DNA of 40,298 bases from Ectobacillus funiculus (GTDB lineage Bacteria > Bacillota > Bacilli > Bacillales > Bacillaceae_G). The stretch spans positions 1 to 40,298 of the forward strand of contig NZ_SCFM01000022.1 in assembly GCF_004138295.1 (NCBI RefSeq). Reading direction: 5' to 3'. Position 1 is the first letter of the stretch. Every line of letters begins with the position of its first letter. A model generated the notes under the pieces. It did no database searches, was not told the DNA's origin, and saw only the letters and a list, made by a program, of their open reading frames with translations. Shown here piece after piece: positions 1 to 40,298 of this stretch. The position numbers were made by a program, and so were the translations under genes.

Positions 1-435
1 TTGGGCTATGCCCTTCCCACTCCTTGAGGAGGGGGACTTCTTGCCGGAAAATCTGTTAAAGATAGTACGGAAAAATGGTTCCATGTGCTTATATCGATAT
101 AGATTGTTGCAACTCATAAAGACCTGTACAATACCATATGTCCTAATACACCTTTATGTGGATGATCATTCCTTTGGCATCCTATTACCTCAAAAGGCTT
201 CACTTTTTCTAAGACAAACGTTGTATAATTTGCTTATTTGATCCTACATAAATTGTTTAAAATAAGTGCTCATGAATAGTATCCATATGAGGTCCCTAAC
301 ACCTCTGACATTCATATTTGGTTTGTTTTTTGTAAGATATCTATGATTGATAAACTAATGGTTATATATAATAGTGACCCTATATAATCACTATAATTTA
401 TACATCTATAACACTACTTTAAATTGATTTTAAAG
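1..435. other. left edge, no gene supported
   Basis: I see no credible gene here. The open frame at 8-241 has no ribosome site and resembles no family I know. The first 50 bases form a GC-rich hairpin (GGGCTATGCCC, then CCCACTCC with a GGAGTGGG-type complement). It looks like the hairpins at IS605-type ends and like the sequence near 20605-20640, but that is only a resemblance. From 241 on the DNA is AT-rich. Confidence 0.3.
371..394. repeat. ATAGTGA inverted repeat, possible operator
   Basis: ATAGTGA at 371-377 is mirrored by TCACTAT at 388-394 across a 10-bp AT-rich spacer. Direct copies of ATAGTGA recur at 476-482 and 524-530. All four lie upstream of the LacI-type gene and differ from the CCGGTT operators. 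They could bind a second regulator, but no function is known. Confidence 0.3.
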
Positions 436-446
436 GAAACCGGTTT
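436..446. promoter_or_regulatory. single CCGGTT operator upstream of scrR
   Basis: GAAACCGGTTT at 436-446 matches the core of the two operators before scrB (GAAACCGGTT). As there, the right arm runs into a -35-like hexamer (TTGAAA, 445-450). I find no convincing -10 at the right distance. The likely role is self-control of the LacI-type gene that follows. Confidence 0.5.
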
Positions 447-724
447 GAAATAGATACCTTTATCAATAACTTTTTATAGTGACTATATTGGGTGACTTTA
501 TTTCTGATTATACTCTTTGTTATATAGTGAGGCTTTCACAGAAGGAAACCTGAGTGATTAGCTTTTCACGTAGGATGCGTATTATAATGTTTATAAGGTT
601 AGAAACGGGCAGGAAATGCCTGTTTTTTTATGAAATTTATTTATTTGTAATAAACAAGAACTTTCCTAGCTGTTTGGGTACTAGTATAATATGTATGGGT
701 TTTAAAAGCGCAGGAGGACATGGA

Positions 725-1708
725 ATGAAGCCTAAAATTGAGGATGTGGCAAGATTAGCAGGTGTTTCACGAACAACGGTTTCTAGGGTATTGAATAATC
801 GTGGTTACATCAGTACGGAAACAAGAGAAAATGTTCACAAGGCAATGAATGAATTGAATTATTTTCCAAACGATGTTGCACGCTCTTTATTTAATAAACG
901 AACGAACTTGATAGGATTAATTTTTCCAACAATAAGTAATCCGTTTTTTGGTGAACTCACCTTTCACATAGAGAATATCTGTGCCAAATTAGGTTATAAA
1001 GTGTTGCTTTGCAACAGCTTAAATCGTATAGATGAAGAAGAGAAATATTTAGAAATGCTTATGCGAAATCAAGTAGATGGAATCATTGTTGGGACACACA
1101 ATCGAGGTATTCTGAATTATCATCAGCAAAATTTAAATGTTGTAGCAATTGATCGTAACCTCTCAGAAACAATTCCTGTAGTTAGTTCCGACAATTATGC
1201 GGGTGGTGAAACAGCGACAGAATTGTTAATCTCGAAAGGCTGTCAACATATTGTTCATATTAATGGATCAGGCGAGTTGGAAACACCGGCAAAATTAAGG
1301 AGAAAAGCGTATGAGGATGTAATGGAAAGGTACGGGAGAACCCCCATTACATATGAAATTCTAGAGGCATTTGATCGGCCAAGTCAACAAGAAGTAATGA
1401 GTAAGATCCTTGATGAACAACCAGAAGTAGACGGTATTTTTGCGAGTAGTGATTTATTTGCAGCCGCCTTCATGGCTGAGGCAAAAAAACGAGGGAAAGA
1501 TATACCAAAACAAATAAAAGTTGTCGGTTATGACGGAACAGAAACGGGTCAAATATTACTGCCGGAATTGACAACGATACAGCAGCCAATTAGTTTAATT
1601 GCCCAAACGGCAATTGATATATTATTAAAAAAAATTGAAGGTGAAGTTACTGATTTACCACTGGAAATCCGCCTTCCAATTAAACTTTTAAAAGGGGAAA
1701 CTACGTAA
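725..1708 (+). CDS. scrR: LacI-family sucrose operon repressor
   Basis: This 327-aa transcription factor has the LacI layout. An N-terminal helix-turn-helix spans about residues 4-24 (IEDVARLAGVSRTTVSRVLN), followed by a hinge helix near 48-54 (DVARSLF) and a periplasmic-binding-protein-like sensor domain from about 62 to the end (LIGLIFPTISNPFFGEL). The ATG at 725 is chosen because GGAGG lies just upstream (712-716) and the HTH begins right after it. An upstream in-frame start would add 57 residues unlike the family. It precedes scrB and scrK, and CCGGTT palindromes lie both upstream of it and in the scrB promoter. It therefore probably represses the sucrose genes and itself. The effector (sucrose or fructose phosphate) is inferred from context. 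Confidence 0.85.
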   Translation: MKPKIEDVARLAGVSRTTVSRVLNNRGYISTETRENVHKAMNELNYFPNDVARSLFNKRTNLIGLIFPTISNPFFGELTFHIENICAKLGYKVLLCNSLNRIDEEEKYLEMLMRNQVDGIIVGTHNRGILNYHQQNLNVVAIDRNLSETIPVVSSDNYAGGETATELLISKGCQHIVHINGSGELETPAKLRRKAYEDVMERYGRTPITYEILEAFDRPSQQEVMSKILDEQPEVDGIFASSDLFAAAFMAEAKKRGKDIPKQIKVVGYDGTETGQILLPELTTIQQPISLIAQTAIDILLKKIEGEVTDLPLEIRLPIKLLKGETT

Positions 1709-1867
1709 AAGCTAATTTGTTCATGTAACAAATTTAACAGCTTACAGTTGAAAAGCTTTATAACAAGTTGAAAAAGAAACAAATTATACTCCATTTTTCA
1801 AATAACCTAAAAAACATTGCCGTTATACAATGTTTTTTAGGTTTTATATATCATGTGACCTATTTGT

Positions 1868-1923
1868 GAAACCGGTTGACATATGAAACCGGTTGACATA
1901 TAATACAGTTGAAAATGCTTGCA
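1868..1923 (+). promoter_or_regulatory. scrB promoter with tandem operators
   Basis: This is a perfect sigma-A promoter: TTGACA at 1876-1881, a 17-bp spacer, and TATAAT at 1899-1904. Two direct 14-base copies of GAAACCGGTTGACA (1868-1881 and 1885-1898) are 17 bp apart. One covers the -35 and the other fills the spacer up to the -10, so a bound LacI-type repressor would block polymerase directly. Just downstream, TGAAAATGCTTGCA (1910-1923) resembles a CcpA cre site with two mismatches. Confidence 0.85.
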
Positions 1924-2108
1924 CTATTCAAGTAAAAGGTTCTAAATCTTTCTTTCAGGGGAGAATTTTAAAAATCCTGTATTGGAAGTTAAGTATGTAT
2001 GTTTTCTTTTTTATTCACAACATAGGCTTCAACTTTACCTTATAAAAAAAGCAAAGGCTTACAAGACAATTCGAAAAATTACAAAAGGATAGATAGGGAG
2101 AGGATAGG

Positions 2109-3596
2109 ATGTTAGCAGTAACCAAACTTCAACAGGCGGAAGAAGCACTTAAGAATGCTAAAGAAAAAGTAAACGATCACTACCGACTGGGATACCATAT
2201 TATGGCACCGGCTAATTGGATTAATGATCCTAATGGTTTAGTTCAGTATAAAGGGGAATATCATGTGTTTTACCAGCATCATCCATATGACGAAAATTGG
2301 GGACCGATGCACTGGGGGCATGTGAAAAGCAAAGACCTGGTTCACTGGGAACACTTGCCGATTGCGCTTGCACCGACAGAAGCGTATGACAAGGATGGCT
2401 GTTTTTCAGGAAGCGCAGTTGATGATAACGGAGTACTGACGTTAATTTACACAGGTAACATATGGGTTGATCGTGAGAAGGATATTCTTGACCAATCACA
2501 ATGTATTGCGACAAGTACGGACGGTATTCATTTTACAAAAGAAGCTGTCAATCCGGTTATCGCGAAACACCCTGAGGAAGGATCTGGGCATTTCCGCGAT
2601 CCAAAAGTATGGAAGCATGAAGACCATTGGTATATGGTCCTAGGAACTAGAAAAGAAGATATTGGAAAAGTTGTTTTATATAAGTCAAAAGATTTAAGAC
2701 AGTGGGAATATCTTGGCGTATTGGAAGAAAGCGATGGAACAGAAGGATATATGTGGGAGTGCCCTGATTTCTTTGAACTTGGCGGAAAGCATGTGCTGTT
2801 ATTTTCACCGCAGGGAATGGCAGCTGAAGGAGAGAAGTATCAAAATCTGTTCCAAACAGGTTATATTGTGGGAGATTTTGATTATGATACACTCAAATTT
2901 TCGCATGGTGAGTTTACAGAGTTAGATTATGGACACGATTTCTATGCTGTTCAAACGTTGCTTGATGATCAAGGTCGACGTATCGCTTTCGGCTGGATGG
3001 ATATGTGGGAATCCCCGATGCCAACAAAGGAGCATGGTTGGGCCGGTGCTTTAACATTGCCTCGCGAGCTGACTCTTGCTGATGATGGAAAGCTTGCGAT
3101 GAATCCTGTTTCTGAGCTGGCAATGCTTCGTGAGAAACCCATTGATCTATCTATAGAGGCCATTAATAATGAGAGCATTCATACAGGGATCAAAGAAGAA
3201 CTGCTCGAAATAAAAGTAGAATTTTCACTGAAAGATGTGACAGCAGATGAGTTTGGTTTAAAACTTAGATGTAATGAGGAAGGAACAGAGGAGACAATCG
3301 TTGGATTTAATGTTAAGACCTCTAAATTATTTATTGACCGTGAAAAGTCAGGTAGTGGTGTAAGTGGGATTCGCAACAGTAAAGTCGAACTGCAATCTGA
3401 TACGTTGTCACTTCATCTTTATCTAGATCGCTCATCTGTCGAGGTATTTGCTAACGAAGGTTTTAATGTAATGACAAGTAGAATCTATCCACAAACATCA
3501 AGTTTGGATTTTCAACTCTACGCGAAAAATGGAGCGGTTCGTATCAAAGATTTAAAAGTGTGGAAATTGAAAGATATTTGGAAAGAAAATAAATAA
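2109..3596 (+). CDS. scrB: sucrose-6-phosphate hydrolase (GH32)
   Basis: This 495-aa cytoplasmic glycoside hydrolase of family 32 has no signal peptide and the usual length. Motifs in order are WINDPNG at 37-43 with nucleophile Asp40, FRDP at 162-165 with transition-state Asp164, and WECPDF at 216-221 with acid/base Glu217. A C-terminal beta-sandwich follows from about residue 350. The family splits sucrose 6-phosphate into glucose 6-phosphate and fructose. The ATG follows GGGAGAGG. The gene is first in the scr unit, about 200 nt downstream of the strong operator-bearing promoter, and the fructokinase gene follows. No sucrose PTS permease lies nearby, so uptake must be encoded elsewhere. The enzyme could also act on free sucrose. 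Confidence 0.92.
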   Translation: MLAVTKLQQAEEALKNAKEKVNDHYRLGYHIMAPANWINDPNGLVQYKGEYHVFYQHHPYDENWGPMHWGHVKSKDLVHWEHLPIALAPTEAYDKDGCFSGSAVDDNGVLTLIYTGNIWVDREKDILDQSQCIATSTDGIHFTKEAVNPVIAKHPEEGSGHFRDPKVWKHEDHWYMVLGTRKEDIGKVVLYKSKDLRQWEYLGVLEESDGTEGYMWECPDFFELGGKHVLLFSPQGMAAEGEKYQNLFQTGYIVGDFDYDTLKFSHGEFTELDYGHDFYAVQTLLDDQGRRIAFGWMDMWESPMPTKEHGWAGALTLPRELTLADDGKLAMNPVSELAMLREKPIDLSIEAINNESIHTGIKEELLEIKVEFSLKDVTADEFGLKLRCNEEGTEETIVGFNVKTSKLFIDREKSGSGVSGIRNSKVELQSDTLSLHLYLDRSSVEVFANEGFNVMTSRIYPQTSSLDFQLYAKNGAVRIKDLKVWKLKDIWKENK

Positions 3597-3807
3597 AGTA
3601 GTTTGTTTCAAGAATCTGTTACGTACAGCTAGGATTATGTCCTTATGTTATGTTGCTCCATAGGTTTAGAAAAAGAAATATAATAGATTTCCTTTAAGGA
3701 ATTTATCAAAATTAAAGTTCGCCAAGTGCTTTCACAAAAAGCCTTGGCTTCTTAATTATAATTTGAGCTAAGAACAGGAGTTTTAAACTGTAAATGAGGT
3801 GGAACAT

Positions 3808-4779
3808 GTGGGAAAGCTATATTGTATTGGAGAAGCACTAATTGATTTTATCGCACTGCAAAAAGGGGAGCAACTAAAGCACGTATCAACTTTTGAGAAA
3901 GTACCGGGCGGGGCTCCAGCAAATGTTGCTGTGGCTGTTGCTAAGTATGGAGGAAAATCCTCCCTCATTACAAAGCTGGGTAATGATGCATTTGGAGATT
4001 TTCTCATTGATACTCTAAAACATAATGATGTTGAGGTAGATAAAATTTTCCGAACAAATGAAGCGAATACAGGTTTAGCTTTTGTCTCTGTTAAAGAAGA
4101 TGGGGAACGTGACTTTGCATTCTATCGTAACCCATCAGCTGATTTATTGTTAACAGATCATGATATACAATCAGATTGGTTTTCAACAGGAGATATTCTT
4201 CACTTTGGTTCAGTAGATTTAGTGGAAAGCCCTATGAAATATGCTCATGGAAAAGCCATTGAAGCAGTAAAATCCTGTGGGGGCATTATCAGCTTTGACC
4301 CGAATATACGACTGCCTCTCTGGAATAGTCCTGCAGCATGCCGAGACACAGTCCTAGCATTCCTGCCGCTAGCTCACATTGTTAAAGTTTCTGATGAAGA
4401 ATTGGAGTTTATTACGGGCATTTCGGATATAACTGAAGCAATCCAGTCTTTATTTGTAGGAGATGTTCAAGCTGTTTTATATACACAAGGTGCAAAAGGT
4501 GCCGAATTATATACTAAAGAAGGGATGTATAAATCCTCAGGGTTTAAGGTAACCGTTGCTGATACAACTGGGGCGGGAGATGCATTTATGGGAGGATTTT
4601 TATATAAATTACTTGAAAAGGATGTTCAAGTGACAAACCTGGTTCAGTTATTAAATATGCATCACAAGGAAATTTTGGAGTTTTCCAATGCTAGCGGAGC
4701 CCTTACAGCCTCTGTAAAGGGAGCAATACCTGCAATACCTGCAAAGAAACATATTTTAACCTTTTTAAGTACTAGATAA
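3808..4779 (+). CDS. scrK: fructokinase (PfkB family)
   Basis: This 323-aa ribokinase/PfkB sugar kinase phosphorylates the fructose released by ScrB to fructose 6-phosphate. The N-terminal signature PGGAPANVA is at 33-41. The C-terminal ATP-binding and catalytic motif DTTGAGDAF is at 252-260, with catalytic base Asp258. I chose the GTG at 3808 because GAGGTGG (3796-3802) sits 5 bases before it. An in-frame GTG at 3799 would lie inside that ribosome site. The gap from scrB is about 210 bp and contains only a weak hairpin, so co-transcription from the scrB promoter is likely. A strong terminator follows. Confidence 0.88.
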   Translation: MGKLYCIGEALIDFIALQKGEQLKHVSTFEKVPGGAPANVAVAVAKYGGKSSLITKLGNDAFGDFLIDTLKHNDVEVDKIFRTNEANTGLAFVSVKEDGERDFAFYRNPSADLLLTDHDIQSDWFSTGDILHFGSVDLVESPMKYAHGKAIEAVKSCGGIISFDPNIRLPLWNSPAACRDTVLAFLPLAHIVKVSDEELEFITGISDITEAIQSLFVGDVQAVLYTQGAKGAELYTKEGMYKSSGFKVTVADTTGAGDAFMGGFLYKLLEKDVQVTNLVQLLNMHHKEILEFSNASGALTASVKGAIPAIPAKKHILTFLSTR

Positions 4780-4823
4780 AATAAGCTGCTAGTATCATGT
4801 TGTTCATCTTTGTGAGAGTGGTA

Positions 4824-4871
4824 ATGGAAATAGTCTCAATTCCTAAGGGATTGAGGCTATTTCCATTTTAG
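4824..4871 (+). terminator. terminator after scrK
   Basis: A long perfect hairpin has arms at 4824-4840 and 4850-4866 (ATGGAAATAG...CTATTTCCAT) around a short loop, ending in TTTTA. It closes the sucrose unit. Confidence 0.8.
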
Positions 4872-4884
4872 AAGGGGGGATCCA

Positions 4885-5018
4885 GTGATTAAGCACATCA
4901 AGAAGATTTTAGGGACTAATAAGGGCTGGACAACAAATGTATCAAGCAGGATTCCATCAACATAAAGAAAATTTTATATATATTTTAAGATCATTTGGAG
5001 TGGAGGGGTCATTTATTA
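4885..5018 (+). other. degenerate coding traces
   Basis: A GTG at 4885 behind AGGGGGG opens a 26-codon frame ending at 4965. A second frame from about 4914 to 5018 reads as protein-like (MYQAGFHQHKENF...) but is closed upstream by a stop. Neither resembles a family I know. The pair looks like a decayed short gene, and either frame may be chance. Confidence 0.2.
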
Positions 5019-5100
5019 AATAGAGTTTTCATCCTGTGGGTAAGACAATATATTGTATGAGTTGTTCATGAGGTCAACAAAAAATAGGGGGTATTCAAAC

Positions 5101-5898
5101 ATGAGTTTCTATTTTCAAGAATGTGCACAAACTGATGTTGAAAAAGTAATCCAGAAATATGTAAGTACATTAAGCTCTCCTATCGATTCCTTCTTGGAGG
5201 AGCATATTCTCAATTACGCATTTTATACTATCAATTATAATTCTAAAGTGGCAGGTTATTTTGCCGTTCATAGTAATCAGTATCTTACACAATTTTATTT
5301 AGAGTTACGCTATTATAAGGAATCTCAGGAGATTTTTAAAAATGTTCTTAGAGATCATTCCGTCCAATCCATCATGGTTCCAACATGCGACGAACTTTTT
5401 TTAAGCTTGGCATTAGATCATGATTATAAAATTGAAAAACAAGCTTACTTTTTCCAAGATAACAAAGTGGAAATTCCAACAGAAAAACTTTATAAAGAGG
5501 GGGAATTCAGAGCTGCCGTTCCTAATGATGCTAGCAAAATAACCGAGGTATGTCAGGACTTCATTGATAAAGTGGAACAACGCATTGAAAATAGAGAAAT
5601 ATTCACCTTCATCAAAGGAAATATACTGCTTGGAATAGGAATTGTAGAACGAAGTAAATTACTTGACGGGTATGCAAGTATCGGAATGTTTACAAATGAA
5701 CAGTACAGAAAACAAGGAATAGGTCGAACAATCATACATCACCTAAAGGAATGGTGTTATGACAATAAACTAAATCCGATTTGTGGGTGCTGGTATTATA
5801 ATGTTCCCTCAAAGCAAACGTTAGAAAGTGCTGGTATGGTCTCTAAAACAAGACTATTAAATATCAAAGTCCCCGAATGCTATGAAAATTTGAAATAA
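5101..5898 (+). CDS. GNAT-family N-acetyltransferase
   Basis: This 265-aa protein has its GNAT fold in the C-terminal half. FTNEQYRKQGIGRTIIHHL matches the acetyl-CoA pyrophosphate-binding loop (R/Q-x-x-G-x-G/A) followed by its helix. The N-terminal half looks like a second, degenerate GNAT-like lobe. I chose the ATG at 5101 because AGGGGG lies just upstream and the preceding 16 codons look like leader sequence. It would transfer an acetyl group from CoA to an unknown amine. It stands alone between the sucrose unit and a hairpin, so context gives no hint of substrate. Confidence 0.8.
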   Translation: MSFYFQECAQTDVEKVIQKYVSTLSSPIDSFLEEHILNYAFYTINYNSKVAGYFAVHSNQYLTQFYLELRYYKESQEIFKNVLRDHSVQSIMVPTCDELFLSLALDHDYKIEKQAYFFQDNKVEIPTEKLYKEGEFRAAVPNDASKITEVCQDFIDKVEQRIENREIFTFIKGNILLGIGIVERSKLLDGYASIGMFTNEQYRKQGIGRTIIHHLKEWCYDNKLNPICGCWYYNVPSKQTLESAGMVSKTRLLNIKVPECYENLK

Positions 5899-5956
5899 AT
5901 ACCTTATACAAGGAATGGAGAGATGGAAAGATTCATAAACGGAGGCATTTTTCACA

Positions 5957-5995
5957 TAAAAACGCCGACTCGTTTTTTTATTTTTGTGAGTCGGC
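5957..5995 (-). terminator. hairpin terminator, mainly minus strand
   Basis: GCCGACTC at 5964-5971 pairs with GAGTCGGC at 5988-5995. On the minus strand the stem is followed by GTTTTTATG, about 70 nt past the stop of the small minus-strand gene. The plus-strand acetyltransferase gene also ends nearby, so the hairpin may work both ways. Confidence 0.55.
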
Positions 5996-6065
5996 TAGTG
6001 AATTTTATGATACGGAGAAATCATTATTATTTACTCCTCGCTTTTGATGACTTAAGTTAAAAAAC

Positions 6066-6158
6066 TTATTTGGTACGAATCCGAGCATTTCCGTATGCAT
6101 CCATTAATTTTCCGTATTCTTCCATTGCTGTAGCGACTAAATTTAAAAGTTTTTTCAT
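6066..6158 (-). CDS. 30-residue small protein
   Basis: This short gene begins with a complete GGAGG ribosome site 8 bases before its ATG and ends about 70 nt before a hairpin terminator. The product starts MKKLLNLVATAMEEYGKL and ends YGNARIRTK. It has an amphipathic helical N-terminal part and a basic tail. It has no signal peptidase site, cysteines or clear membrane span. I do not recognise the family. The ideal ribosome site and separate terminator argue for a translated gene. A cell-cell signalling or regulatory peptide is possible but speculative. Confidence 0.55.
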   Translation of the reverse strand: MKKLLNLVATAMEEYGKLMDAYGNARIRTK

Positions 6159-6359
6159 TTGAATTACCTCCTTAGTGTATTGACTACACTTTATATTTTT
6201 TATGCTTTTTTAGCAAACTGGCTATAGAGTCGTGGCAACGGAAACAATGAAACTGAAAACGAATAACTGTTTTATTTGAACTACCAATACGACATGTTAG
6301 GTACATTTAGAAACATTTTGGGTGCCGTTTTTCAGAAAGGTAGAAGAGCATAAGGGGTT

Positions 6360-6515
6360 TTTGTCCCCACTCTGGGTGTGGAGTCAGGCAAAGCCTGACA
6401 AAACCATGGGTACACGAAAATGGTAAAAATGTCTCCATTGTGTCCCCCTATTTTTGAGTGGTGTCCCTACCGTGTCCCCATAAAAAGTAACTCCTGTCCC
6501 CCTTACGTCCCCATC
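6360..6515. repeat. cluster of GTCCC motifs and a hairpin
   Basis: Within about 150 bp there are six copies of TGTCCC or GTCCCC (near 6363, 6441, 6462, 6473, 6495 and 6506), plus a hairpin GTCAGGC-AAA-GCCTGAC at about 6383-6399. The density is far above chance in this AT-rich DNA. It resembles REP-type repeats that gather next to Y1 (RAYT) transposases, but no transposase is visible here. No gene is supported from 6159 to 6788. A frame at about 6700-6868 (WKQEKEQKKYPKSKES...) lacks a start. Confidence 0.4.
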
Positions 6516-6788
6516 ACTTTTTCACGAGTCCGAATATTTTTAATCCAATCCATCCGAAAAAACAGACAGAATCCAAGTAGATAAAGAAAAAAATTATGTT
6601 ATCAAAGTCCCTCAATTTTATCTAAGGAACAATTATATACTTGCTTCATAAATGCCCATTGCAAAGTTGTTTTGGATTTATTTTTCCCACAGCGGCTTAG
6701 GCTAAATGGAAGCAAGAAAAAGAACAGAAAAAATATCCAAAATCTAAAGAAAGTGATACAGTTCTAAAAAATGTCGTGAAGAATTTAG

Positions 6789-6983
6789 GTGCTAAACTTA
6801 TTGAAAACATTATATGGTATATCGCTTTGTCTACTGGGGAGTTTCTTGATTGGATTAACAGTTAATAGTCTTGGAGATATGGGTAACACCCTAAGAAAAG
6901 TAATAGGAATTATATGTATTGCATTAGATATCAAAACAGTAAGCATTAAAAATAAAAAGAAATTAAAAAGGAGGGTGAAATAA
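6789..6983 (+). CDS. small membrane protein, 64 aa
   Basis: The GTG-started frame has two hydrophobic stretches, about residues 8-26 (YGISLCLLGSFLIGLTV) and 37-50 (KVIGIICIALDI), and a very basic tail (KNKKKLKRRVK). Its stop overlaps the next start as TAATG, and the ribosome site of the next gene lies inside its last codons. This suggests coupled translation. The gene's own ribosome site is weak and its start uncertain. I do not recognise the family. Confidence 0.45.
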   Translation: MLNLLKTLYGISLCLLGSFLIGLTVNSLGDMGNTLRKVIGIICIALDIKTVSIKNKKKLKRRVK

Positions 6984-7393
6984 TGGATAATACAAATCCC
7001 GAGTACGTTGATTTCAACATCATATGCTCAGATGATTGCGGAAACGCACCCAAAAAAATTTCCCTTAAGGAATTCACCGTAGCTTTTGCTAATAACGATA
7101 TGGTTTTTATTACTGAGAACATTACAGATAGTTTTCATTGGAATATAATCGGTAAAAAATCTATTCAAGGAAAAGAAAAGTTTATTGAAAATCTAAAACA
7201 AATGAAAAATAGTAAAGTAACAGAACTAAACATTAGAAACATCATTACCCATAGCAATACTGGTTCTGTCAACGGAACGATAATATTAGAAAATAAGCAA
7301 AGTTACGCTTTTTGTGACGTCTATAATTTCACCAGTGCAAGTAAAAATTCAAAGATAAAAGAATTAACATCTTATGTAATTGAAATATCATAA
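6983..7393 (+). CDS. NTF2-like / SnoaL-like family protein
   Basis: This 136-aa soluble protein follows AAAAAGGAGGGTG. The pattern of a helix (KEFTVAFANNDMVFITENITD), a WNIIGKKSIQGKEKF segment and three to four beta strands ending in VIEIS is typical of one-domain NTF2-like (SnoaL-like) proteins, which are usually 110-140 aa. The family forms a cone-shaped pocket that can be an enzyme or only a ligand-binding fold. Activity cannot be read from sequence. It is coupled to the small membrane protein upstream. Confidence 0.65.
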   Translation: MDNTNPEYVDFNIICSDDCGNAPKKISLKEFTVAFANNDMVFITENITDSFHWNIIGKKSIQGKEKFIENLKQMKNSKVTELNIRNIITHSNTGSVNGTIILENKQSYAFCDVYNFTSASKNSKIKELTSYVIEIS

Positions 7394-7518
7394 TCAAATA
7401 TATTAAAATTCTATATATTAATATTTTAATTTTAAATGGACACTTTTATAAGTTAAGTTATTGAGCTAAAAAGTGCTAATGTTACATAAACAGACTGTAC
7501 GTACTTCCGTTTTCATTC

Positions 7519-7615
7519 ACTATGTCAACGATCAGCTTCAATTGGGGCTGTTCGTTGACCGCCGGAAAGTAAGATCTTCCCTTTTAAAAGCAAAAAAGCC
7601 TGTCCATAATCCTGG
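7519..7615. repeat. intergenic repeat E, copy 1 (hairpin at 7526-7561)
   Basis: This stretch matches 20821-20925 in several blocks: CA-TATGTCAAC, AGC-TC-AAT-GGGGCT, then an AGATCTTCCC/AGATTTTTCC block and AAAA-CCTGTCCATAA. In this copy GTCAACGA-CAGC pairs with GCTG-TCGTTGAC to form a 13-bp stem. It looks like an IS end or a small non-coding mobile element. From 7616 to about 7850 I see nothing recognisable. Confidence 0.45.
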
Positions 7616-7849
7616 ATAGCTTTCTAAAGTAATGTATTTACAAAATAAAAAGGAACTCTATCAGTCCTGTTCCCCTGGTACCAGCCCCACCTACGCTGTA
7701 TACCCCTGACAGCCACGCGCGCCATCCAACCCAATTACTATCATACCAGATAACGCTTACATTTAGGGGGTTAACCTTTCGTCAAATCTTGCAAAGGTAC
7801 ATGTCGAAAACTGTATAAACTCAGGAAAAGTAGAAAAGATCATACATAA

Positions 7850-7974
7850 TATGGAAGCGATGCCTATGCTTCAAAAGAAGCAAGTTTTCTTACGGGAGAA
7901 GTCCGTCAAAAACCAGAAGGAATTTATATTTGTGGGCGTAAAACCACGATACCTTTAGGTTCGTGGTAGTTCAC
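7850..7974 (+). mobile_element. IS200/IS605-type right-end remnant
   Basis: The segment ends in a short hairpin, CCACGA...TCGTGG (about 7944-7967), followed by TAGTTCAC. The 39.4-kb element ends with the same arrangement, as is usual for IS200/IS605 right ends. A small hairpin (GAAGC...GCTTC) lies about 95 bases earlier. No TnpA or TnpB reading frame remains. The end falls exactly where the araC-type gene stops on the other strand. Confidence 0.45.
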
Positions 7975-8831
7975 ACATCTATTGTATTTGTACCAGAACC
8001 ATTTTTTCTATACTTCAGCGGAGAGGTTCCAGTTATTGTTTTAAAAACACGCCCGAAGTGAGTAGGATTTTCATATCCCACTTTTTCAGCAATGGAAGTA
8101 ACATTTAAATTTGTAGTTTTTAACAATTTTTGTGCTTCGTTAATCCGTACCTGATTCAGATATTCCACAAAAGAAAAACCCGTCACCTCTTTATAGACTC
8201 TGCTTAGATAATAAGGACTTATGTGAAATTGCTTTGAGAGAGACTGTAAAGTAAGTACATCCATATAATGGCTGTTGATATACCGTACGATTTCAGACAC
8301 TTTTTCATGCAAGGAATTGGGATATTCTATAGGTTCAATTTTATTCTTTTTTATGTGCCGATATATATAAAGCAACAGCTCCACCAGAAGCAACCTTAAA
8401 TAGGTCTGATATCCTTCCGTCTTGTTTTCATACTCTTCTATCATTTTTCTTAGAATAGATTCCACGGCTCCTTGTTCTTTAATATTTAATCGAAGCACAG
8501 GAAACTTCTGAAATATTTCGTAAAAGCTTTCTTCCATTCCATTGGCCATTCTTTGTATATAGTCCGATTTAAAGTTGATTAATATCCTTTCGTGATTTGG
8601 TGAATACGCTTCCGTTGTTTTATGCAAGTCATACATATTTACTAAAACAAGATCTCCTGCTTTCACATGATAAGTACGTTCTTTAATAAAGTAAAGCCTT
8701 TCCCCCTTAGACATATAATAAATTTCATACGCGTCGTGACGATGCGTGGACTTCATACTATATGCTTCAGTTCGTCTGGTTTTTTCAACACAAAAGTCTC
8801 CAATCATGTCCACGTTATTTAACAAGAGCAT
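7971..8831 (-). CDS. AraC-family regulator of the GH4 gene
   Basis: This 286-aa regulator has an N-terminal AraC-type cupin sensor (about 20-110, including HDAYEIYYMSKGE and GDLVLVNMYDLHKT) and a C-terminal pair of helix-turn-helix motifs (about 180-275, ending GYENPTHFGRVFKTITGTSPLKYRK). It diverges from the GH4 gene across about 147 bp and most likely activates it in response to a sugar. The ribosome site AGGAGGGAATG fixes the start at 8831. The last nine residues, GSGTNTIDV, are encoded by sequence identical or nearly so to IS6-type and IS605-type ends. The natural C-terminus was probably replaced by insertion debris just after the DNA-binding domain, and function may be kept. Confidence 0.85.
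   Translation of the reverse strand: MLLLNNVDMIGDFCVEKTRRTEAYSMKSTHRHDAYEIYYMSKGERLYFIKERTYHVKAGDLVLVNMYDLHKTTEAYSPNHERILINFKSDYIQRMANGMEESFYEIFQKFPVLRLNIKEQGAVESILRKMIEEYENKTEGYQTYLRLLLVELLLYIYRHIKKNKIEPIEYPNSLHEKVSEIVRYINSHYMDVLTLQSLSKQFHISPYYLSRVYKEVTGFSFVEYLNQVRINEAQKLLKTTNLNVTSIAEKVGYENPTHFGRVFKTITGTSPLKYRKNGSGTNTIDV
7981..8000 (-). mobile_element. IS6-type terminal sequence (inside araC 3' end)
   Basis: ATTGTATTTGTACCAGAACC differs at one base from the terminal sequence repeated at 10621 and closely matches those at 24125 and 28094. It reads GGTTCTGGTRCAAATACAAT outward, the usual form of IS6-family inverted repeats. It lies inside the last codons of the regulator gene. Confidence 0.5.
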
Positions 8832-8978
8832 TCCCTCCTAATTTAAGAATAACATTTTTTTGGAAAATCAAATAGCAAGAATTGTAGAAAAAACAATAAA
8901 TTGAGCAAATACTGAAAGGATTCTTTTTCATTATTGCTATATATTTGAAGTAGATTTTATTGAATGGAGGAGAAAATA

Positions 8979-10388
8979 ATGAGTTATACGAATGAAAAAG
9001 TAACCGATTTAAAAATCGCTTATATCGGCGGAGGTTCCAAAGGATGGGCTTGGGGATTGATGAGTGACCTTGCGATGGAAGATACGCTTTCGGGTAAGGT
9101 GAAACTGTATGATATCAATTATCAGGCTGCCTATCAAAATGAACTAATTGGGAACCGTCTACATGATCGGACGGATGTAGCTGGAAAATGGGAATATGAA
9201 GCTGTTAAAACATTAGAGGATGCCTTAACGGGGGCTGACTTTGTCATTATCTCCATTCTCCCTGGGTCGTTTGATGAGATGGAATCCGATGTTCATTTAC
9301 CGGAAAAGTATGGTGTGTATCAATCTGTAGGGGATACGGTTGGTCCTGGTGGTTTGGTTAGGGCTTTACGAACAATTCCGATTTTTGTGGATTTAGCCCA
9401 ACAGGTTCGGGAGCATGCACCAAATGCTTGGGTGATTAATTATACTAATCCAATGAGCCTTTGTACACGGGCTTTATATGCGACGTTCCCAGAAATTAAA
9501 GCAATTGGCTGCTGTCATGAAGTGTTTGGAACACAAAAGTTGCTAGCGTCTATGGTAGAAGAGTTATTGGGAGTAGAGGACGTGAAGCGTCAAGAGATTA
9601 AGGTCAATGTGTTAGGTATTAATCATTTTACGTGGATTGATCAGGCTTCCTATAAAGGGATTGATTTGTTTCCGTTGTATGAACAGTTTGTAGACAAATA
9701 TTATGAAAGTGGTTTTGAAGGATCGGAGAAAGGCCATTGGATGAATAATCATTTTGCCTCAGCGGAGAGGGTGAAATTTGATTTATTTAAACGTTTTGGC
9801 TTGATTGCAGCGGCAGGGGATCGTCATTTAGCTGAATTTATGCCGAATACGTGGTATTTAACAAATCCTGAAACCGTAAGAGAGTGGAAATTCGGGTTAA
9901 CGCCTGTTGCCTGGCGTAAGAAAAATAAACAAGCATTAGTAGAAAAAAGTAATCGGTTAGCTACTGGCGCTGAGCCGTTTGAACTAAAACCAACAGGAGA
10001 AGAAGGTATTGATATCATTAAAGCTCTTCTAGGCTTGGGTGAATTTATTACTAATGTGAATGTACCGAATCAAGGCCAAGTAAGGGGGATTCCAAATGGG
10101 GCAGTGGTAGAGACGAATGCTGTTCTTAGTTATAGCAGTGTCCGTCCAGTACTCGCTGGTGAATTGCCAAAACCTGTTCAAAATCTGGTGATGCGCCATG
10201 TAATGAATCAAGAAACCACCCTACAAGCTGCGCTTCAAAAGAATAAGGACTTAGCATTCCAGGCCTTTGTACAGGATCCTTTGCTAAGTACACTTAAACC
10301 TGATGAAGCTATCAAACTATTCGATGAAATGTTGGCTAACACTGCCCGCTTTTTGGATGGATGGAACCTTAAAGTTCATACAAGCTGA
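8979..10388 (+). CDS. lplD: GH4 glycosidase, alpha-galacturonidase type
   Basis: This 469-aa cytoplasmic hydrolase of glycoside hydrolase family 4 uses NAD and a divalent metal. The Rossmann loop IAYIGGGSKG is at 13-22, NYTNPM at 154-159, the metal-binding CCHEVFG at 178-184 (Cys179) and GINHFTW at 213-219 (His216). CHEVFGTQ in place of the CHSVQ of alpha-galactosidases, and the GSKGWAWGLMSDL start, resemble B. subtilis LplD, which releases galacturonic acid from alpha-galacturonides. GGAGGAG sits 6 bases before the ATG at 8979; an earlier in-frame ATG at 8964 overlaps that site. No transporter or galacturonate genes follow, so the gene and its AraC regulator form a stand-alone unit. The substrate is inferred from similarity. 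Confidence 0.82.
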   Translation: MSYTNEKVTDLKIAYIGGGSKGWAWGLMSDLAMEDTLSGKVKLYDINYQAAYQNELIGNRLHDRTDVAGKWEYEAVKTLEDALTGADFVIISILPGSFDEMESDVHLPEKYGVYQSVGDTVGPGGLVRALRTIPIFVDLAQQVREHAPNAWVINYTNPMSLCTRALYATFPEIKAIGCCHEVFGTQKLLASMVEELLGVEDVKRQEIKVNVLGINHFTWIDQASYKGIDLFPLYEQFVDKYYESGFEGSEKGHWMNNHFASAERVKFDLFKRFGLIAAAGDRHLAEFMPNTWYLTNPETVREWKFGLTPVAWRKKNKQALVEKSNRLATGAEPFELKPTGEEGIDIIKALLGLGEFITNVNVPNQGQVRGIPNGAVVETNAVLSYSSVRPVLAGELPKPVQNLVMRHVMNQETTLQAALQKNKDLAFQAFVQDPLLSTLKPDEAIKLFDEMLANTARFLDGWNLKVHTS

Positions 10389-10503
10389 CAATTGTGAAGT
10401 TAGACCGATTCTAGTATAAAACTCAACTTGACACATAAGGCCTAATTATTTATTAATATGCTAGAAAAGACTAAAAGCTAAGAGACTAGTTTCAAGCAGA
10501 GCA

Positions 10504-10530
10504 GGCGCATGAATCATTCATGCGCCCTAT
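10504..10530 (+). terminator. hairpin after lplD
   Basis: An 11-bp perfect stem (GGCGCATGAAT pairing with ATTCATGCGCC) has a one-base centre. The run after it (CTATGTTGTTG) is poor in T, so termination may be weak or the hairpin may serve another role. Confidence 0.5.
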
Positions 10531-10608
10531 GTTGTTGAAAAACGTAGCGACAGAAGTAGTATCACTAAAGTTTATTTTGTATGGACAAACCGATGATTGG
10601 GCAAAATT

Positions 10609-10639
10609 TTTCAAACTTTTATTGTATTTGCACCAGAAC
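10609..10639 (-). mobile_element. solo IS6-type end
   Basis: TTTCAAACTTTT followed by ATTGTATTTGCACCAGAAC is nearly identical to 24112-24142. No transposase is adjacent. Confidence 0.5.
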
Positions 10640-10782
10640 TAAACAAGTTATATGTTTGTTTAGATTTGTTCACAACAATATGTACTAGAAGCATTAAGCC
10701 TAGCATATAAACTAATATAACTGTGTAACTTTTATATTAAAAAGAATTAAAAGAAAAACTATTACATATAGCCACAGACTCA

Positions 10783-10810
10783 GGCGGGAGAAGGAATCTC
10801 CTGCCTTTTC
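10783..10810 (+). terminator. orphan terminator-like hairpin
   Basis: GGCGGGAGA (10783-10791) pairs with TCTCCTGCC (10797-10805, one G-T pair) and is followed by TTTTC. No gene is seen just upstream, so it may end a small RNA or be a relic. Confidence 0.45.
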
Positions 10811-10849
10811 AGTACATAAAATTTGAAAGTTTGCGAGAAAATCACGGGT

Positions 10850-11300
10850 TAGACAAGGAAAAATACTCAAAAAAGCTGAAACATTAAAAATAATTGCACA
10901 TAAAAGTATAAGGATTATGATACATAAAATCTAATAAATAAAAATAACTGAATTTTCTATTAATAATCAGAAATTTTATAAAATATGAGATAATTATCCA
11001 CATTTTATAAAAATCTATAAACATTTAATAAACACTATCCAGATAAATCACATATTACACAGACATCATTAAGATTATTTGTGTTTTTGGGTATAAACTT
11101 CATTCATATCAAGCCTTCTATGTTTTTATATCCACATTTTGCTTTCTTTATCGGCCATATAAACAGAAGTATTTCTAAATCCACATATCTCTTTAAGCTT
11201 TTTTGTTTTATAAGTGGGGTATATAAGTATCTTGTGCATTGTTGAACAAAGAATTTTATTCACAGTCAAGAGAACCCATTATAAAGTTTGTATAATTATT
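10850..11300. other. AT-rich region with DnaA boxes, candidate origin
   Basis: This gene-free stretch is strongly AT-rich. It carries TTATCCACA at 10994-11002 (the consensus DnaA box) and TTATTCACA at 11256-11264 (matching TTWTNCACA). TATCCACA and ATCCACA near 11129 and 11179 and TTGTTCACA near 10668 are weaker matches. It lies just past the 3' end of the 551-aa gene, whose 5' end faces the iteron array. DnaA boxes next to AT-rich DNA and iterons are usual parts of plasmid origins, so replication function is a reasonable inference, not shown. Confidence 0.45.
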
Positions 11301-11379
11301 TGCTGTGTATAGCGGAAAATCAAGACCTAAATCCATCTCCAAATGGGATCTGTTGCTTTCATAAAATATCTAAGCATGA

Positions 11380-11423
11380 CAAAAAGCCCTCATAACAGCT
11401 TATTTTTTTCAGCTGGAGGGCTT
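11380..11423 (-). terminator. terminator of the 551-aa gene
   Basis: On the minus strand AAGCCCTC and an inner CAGCT pair with their complements (arms 11384-11400 and 11411-11423), followed by TTTTTG. It lies about 55 bases past the stop at 11478. Confidence 0.75.
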
Positions 11424-11477
11424 ATCACCATGAAGAGATCTGGCTAGAATTTTTGCTCCACAAATAAAGGGAGCTGT

Positions 11478-13133
11478 TTACACCAGAACTTCCCATTCTC
11501 TCTGGACACGGGGTTTGCGTAATGTTTGTTCCAATTCTGCGAGGAATGCTGTGAGATCAAAATCCCTTGGCGGATAGAGAACACGCATTGGAGCTTGTGG
11601 GAGATGCTCGATTTTCTTGAGCATTTCTTCCCGTAAATGACCTGGCACAGTATTTCCTTTGTAGTGGAGCTTCTTTCTTAACTCAGCCTCCAATTGGAAA
11701 TATGAATGCAACTCAGCCCCATGCTTACATGCATAATCACGGAATAAAGCTTCTTCTGGATAGCGGATGTCTCTCTCATAGTACATTTCTTCCTGAAGCG
11801 GAACCATATATTTTTGTTGTAGCACTTCTTGTGCGGCAGTAAATAACTTTTTAATACTGCGTACAGAGTGCATGGAATAACGATTACCGAACTGGAACAA
11901 AGCTTCTTCTGCCATAGAGGCCTTCACGTTATGGGTGATGAGTGAATAAATGCCTGTCTTGGCAGCTACATCTAAAACTCTGTGATGAAATGCTTTACGA
12001 ACAAGTTTATGTAAAACAACTTCTAAGTTATCAGGCTGGCCATTACCTGCAATTAGCATACGAAGGCGTCTTAACACTTCTCGCGTTTGCATATGGCATG
12101 TATGTTTTAGTACATTGATGAACTGGTTCATATGTATAGCTAAGTCACCCAGATGCAGTTCTTGCAATGATTTTTCGATAAAGGCAGCTTTACGCTTATA
12201 AATCGCTTTTGGTCGTAACCAATTACGATAAGTCTCTGCATTGGAAGATTCGTTCGCAGACCGTAGTTGTTTGTTAACGGATACAATTAATTTGTTGAAT
12301 TTTCTACTGTACTCTTTCACCAGCATACACTTCTCAAAAAGCGGGATGTTGAGAGAAGGGAGTGGTGTAGTTAACTCTTTTAAGACACCTTGAATTTGAT
12401 GCAAATGCTTCTTATGCAGGAATTGAAATAAGCCGCCCATATAAGCCTTTTGTCCTTGCAGCGTTTCCTCTGGCAGCATACGTGCTAATTCTGGACGAGT
12501 TCCTTGTTGGATACAAATGTCCAAAAATAACTTCTTCGCGGCAACGGAAAGCTTAAAGAAATCATATGTAAAGACAACAGGGTGAATAGAAGCATAGTAA
12601 TTAGGCTTCTTTGTTTCTTGATTCATAAAGTGACAAATTTCAATCGTATAGCGCCCGTACATGTTTTTCGTAGTAGAAATCACTTGATGTAAGCGTAATT
12701 TTTCCATTGCCACATAGAACTGCATATGGGAGATAGAAGCATCCCATTCTTTATAGGTAAGATATTCTTCATAGAGCTGATGAATCGTAACATCACGGAT
12801 AATACCGTTTGTGTTGCATAATTTATGTAACATAATAAAGACGTCAATAACAGCATTGGTTACACCATGCAATAGATAACTTTTAGGCTGAGCTGTCCCA
12901 AATTTGGAAGGAAGGGAAAAAGCATCCACACGAAACATACTTTTATGAATCTGTCTCTCTTCGTACGGTAAATATTTGATGTAAGCTGGTGAAGACAAAC
13001 GCTTCGCCTTGTAGTAGTTTTCTTCCATACTCTCGAGTAAATGAACCCAAGATTCTCTAGAAACTAGTACAGCATTTGTTTCAAGGCCTTTTAAACTACG
13101 TTTATTTTTTACTAATAATTGAGAGTGTGGCAC
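11478..13133 (-). CDS. unrecognised 551-aa protein, possible replication protein
   Basis: This is a large basic cytoplasmic protein that I cannot assign to a family. Residues about 90-165 (DVTIHQLYEEYLTY...AMEKLRLHQVISTTKNMYGRYTIEI) look like a winged helix, with helices then a basic turn and two beta strands. The remainder is helical and rich in His, Lys and Arg, with no membrane spans or signal peptide. The start is GTG behind AAGGAGGGG. The start region GTGTGGCACTTTTTT (plus-strand view) resembles the iteron core TGTTGCACTTTTT. The gene diverges from another unrecognised gene across an iteron array, and its far end borders a DnaA-box region. That context favours an initiator or control protein for replication; a phage or island regulator is an alternative. 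Confidence 0.6.
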   Translation of the reverse strand: MPHSQLLVKNKRSLKGLETNAVLVSRESWVHLLESMEENYYKAKRLSSPAYIKYLPYEERQIHKSMFRVDAFSLPSKFGTAQPKSYLLHGVTNAVIDVFIMLHKLCNTNGIIRDVTIHQLYEEYLTYKEWDASISHMQFYVAMEKLRLHQVISTTKNMYGRYTIEICHFMNQETKKPNYYASIHPVVFTYDFFKLSVAAKKLFLDICIQQGTRPELARMLPEETLQGQKAYMGGLFQFLHKKHLHQIQGVLKELTTPLPSLNIPLFEKCMLVKEYSRKFNKLIVSVNKQLRSANESSNAETYRNWLRPKAIYKRKAAFIEKSLQELHLGDLAIHMNQFINVLKHTCHMQTREVLRRLRMLIAGNGQPDNLEVVLHKLVRKAFHHRVLDVAAKTGIYSLITHNVKASMAEEALFQFGNRYSMHSVRSIKKLFTAAQEVLQQKYMVPLQEEMYYERDIRYPEEALFRDYACKHGAELHSYFQLEAELRKKLHYKGNTVPGHLREEMLKKIEHLPQAPMRVLYPPRDFDLTAFLAELEQTLRKPRVQREWEVLV

Positions 13134-13222
13134 TTTTTTCCCCTCCTTTCCATAATTCGTATAATTTTGCCTATGTTACAGTATAGCAGATAGCAAAATC
13201 GGAAAAGGGCGTCCTTAAAGAG

Positions 13223-14199
13223 AAAGTGCAACAATGCAACATGGGAAAAGCCCATGTGTACCAAGGGCTGAAAAAATTTTTAAAAAATTTTTAGGGAAAT
13301 GTAAGTGCCAGAATGTTGCACTTTTTAGCGAAGAAAGAAAAGAAGCTATAATTACATCAATCCAGATATATCAAGGGTTTAAAGGTGTTGCAAGTTGGAA
13401 GTTGGTCAAAGTAGGTGCCAGGATGTTGCACTTTTTTATGAAAAATCGAAATTTCACGTCAAAATAGGTGCCAGCATGTTTCGTTGCAGATAGCGGAGGA
13501 AAAGAACTTACTAAAAATGCGATAAAGCTAGATGTATCAAGGGTTGAAGGGGATTACAGGTTTAGAAGTTGGTTAAAGTAGGTGCCAGGATGTTGCACTT
13601 TTTAGCGAAAAGAAAGCAAGTTGAAAAAATAAATAAGTCCAGATGTACCAAGGGTTTGATTGGGTTGCAAAGTTAAAGATTGGTCAAAATAGGTGCCAGG
13701 ATGTTGCACTTTTTGGTAGAGGTTTGTGCCAGAGAATGAACATATTTTTAACTATAGAAGGGTTATAATTCAGTAGTAAAAAGAAATCATTGTTTGTGAA
13801 GAAGCGAATTGGTCAAAATGAATGCCAGGATGTTGCAACTTGGAGGATAAAATTGCAACTAGTAAGTATGGGTCTTGAATGAAAATGAGATGTTACGATA
13901 TGTATATAATCCAAATAGAGATGAAATGAAGAACATTGGTCAAAGTAAGTGTCAGGTTGTTACACTTTCCGAAAACGAAAAGCTGCATATTAATAAATCA
14001 ATCTAGTAAAAGTAAATCATGTGTTCGTTACTAGCTATACAGTTAGTGAAGATAAGTGCCAGGTTGTTACACTTTCCAAAAATGAACAGCCATGTACTAA
14101 TAAATCAATCTAGTAAAAGTAAATCATGTATCCATTACTAGCTATACAGTTGGTGAAGATAAGTGCCAGAATGTTGCACTTTCTATAAAAAGTGCAACA
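13223..14199. repeat. iteron-like array between divergent genes
   Basis: About ten direct copies of a 20-22-bp motif, consensus GTGCCAGGATGTTGCACTTT, begin at 13305, 13415, 13468, 13582, 13693, 13726, 13822, 13949, 14056 and 14163. The copies at 13468 and 13726 are partial. Seven of the nine gaps are 96-127 bp, mostly 107-114; the other two are 53 and 33. Many copies are preceded by TTGGTCAAAGTAG, so the conserved unit is about 35 bp. Inverted half copies (AAAGTGCAACA) bound the array at 13223-13233 and 14187-14199. Replication-origin iterons are usually closer together, so this may be an initiator-binding array, a partition site or a regulator array. No gene is supported from 13134 to 14272. 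Confidence 0.75.
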
Positions 14200-14272
14200 A
14201 AGGATAACACATGTCAGAGGATATGTTGTATGCTAAACAGAGGCAAGTTGTTCTGAGAGGGGGAAGCGTAAG

Positions 14273-15997
14273 ATGGATCATACCTTTAAAACGGCACTAT
14301 TAATTGCACGGCAGCTCTTTGGAAAAGAAGAGTCGGTGTTGTCAAAATGGCAATCATTTTATAACGATATTGAAAAAGATATGATTAACTTATACGATTC
14401 ACCTTTTATGTCTTTTTCTTTTTTGGCACTTATTAAATGGTTAAGAAAGAAGGAAAAAGAGGGTATCGAACTCTATGACATTCTTTTTAATATAGAATCA
14501 TATGTGCAAGAGATTTATTCGTATTTAGGACCGCTTATTCAACAGGAATTTGAGGATAGTCTAGACATAGTGAGGGGAGCAGCTTCTCATGAGGGTCAGG
14601 ACTTATATCAGGAAGCTTCAAGTTATTTAGAAATGAATAACACGGATGTGTTGTATTACTTACGTGATGGAATATCAAAAAATAAATTTACCTTTAGCAA
14701 AGATACGGGAAGGAAAATGTATCAGCTACCCGATAAAAAGAAGCATGTTGTTCAACTGTCTAATCATAAGGATGAAGATTTAAAGCTAAAGAGTATCGAG
14801 GATTCCATGCTTTGGGAAAGAACCATTACTAACGTTTTAAGCGCGATGGACGACTTAACAGCAGATTGCTTAGATGTAATTACAATGGCCTGGACTGAGC
14901 AAACAAACTCTTCGACGGAAATGATTCAGTTTTCTTATGAACAAGTACTGGAAGTTTGCGGTTATCATAGAAGGAAAGATGGTGCAAAAAGCTTTCGGAT
15001 TAAGGACCGTTTAGAGGTCATGAAAAGATTAGCGGCTCTAGCAAGCATATTTATTTACGTTAATGAAGATAATGAAATCGTTGTACTCAGCAATGAGGAA
15101 CAAAAGAATGATTTTTATAAGTATAAAAGGCAGCATATTAAACGATTGTTCGTATTAGAGGACATTGTGTTAGCAAAGGATATTAATACGGACGAGGTAA
15201 TAGGAATAGAGAGCTGCACAATACGTCCTTCTGAGTTCTTATCTAACTATCTCATAGGAGAAAAAAGCACTACGGCCCTGATGCCTATTAAAGCTTTGCA
15301 ATATTCTAAGGATCGTCATAAGTATCATAAGAGACTTACCCGGTATTTAAGCTGGCAATGGCGTATTCGTCAACTGAGCCGTACAACGATGTACCGTCCC
15401 TTCTCGATAGGTGGGGAGAAAGGGCTATTGTCAGTTATGGGAATAGATAGTAAGAACCATAAACCAGCTAGGTTAAAAGAAGTATTTGAAAATGTACTAG
15501 ACAACCTACAGGCTGATCATGTCATCGCTTCTTGGAGTTATCATCAGGCACTAAATGAACAAGCAATGAATCAAAGGGATTGGTTCAAGAGCTATTGGGT
15601 AAATCAACAAATTGTTATTGTGCCGCCGCAGGAGATGTTACACCTGCAGAAATCGTTGCAATGGAGACAAGAGTCTAATGAACAACAATTAGAGATATTT
15701 GCAGAATCATCGCTGGACCAGTTTGTGAGCTCAGTGAATCAAAAGCAAGAATCGCCTGTCATCGAGATTCAAAATGGTGCAAATGATGGTCAGGAAGAAT
15801 TTGAAAATATTCGTGACACTATTAATCAGTACAAAGAACAATTAAAAATTCCTTTGCGTACACTTGCGGAGGAGGTAGGTATTTCGTATTCCACGCTTTC
15901 TCGTTTTCTAAGTAATAAAACAAAGCGTATCAATGGTGATAACGTTGAAAAGATAAAGAAATGGATCAAGCATCGTGAATTGGTTGATATCCTGTAA
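14273..15997 (+). CDS. unrecognised 574-aa protein with C-terminal HTH
   Basis: Residues about 515-570 form a Cro/C1-type helix-turn-helix (NQYKEQLKIPLRTLAEEVG, then SYSTLSRFLSNKT), a clear DNA-binding domain. The middle (about 220-285, FSYEQVLEVCGYHRRKDGAKSFRI...EVMKRLAALASIFIYV) looks like a winged helix. The N-terminal third is helical and acidic. There are no membrane spans. GAGGGGG precedes the ATG. The gene is transcribed away from the iteron array, opposite the 551-aa gene, so binding of the array by its product is a natural guess. It may be an initiator, a copy-number regulator or a partition protein. I cannot name the family. Confidence 0.65.
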   Translation: MDHTFKTALLIARQLFGKEESVLSKWQSFYNDIEKDMINLYDSPFMSFSFLALIKWLRKKEKEGIELYDILFNIESYVQEIYSYLGPLIQQEFEDSLDIVRGAASHEGQDLYQEASSYLEMNNTDVLYYLRDGISKNKFTFSKDTGRKMYQLPDKKKHVVQLSNHKDEDLKLKSIEDSMLWERTITNVLSAMDDLTADCLDVITMAWTEQTNSSTEMIQFSYEQVLEVCGYHRRKDGAKSFRIKDRLEVMKRLAALASIFIYVNEDNEIVVLSNEEQKNDFYKYKRQHIKRLFVLEDIVLAKDINTDEVIGIESCTIRPSEFLSNYLIGEKSTTALMPIKALQYSKDRHKYHKRLTRYLSWQWRIRQLSRTTMYRPFSIGGEKGLLSVMGIDSKNHKPARLKEVFENVLDNLQADHVIASWSYHQALNEQAMNQRDWFKSYWVNQQIVIVPPQEMLHLQKSLQWRQESNEQQLEIFAESSLDQFVSSVNQKQESPVIEIQNGANDGQEEFENIRDTINQYKEQLKIPLRTLAEEVGISYSTLSRFLSNKTKRINGDNVEKIKKWIKHRELVDIL

Positions 15998-16241
15998 GGA
16001 GATCTAATATTTTTCCTTGGTACAGAAATTTTAATGTATGTTCGGTTGTTATCTACTGGAACTATATGGTATTATTTAAGTATACGCTTTCTTTTTTATT
16101 TTTTGACGTATTTTTAGTCTCTAGGGTTAGCGATTTAATAAAAAAGACGTATATTTCTTGTTCGTTCGTAAAAAATTTCACCATAAGTGCAACTTTATAA
16201 GAAACCAAAAAATATGGTTCATAAAGGAGTGGCAAATCAAT

Positions 16242-16400
16242 ATGGGAAAATTACATTGGAATGGAAGAGAACTAACGGAAACGGAGTTAAAATTTATTGC
16301 GGAGTTCTTACGGGCAACTGTTAAAGGAACGACGGACGAGTTTTATCTTCAAACAGAAAATGTTGGACTGGCTAAGTCATTCGGAATAGTCAAAGAATAA
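16242..16400 (+). CDS. 52-aa hypothetical protein
   Basis: A short acidic soluble protein (starting MGKLHWNGRELTETELKF) has an AAGGAG site 12 bases before the ATG, somewhat far. A terminator hairpin directly at its stop supports a real transcript. It lies 245 bp after the 574-aa gene on the same strand and may belong to the same module. Family not recognised. Confidence 0.5.
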   Translation: MGKLHWNGRELTETELKFIAEFLRATVKGTTDEFYLQTENVGLAKSFGIVKE

Positions 16401-16420
16401 GGAGCAGATTTGCTTCTTTT
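16399..16420 (+). terminator. terminator at the stop of the 52-aa gene
   Basis: AAGGAGCA (16399-16406) pairs with TGCTTCTT (16411-16418) across a 4-base loop, followed by T residues. The stop codon lies at the base of the stem. Confidence 0.5.
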
Positions 16421-16435
16421 CTTAAGGGCTTATCA

Positions 16436-16492
16436 TTACGCATAACATACGTTATGTGTAATCGAGAGGGGGGAATCCCCTCTCTTTTTTTT
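16436..16492. terminator. two hairpins, the second a strong terminator
   Basis: An 11-bp hairpin (TTACGCATAAC pairing with GTTATGTGTAA, one G-T) at 16436-16461 is followed by GAGAGGGG (16464-16471) pairing with CCCCTCTC (16477-16484), then eight T residues. The second is a textbook terminator that separates this module from the arabinose region. Confidence 0.75.
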
Positions 16493-16519
16493 ATTTGCCG
16501 TAGCAACCGAATAACAACC

Positions 16520-16727
16520 TTGTGCGGCGCCTTGTTCTCTGTACGGCCATCCTTGGTGTACCAGGTCACCGGTCACCTGCAGCTTGACGAATAGTGTGTC
16601 TGTTGACATTGGCCATTTTTACAAGTTCATTTTCAGAATAAATCTTTTCTTCAGGCTTCACTTCATCGCTCGTGATCCATTCTTTTCTTGTTTCCTTCAT
16701 CATATTGTACTTCGTTTGTTGCTCCAT
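16520..16727 (-). pseudogene. araR: truncated, frameshifted copy of araR 5' end
   Basis: The minus strand repeats the first 70 or so codons of the intact araR at 24379-25539: MEQQTKYNMMKETRKEWIT against MGQQTKYNMVKETIKEWIT, and the full SENELVKM...HTIRQA winged-helix motif. After codon 51 a 7-bp tandem duplication (GGTGACC GGTGACC) shifts the frame into a stop. Past the shift the original frame resumes (HQGWPYREQGA) for a few codons before the similarity ends. The whole effector-binding domain is missing. Upstream control DNA is duplicated too. Confidence 0.88.
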
Positions 16728-16971
16728 ACGACCACCACTTTCAACTTGTATGTAAATTGAATTATTTATGCGTACAACTAAAAGATTATTCTATAGTAAT
16801 GATGTAAATAGGATGTATCCGGAGATTGTAATAGGAATATTTGAATGAGTACCCTTATATTTTTTCTTTATTTTACCAAGACATAAGGTCTTTATAAGAA
16901 CCTGTTCGCGGGATTATGGACAAATCAGCCAGGAAAGCGTGCAAAAAATAATGAGATTCTTAAAATTTATA

Positions 16972-17214
16972 TTGAAAAAAACAAGAAAGATGGTAGAATC
17001 TAATTAATGTTATACGTACAAGTTAGACTGTATCTCATGGGTACATATAAAGTTATAAGTATGAATAATGAGGGTTATTCCTGTCAAAATCCTGTATTTG
17101 TACGTATAAAATAATCTGAATCATTAATGTTTTAAGAAGTTGTGCATATCATTCGTATGATTTGTAGTTATATCCGCATTTAAATTTGATAACGATGTAA
17201 TGAAAGCGCTACAG
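16972..17214 (+). promoter_or_regulatory. araD-araA promoter with AraR boxes and cre-like site
   Basis: TTGAAA (16972-16977), a 16-bp spacer and TAGAAT (16994-16999) form the likely promoter. Two AraR-type boxes follow: TTATACGTACAAGTTA around 17010-17025 and ATTTGTACGTATAAAAT at 17096-17112, about 84 bp apart, which suits looping by paired AraR dimers. A third box (TTATGCGTACAACTA, about 16769-16784) faces the broken araR copy. TGAAAGCGCTACAG at 17201-17214 partly matches a CcpA cre site. The region is a diverged duplicate of the one before araB. Confidence 0.75.
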
Positions 17215-17251
17215 CACATTTGTTGTAACAAAGGGAGAGGGAGGAAACGGT

Positions 17252-17947
17252 ATGCTAGAGAAGCTGAAGCAGGAAGTACTGGAAGCAAATTTGCTGCTTC
17301 CAAAGCATCAATTGGTTACCTTTACGTGGGGGAATGTCAGTGGCATTGATCGTGAGCAGGGTCTTGTGGCCATTAAGCCGAGCGGAATCCCTTATGAAGA
17401 GCTTAAGGCAGAAGACCTTGTAGTTGTTGATCTAGAGGGGAGAATCGTTGAGGGGGATTTGCGGCCTTCCTCCGATACGCCAACTCATCTAGCTCTGTAT
17501 AAGGCATTTTCTCAAATTGGAGGAGTAGTTCACACTCATTCGCCATGGGCAACAAGCTGGGCGCAAGCCGGGCGCCCGATTCCTCCGTTAGGAACAACAC
17601 ATGCTGACTACTATTACGGAGAAATTCCTTGCACACGTTCGTTAACAAAAGAAGAAATTGAAAGGGCATACGAACTTGAAACAGGGAATGTGATCATTGA
17701 AACCTTTCAAAATCGAGCAATCAATCCGACTGCCATGCCGGGTGTACTTGTTACAGGCCACGCACCTTTCTGCTGGGGGAAAAATGCTCATCAGGCTGTT
17801 CATAATGCGGTTGTACTTGAAGAAGTTGCAAAAATGGCACTGCAAACATATCAGCTAAATCTGCAAGTGCAAGAAATCGATCAGTTTTTATTAGATAAAC
17901 ACTATTTGCGCAAACATGGTGTTCATGCTTATTATGGGCAAAAATAG
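17252..17947 (+). CDS. araD: L-ribulose-5-phosphate 4-epimerase
   Basis: This 231-aa class II aldolase/epimerase-fold enzyme converts L-ribulose 5-phosphate to D-xylulose 5-phosphate, the last step of arabinose entry. Zinc ligands are visible as VVHTHS (His94, His96) and VTGHAPF (His170). Phosphate-site motifs GNVSG (27-31) and SSDTPTH (73-79) are present, as is the conserved Asp119 in TTHADYYYG. Length is normal. The ATG follows a GGGAGAGGGAGG site. It is the first gene behind the AraR-box promoter, and araA follows after 130 bp. Confidence 0.95.
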
Positions 17948-18077
17948 TGTCTGTTGAAGTGACCGAGCAAGAAAGTCCGAGGAGCTTGAGAGAGTTACTT
18001 ATCCGTATGAGTTTAATAGATTAGGAAAATCTTTGCTAGAATAATAAAGTCTATTATACATATAGGAGGATTATACA

Positions 18078-19562
18078 ATGTTAACAATAAAACCTTATGA
18101 ATTTTGGTTTGTGACTGGCAGCCAATTGCTTTATGGGGAAGAAACATTAAGAGAAGTTGAGGCTAATTCAAAACAAGTCGTTCAAGGGTTAGATCAGGAT
18201 ACTTCAATCCCGTTCAAGTTAGTATTTAAGTCTGTAGTAAAAGAGGCTGACTCTATTCGCCGCCTTGTTCTAGAAGCTAACACAGATGAAAATTGTGCTG
18301 GAATCGTCACTTGGATGCACACGTTCTCACCGTCCAAAATGTGGATTGCGGGTCTTGGAGCACTTCAAAAGCCGATGCTTCATTTACACACTCAGTTTAA
18401 CCGTGATATTCCTTGGGATTCGATCGATATGGATTTTATGAACACAAATCAAGCTGCACATGGTGACCGCGAACATGGTTTCATCGGTACAAGAATGAAT
18501 ATTAAACGTAAAGTAGTTGTGGGACATTGGGAGAATACAGAAGTTAGAGAGCGTATTGGTAGCTGGATGAGAACTGCGGTCGCTGTTGCAGAAAGCAAGC
18601 ATTTAAAGGTTGCAAGATTTGGCGATAACATGCGTCAAGTAGCTGTGACAGAAGGCGATAAAATTGAAGCACAAATCAAATTTGGCTGGACCGTTAACGG
18701 ATATGGTGTAGGCGACCTAGTTCAAAGAATGAATGACATTTCGGAACAAGAAGTCGACCAACTCTTCGAAGAGTATAAAGAACTGTATGAGATCGTCCCT
18801 GATGGTCTTGGGGAAGGAACTGTTCAAGAATCGATTCGTGAGCAGGCAAGGATTGAATTAGGATTAAAGGCGTTCCTGAAAGAAGGCAACTATACCGCGT
18901 TTACAACAACATTTGAAGATTTGCATGGAATTCGTCAGCTTCCAGGTCTTGCAGTTCAGCGCCTGATGGCGGAGGGCTATGGTTTTGCCGGAGAAGGGGA
19001 TTGGAAAACAGCAGCATTGACACGCCTAATGAAGATCATCGCTGGCGGGGTAGGAACCTCTTTCATGGAGGATTATACGTACCATTTTGAGCCAGGCAAC
19101 GAACTTGTCCTTGGTGCTCACATGCTTGAAGTGTGTCCGACTATTGCGGCAACTAAGCCAAGAATTGAGGTTCATCCACTTGGAATTGGCGGTAAGGAGG
19201 ATCCGGCGCGGCTTGTGTTTGATGGGGCAAGCGGATCCGCTCTAAATGCTTCCATCATTGATCTTGGAAACCGTTTCCGACTGTTAATTAATGAAGTAGA
19301 TGCCGTGCAGCCTGAAAAAGCAATGCCGAAATTACCAGTTGCCAGAGTATTATGGAAACCGCAACCATCTTTAAGTGAGTCAGCAGAAAATTGGATCTAT
19401 GCCGGCGGAGCGCACCATACAGTCTTCTCCTATGTTGTAACAACAGAACAGTTAAGAGATTTTGCTGAATTAATGGAAATAGAAGCTGTCTTAATCAATA
19501 AGGATACGAACGTACATGTATTTAAAAATGAATTGCGCTGGAACGAAGTGATTTTCCGTTAA
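18078..19562 (+). CDS. araA: L-arabinose isomerase
   Basis: This 494-aa cytoplasmic enzyme interconverts L-arabinose and L-ribulose using manganese. It begins with the family signature [18 protein letters not shown]. The metal-site segments [14 protein letters not shown] (about 302-315) and [15 protein letters not shown] (about 330-345) each carry a conserved glutamate. The ribosome site AGGAGG lies 9 bases before the ATG. It is co-transcribed with araD. The usual B. subtilis order araA-araB-araD is broken here: the kinase gene lies 6.6 kb away next to the intact araR. Confidence 0.95.
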
Positions 19563-19694
19563 TGTTGCAGTGATCTAACTGTTTTCAACTATATACCGTT
19601 CATCGATATGTTAGATACACTGAATGCAGAACAGGCCTGTTGAAAATAGTAGGTGTGAAGTTGTATATCTATCAGAAAATGCAGAATGGGTGTT

Positions 19695-19802
19695 ATGATC
19701 GGACCTATTTTCCAAGGGATTGAATTGCTTGTTTCCCTTTTTAAATATTTAGCTGATCATGCAAAAAAGCTCTCCAATTCAATTGAAGAGCTCAGACTGT
19801 AA
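19695..19802 (+). CDS. 35-residue hydrophobic small protein
   Basis: A short frame starts MIGPIFQGIELLVSLFKYL, then DHAKKLSNSIEELRL. It has a hydrophobic N-terminal helix and an amphipathic charged second half, the build of small membrane-active or membrane-bound peptides. Its stop codon lies inside the left arm of a strong terminator, so the transcript ends with the gene. The ribosome site (GGGTG close to the ATG) is weak. I do not recognise it. A type I toxin or sporulation-related peptide is possible but unproven. Confidence 0.45.
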   Translation: MIGPIFQGIELLVSLFKYLADHAKKLSNSIEELRL

Positions 19803-19841
19803 ACAAACTCGAGAAAATCTGGTTTGTTTACAGTCTTTTTT
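19794..19841 (+). terminator. strong terminator over the small gene's stop
   Basis: A 15-bp perfect stem (AGACTGTAAACAAAC with GTTTGTTTACAGTCT; arms 19794-19808 and 19822-19836) is followed by five T residues. It could also terminate araD-araA transcripts. Confidence 0.85.
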
Positions 19842-19869
19842 ATTTAAAACAATAGTAATAAGCCGTTTG

Positions 19870-19995
19870 ATGTTAGAAATTAATTTATTGGATGCACAGC
19901 ATACGCTTGATAAAGTAAGTCAGTTAAATCGACAGATAGACGATATAACCTCGGAAATGGATTATTTGAAACAAGGGCTTGAAGCCATTAAGTAA
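19870..19995 (+). CDS. 41-residue coiled-coil-like frame, doubtful
   Basis: Starting at the ATG at 19870 the frame reads MLEINLLDAQHTLDKVSQL and then a heptad-like helix rich in I, L and charged residues. It has no clear ribosome site and sits just past a terminator, so expression is doubtful. It may be the tail of a decayed gene. Confidence 0.3.
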   Translation: MLEINLLDAQHTLDKVSQLNRQIDDITSEMDYLKQGLEAIK

Positions 19996-20035
19996 GGGAA
20001 AGTGTCGGAATTTGGATTGAATAAGGAGTGATATT

Positions 20036-20092
20036 TTGAACATAAAAACCTGTGAAGAATGTGAAAAAAGGGTTTTTCTACAAAGTTACTGA
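20036..20092 (+). CDS. 18-residue peptide with CxxC
   Basis: A TTG start lies 7 bases after an AAGGAG site. The product MNIKTCEECEKRVFLQSY has a Cys-x-x-Cys pair. A peptide this short may be a leader or the stub of a larger gene, but the ribosome site is good. It is followed on the same strand by two more small frames. Confidence 0.35.
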   Translation: MNIKTCEECEKRVFLQSY

Positions 20093-20161
20093 TATGCAAG
20101 AGGTATCCCCCTGTCCATGATGAATGTTAAAAAGACACCACTTACGAAAAGGGGAACCAAT

Positions 20162-20296
20162 ATGAAACTAAGTATAAGTAGTAGTAAAGGATACCATACT
20201 GTGCTATGTAGATCTGCAGAAGTAGTAAAATGTTCTGAATATGATGAATCTCTCAATATAAAGAGCATATGTTATAAAAAAGTGGAGAGATATTGA
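20162..20296 (+). CDS. 44-residue cysteine-containing small protein
   Basis: The ATG follows AAAAGGGG. The product begins MKLSISSSKGYHTVLCRSAE, contains three cysteines and ends in KKVERY. Its last bases contain the GGAGAG ribosome site of the next gene, suggesting one transcript. Unrecognised. Confidence 0.4.
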   Translation: MKLSISSSKGYHTVLCRSAEVVKCSEYDESLNIKSICYKKVERY

Positions 20297-20298
20297 AA

Positions 20299-20586
20299 AT
20301 GGCAAACCTTATAAAGTTATACACCTTTAAACACAATGCAAGATTTATATATTTTGATTTATCAAAAACTGAAAATTTAAATGATAAACTTTGGATTAGA
20401 TTTCGTTATGAAGACAAAGAAATAAAATTATTAAATATGCATGTACAGGAATATGATATTGGACCTCATGAAAAAGGAGCTAAAGTGAAAGTGGATCTAG
20501 GAGAACCAACAGGAAGCACAATAACGTTATATATAGAGTTTCTTGCTCCTTCTGTAAAGTTAAAAAGGCTAGGGTTAGAAAATTGA
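20299..20586 (+). CDS. 95-aa hypothetical protein, beta-rich
   Basis: The product begins MANLIKLYTFKHNARFIYFD and alternates beta-type strands with charged loops (DKLWIRFRYEDKEIKLLN..., GSTITLYIEFLAP). A small beta-sandwich is likely. The ATG at 20299 lies after GTGGAGAG. A TTG two codons earlier is possible. There is no signal peptide or membrane span. It is the largest of a run of small genes just upstream of a spore-germination gene. Unrecognised. Confidence 0.5.
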   Translation: MANLIKLYTFKHNARFIYFDLSKTENLNDKLWIRFRYEDKEIKLLNMHVQEYDIGPHEKGAKVKVDLGEPTGSTITLYIEFLAPSVKLKRLGLEN

Positions 20587-20650
20587 AGTGAATGAACCTT
20601 CCTTACCCTTGGGCTTCGTCCTTCACAGGCTTGAAGAAGGGGAATTCTTT

Positions 20651-20789
20651 TGCACTTTAGGAGAGTATAAATTTCTAGCTGGAAGGCAATTCGACGTAGT
20701 GAGAAATGTTAGGAATACAGTATAAGTGGGGCTACGCCTCTGTTTTCGCCTGGGGGCAGGGCTCACCAATCGGCGAGTTTTCTTTAAAG
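20651..20789. repeat. intergenic repeat A, copy 1
   Basis: This 139-bp copy of a non-coding repeat is shared with 21681-21820 (near full length) and 24303-24360 (5' part). Conserved blocks are AGTATAAATTTCTAGC, GAAG-CAATT-GAC-TAGTGAGAAAT and CAATCGGCGAGTTTTCTTTAAA. It may be a MITE or a structured intergenic element. Confidence 0.7.
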
Positions 20790-20820
20790 ATCTGTTTGAA
20801 TCATTGATAATCCCCGCTAA

Positions 20821-20925
20821 CGTTCATTATGTCAACTAGCAGTCTCAATCGGGGCTATTTTTTGTTGTTTACTTAGAAACAGCGAGATTTTTCCTTCCGA
20901 AAACAAAAAGTCCTGTCCATAAGTA
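20821..20925. repeat. intergenic repeat E, copy 2
   Basis: This copy matches 7519-7615 (CATTATGTCAAC, AGTCTCAATCGGGGCT, AAAAGTCCTGTCCATAA). It runs directly into repeat F at 20926. The two together may be one end of a lost insertion sequence. Confidence 0.45.
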
Positions 20926-21075
20926 GGGAGACTTGTCAACGGATGGGGAGCCAAAGCCGATCACAAAACCCTGCATATTGCATAATGTCTGAAAATGAGA
21001 GAAGCCCAGTATTAGCGTGGATAACCTAGGAGATCCCACTTCTGGTAATGTACGATGATGTCAACCTGATAACAA
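20926..21075. repeat. intergenic repeat F, copy 1
   Basis: This stretch is similar in order and sequence to 39766-39936: AGTAGGGxGA, GTTA/TCAAxGGATxGGGAG, CCTGCATATT, AGAxxCCCAGTATT, then GGAGATCC-ACTTC-GG-AATG. Both copies lie 130-160 bp upstream of a germination gene. This could be chance or shared transfer history. Confidence 0.5.
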
Positions 21076-21237
21076 TGCAGTATGCAAGTAAAGAAATAGG
21101 GGATCTAAAGCATATTGATAAAAAAATAAGCACCAAAATTCCACTAATTTTATACATTAAGATAGTAACCTTCAGTATATAAAGGGGCTTTAACTTTTGT
21201 TTGTAGAACAAAGAATACTAAGAAAGTAGGGGAAACA

Positions 21238-21453
21238 ATGCCTGCAACTATTCGAGGAGTTGTAATAAACAGAAATAGTGGTTCTTTTAACTTAGGAGAT
21301 ATTTATGAAGTAACGCCGATACTAAATGGAAAGACCTATCATGGATCTGGATCATCAAATGTTGGATATTCGATAAATACGTTTAATGGCATTAGTAAAA
21401 CGAATGTAGCAGATACTGATAAATCTGATCAAGACAAAACATTTACTCTCTGA
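21238..21453 (+). CDS. GerPA/GerPF-type spore germination protein
   Basis: This 71-aa protein of the GerPA/GerPF family starts MPATIRGVVINRNSGSFNLG, then GDIYEVTPILNGKTYHGSGSSNVG. Short Gly/Ser-rich proteins of about 70 residues of this kind are made in the mother cell and help germinants pass the spore coat. Here the gene stands alone, whereas gerP genes usually form a six-gene operon, so it is a paralogue. The ATG follows GTAGGGG. It ends in TFTL without the typical long acidic tail. A strong terminator follows. Confidence 0.75.
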   Translation: MPATIRGVVINRNSGSFNLGDIYEVTPILNGKTYHGSGSSNVGYSINTFNGISKTNVADTDKSDQDKTFTL

Positions 21454-21532
21454 GTATTTTTTAACTATATGTGACGTCTGTCCACAGTAATCGTTTTGAC
21501 TTGTTTACTGATGGCACAATTGTTGAATACTT

Positions 21533-21577
21533 AAATCCCAATATCTCATTTACCTTACTGAGATATTGGGATTTTTA
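21533..21577 (+). terminator. terminator after the gerP-type gene
   Basis: AAATCCCAATATCTCA (21533-21548) pairs with TGAGATATTGGGATTT (21559-21574) and T residues follow. Confidence 0.85.
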
Positions 21578-21680
21578 ATACTGAAAGATTTTTAACTTTG
21601 TAAAATTCAAGTTAATTTGAAAGGTATTTATCAGGCTCCATTCTCAAATAAATAGAACGATAAAAATGTAATGAATTTTT

Positions 21681-21820
21681 TGTACTTTAAGAAAGTATAA
21701 ATTTCTAGCGGGAAGCCAATTTGACATAGTGAGAAATTTTAGGAATAAAGTATAAGTGCAACTACGCCTTTGCCTTCGCCCGGGGGACAGGGCCCGCCAA
21801 TCGGCGAGTTTTCTTTAAAA
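21681..21820. repeat. intergenic repeat A, copy 2
   Basis: This is a 140-bp copy, highly similar to 20651-20789 along its whole length. Its end lies 6 bases before the -35 of the leuA promoter, so the element may have brought or altered upstream DNA there. Confidence 0.7.
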
Positions 21821-21825
21821 AATAC

Positions 21826-21854
21826 TTGACTCTTACATGCGACAAAAGTAAGAT
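21826..21854 (+). promoter_or_regulatory. leuA promoter
   Basis: TTGACT at 21826-21831, 17-bp spacer, TAAGAT at 21849-21854. It places the transcript start at about 21862, just ahead of the T-box leader. Confidence 0.8.
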
Positions 21855-21861
21855 ATTGGTT

Positions 21862-22140
21862 AAATCAATAATAAGCAGGCAATGATTGGAAATAGTAAAA
21901 GGATTCATAAGCTTATCAGAGAGCCGATGGTTGGTGAGAATCGGCAGTTATGTTCCTTTGAACTCGTCCAAGAGCTACTCCCTGAACGAAATAGTAGGGG
22001 ATGTCGGTATTCTACCGTTATAAAGATAGGTGGTGATGGCCACCGAAAAGAGTGGGTTCATTATGTGTAATGGATCAATTAGAGTGGTACCGCGAGCAAA
22101 GCCTCGTCTCTATATTTATAGAGACGGGGCTTTTTTATAT
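21862..22140 (+). promoter_or_regulatory. T-box leader, leucine type
   Basis: This is a tRNA-sensing leader before leuA. It shows the stem I motifs AGAGAG and GGTTGGTGAGAATCGGC, a GAACTC segment whose CTC would be the leucine specifier, the T-box AGAGTGGTACCGCG (22081-22094), and a terminator GCCTCGTCTC...GAGACGGGGC with six T residues (22101-22136). Uncharged tRNA-Leu would pair with the T-box and prevent termination, so leuA is read when leucine is short. The specifier was placed by motif position, not by folding. Confidence 0.93.
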
Positions 22141-22168
22141 CTAATCATGAAAAAGGAGTGACACTGGC

Positions 22169-23734
22169 ATGTCGAGAAAAATCTTGGTATTTGATACGAC
22201 TCTACGTGATGGAGAACAAGTTCCTGGAGCGAAGCTTAATTTGTACGAGAAAATGGAGATTGCGTATCAATTAAAAAAACTGGGAGTGGATATTATTGAA
22301 GCGGGTTTTCCCGCATCTTCAGAGGGCGATTTTTATGCTGTACAGGAAATTGCCAAGTGTGTCGGAAATACAGATGCTGTCATGATTACAGCGCTTGCTC
22401 GGGCAGTTGAAGCAGATATTGATGCTGTTTACAATAGTATCAAATATGCCGAGAAGCCCCTCATTCATATCGTACTGGGAACTTCCAATATTCACGTAGA
22501 GAAGAAGTTTGGGAAGTCCAAGAACCAAATTTTAAATCTAGGGGTAGAGGCAGTAAAGTATGCGAAAACATTACTGCCTGATGTTCAATATTCAACAGAG
22601 GATGCATCCCGTTCAGATTTCGAATATTTGTGGGCAACCATCGAAGCGGTTGTAAGAGCAGGAGCTACCATGATCAACGTTCCTGACACAGTGGGATATG
22701 CTGATCCTGAAGAGTTCGGCCACTTAATTTACAAATTGAACGATCGTTTGAAAAATCTGAATGATACAGTCATTTTAAGTGTTCATTGTCATAATGACCT
22801 CGGTATGGCAACGGCCAACACCTTGGCAGCTATCAAAAATGGGGCTGATAAGGTCGAATGTACAATTAATGGAATTGGGGAACGTGCAGGAAATGCAGCG
22901 TTGGAAGAAGTTATCATGGCCCTTCATACGCGCTCCTCCTTCTATAACGCCCATACAAATATTCGCACCAGGGAAATTATGAATACATCAAAGTTAGTCA
23001 GTAATTTGATGGGCCTTGATGTACAGGTAAATAAAGCTATTACAGGGGATAACGCATTTGCTCACTCCTCAGGGATACATCAGGACGGTTTGTTGAAATC
23101 AAGGGAGGCTTATGAAATTATCAGTCCCACAGAAGTTGGCTTAGACGATATGGAGCTTGTGTTAACAGCTCGTTCCGGACGTCATGCGGTCAAGAATGCC
23201 ATTGAGAAACTAGGATTTACGCAGCTTACGGATAGACAATTTGAGGATCTGTTTGTTGATTTTCTTACGTTGGCAGATACAAAGAAGGAGGTATACAATC
23301 ATGATTTATACGCCATAGTGGAGAATTACTATACGCGGCATGCGATTCATCATGAAGACATTGGCCATTATAGCGGACGTTTCTATGAATTAGTTGACCT
23401 TCAAGTCGTGAGCAACACAAGCTTCCCTTCCGCAAGTGTGGAAATAAAAAAGGGAAATCAGATATTTAAAAGCAGTGCAGTAGGATCCGGTCCAATCGAC
23501 GCGTTATATTCCTGCATTGCTGAAATTATCGAACTGGATGTCAAGTTGTTGGAGTATAAAATCAGCAGTGTTTCAAGAGGGAAGGAAGCATTGGGGAAAG
23601 TGAAATTACAAGTAGAGTTTCAAGGGGAAAAATACATTGCCAAGGCAACGGACACAGATGTGATTAAAGCGAGTGCGCTTGCCTATCTCAATGCTGTAAA
23701 TAGTATTATAGTCAATTATGCACCTTCAGTATAG
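22169..23734 (+). CDS. leuA: 2-isopropylmalate synthase
   Basis: This 521-aa enzyme condenses acetyl-CoA with 2-ketoisovalerate, the first step specific to leucine synthesis. The TIM-barrel starts with FDTTLRDGEQVPGAKL (8-23). The metal site HCHNDLGMATANTL and GIGERAGNAALEE are present. The C-terminal third (from about 390) is the LeuA regulatory domain that senses leucine. The length fits a full enzyme. The ribosome site AAAGGAGTG precedes the ATG. It sits alone behind its own T-box, without leuBCD or ilv genes, so it is probably a second copy in the cell. Citramalate or homocitrate synthases are related, but the leucine T-box favours LeuA. Confidence 0.93.
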   Translation: MSRKILVFDTTLRDGEQVPGAKLNLYEKMEIAYQLKKLGVDIIEAGFPASSEGDFYAVQEIAKCVGNTDAVMITALARAVEADIDAVYNSIKYAEKPLIHIVLGTSNIHVEKKFGKSKNQILNLGVEAVKYAKTLLPDVQYSTEDASRSDFEYLWATIEAVVRAGATMINVPDTVGYADPEEFGHLIYKLNDRLKNLNDTVILSVHCHNDLGMATANTLAAIKNGADKVECTINGIGERAGNAALEEVIMALHTRSSFYNAHTNIRTREIMNTSKLVSNLMGLDVQVNKAITGDNAFAHSSGIHQDGLLKSREAYEIISPTEVGLDDMELVLTARSGRHAVKNAIEKLGFTQLTDRQFEDLFVDFLTLADTKKEVYNHDLYAIVENYYTRHAIHHEDIGHYSGRFYELVDLQVVSNTSFPSASVEIKKGNQIFKSSAVGSGPIDALYSCIAEIIELDVKLLEYKISSVSRGKEALGKVKLQVEFQGEKYIAKATDTDVIKASALAYLNAVNSIIVNYAPSV

Positions 23735-23866
23735 CGAAATGGGAAGGAAATGAAGGTACCGTGAAAAACTAGGCACTCTCTTTCCTTTGCCTTCTATATT
23801 GGGCTAAATAACAAAGTTTTTGAAAGATAGGAAGGTGACGTTTGAAGTAAGGGCAGCGACTGAATT

Positions 23867-23980
23867 ATGCAAAAAGAGCTCTTACGTTATCAATCGAAGA
23901 CAGAAAAACAAAAACCCTTCGAAAATGAGGAGACTGAGCTGTTTACAAGAATGAAGTTCTGGAGACAATTATTTGCTTAA
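23867..23980 (+). other. 37-codon frame of uncertain status
   Basis: The frame reads MQKELLRYQSKTEKQKPF, then NEETELFTRMKFWRQLFA. It is protein-like in composition but has no ribosome site. It may be the tail of a decayed gene. The remaining sequence from 23735 to 24065 shows nothing I can name. Confidence 0.2.
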
Positions 23981-24065
23981 CTTAGTGGGCATATGGTACT
24001 TACCCATACCCATCAAGTTAAGGATTTGAAATTACCGCAAAACAAGGATTTTATGCGAAAAATAG

Positions 24066-24142
24066 GGTTCTGGTGCGAAAACCTCAAATAATTGCAATAA
24101 GTCTGCTTATGTTTTCAAACTTTCATTGTATTTGCACCAGAA
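24066..24142. mobile_element. short element with IS6-type inverted ends
   Basis: GGTTCTGGTGCGAAA at 24066-24080 faces ATTGTATTTGCACCAGAA at 24125-24142. The 77-bp unit is bounded by inverted IS6-type terminal sequences with no room for a transposase. It is most likely an internally deleted IS6 element. Confidence 0.5.
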
Positions 24143-24170
24143 AGCAGTAGATTTTCTGTTTTTTACACAG

Positions 24171-24360
24171 AAAGTATAACTTTTCGGGGCGATGTCTAGT
24201 TCCCAAGGTCCAAAATGGCAGCGTAGGGCTGAACCTCCGCAAAAAGCATCTTTCACCCCCACCCCTACGCTGTCATAAAAGGCGGGCCTTGTCCGCTTTT
24301 CTTGCACTGTAGGAAAGTATAAATTTCTAGCAGGAAGCCAATTCGACGTAGTGAGAAATT
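24171..24360. repeat. composite repeats D and A (copy 3)
   Basis: AGTATAACTTTTCGG, GT-TCTAG-TCCCAAGG and the following GGCGGGCC block resemble 37447-37515 (repeat D). Positions 24303-24360 repeat the first 58 bp of repeat A. The A copy stops at 24360, 18 bp past the araR stop. Confidence 0.6.
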
Positions 24361-24378
24361 GTATTCCATTCTCAGGCT

Positions 24379-25539
24379 TTATTTATTTTCAAGCAATTCC
24401 TTATTTGGAACACTTGTTGAATTTCTTATGATAAGCTCAGGCTCGTATACAATGGATTGTTGGGGAATGGCTTCTGAACTTTCTTTCTCTACAGCGGCAA
24501 CAATCCATTTCGCAGCTTCGATTCCCATTTGTGTTTTGGGATGGGCAACGGAAGTAAGCTTTACCTCAGAAGCCTCAGCTAGATAAGAGTCATCGTATCC
24601 GACAATAGAAATATCATCGGGAACTTTCAAATCTAAATCCCGAAGTAAATGGAGCACAGCTAAAGCAACCTGATCGTTATAACAAACAATTCCAGTAGGG
24701 GTTGTTTTAGGGGATACGAAAAGCTCCTTTAATTTTTCCAGCATACGCTCTAGTTCGTGTTTCCCCGTTGCATAGGTAATAATCATTTCAGGAAATAACG
24801 ATATGTTATTCTCTCTAAAAGCGCGTATAAAACCTTGCATACGATTGCTCCCCTGCAGGTCGTCAGCCTTAAAAAGACCAATAATTCTTTCATGGCCGAG
24901 CTTGATTAAATGCTCTGTTGCAATAAAGCCACCATTTTCGTCATTTACGATAATATGCGGCGGATTGAGCTGAGGATACACTTGATTGATCATTAAATAA
25001 GGAATGTGATTTTGCTCCAGCTCTAAATAATAGTTCATATTAGGATTGTAACTGCTGCTTTTCGTAGGCTCAACAATTAACCCGTCAATGTTTCTGCTTA
25101 GCATGGTTTGTAAACACTGCTTTTCTTTTTCGATATCATTATCTGTACAAGCAAAGCTTAAGGAATAGCCGTGGCTCGTCAAATAGGATTCGATACCCTT
25201 AATGATTGAAGGGAAAATATAGTCCGAAATATATGTGGTGATGACACCGATATTTTTTCCGTTCCCATTCGTAGGTTGTTGCTGTTCATTTTCTTGTATG
25301 TGTGGTTGGCCATTTTGCTGGATTTTGTTTGAACAAAATGTGCCAGCGCCTTGTTCTCTGTACAACCATCCTTGGTGCACCAGGTCACCCACAGCTTGAC
25401 GAATCGTGTGTCTGCTGACATTGAACATTTTTACAAGTTCATTTTCAGAATAAATCTTTTCTCCAGGCTTGACTTCACCGCTTGTGATCCATTCCTTTAT
25501 TGTTTCCTTTACCATATTGTATTTTGTTTGTTGCCCCAT
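24379..25539 (-). CDS. araR: arabinose operon repressor AraR
   Basis: This 386-aa repressor has an N-terminal GntR-type winged helix (about 5-72: YSENELVKMFNVSRHTIRQAVGDL, then GWLYREQGAGTF) joined to a C-terminal LacI/GalR-type sugar-binding domain (about 95-380: NIGVITTYISDYIFPSIIKG ... ISIVGYDDSYLAEA). That fusion is diagnostic of AraR, which leaves its operators when L-arabinose binds. AGTGGTGG precedes the ATG. It diverges from the ribulokinase gene. AraR-type boxes lie in its own promoter and in both ara promoters of this window. A truncated second copy lies at 16520-16727. Confidence 0.93.
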   Translation of the reverse strand: MGQQTKYNMVKETIKEWITSGEVKPGEKIYSENELVKMFNVSRHTIRQAVGDLVHQGWLYREQGAGTFCSNKIQQNGQPHIQENEQQQPTNGNGKNIGVITTYISDYIFPSIIKGIESYLTSHGYSLSFACTDNDIEKEKQCLQTMLSRNIDGLIVEPTKSSSYNPNMNYYLELEQNHIPYLMINQVYPQLNPPHIIVNDENGGFIATEHLIKLGHERIIGLFKADDLQGSNRMQGFIRAFRENNISLFPEMIITYATGKHELERMLEKLKELFVSPKTTPTGIVCYNDQVALAVLHLLRDLDLKVPDDISIVGYDDSYLAEASEVKLTSVAHPKTQMGIEAAKWIVAAVEKESSEAIPQQSIVYEPELIIRNSTSVPNKELLENK

Positions 25540-25575
25540 GCGACCACCACTTTCAACTTGTATGTGAACTGAATT

Positions 25576-25592
25576 ATTTATGCGTACAACTA
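25576..25592 (-). promoter_or_regulatory. AraR box in araR's own promoter
   Basis: ATTTATGCGTACAACTA has the CGTACAA core of the other boxes and lies 37 bp upstream of the araR start, next to TATAAT-like sequence on the minus strand. It is a likely site of self-repression. The same sequence remains beside the broken copy at about 16767-16784. Confidence 0.65.
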
Positions 25593-25712
25593 AAACTTTA
25601 TTATATACTATAGTAACAAAGAGTATAGAGTGGTGTAAATAGGATGTATTCAGATGCTACTTCCCTACGTTAACTTGATTGGGCATGCGTCAGAATCTTC
25701 AAGAAATTTTTA

Positions 25713-25848
25713 TTGAAAAAAACAAGAAAGATGGTAAAATCTAATTAATGTTATACGTACAAGTTAAGCTCAGCTCCATAAATAAATGCAAGTTATAATT
25801 ATAAATAATGGCGGTTATTTCTGTCATAACCTTCTATTTGTACGTATG
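25713..25848 (+). promoter_or_regulatory. ribulokinase promoter with two AraR boxes
   Basis: TTGAAA (25713-25718), 16-bp spacer and TAAAAT (25735-25740) form the promoter. Boxes ATGTTATACGTACAAGTTA (25748-25766) and TATTTGTACGTATGG (25835-25849) follow at the same relative positions as before araD. The leader from here to 26187 has no gene I can support. Confidence 0.72.
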
Positions 25849-26187
25849 GGTATTCTGGAATGAACTAGCTTTTTGATAAATTATGCATATCATTCGTATG
25901 ATTGGTAGTTGTATCCGCGTTTAACTCTAATGATAGGACGGTGAATAAGGAAAAATCTTCAATTGGTGTCGAGCCTTGAACACAGTCTGGAAAAGCGTTA
26001 CTGGTAGGGATAGAAAGAATGTAAGTTTTTGAGAGGGAACTCTTTCTTAGGATAAGGGAGTTTATATGATTCATTATCTAATGATAATCACAGGTACTGG
26101 AAGTGGGGTAGCAGGGGATCCCCTTGATAACTATCAGCGAGCTGAATCGTTACGCATAAACAAATATGATGATTGGAGGAAAATTAC

Positions 26188-27783
26188 ATGAGTCTTAATA
26201 TAAAAAATGCTATTCAAAGCGGCAAAACAATACTTGGTATTGAACTTGGTTCAACCCGAATTAAAGCAGTTCTCATTGGAGAAGATCATGCACCGATCGC
26301 ATCTGGTAGCCATGACTGGGAAAATAGCTATGTGAACAACATCTGGACATACAGCATCGAGGATATTTGGAAGGGCATACAAGACAGCTATCAAAGGATG
26401 ACCAACGATGTAAAACAGCAATATGGAATCACCTTACAAACAGTAGGAGCAATCGGTTTTAGTGGGATGATGCATGGCTATATGACTTTTGACAAAGATG
26501 GAGAGCTTCTGATGCCTTTTCGCACTTGGCGTAACAATATTACTGAACAATCTTCGAAAGTGCTAACAGAACTATTTAACTACCAAATTCCTCAAAGATG
26601 GAGCATTGCTCATCTGTATCAAGCGATCTTGAATCAGGAGGAACATATTGCTGATATTAGCTTCCAGACAACTCTAGCTGGTTATATCCATTGGAAACTG
26701 ACAGGACAGCAGGTTCTGGGAGTCGGGGAAGCGTCCGGTGTATTTCCAATTGATTTGAATACGAAGAACTATAATCAAACAATGATCAATCAATTCAATG
26801 AATTGATTACATCTAGTAATCTACCGTGGAAGCTTGAAGATATTTTGCCTAAGGTTTTGGTAGCGGGCGAAAATGCTGGTGTACTTACAGAAGAAGGAGC
26901 GAAGCTTCTGGATGTTACCGGAGAGCTGAAGGCTGGTATTCCACTTTGTCCGCCGGAGGGTGATGCAGGAACGGGTATGGTTGCAACAAACAGCGTAGCG
27001 AAGCGTACTGGTAATGTTTCTGCCGGAACTTCAGTATTTGCAATGGTTGTATTGGAAAAGGAACTGTCCAAAGTATATTCCGAGATTGACCTTGTTACCA
27101 CACCTGCTGGTAATCTGGTAGCTATGGCTCATTCCAACAACTGCTCCTCAGACCTGAATGCATGGGTCGGATTGTTTGATGAATTTTCAAAAGCAATGGG
27201 TATAGATGCTGACATGAATAAGTTGTATGGAACTTTATATAATTTGGCTCTTCAAGGAGATTCGGATTGCGGCGGCCTATTGGCTTACGGCTATCTTTCC
27301 GGTGAGCACATTACCCACTTTGAAGAAGGTCGTCCATTATTTGTCCGTTCATCAGATAGCAATTTCAACCTGGCTAATTTCGTGCGTGTCCATTTATTTA
27401 CAGCATTGGGCGCGCTGAAAATTGGTATGGATATTCTTCTCAAACAAGAAGAAGTGAAACTGGATGAAATTCTAGGCCACGGAGGTTTGTTTAAGACTAA
27501 AGATGTTGGACAGAGCATCATGGCTGCTGCTCTTAATGTTCCTGTTTCCGTTATGGAAACTGCCGGAGAAGGCGGAGCATGGGGTATCGCCCTGCTTGCA
27601 GCTTATATGATGAACAAAGCGGATAATGAAACGCTAGAGGAGTATTTAAGCCAGAAAGTATTTGCAGAAAAAGCTAGCATGGCTATGTCCCCTGACCCTA
27701 GGGATGTAGACGGCTTTGAACGATTTATGAAACGTTACACCGAGGGGCTTGCAATCGAAAGAGCGGCAATAGAAAGTCTGTAA
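26188..27783 (+). CDS. araB: L-ribulokinase, FGGY family (AraK-like)
   Basis: This 531-aa FGGY carbohydrate kinase has the N-terminal phosphate loop [16 protein letters not shown] (about 14-29), [14 protein letters not shown], and the C-terminal [10 protein letters not shown] and [14 protein letters not shown] motifs that form the ATP site. It would phosphorylate L-ribulose to L-ribulose 5-phosphate, the step between AraA and AraD. The sequence is unlike the classical B. subtilis or E. coli AraB and closer to the non-orthologous ribulokinases described in Clostridium (AraK). Position next to araR and its boxes supports the role. The ATG at 26188 follows GGAGGA; an ATG five codons earlier overlaps that site. 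Confidence 0.83.
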
Positions 27784-27856
27784 TAAATATTTAGAAATGG
27801 ATTACTTAGCAACTCACTCAATAGGAGTATAAAAACAGTTTCAATACATCTAACTC

Positions 27857-27894
27857 AATCTACTCACTCTAACCTTTAGTGAGTAGATTTTTTA
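27857..27894 (+). terminator. terminator after ribulokinase
   Basis: AATCTACTCACT (27857-27868) pairs perfectly with AGTGAGTAGATT (27878-27889), followed by T residues. The stretch 27895-28093 beyond it has only short closed frames and nothing I recognise. Confidence 0.85.
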
Positions 27895-28093
27895 CACTTT
27901 AAGAAAGCAAAGCGTTTCGAACAGCCGAACAGGTCCTCTGTGGAGTGAAGGTGCTGCATATGCTGAAAAAAGGAAAACTCCAACAAAGGGTGAAGTCTGT
28001 CCAGAGTGAGATTGAATTCATACATAGCTTATTTGGAGTAGTATCATAATTCACAACTGACAAGGATATTGAAATTCTATGCTCTAACAAGTC

Positions 28094-28110
28094 ATATTTG
28101 CACCAGAACC
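28094..28110 (-). mobile_element. solo IS6-type end after the ROK gene
   Basis: ATATTTGCACCAGAACC abuts the stop codon of the ROK gene (TAA at 28111-28113 on the minus strand) and matches the outer part of the other IS6-type ends. Confidence 0.45.
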
Positions 28111-29235
28111 TTAAATTGCGTTCAAAAATGATTGAATAAATGGGATAGCAGCACCTATAGGAACTCCATTTTCAGGTGAACGGCTAATATGAATAAAGGG
28201 CTCATGGCTTGGAAATGCCGTTCTTTCATAAACTTTTTCATGAAGAATTTGAATATCTTTTTTCTTTAAATAAGAGGATATATGCCCGCCTAGAATAAAT
28301 TCTCTGTTAATGACAAGATGGATATTGTTGATCGAAAATGCTAAATGATCTAAAAAAGTATTCCATCTCTCCACATATGGAAGCGTTCCGGAACGCACCT
28401 GTTCGAAGAAAAAATCTAATGATTCTCCTTCTTCTAAGAGCGCATTAACTGAGCAATAGGTTTCCATGCAGCCCTTCTTTCCGCAGTAACAAGGAGAACC
28501 ATTTGGATCCATCGTCATATGTTCTACCGTACCGCTATGTCCTTCTTTTCCCATCTCAATTTGATCATTAATGATAATGGCTCCCCCAAGGTGCCTACCA
28601 ATGGACAGATAGATAGCATCTCCAATGTCATTTCTTACCCACAGCTCTGTTGTTGCTGCACACTTTGCATCATGTACAAAGATACAAGGGTACTTGAGAT
28701 ACTGTGAAAAAACACCAATCTCTAACCCTGTACAGTTTAATATTTTTCCGTACGTAATTTTTTGTCCATCAATTGATGTTAATGCTTGTACGGCAAACCC
28801 AATCCCAAGAACCTGCTCTTCTGTCACATCTAAGGACGAGATGAACGATTGTACAGCATCGCTTAACTCTTTGTAATAACTATCTGTATTGGAATAACTA
28901 AGCGACAATTCTGTTTGCTGGAAGGCCAAACCAAGTAAATCAATTGCTAAGATTCGAACAGTCTCTTTCTGAATTTCTACGCCAATACTAATACGGGCTT
29001 GAGGACATATGTCATAAGCAGTTGCGCGCCTGCCAACGGAAGATTCAAATTGTCCGCTCTTCTCAATTAGTTTTTTTTCCTCTAAGCGAACTAGATTTTG
29101 GGTTACAGTAGGTAAACTCAAGTGAAGTTGATTCGCAATTTCTTGTTTTGAAAGCTTTCCATTTTGATAAATGAGATGGTAAATCGCTGAGTAATTACTT
29201 TTTTTTATATCTTTAAATGTAATGCCCTGATCCAT
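28111..29235 (-). CDS. ROK-family transcriptional repressor
   Basis: This 374-aa regulator has an N-terminal winged helix (about 18-62: LSKQEIANQLHLSLPTVTQNL) and a C-terminal ROK domain with the zinc signature around CYCGKKGCMETY. This is the XylR/NagC layout, in which a sugar bound to the ROK domain releases DNA. It diverges from the SDR-kinase unit across 219 bp with TTTTATAAAAT-type sites near both genes, so it probably represses that unit and itself. The start at 29235 follows a modest AGGTATTTTC site. The inducer is most likely the pentitol or ketose of the pathway (inference). Confidence 0.87.
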   Translation of the reverse strand: MDQGITFKDIKKSNYSAIYHLIYQNGKLSKQEIANQLHLSLPTVTQNLVRLEEKKLIEKSGQFESSVGRRATAYDICPQARISIGVEIQKETVRILAIDLLGLAFQQTELSLSYSNTDSYYKELSDAVQSFISSLDVTEEQVLGIGFAVQALTSIDGQKITYGKILNCTGLEIGVFSQYLKYPCIFVHDAKCAATTELWVRNDIGDAIYLSIGRHLGGAIIINDQIEMGKEGHSGTVEHMTMDPNGSPCYCGKKGCMETYCSVNALLEEGESLDFFFEQVRSGTLPYVERWNTFLDHLAFSINNIHLVINREFILGGHISSYLKKKDIQILHEKVYERTAFPSHEPFIHISRSPENGVPIGAAIPFIQSFLNAI

Positions 29236-29255
29236 GAAAATACCTCATTATATAA

Positions 29256-29279
29256 AGTGGTTTTATAAAATTATTTCAC
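29256..29279. promoter_or_regulatory. ROK repressor operator, regulator side
   Basis: AGTGGTTTTATAAAATTATTTCAC is a palindrome-like site about 20 bp before the ROK start codon and resembles the site at 29401. It is the likely autoregulatory operator. Confidence 0.5.
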
Positions 29280-29364
29280 TTAATTCGGTTTAAATATATC
29301 ACACAAGATAAAGTAATAACAACTTTGGCAAGATGTATTTTGCCAATTTTAAGCTTTTTGAATG

Positions 29365-29438
29365 TTGACTAACAAAGAAGGAAGTTTTATTATGTGAGTA
29401 TATTTTATAAAATGATTTTACAAAATTAATTTATAAAA
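29365..29438 (+). promoter_or_regulatory. SDR-kinase promoter with operator
   Basis: TTGACT at 29365-29370, a 17-bp spacer and TATTAT at 29388-29393 form a good sigma-A promoter. Immediately downstream TTTTATAAAATGATTTTAC (29403-29421) and TTTATAAAAG (29430-29439) repeat the motif at 29256. A repressor there would block early transcription. Confidence 0.72.
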
Positions 29439-29454
29439 GGGGAGAGGATTACAC

Positions 29455-30231
29455 ATGGGAATTATTGAAAAAATGAGGTTGGATGGAAAGAAAATTTTTG
29501 TCACTGGCGGCGCAAGGGGAATTGGTAAAAGTGTTGCAACCGCTTTCGCTGAAGCAGGAGCAGATTTAGCGATTGTGGACTTGGATCTCGACGAAGCAAA
29601 AAAGACAGCTACAGAACTCGAAGAAAACAATGGAATTAAAGCGATTGCAATTAAAGCAGATGTCACAAAACAAGAAGATGTAGATGCGATGATCGAAGAA
29701 ATTTTGAATGTTTTTGGACGTTTAGATGTTGCCTTCTGTAATGCTGGAATCTGTATGAATATTCCAGCTGAGGAAATGACATATGACCAGTGGAAAAAAG
29801 TGATTGATATTAATCTTAATGGTGTATTTCTAACAGCACAAGCAGCCGGAAAGGTTATGTTAAAACAAGGTGGCGGTTCCATTATTAATACTGCATCCAT
29901 GTCAGGACATATTGTGAATGTGCCACAACCACAGTGCTCCTACAATGCTTCTAAAGCAGGTGTGATCCAGCTGACAAAATCGCTAGCAGTGGAATGGGCA
30001 ACAAGAAATGTACGCGTTAATTGCATCAGCCCAGGATATATCGGAACAGAACTTACCTTAAATTCTCCGAGCTTACAGCCTTTGATTGAACAATGGAACA
30101 AGGTGGCACCGCTTGGGAGAATGGGAAAACCTGAAGAACTTCAGTCCATTTGTGTCTATCTTGCAGGGGACACTAGCAGCTTTACGACAGGATCTGACTT
30201 TGTTATAGACGGTGCTTTTACTTGTATTTAA
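29455..30231 (+). CDS. SDR-family polyol dehydrogenase
   Basis: This 258-aa classical short-chain dehydrogenase has the cofactor motif TGGARGIG at 17-24, Asp42 at the end of the second strand (typical of NAD rather than NADP), CNAG at 95-98, and the catalytic Ser in NTASMSG (145-151), Tyr163 and Lys167 (YNASK). Overall it resembles D-arabinitol, xylitol and sorbose-type dehydrogenases. Encoded 42 bp ahead of a pentulose kinase and sharing a window with a polyol permease, it would oxidise a pentitol to a ketopentose. The exact polyol cannot be read from sequence. AGGGGAGAGG precedes the ATG. Confidence 0.82.
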   Translation: MGIIEKMRLDGKKIFVTGGARGIGKSVATAFAEAGADLAIVDLDLDEAKKTATELEENNGIKAIAIKADVTKQEDVDAMIEEILNVFGRLDVAFCNAGICMNIPAEEMTYDQWKKVIDINLNGVFLTAQAAGKVMLKQGGGSIINTASMSGHIVNVPQPQCSYNASKAGVIQLTKSLAVEWATRNVRVNCISPGYIGTELTLNSPSLQPLIEQWNKVAPLGRMGKPEELQSICVYLAGDTSSFTTGSDFVIDGAFTCI

Positions 30232-30273
30232 TAGATTGAAAGAATCTGACTTTTTTATAAAAGGAGACTATCA

Positions 30274-31803
30274 ATGAACTACTTACTTGGAACAGATATT
30301 GGAACATCTGGTACCAAAACGATTTTAATGGATACAGATGGCAATCTGATTGCTCAAGATTTACAGGAATATGATGTATTAACCCCAAAGCCTTTATGGG
30401 CCGAGCAGTGGCCGGATGTATGGCTGCATGCAGCGAAAACATCTATTAAAAATACGGTACAGAAATCAGGAATTCCATCAGAGAAAATTCGGGGGATAGC
30501 TATTAGCGGTCTGTATGGGGGTTCTGGAATTCCATTGGACAAAAACATGGAACCTGTCAGGCCGTGTATGATTTGGATGGACCGTAGAGCAGAGAAAGAA
30601 ACAAAGTGGGTCCTAGATCATATCGGAGAAGAAAGGCTTCTAGAAATTACCCATAATGGAGCTGACCCTTATTACGGCTATACAAAAATATTATGGATGA
30701 AAAATCATGAACCGGAAAACTGGAAAAAAACAAAGCTTTTTTTGCCGCCAAATGATTATGTCATTTATAAACTTACCGGAGAAATTGTCATTGATTATTC
30801 TTCTGCAGGAAATATCGGCGGTATTTTCGATATGAATAACAGAACCTGGTCTAAAGAAATGATGGAGGAAATGGGAATTCCTCTGTCGATGATGCCAGAA
30901 AAAATCGTTGAATCAACGGATATTGTTGGTGGATTGACAAAAGAAGTTGCAGCTGAGCTGGGGCTTTCTGAAGGAATGCCAGTGATCGCAAGTGGTATTG
31001 ACTGCGGTGCTGCCAATATCGGCCTTGGTGTATTTGAATCTGGTATTTATGCAGCGGCAATCGGAACTTCTATGTGCGCAGCATTAATTTCTGATAAACC
31101 AGTGAAAGGAAAGGGTTTGATTGTTTGGCCATATTTATATGATGCCAAAAGACTATCCTATTATTTTGCTGGTGGAGCTACAGCTGGAGCAATTGTGAAA
31201 TGGTTCCGGCAAACGATGTGTCAATTTGAAATCGAAGCGGAAAAAGCTGGCGGAAAAAATGCATATGATGTTTTAAATGAACAGGCAGCTAATATTCCGG
31301 TTGGAAGTGAAGGTCTGATTGTACTTCCTTACTTTATGGGAGAAAGAAGTCCTATTTGGGATTCAGATGCAAAAGGAACAATCGTTGGGCTTTCATTGGC
31401 GCATACAAAGGCCCATATGTACCGTGCATTTTTAGAAGCGGTTGCGTTTTCTTTAAGAGATGCGATGGAAGCGACCGGAGAAAATCTCGGCGAATATATC
31501 TTGCTTGCAGGTGGTGTGACAAAGTCAAAATTGTGGAGACAAATCTTTGCAGATGTTACTGGCTATCCAGTTGTTTGTCCAGTTCACGATGTAGAAGCGA
31601 ATATGGGGGATGTTATGCTTGCTGGCATTGGAACAGGTCTTCTATCCTATGAAGATGTGAAAGAGTGGCAAGTATTAGATGAAAAGATTATGCCAAATAA
31701 CGAGAATCATGAAAAATACAATGAATATTATAGTGTTTATAAATCTATATACAAAAATTTAAAGAATGATATGAAAACGCTGACAAACATTTCAGCAACA
31801 TAA
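30274..31803 (+). CDS. FGGY-family pentulose kinase, xylulokinase-like
   Basis: This 509-aa kinase has two actin-like halves. YLLGTDIGTSGTKTIL (3-18) is the N-terminal phosphate loop, ISGLYGGSGIPLD (about 77-89) the substrate-side loop, SGIDCGAANIGLGV the region with the catalytic Asp, and LLAGGVTKSKLWRQIFADV the C-terminal FGGY signature region. It would phosphorylate the ketose made by the SDR enzyme, for example D-xylulose or D-ribulose. AAAGGAG precedes the ATG and the SDR gene ends 42 bp upstream, so the two form one operon. Related kinases act on ribulose or erythritol. Confidence 0.87.
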   Translation: MNYLLGTDIGTSGTKTILMDTDGNLIAQDLQEYDVLTPKPLWAEQWPDVWLHAAKTSIKNTVQKSGIPSEKIRGIAISGLYGGSGIPLDKNMEPVRPCMIWMDRRAEKETKWVLDHIGEERLLEITHNGADPYYGYTKILWMKNHEPENWKKTKLFLPPNDYVIYKLTGEIVIDYSSAGNIGGIFDMNNRTWSKEMMEEMGIPLSMMPEKIVESTDIVGGLTKEVAAELGLSEGMPVIASGIDCGAANIGLGVFESGIYAAAIGTSMCAALISDKPVKGKGLIVWPYLYDAKRLSYYFAGGATAGAIVKWFRQTMCQFEIEAEKAGGKNAYDVLNEQAANIPVGSEGLIVLPYFMGERSPIWDSDAKGTIVGLSLAHTKAHMYRAFLEAVAFSLRDAMEATGENLGEYILLAGGVTKSKLWRQIFADVTGYPVVCPVHDVEANMGDVMLAGIGTGLLSYEDVKEWQVLDEKIMPNNENHEKYNEYYSVYKSIYKNLKNDMKTLTNISAT

Positions 31804-31829
31804 TTTATAGCGTATGCTTCAAAAAAATA

Positions 31830-32167
31830 ATCTGAAATTAAACAGATATGCGTTGCAAATGAATAAATGGAAAAAAGAACTGGATATGGGGCTGACGATC
31901 TAGCAGGAAACCTTGTATTTATATCGTGCAGTCGGTTTAGAAGGGAATACCATTGATTTTGATCTAAGTGAATCAAGAGATAAACAAGCAGTCAAGCGCC
32001 TTTTCAAGAAAACCTTGGCTGCTTCTCATATTTGTAAGCCTCGTGTTATAAACAGTAGACAAAAATCCCGCCTATTCTGTAGCGATTCAAGAGTGAAAAG
32101 AAGAGAACATATACATTCCTTTCATCATACTGTAATCATGCTGATTATTATTAATAATCTCTTATAA
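31830..32167 (+). pseudogene. IS6-family transposase remnant
   Basis: A frame at 31913-32060 reads LYLYRAVGLEGNTIDFDLSE, then DKQAVKRLFKKTLAASHICK and PRVIN. This closely resembles the catalytic core of IS6 (IS240-type) transposases (YLYRAVDSxGNTIDF, KPRVITVDKN). It is broken by a stop just upstream (KELDMGLTI then stop) and by a frameshift after PRVIN. Both ends are missing. It explains the many IS6-type terminal sequences in the window. Confidence 0.85.
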
Positions 32168-32179
32168 GCAAAACTATTT

Positions 32180-32221
32180 AAGAGTCGTATAGTGAATAAG
32201 TCTATGCGATTCTTATTTTTC
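32180..32221 (+). terminator. hairpin just before the solute-binding gene
   Basis: AAGAGTCGTATAG (32180-32192) pairs with CTATGCGATTCTT (32202-32214, with G-T pairs) and ATTTTT follows. It ends 23 bp before the next start codon, leaving no room for a promoter in between. It is either an attenuator of the next operon or the end of the upstream unit. Confidence 0.6.
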
Positions 32222-32243
32222 TAAAAAGGAGAATAGTAACGTT

Positions 32244-33767
32244 GTGAGAAGAGGATTTTGGGTGAAAAGTTATCCCTTTATAGTGATTGCAATCGTCTCG
32301 TTGCTTGTAGGAGGAGCGATAAATAGTTTCTTTTTATATAACGACGTTAAGATGAAGGATAAACCGAATAAAAAGCTAGCGACTCCGTTGTTTTTCGAAA
32401 AAGAAGTTAAGGACCTTCCAGAAATTCAGGAACCAGAGGGATTTGATTGGAGACAATTTGATGGAGTTACAATTAATATGATCACTGAAAATACGCCGCC
32501 TTCAATAGCTTTAGCAGCGAATATTTGGAGATTTGAGGCTGTAACAGGAATTAAGATCAATATGGAACTCGATAATTTGGGGACAGTTATTGAGAAGACA
32601 GGGCTTGATATGAATGCGGCAGCAGCCAAATATCAGATTATTTATGCCGATCCATACCAAATTCTTCCCCAGTATGATAAGGGATTTGTTGATTTACATA
32701 AGTTTAATGATGACCCTAAATTGCCGCATGTACCAGGAGGATTAGGAGATTTTATTCAAAATCAGCTTAACGTTGTCAGCTACATGGGCAATAAAGATAA
32801 GCTGTTAACATTGCCATATGATGCGTCTACAATGCTGCTTGCGTATAGAAAAGATGTGTTTGAAAAATACAAAGACAGCTTTATGGCGGAGCATGGGTAT
32901 GATTGGACGCCTGGTCCCAATCTGTCGTGGGATCAGTATTATGAAATTGGCAAGTGGATTAACGAGAAGGCTGCAAATGGCACTATTACTGAGGTAAAGT
33001 ATGGGATTGGGCATCAAGCAAAGCGTGGGGATTCCTTAATGAATGATTTTAGTAATATTCTTGCGGCTAATGGCGGTGATTATGTTGAGATGTCAAATAT
33101 TGAACAGGGGAAATCAGATGCTGTGCTGCAATCAGTTCGTTTTTATCGGAAGCTGATAAAAATAGCTGCACCGGAGAGTATTTCATGGGATTGGACACAG
33201 CTTGCAGATGCCTTTGCAAATGGGGATCTTGCAATGGCGCCCGAGTGGCATGATTTTTCTGCATTATTTGAGGATAAAACAAAATCCAATGTGTCCGGCA
33301 AGGTGGGTTGGGCTATCCTGCCAAAGGGAAAGAAGGGCTATGCCAATTCATTTGGCGGCACAGGATTGGCAATTAATAAATATGCGAGTGAGAAGGAGCA
33401 AAAGGCAGCATGGTTATTTCTTATATGGGCTACAGCACCGCAAACACAATATATGCTTTTGCAATCAACTACTGGTGGATCAACACCAACCCGTTATTCT
33501 GTGTATGCACTTCCTGACATCCAAAAAGACTTGCAGGATGGGACGCCGGATTCAAAAAAACTACCTAATTTACTACCAATGAAGGCTGCCTTTGAGGCTT
33601 GGAAAGATGAAAATACGTACGTACGACCAAAAATACCGCAGTGGCAGCAAGCAAATATGTTGATTTTTACTGAACTATCGAAAATGCTCTTAAATAAGCA
33701 AACTCCGGAAGAAACGGTACGAAGCATTGCTAGGAAAAGCAATGAAGCACTGGGTAAGAATGAGTAA
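32244..33767 (+). CDS. membrane-anchored sugar-binding protein (family 1 SBP)
   Basis: This 507-aa extracellular solute-binding protein has an uncleaved-looking N-terminal membrane segment (about 10-33, YPFIVIAIVSLLVGGAINSFF) without a lipobox cysteine, so it seems tethered by a helix rather than by lipid. The mature part has family 1 SBP features (FDGVTINMITENTP, AAAKYQIIYADPYQ, LPYDASTMLLAYRKDVFEKY, GDLAMAPEWHD, GTGLAINKYASEKEQKAAW) and resembles polyol/sugar SBPs. The start is GTG, 12 bases after AAGGAG. No ABC permease or ATPase follows. The next gene, 41 bp on, is a PTS regulator. A role in sensing, or in partnership with a distant permease, is inferred. Confidence 0.8.
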   Translation: MRRGFWVKSYPFIVIAIVSLLVGGAINSFFLYNDVKMKDKPNKKLATPLFFEKEVKDLPEIQEPEGFDWRQFDGVTINMITENTPPSIALAANIWRFEAVTGIKINMELDNLGTVIEKTGLDMNAAAAKYQIIYADPYQILPQYDKGFVDLHKFNDDPKLPHVPGGLGDFIQNQLNVVSYMGNKDKLLTLPYDASTMLLAYRKDVFEKYKDSFMAEHGYDWTPGPNLSWDQYYEIGKWINEKAANGTITEVKYGIGHQAKRGDSLMNDFSNILAANGGDYVEMSNIEQGKSDAVLQSVRFYRKLIKIAAPESISWDWTQLADAFANGDLAMAPEWHDFSALFEDKTKSNVSGKVGWAILPKGKKGYANSFGGTGLAINKYASEKEQKAAWLFLIWATAPQTQYMLLQSTTGGSTPTRYSVYALPDIQKDLQDGTPDSKKLPNLLPMKAAFEAWKDENTYVRPKIPQWQQANMLIFTELSKMLLNKQTPEETVRSIARKSNEALGKNE

Positions 33768-33808
33768 CAGGCCATGTTCATACTTGCAACGGGGAGGAGA
33801 ATGACACA

Positions 33809-35959
33809 ATGAATCAAGAGCTAGCCATGATTAATTCTCGACAGAAAGAGCTAATAGGTACACTATTGCTTGCCAAGAAGCCGATTTCATATGAACAGTT
33901 AGCTGATATATTTAAGGTGAGCGTACGGACAATCCAAAGAGAAGTAACATCATTAAAGTCGGTGTTAAAATATTATGATTTAAAAATAGGGAGGAAAATA
34001 GGGTTTGGAATTGAGCTGAAAGGTTCTGTAGAAGGAAGAGAAAGGTTGGAAGAACATCTCGGACAGATAAAAGCGTTATCAGCGTATTCTCCTGAAGAGC
34101 GTTGGGAAGGGATTGCATATGAATTACTGCTTTCTAAGGAGCCAATGAAGCAGTTTGTGTTCGGCAGCCACTATGGTGTTACAGAGGCAACAATTAGTAA
34201 TGATTTAGATAAAGTAGCTGTATGGTTACAGAAAGGAAATATTGAACTTGCGCGTGTGCCAGGAATTGGCGTTTATGTGAAAGGGACAGAGCAACAGCGT
34301 AGAACAATGTTATCATATTTGCTTCATAAAGATATTGCATTTGAAGAATGGCTGGAACTGTTTTATCGATCTAAACAAGATGAATCCTCTGGAGAAAAAG
34401 ATATCTTGGGCTCGGTAATTAGGAATAGGCTTCTTAAGTTTGTACACACACCGAATATTTTAGTTGTTGAACAGGCTGTGCATAAGGCATTAAGGGAAAA
34501 ACAATCAAGTGTTGAGCTAACCGATCGTAATTATGTAAATCTTATTGTTCATTTAATGCTTGCAGTAGAACGAATTAAACACGACAGGGTAATTGAAGAG
34601 TCAACGGCACTACCAAATCCGAGCATAGATGAAGCAATTTATTCACTTGCTGAGAAAATCGTATCCAATATTGAAAATGAACTTGCTATCTCTATTCCAA
34701 ACATAGAGGTAAACTATATTGCTCTCCATCTTGCGGGAGCCCAGCTATTAAGAGAGCAAATGATAAAGGCTGAAGAGCCCCAGGAATTTGAATGGCTCGA
34801 ATTAACAAGCAGCTTTATTCATGCAGTCGAATATTATCTTGGAGAGTCATTTGAAGGGGATGAGTTGCTGCTTGAGGGGCTAGTTTCTCACTTTGTTCCA
34901 GCCTTTAATCGCTTAAAACTAGGTTTACAAATCCATAATCCAATGCTTGAAAAAATTAGAGATCGCTATCCAGAAATTTTTATTGCATGTGAAAAAGCTT
35001 GTATGATTCTTACAGAAAAAACCGGATACTCCATACCAGAAGGCGAGATTGGTTATTTGGCTATGCATATTGGTGCAGCAATGCTTCGTAAAAAAGAGAT
35101 GTTACAAAAGGACTACCGGGCTGTTGTTGTGTGTGCAAGCGGACTCGGTACATCGACGTATCTTGCGTCTCAGCTGCGTACTGAAATACCGAATCTGAAA
35201 ATAGAGGGGGTTATCTCTGTAAATCAAATTCAAGAATGGATTCAAGATCATGGTTCGGTTGATATATTTATTTCTACAATTGTGTTCCCTCCGTTAGAAA
35301 ATGAAAATATTGTTATTGTTAGCCCCTTCTTACGGAAAGAGGATGTGTCCAGAATTCAGAGTTCTTTAAAAGATATTCCGAAGCAACGGTTATTGGAACA
35401 AAAGGAAGCAGCAAAAGGGGGTCAGCAGCTTTCGATGATGTCACTGGCTAGATTTGGCGAAGCAATGGTACAAATTTTGCGGAATGTAGCAGTGATTGAA
35501 GATATCCAAGTCAAGGGACCGATTTTAGCAACTATATTAAATACAATGCAACATAATAGCGTAGTGTGTGAGTACGATACGCTGTATGAGGATATTGAAA
35601 GGCGTGAACGGCAGGGGAGCTTTGTATTAGATGATTTAGCGATGATTCACGCTCGGTCAGAAGGGGTAACTGAGTTATTAGCAGTGGTTTTTCGGACAAG
35701 GGAACGTGTAAAATGGCGTCGTGATGATAATAAAGAACAGCTAATCAATACATTTTTATTATTAGTAGTACCTAAGGATGCCCCAAAAGAACATGTTAAG
35801 ATGCTGAGTAAAATTAGCTCCATGCTAATTGAAGAATCATTCTTGACTATGTTAAAAGGAGCGTCAATTCATGAAGTGAAAGCTACGCTAGATGATGTGC
35901 TATCGAAAGCATATGCCGCTACAGCAAAAGGCACCTTAAAGGGGTTATCGAATAGATGA
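33809..35959 (+). CDS. mtlR: PRD-domain PTS regulator, MtlR/LicR type
   Basis: This 716-aa transcription activator is controlled by phosphorylation. Domains are: HTH about 13-50 (ISYEQLADIFKVSVRTIQREV), a second Mga-like HTH about 100-160, PRD1 with His248 and His307, PRD2 with His361 and His420, a GatB-type IIB domain about 436-525 with Cys442 (VVVCASGLGTST), and a IIA-like domain about 550-700 with His614 (MIHARSEG). All expected phosphorylation residues are present. The last codons overlap the IICB start by 4 bases (ATGA), giving tight coupling. GGGGAGGAG precedes the ATG. In MtlR-type regulators these sites report PTS activity and sugar availability. MtlR is assigned by architecture; the sugar may not be mannitol. 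Confidence 0.85.
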   Translation: MNQELAMINSRQKELIGTLLLAKKPISYEQLADIFKVSVRTIQREVTSLKSVLKYYDLKIGRKIGFGIELKGSVEGRERLEEHLGQIKALSAYSPEERWEGIAYELLLSKEPMKQFVFGSHYGVTEATISNDLDKVAVWLQKGNIELARVPGIGVYVKGTEQQRRTMLSYLLHKDIAFEEWLELFYRSKQDESSGEKDILGSVIRNRLLKFVHTPNILVVEQAVHKALREKQSSVELTDRNYVNLIVHLMLAVERIKHDRVIEESTALPNPSIDEAIYSLAEKIVSNIENELAISIPNIEVNYIALHLAGAQLLREQMIKAEEPQEFEWLELTSSFIHAVEYYLGESFEGDELLLEGLVSHFVPAFNRLKLGLQIHNPMLEKIRDRYPEIFIACEKACMILTEKTGYSIPEGEIGYLAMHIGAAMLRKKEMLQKDYRAVVVCASGLGTSTYLASQLRTEIPNLKIEGVISVNQIQEWIQDHGSVDIFISTIVFPPLENENIVIVSPFLRKEDVSRIQSSLKDIPKQRLLEQKEAAKGGQQLSMMSLARFGEAMVQILRNVAVIEDIQVKGPILATILNTMQHNSVVCEYDTLYEDIERRERQGSFVLDDLAMIHARSEGVTELLAVVFRTRERVKWRRDDNKEQLINTFLLLVVPKDAPKEHVKMLSKISSMLIEESFLTMLKGASIHEVKATLDDVLSKAYAATAKGTLKGLSNR

Positions 35960-37404
35960 GGAAGCTTGGTCAGTTATTGAGTGCCATGATATGGCAAAAT
36001 ATTGCTGTGATTATTTCTGTGGGTATGATTCGCGAAGTGTTTGGAGTATACGGCTGGTGGTATAATGAGCGAATTCTATTACTAGTTGATCCTATTTATA
36101 ATACGTTATTGCCTATTTTATTAGGATATACTGGCGGTAAATTGATTGGAGGGCAGCGAGGTGCTGTTGTAGCGTCCTTTGTTATCTATGGATTAACGCT
36201 TTCTAGCTCTGCTCCTGTTATCTTTGCCGCTATGGTGATAGGGCCCCTGATTGGTTGGATTATTCGTAAGTGTGATCAGACTATAAAAGGAAGGATTCCA
36301 GTTGGTTACGAATTATTAATCAATAATGTACTAGCATCGTTGATTGGGGTTAGTTTTACCGTTGTTTGCTTTCTTTATGTTGGTCAAACACTATCTGCGG
36401 GGGTGGAATGGTCCACAAAGTATTTAGAAGAAATCATTTATTCGGGTTGGCTGCCGTTAGCCGCTGTTATCATTGAACCCGCTAAGGTATTCTTTCTTAA
36501 TAATATAGTAAACTACGGTATATTAGCCCCTTTGGGTATCCAACAAACAAAGGAACTTGGTAAGTCTATATTTTTCCTATTAGAATCAAATCCTGGTCCA
36601 GGTCTGGGGATTTTGCTTGCCTATTGGTTAAAAAGTGCAGGAGAAAAACGAAGGGGAGCTCAGTTAGCGCTGTTTATTCAATTTTTTGGGGGAATTCATG
36701 AGGTTTACTTTTCTTACGTTTTAAGAAGGCCCATGCTCATTTTAGGTTTAATGCTAGGCGGAATGACAGGAATTATTATATTTCAGATGTTTGATGTTGG
36801 TACCGTCTCTCTTCCATCGCCAGGAAGTATTTTTTTATTTTTAGCGTTAGCTCCAAAAGAAGATATGGTGTTTGTGTTTATGGGGGTTTTTCTTTCGGCA
36901 GCCGTTACATTCCTTTGCAGTATGCTCATATTAAAGCCATTTACTGAATCACCGACAGAGCAAGAGAATAGAGAGCAAGTTACTTTTATGAATAAATTAG
37001 GAACGATAGAGAATCTGAATGAAGAGGAGGTAGCAATACACCAAACTATCAACACTGGTGAACCCGATTATATAGCTTGTGATCCGGGAGCAGTCAACTA
37101 TACCTCCAGTATTGAAAAAATTGTATTTGTTTGTGAAGTTGGCCTGGGCTCAAGCGCGATGGGCGCTGCTATGTTAAGGAGAAAGCTAGAGCAAGCAAAT
37201 CTACAAATAGAAGTAGATAATGCATCTGTTGATGAAATTCCTCAGGATACGGACTTGATTATTTGTCATCAAAAGCTTGTCGCAGACGTGGAAAAGTATG
37301 CCCCAAACAAAATATATTATCCTTTGCAATCATTTACGGATATAGATGCATACGATACGCTTATTGATAAATTAAAACCTATAGTAGCAGTTACAAAAGG
37401 CTAG
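35956..37404 (+). CDS. mtlA: PTS IICB component, mannitol type
   Basis: This 482-aa membrane transporter has an IIC domain with about 8-10 membrane segments (1-330), including NNIVNYGILAPLG (182-194) and the substrate-site motif GGIHE (245-249). A linker leads to the IIB domain (about 385-475), where FVCEVGLGSSAMGAAMLRRK (391-410) carries the phosphocysteine Cys393. The match to MtlA is clear, but the usual CDAGMGSS is CEVGLGSS and GPGLG is prominent. There is no IIA gene and no mannitol-phosphate dehydrogenase nearby, so the phosphate donor and the next enzyme must come from elsewhere. The sugar may be another hexitol. Confidence 0.82.
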   Translation: MRKLGQLLSAMIWQNIAVIISVGMIREVFGVYGWWYNERILLLVDPIYNTLLPILLGYTGGKLIGGQRGAVVASFVIYGLTLSSSAPVIFAAMVIGPLIGWIIRKCDQTIKGRIPVGYELLINNVLASLIGVSFTVVCFLYVGQTLSAGVEWSTKYLEEIIYSGWLPLAAVIIEPAKVFFLNNIVNYGILAPLGIQQTKELGKSIFFLLESNPGPGLGILLAYWLKSAGEKRRGAQLALFIQFFGGIHEVYFSYVLRRPMLILGLMLGGMTGIIIFQMFDVGTVSLPSPGSIFLFLALAPKEDMVFVFMGVFLSAAVTFLCSMLILKPFTESPTEQENREQVTFMNKLGTIENLNEEEVAIHQTINTGEPDYIACDPGAVNYTSSIEKIVFVCEVGLGSSAMGAAMLRRKLEQANLQIEVDNASVDEIPQDTDLIICHQKLVADVEKYAPNKIYYPLQSFTDIDAYDTLIDKLKPIVAVTKG

Positions 37405-37440
37405 TTCTCATTCTAAATAGAATGGGACTAGCCTTTTTTT
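37399..37440 (+). terminator. terminator after IICB
   Basis: Arms 37399-37414 and 37419-37433 (GGCTAGT...ACTAGCC) are followed by seven T residues. The stop codon lies inside the left arm. Confidence 0.88.
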
Positions 37441-37446
37441 ACAAGA

Positions 37447-37515
37447 TAAGTATAACTTTTCGGAGTGGTATCTAGCTCCCAAGGCCCGCCTTTTCTTAGT
37501 AGGAAACTATAAAAG
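37447..37515. repeat. intergenic repeat D, copy 2
   Basis: AAGTATAACTTTTCGG, GT-TCTAG-TCCCAAGG, CCGCCTTTTCTT and TAGGAAA-TATAA also occur in this order around 24171-24320. No gene is present from 37405 to 37843. Confidence 0.5.
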
Positions 37516-37748
37516 CCTATTCATGCCTTTCCCTTCTTCCGCTTGCAACATATTGCAATACACAAAACTTAGTAAAAGGAAAAGACTGATGCTTTGAAAG
37601 GCTTAATCGGTATTTCATACGGAGACTACGTTACTCCCTCATATAAAAGGCTTTGATACACACCTTAAATTTTTTCAATTTCTACATATGACAAAGTTAT
37701 GGCAACTAAGGAATGAACATTTTTTTATATACAAGTAAAATTGAAGTA

Positions 37749-37762
37749 TGAAAACGTAATCA
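37749..37762 (+). promoter_or_regulatory. cre-like site before the polyol permease
   Basis: TGAAAACGTAATCA matches the CcpA consensus TGWAANCGNTNWCA at all but one position. It lies 82 bp upstream of the permease start and suggests glucose repression. I do not see a convincing -35/-10 pair nearby. Confidence 0.55.
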
Positions 37763-37843
37763 TCCTTCCTCATTATCAGTAAGAAAGATTGTAAGGGCTA
37801 TAGTGGGCAGGGGGATGAAAAGAAGAATATGGAGGGTGAGGGC

Positions 37844-39124
37844 ATGAATGCAGTAGGAAGAAAACAGAACTTTTTAGACAGATTGGGTATTCCTTCAAAT
37901 TTAACTTGGGGATTTATCGGAATTACTTTATTTATGATTGGAGACGGTTTAGAGGCCGGTTGGCTATCTCCTTATTTAATTAAAAATGGATTGACGATGC
38001 AACAATCAGCTTTTCTTTATACTGTTTATGGAATTGCATTAACTATCTCATCTTGGTTATCGGGAATCTTCGTCCAAACTTGGGGTCCAAGAAAAGCCAT
38101 GACGATTGGCTTAACTGCCTTTATAGTAGGAACCATTGGATTCGCTGGCTGGGGGTTACCTAATAATGAATACGTTGTCATGTTAGCAACATATGCTCTA
38201 AGAGGTGTAGGGTATCCATTGTTCTCGTATTCCTTTATCGTGTGGATCACGTATCGAAGCCCAGAGCAAAAATTAGGTTCAGCGGTAGGATGGTTTTGGT
38301 TTGCGTTTACACTAGGCTTAAATGTTTTAGGATCGTATTACTCAAGCTATGTTATTCCGAGGATTGGTGAAATACCGACATTATGGAGTGCGTTAATCTT
38401 TGTATCACTTGGCGGTTTATGTGCAATCGTGTTAAATAAGGATAAATTTGATGGGCAAGTCATGGATAAGAATACATCAAAGCTGAAGGAATTGGCAAAA
38501 GGGATTACGATTATGTTTGAAAACCCTAGAATTGCTATAGGAGGAGTTATCAGAACCATTAATACAACAGCTTCTTTTGGATTTGTTGTGTTTTTCCCAT
38601 CCTATGTAGGACAATATGGCTTCACGATTTCAGAATGGCTTCAAATCTATGGAACTCTATTCTCTGTAAATATTATTTGTAATTTAATTTTTGGAATTGT
38701 TGGCGATAAGCTTGGCTGGAGATCTACAGTCGCATGGTTTGGCGGAGTGCTATGCGGGGTTTCGATAATAGCTATGTACTACACGCCGCAGATCGTCGGT
38801 CATAACTATTGGGTAATGACCATTGTTGCTAGTTTATTTGGCGCAGGTTTAGCTGGGTATGTTCCATTATCCGCTTTAATGCCTTCATTAGCGCCAGATA
38901 ATAAGGGAGCAGCGATGTCTATTTTGAATTTAGGTGCAGGTTTAAGCGCATTTGTAGGACCAGCGCTCGTAGGTTTGTTTATTGGAAGTATAGGCGCAGG
39001 TGGTGTGATATGGATTTTTGCGAGTCTGTATTTTGTAAGTGCAGTGTTAACTAAGTTTCTTAAGGCAGCTAAGCAAAGCACAGCCGCGAATTATGAGGTA
39101 AAGCAAGAATGGACAGCTGGGTAA
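37844..39124 (+). CDS. MFS polyol permease (RbtT/DalT type)
   Basis: This 426-aa transporter of the major facilitator superfamily has about 12 membrane segments. The start of TM1, LFMIGDGLEAGWLSPYL, and GPRKAMTIGL in the loop after TM2 are typical of the polyol permease group (ribitol and D-arabinitol transporters of enteric bacteria). It imports the free polyol by proton symport. The likely partners are the SDR dehydrogenase and FGGY kinase 6 kb upstream, separated from it by the PTS cluster. GGAGGGTGAG precedes the ATG at 37844; an earlier in-frame ATG lies in that site. A terminator follows. Confidence 0.83.
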   Translation: MNAVGRKQNFLDRLGIPSNLTWGFIGITLFMIGDGLEAGWLSPYLIKNGLTMQQSAFLYTVYGIALTISSWLSGIFVQTWGPRKAMTIGLTAFIVGTIGFAGWGLPNNEYVVMLATYALRGVGYPLFSYSFIVWITYRSPEQKLGSAVGWFWFAFTLGLNVLGSYYSSYVIPRIGEIPTLWSALIFVSLGGLCAIVLNKDKFDGQVMDKNTSKLKELAKGITIMFENPRIAIGGVIRTINTTASFGFVVFFPSYVGQYGFTISEWLQIYGTLFSVNIICNLIFGIVGDKLGWRSTVAWFGGVLCGVSIIAMYYTPQIVGHNYWVMTIVASLFGAGLAGYVPLSALMPSLAPDNKGAAMSILNLGAGLSAFVGPALVGLFIGSIGAGGVIWIFASLYFVSAVLTKFLKAAKQSTAANYEVKQEWTAG

Positions 39125-39264
39125 GGTTTATTATTATATAATCCATTTAAATGAATTTTTAATTTCTTTAAACCAAGGGTTAAATATGTAATACTGAAAC
39201 TGAGATAATTAAAGAAATGTAAATATTACTACACGACGACATGTTGTTTAACAATGTAGTTTTA

Positions 39265-39300
39265 AGGCGTATCAACACTTTGTTTGATACGCCTATTTTT
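39265..39300 (+). terminator. terminator after the polyol permease
   Basis: AGGCGTATCAA (39265-39275) pairs with TTGATACGCCT (39284-39294), then ATTTTTT follows. Confidence 0.85.
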
Positions 39301-39404
39301 TATGACTTTTTCTTCGTTTTATCACTACCTTTTGGGGATTTATCAAGATTTTTATCGCTACATTTGATTTTTTTATCACTACTTTTAATACCACATTGAT
39401 TTAA

Positions 39405-39566
39405 GTGAACTACCCACCACTTATTCGCTGTACGTCTTGAAGTGGGGGCTTCGAGAGACAAACAACATCTTTCTCTTTTATTACTACTTCACTCACAAAC
39501 CTAACGGTTCATGTCCATAGCCTTGAATTTGCGGCGTTCCTACCGCTATTTGGAAACTGATACACA
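39405..39566 (-). mobile_element. IS605-type right end with likely omega-RNA scaffold
   Basis: Read on the minus strand, the sequence downstream of the tnpB stop contains GGTAGGAACGCCGC...TATGGACATGAACCGTTAGG, then GAAGCCCCCACTTCAAGACG, a hairpin (ACTTC with the facing AAGTGGTGGG) and the terminal TAGTTCAC. This order is usual for the 3' end of TnpB elements, where the guide-bearing omega RNA is made. The outer end is about 39405. Confidence 0.65.
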
Positions 39567-39704
39567 TTATGCAGACAACACGCTCATTTCCTTCAAAACA
39601 TGAGTACCGTATTGCTTGAGGTTAAGTGCTGCATTATAATCTCTATCAGTTTTTGTACCACATTCGGTACATCTGTATATCCTTAATGAGGGTTTGAGCA
39701 ACAT
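39567..39704 (-). pseudogene. tnpB: TnpB C-terminal fragment
   Basis: The minus strand encodes KPSLRIYRCTECGTKTDRDY, then NAALNLKQYGTHVL and a stop. This is the end of the TnpB zinc ribbon (second Cys-x-x-Cys), the last RuvC aspartate (TDRDYNAALN) and the tail. A stop closes the frame just upstream, so at most the last 45 residues remain and the nuclease is dead. TnpA is absent. Confidence 0.85.
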
Positions 39705-39765
39705 TTTTAATCAAACTTTATTTCAAAGTTACATCCCAAAAATAAGCAGGACTTTATACAAAAAG

Positions 39766-39936
39766 TAGGGGGATGTGTTAAGGGATAGGGAGTCCAAAAC
39801 CCGCACTGCCTAGGCATTGCATAAAATCCTGCATATTTGATAAATTCAGAGATTGTGAGAAACCCAGTATTCATGCGGGTTCTCGAGGAGATCCTACTTC
39901 CGGCAATGAGATGCTATGTCTACTTGACACGTATAC
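39766..39936. repeat. intergenic repeat F, copy 2
   Basis: This copy is similar to 20926-21075 (GTAGGGGGA, GGGATAGGGAGTCC, CCTGCATATTTGAT, GAAACCCAGTATT, GGAGATCCTACTTCCGGCAATG). It lies 130 bp upstream of the gerAB-type gene. Confidence 0.5.
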
Positions 39937-40068
39937 AATATGCATAAATTTTATTCCTTTTTGGAAACGTAAAATGGTACTGTTTATAAGAAAACACGTG
40001 GAAAAATTAGAAATAATGAACCTTCTGAAAGTAGTAATCCTGAATTGTGAATAAGGAAGTGACCTGTG

Positions 40069-40298
40069 ATGAGTACCAGCCCAAAAGACCAGATTACGAC
40101 GGCTCAAGTTGCTGTTATTGTCATCAATTATACAATTGGAACAGGGATTCTGACCTTGCCGAGAGCATCTGCAGAGAAGGTTCAGACACCAGATATCTGG
40201 TTAACTGTGATTGTAGGCGGGCTGATCGCGATGATAGCAGGAGTTATTATAGTCAGATTAAGCCAAAGTTTTCCGGAAAAAACCTTTTATCAATACAG
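40069..40298 (+). CDS. GerAB-type spore germination permease, 5' part
   Basis: The first 76 codons of a gene run off the window. QITTAQVAVIVINYTIGTGILTLPR (about 8-32) and the next hydrophobic span (IWLTVIVGGLIAMIAGVIIV) match the start of GerAB/GerKB-type germinant receptor B subunits, inner-membrane proteins of the APC superfamily, about 360-370 aa in full. AAGGAAG precedes the ATG. GerA and GerC partners, if present, would lie beyond the window. Confidence 0.85.
   Translation, partial: MSTSPKDQITTAQVAVIVINYTIGTGILTLPRASAEKVQTPDIWLTVIVGGLIAMIAGVIIVRLSQSFPEKTFYQY

Follow-up and report, generated by a model that had tools for sequence, protein, structure and literature searches.

Organization of the locus

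The window, meaning the whole stretch of DNA analysed, is the entire 40,298-base contig C63 of a source genome that comprises 5,446,075 bases in 146 contigs. Between a GH4-family gene and araD it contains two divergent genes, P0001 and P0002, which are both intact and are separated by an intergenic gap of 1139 bp. The first-pass annotation, made from the sequence alone, had described a repeat array between a 551-aa gene and a 574-aa gene, and the coordinates and strands agree with that arrangement. The remaining window proteins that were scanned belong mostly to sugar metabolism, regulators and transport, with no recognised plasmid gene among them. The features at the locus are the following:

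10704-10771, no strand: AT-rich block that is conserved in an alignment of six P0001-type loci; candidate unwinding element
10994-11264, plus strand: three DnaA boxes (exact at 10994, one mismatch at 11128 and at 11256); candidate origin
11386-11423, no strand: inverted repeat immediately after the stop codon of P0001, found by eye; probable terminator
11478-13133, minus strand: P0001, 551 aa
13221-13241, minus strand: pair of overlapping inverted half repeats, offset by 8 bp, close to the start of P0001; candidate operator
13252-13656, plus strand: second motif CCAGATGTACCAAGGGTT in four copies (13252, 13362, 13528, 13639), 54-55 bp ahead of main repeats
13305-14182, plus strand: nine direct repeats (iterons) of GTGCCAGGATGTTGCACTTT
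14172-14199, no strand: palindrome formed by the last repeat half and an inverted half; candidate autoregulatory operator
14273-15997, plus strand: P0002, 574 aa

Copies of GTGCCAGGATGTTGCACTTT start at 13305, 13415, 13468, 13582, 13693, 13822, 13949, 14056 and 14163, the right half of the copy at 13468 being decayed, and four of these main repeats are preceded by CCAGATGTACCAAGGGTT, which the first-pass annotation had not noted. Successive spacings are 110, 53, 114, 111, 129, 127, 107 and 107 bp. The initial description of about ten copies recurring mainly every 107-114 bp thus holds for the recurrence itself and for five of the eight spacings, while the count of direct copies is nine and the remaining spacings are 53, 129 and 127 bp. 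When searched as a 20-mer with up to two mismatches, the repeat occurs six times in the 5,446,075-base genome, always within the gap between P0001 and P0002, and the reversed control gives no occurrence, so the array is not a product of chance. A placement of the repeats on one face of the DNA had also been proposed, and this was rejected against a random-phase null: the nine sites are out of helical phase, with a mean vector of 0.29 at 10.5 bp per turn that is matched or exceeded by 49% of random-phase sets.

The mirror-image ends of the array were borne out on both sides. Near P0001, a first inverted half copy at 13221-13233 is overlapped by a second one 8 bp further on, and inverted half copies about 90-119 bp from the P0001 start are also present in four relatives, in three of them with one or two mismatches. 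On the other side, the inverted half copy at 14187-14199 and the last direct copy together make a near-perfect palindrome 73 bp before P0002. This palindrome is common to the window and Ectobacillus panaciterrae, a genus mate, and no inverted half near P0002 was found at up to one mismatch in loci L025-L027.

A consensus scan for promoters and terminators returned 19 promoter-like sites (20.5 in shuffles) and one terminator-like site (3.3 in shuffles); it did not detect the inverted repeat at 11386-11423, to which a similar block exists in aligned relatives. Readings of the locus as a small-RNA array or a defence system were rejected, as 10388-16200 has no Rfam match at gathering scores and no PADLOC match was found at E 0.01. 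A phage origin was likewise rejected, since 50,697 phage records gave no match and none was confirmed in viral contigs.

The two proteins

Both genes belong to unrecognised families, as had been presumed. For P0002, NCBIfam gave no match and Pfam only two C-terminal helix-turn-helix (HTH) matches just below their cut-offs (E up to 0.001), with no match to the Rep_3 HMM; its 28 plasmid matches are annotated as helix-turn-helix or transcriptional regulator, as hypothetical, or not at all. Structure prediction was one of the checks proposed at the outset. The P0002 model (pLDDT 79.5, pTM 0.59, from a 47-row alignment) has its best Foldseek match in domains 2-3 of RctB (5tbf, E 7.9e-5, probability 1.00), followed by further RctB matches (E 4.6e-4 and 9.8e-3) and, as the next distinct protein, RepE54 (E 0.03). 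Among viral models, the best match to P0002 carries the annotation 'initiation of plasmid replication' (E 3.9e-4). The overlay of this predicted model on RctB is loose (rmsd 7.6-8.3, TM 0.44-0.52 depending on the target). With E values up to 10 allowed, the 47-row sequence profile matched 21 PDB sequences, none of them RctB and all within the C-terminal stretch of P0002 (query 497-568), where only the HTH is aligned. P0002 is therefore not assigned to the RctB or the Rep_3 family; the model suggests an initiator-like protein with an RctB/RepE-like core and a C-terminal Cro-type HTH, which would work like an iteron initiator.

P0001 has no match in Pfam or NCBIfam. Its model is poor (pLDDT 58, five-row alignment), too poor for fold assignment, and gave no structural match at E 0.001; a winged helix may be read from it at about residues 93-166. 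A relationship of P0001 to the PriCT family, to the 372-aa family (both described below) or to P0002 was rejected, as hhalign gave a probability of about 0.1 on a scale of 100.

Recurrence of the divergent pair and its partners

In a tblastn search of 72,556 plasmids, P0002 was found in 28 records and P0001 in 14. Four records contain both genes, which form a divergent pair in NZ_CP127373, CP079755 and CP045534; in NZ_CP062791 the two relatives are separated by about 23 kb. A search of 397 genomes from the order (E 1e-10) found P0002 relatives in 28 and P0001 relatives in 16, and both are divergent in five genomes besides the source (G059, G122, G224, G273, G332). With the window, the three plasmids (162, 217 and 361 kb), these five genomes, E. 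panaciterrae and contig LXTR01000046, the P0001-type loci total 11. A repeat family was found in each of ten P0001-type gaps (window, three plasmids, six genomes) in a search that had no shuffle control and gave only three or four copies in G059, G224, G332 and G273. The repeats of the three plasmids differ in sequence from those of the window, and the layouts are alike: 114-111-44-112-111-43 in L025, 113-112-44-113 in L026 and 113-111-45-113 in L027, compared with 110-53-114-111 in the window. The gap of L026 also has tandem variants, about 39 bp long, of the wide-repeat motif (L026:11031-11682).

L026 (CP079755.1, pNY3A, 361 kb) is labelled Klebsiella grimontii, has about 32.5% GC (over 360 of 361 kb) and carries a Bacillaceae-type module; the record looks misassigned or contaminated. 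Bacillaceae-type P0002 relatives are also found under the labels Flavobacteriaceae (L089, LXTR01000046.1), Pseudomonas (L119, JAGGRA010000068.1) and Arthrobacter citreus (L207, CP053689.1), which are possibly mislabelled or contaminated as well.

A scan of 84,980 species, each represented by a single genome, found P0002 relatives at 69 loci. In 59 of the 68 loci with a P0002 match above 100 bits, the gene opposite belongs to one of four partner families: PriCT_1-type (33), a 372-aa family (20), P0001 (4) and a 290-aa winged-helix type (2), leaving 9 unassigned. PriCT_1 is a domain found in replication proteins; it scored above the cut-off once each in 8 of 15 plasmids and was absent from the other 7, which include the three of P0001 type. 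The 372-aa family has no Pfam match. Repeats (at least four copies of a 16-mer with up to two mismatches) are present in 48 of 66 gaps and fewer copies in 18, compared with at most two copies, or three in one locus, in five Markov shuffles per gap. Single, scattered chromosomal homologues lacking repeats, the refuting outcome named at the outset, are not the pattern of the main P0002 family. Distant P0002 relatives in G083, G153, G173, G255, G315 and G346, with open frames of 658-699 aa located 0.81-4.4 Mb inside large contigs, form a separate subfamily.

The source genome itself has a second module on the 389-kb contig C103, where another P0002 relative (G000:C103:356836-358581, L087) is accompanied by a partner of the 372-aa family (E 8e-152) and by different repeats spaced 100-121-43-120. 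An excess of 43-46 bp spacings, sought after inspection of the data, was seen at 12 of the 26 nonredundant loci that have four or more copies (5.0 expected, sd 1.9); under the settings used, the window is outside the 12. The gap of L116 has eleven steps of 43-44 bp.

The sequence of the repeats follows P0002. In a tree built from 47 P0002 proteins, one from the window and the others from 46 of the 69 loci, partner labels change 8 times (minimum 4, shuffled mean 21.7). The 372-aa partner has a clade of its own, plus four rows (L103, L104, L116, L117) nested among PriCT-type relatives; a fifth row, L149, sits on a long, unsure branch and carries none of the motifs. All four nested loci have TGGTGCATTTTT, and three of them have at least two copies of ACAGGTTCCGCT (L116 has one), as do many of their PriCT-type sisters. 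Among the remaining 372-aa loci, those that carry TGTGAAAGGAAACGTC (12 of 20) lack ACAGGTTCCGCT and contain a single TGGTGCATTTTT at most. When two or more copies on either strand are required, TGGTGCATTTTT is found in 31/33 PriCT, 7/20 372-aa, 2/2 290-aa and 1/4 P0001 loci, counts that include many closely related loci. The repeat sequence tracks P0002, not the partner, where the partner differs, and the simplest reading is an exchange of partners opposite a resident initiator and its iterons.

P0001 in turn seems to be common to several initiators, as indicated by initiator-type neighbours and compact iterons at loci without P0002. Ten genes neighbouring P0001 relatives without an adjacent P0002 were scanned, and seven are not recognised initiators. 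Rep3_N was above the cut-off in two, L029 (27.0 vs 22.4 bits) and L290, the latter together with Rep3_C, in a gene that is about 2 kb downstream on the opposite strand; an RPA match in L287 was just below (26.4 vs 27). The others comprise one beta-lactamase-family gene, one weak DUF match and five without a match, one of which (L032) is annotated in its record as replication initiator protein A. Compact iterons of 22 or 31 bp are present in 4 of 11 upstream gaps of such relatives (L029, L032, L287, L289). On a Priestia koreensis plasmid (L033:1836-21461), the P0001 relative is surrounded by ThiF and Mov34/MPN annotations, with an E2-type gene in one of two clusters, and a plasmid dnaN and a Rad52-type gene are also near.

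A candidate origin past P0001

An AT-rich DnaA-box region past the 551-aa gene had been noted at the outset. Its three boxes were recovered, all on the plus strand; across the whole window, the 13 such boxes do not exceed what shuffles give (mean 13.3). The region is on the far side of P0001, some 2 kb from the array, and recurs in relatives. In the 1000 bp past P0001 of the 11 P0001-type loci, 26 DnaA boxes (up to one mismatch) were counted in 11.0 kb, compared with 69 in 216.8 kb elsewhere in those loci; this is an approximately sevenfold enrichment, summed over regions that are not independent, because six aligned ones share the AT-rich block and are partly homologous DNA. Every one of the 11 loci has at least one box there. 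Of 300 permuted 9-mers, none attains a count of 26, the highest being 15, and one exceeds the ratio.

The excess is smaller over all partner types, with 59 boxes in the 86.6 kb that follow the partner, 41 in gaps totalling 86.4 kb and 327 in 997 kb elsewhere. At 12 P0001-type loci where no P0002 is adjacent, the corresponding region has 14 boxes in 12.0 kb, compared with 58 in 173.5 kb, and 5 of the 12 have none. The iteron gaps of 13 plasmids are not DnaA-rich, containing two boxes in total by a slightly different pattern.

Plasmid context

Support from GC skew for the module as an origin is mixed. The distance between module and skew minimum, measured in 13 complete plasmid records, is within 10% of the half-length in five (W02, W06, W11, W12, W17), W10 is just over this limit and the other seven are at 0.44-0.95. 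The binomial p is 0.006 if all records are independent, which does not fully apply given the apparent close relationship of W06 and W12; a Kolmogorov-Smirnov test gives p = 0.055. Two P0001-type plasmids, W01 and W03, are among those outside the limit. The skew minimum of W03 (39.1 kb) adjoins a gene distantly related to the 372-aa family (39.7-40.9 kb, E 4e-39) and an exact DnaA box at 39.1 kb, so W03 seems to carry two replicons. In L294 (CP045534.1, 37.6-40.9 kb), a TnpB/IS605-type gene is divergent from a distant 372-aa-family gene at the GC-skew minimum, where an exact DnaA box is also present. The L025 plasmid also has a Rep_3 initiator. The typing in PLSDB names a replicon for just 3 of 18 plasmid records inspected, and MOB-suite places the three P0001-type plasmids in rep_cluster_125 (two) and 164 (one).

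In nine plasmid loci with 4-kb flanks, partition genes near P0002 relatives, where present, are separate genes. An annotated ParM/StbA gene directly follows P0002 in L199, L200 and L205 (that of L200 confirmed as Alp7A-like), an annotated ParA is about 2.7 kb from P0002 in L206, and a gene annotated as FtsZ is about 3 kb away in L202, with a tubulin match just below the cut-off (32.9 vs 33). No partition gene was found within 4 kb in L201, L203, L204 and L207. A search with Alp7A_like_C found no actin-type partition gene in the source genome and two in E. panaciterrae, both on other contigs.

A probable two-gene replication module

The most likely interpretation is a replicon of the iteron type whose initiator has gone unrecognised and whose helper is exchangeable. 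More specifically, the locus is probably a two-gene, theta-type plasmid replication module, with P0002 as initiator, P0001 as exchangeable helper and the origin beside P0001. Of the two possibilities first offered, an undescribed replicon or partition module, the former is favoured by the recurring pair, the initiator-like fold, the conserved DnaA-box and AT-rich region and the partition genes near several relatives. In such a module, the winged-helix core and extra C-terminal HTH of P0002 would bind the direct repeats as iterons, while the inverted half copies could act as operators through which both divergent genes are autoregulated. P0001 would serve as a second, exchangeable replication protein, possibly a helper of helicase-loader or primosome type. 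Opening could then take place in the AT-rich DnaA-box region past P0001, whose recurrence is observed, and the wide, roughly regular spacing of the iterons may limit copy number by looping or array pairing.

A broader proposal, for and against which the balance is about even, is that the locus represents a widespread and undescribed class of replicons of large Bacillaceae plasmids. In this proposal an RctB-type initiator would read long, wide-spaced iterons and take their sequence along in its evolution, and the second protein (P0001, PriCT-type, 372-aa or 290-aa type) would be swapped like a cassette. As P0001 would in turn pair with other initiators, such replicons would be built combinatorially.

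The locus could alternatively be a replication module by descent that is now a silent relic or a secondary origin within a chromosome or cointegrate, either kept for copy control or decaying. This is unlikely, and several observations nevertheless fit it. The pair in Priestia koreensis lies on a 4.56-Mb contig, and the P0001 match of a congener has one TGA, with a 517-aa frame remaining. Some plasmids have a second candidate initiator, the window has metabolic genes in place of recognised plasmid genes, and an ORF beside the E. panaciterrae locus presumably resembles an IS66-type transposase. Decay is argued against by the intact genes, which are 82% (P0001) and 84% (P0002) identical to their counterparts in E. 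panaciterrae, where the repeats are retained. In addition, araA of contig C63 is missing in three genus mates, a pattern as for accessory DNA and a hint only that the locus is accessory. The GC content of the window (37.8%, vs 42.2% in one 16-kb stretch of C103 that itself bears a module) is likewise only a hint on plasmid status.

The gap could also merely control transcription of two divergent regulators with no role in replication, as the Cro-type HTH of P0002 and the inverted half sites close to both gene starts might indicate; the DnaA boxes past P0001 in relatives, the initiator fold, a partner family with a replication-type domain and the presence on 28 plasmid records make this very improbable. 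Least probable of all is a partition module in which the array is a centromere and one protein its adaptor: direct-repeat arrays between divergent genes can be centromeres and partition genes are near some relatives, but neither protein has a partition ATPase/GTPase domain in Pfam (actin, tubulin or ParA-type), some relatives encode partition genes separately, the P0002 core matches initiators and the partners include PriCT_1 proteins.

If the reading as a replication module is correct, plasmids of the P0002 type would gain an initiator, a gene by which to type them and candidate origins, and RctB, until now described from Vibrionaceae, would have a Gram-positive counterpart. The module would also offer a natural system for studying how one initiator works with unrelated partners and what role wide iterons have.

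Comparison with known systems

No description of the module was found in titles or abstract openings among the literature matches listed. The closest structural parallel is RctB, which acts at ori2 of Vibrio chromosome 2. There, ori2 is an iteron origin with a DnaA site and an AT-rich region, and the RctB iterons are 12-mers with 10-11 bp between them and a GATC (PMC6090056). P0002 resembles RctB in its predicted central two-domain initiator fold, and iterons, DnaA boxes and an AT-rich region are found here too. It differs in having no sequence match to RctB, in spacings of 53-129 bp (mainly 107-114) with no GATC in the repeat, in its C-terminal Cro-type HTH and divergent second gene, and in its host, which belongs to the Bacillota and not to the Vibrionaceae.

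RepE-type replicons have direct repeats and inverted half repeats near the initiator gene. The window shares this arrangement, though the arrangement only, with direct repeats upstream of P0002 accompanied by inverted half repeats, and RepE54 is the next distinct fold match. There is no Rep_3 HMM match here and the spacing is wide. Origin-like DnaA boxes and an AT-rich region do occur and recur in relatives, at a position beyond the partner gene and not beside the iterons. A link to the PriCT_1 proteins of Gram-positive plasmids is given by the commonest P0002 partner, which has this domain, whereas Pfam gives no match for P0001, whose profile shows no alignment to those of the PriCT and 372-aa partners.

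An exchange of parts is also known from Pseudomonas, where replication and control parts are swapped among plasmid families and a control region that includes a putative antisense RNA makes up one side (PMC5304414). The swapping of parts is similar, but in the module described here, with no Rfam match in 10388-16200, both sides are protein-coding and the repeats follow one of them.
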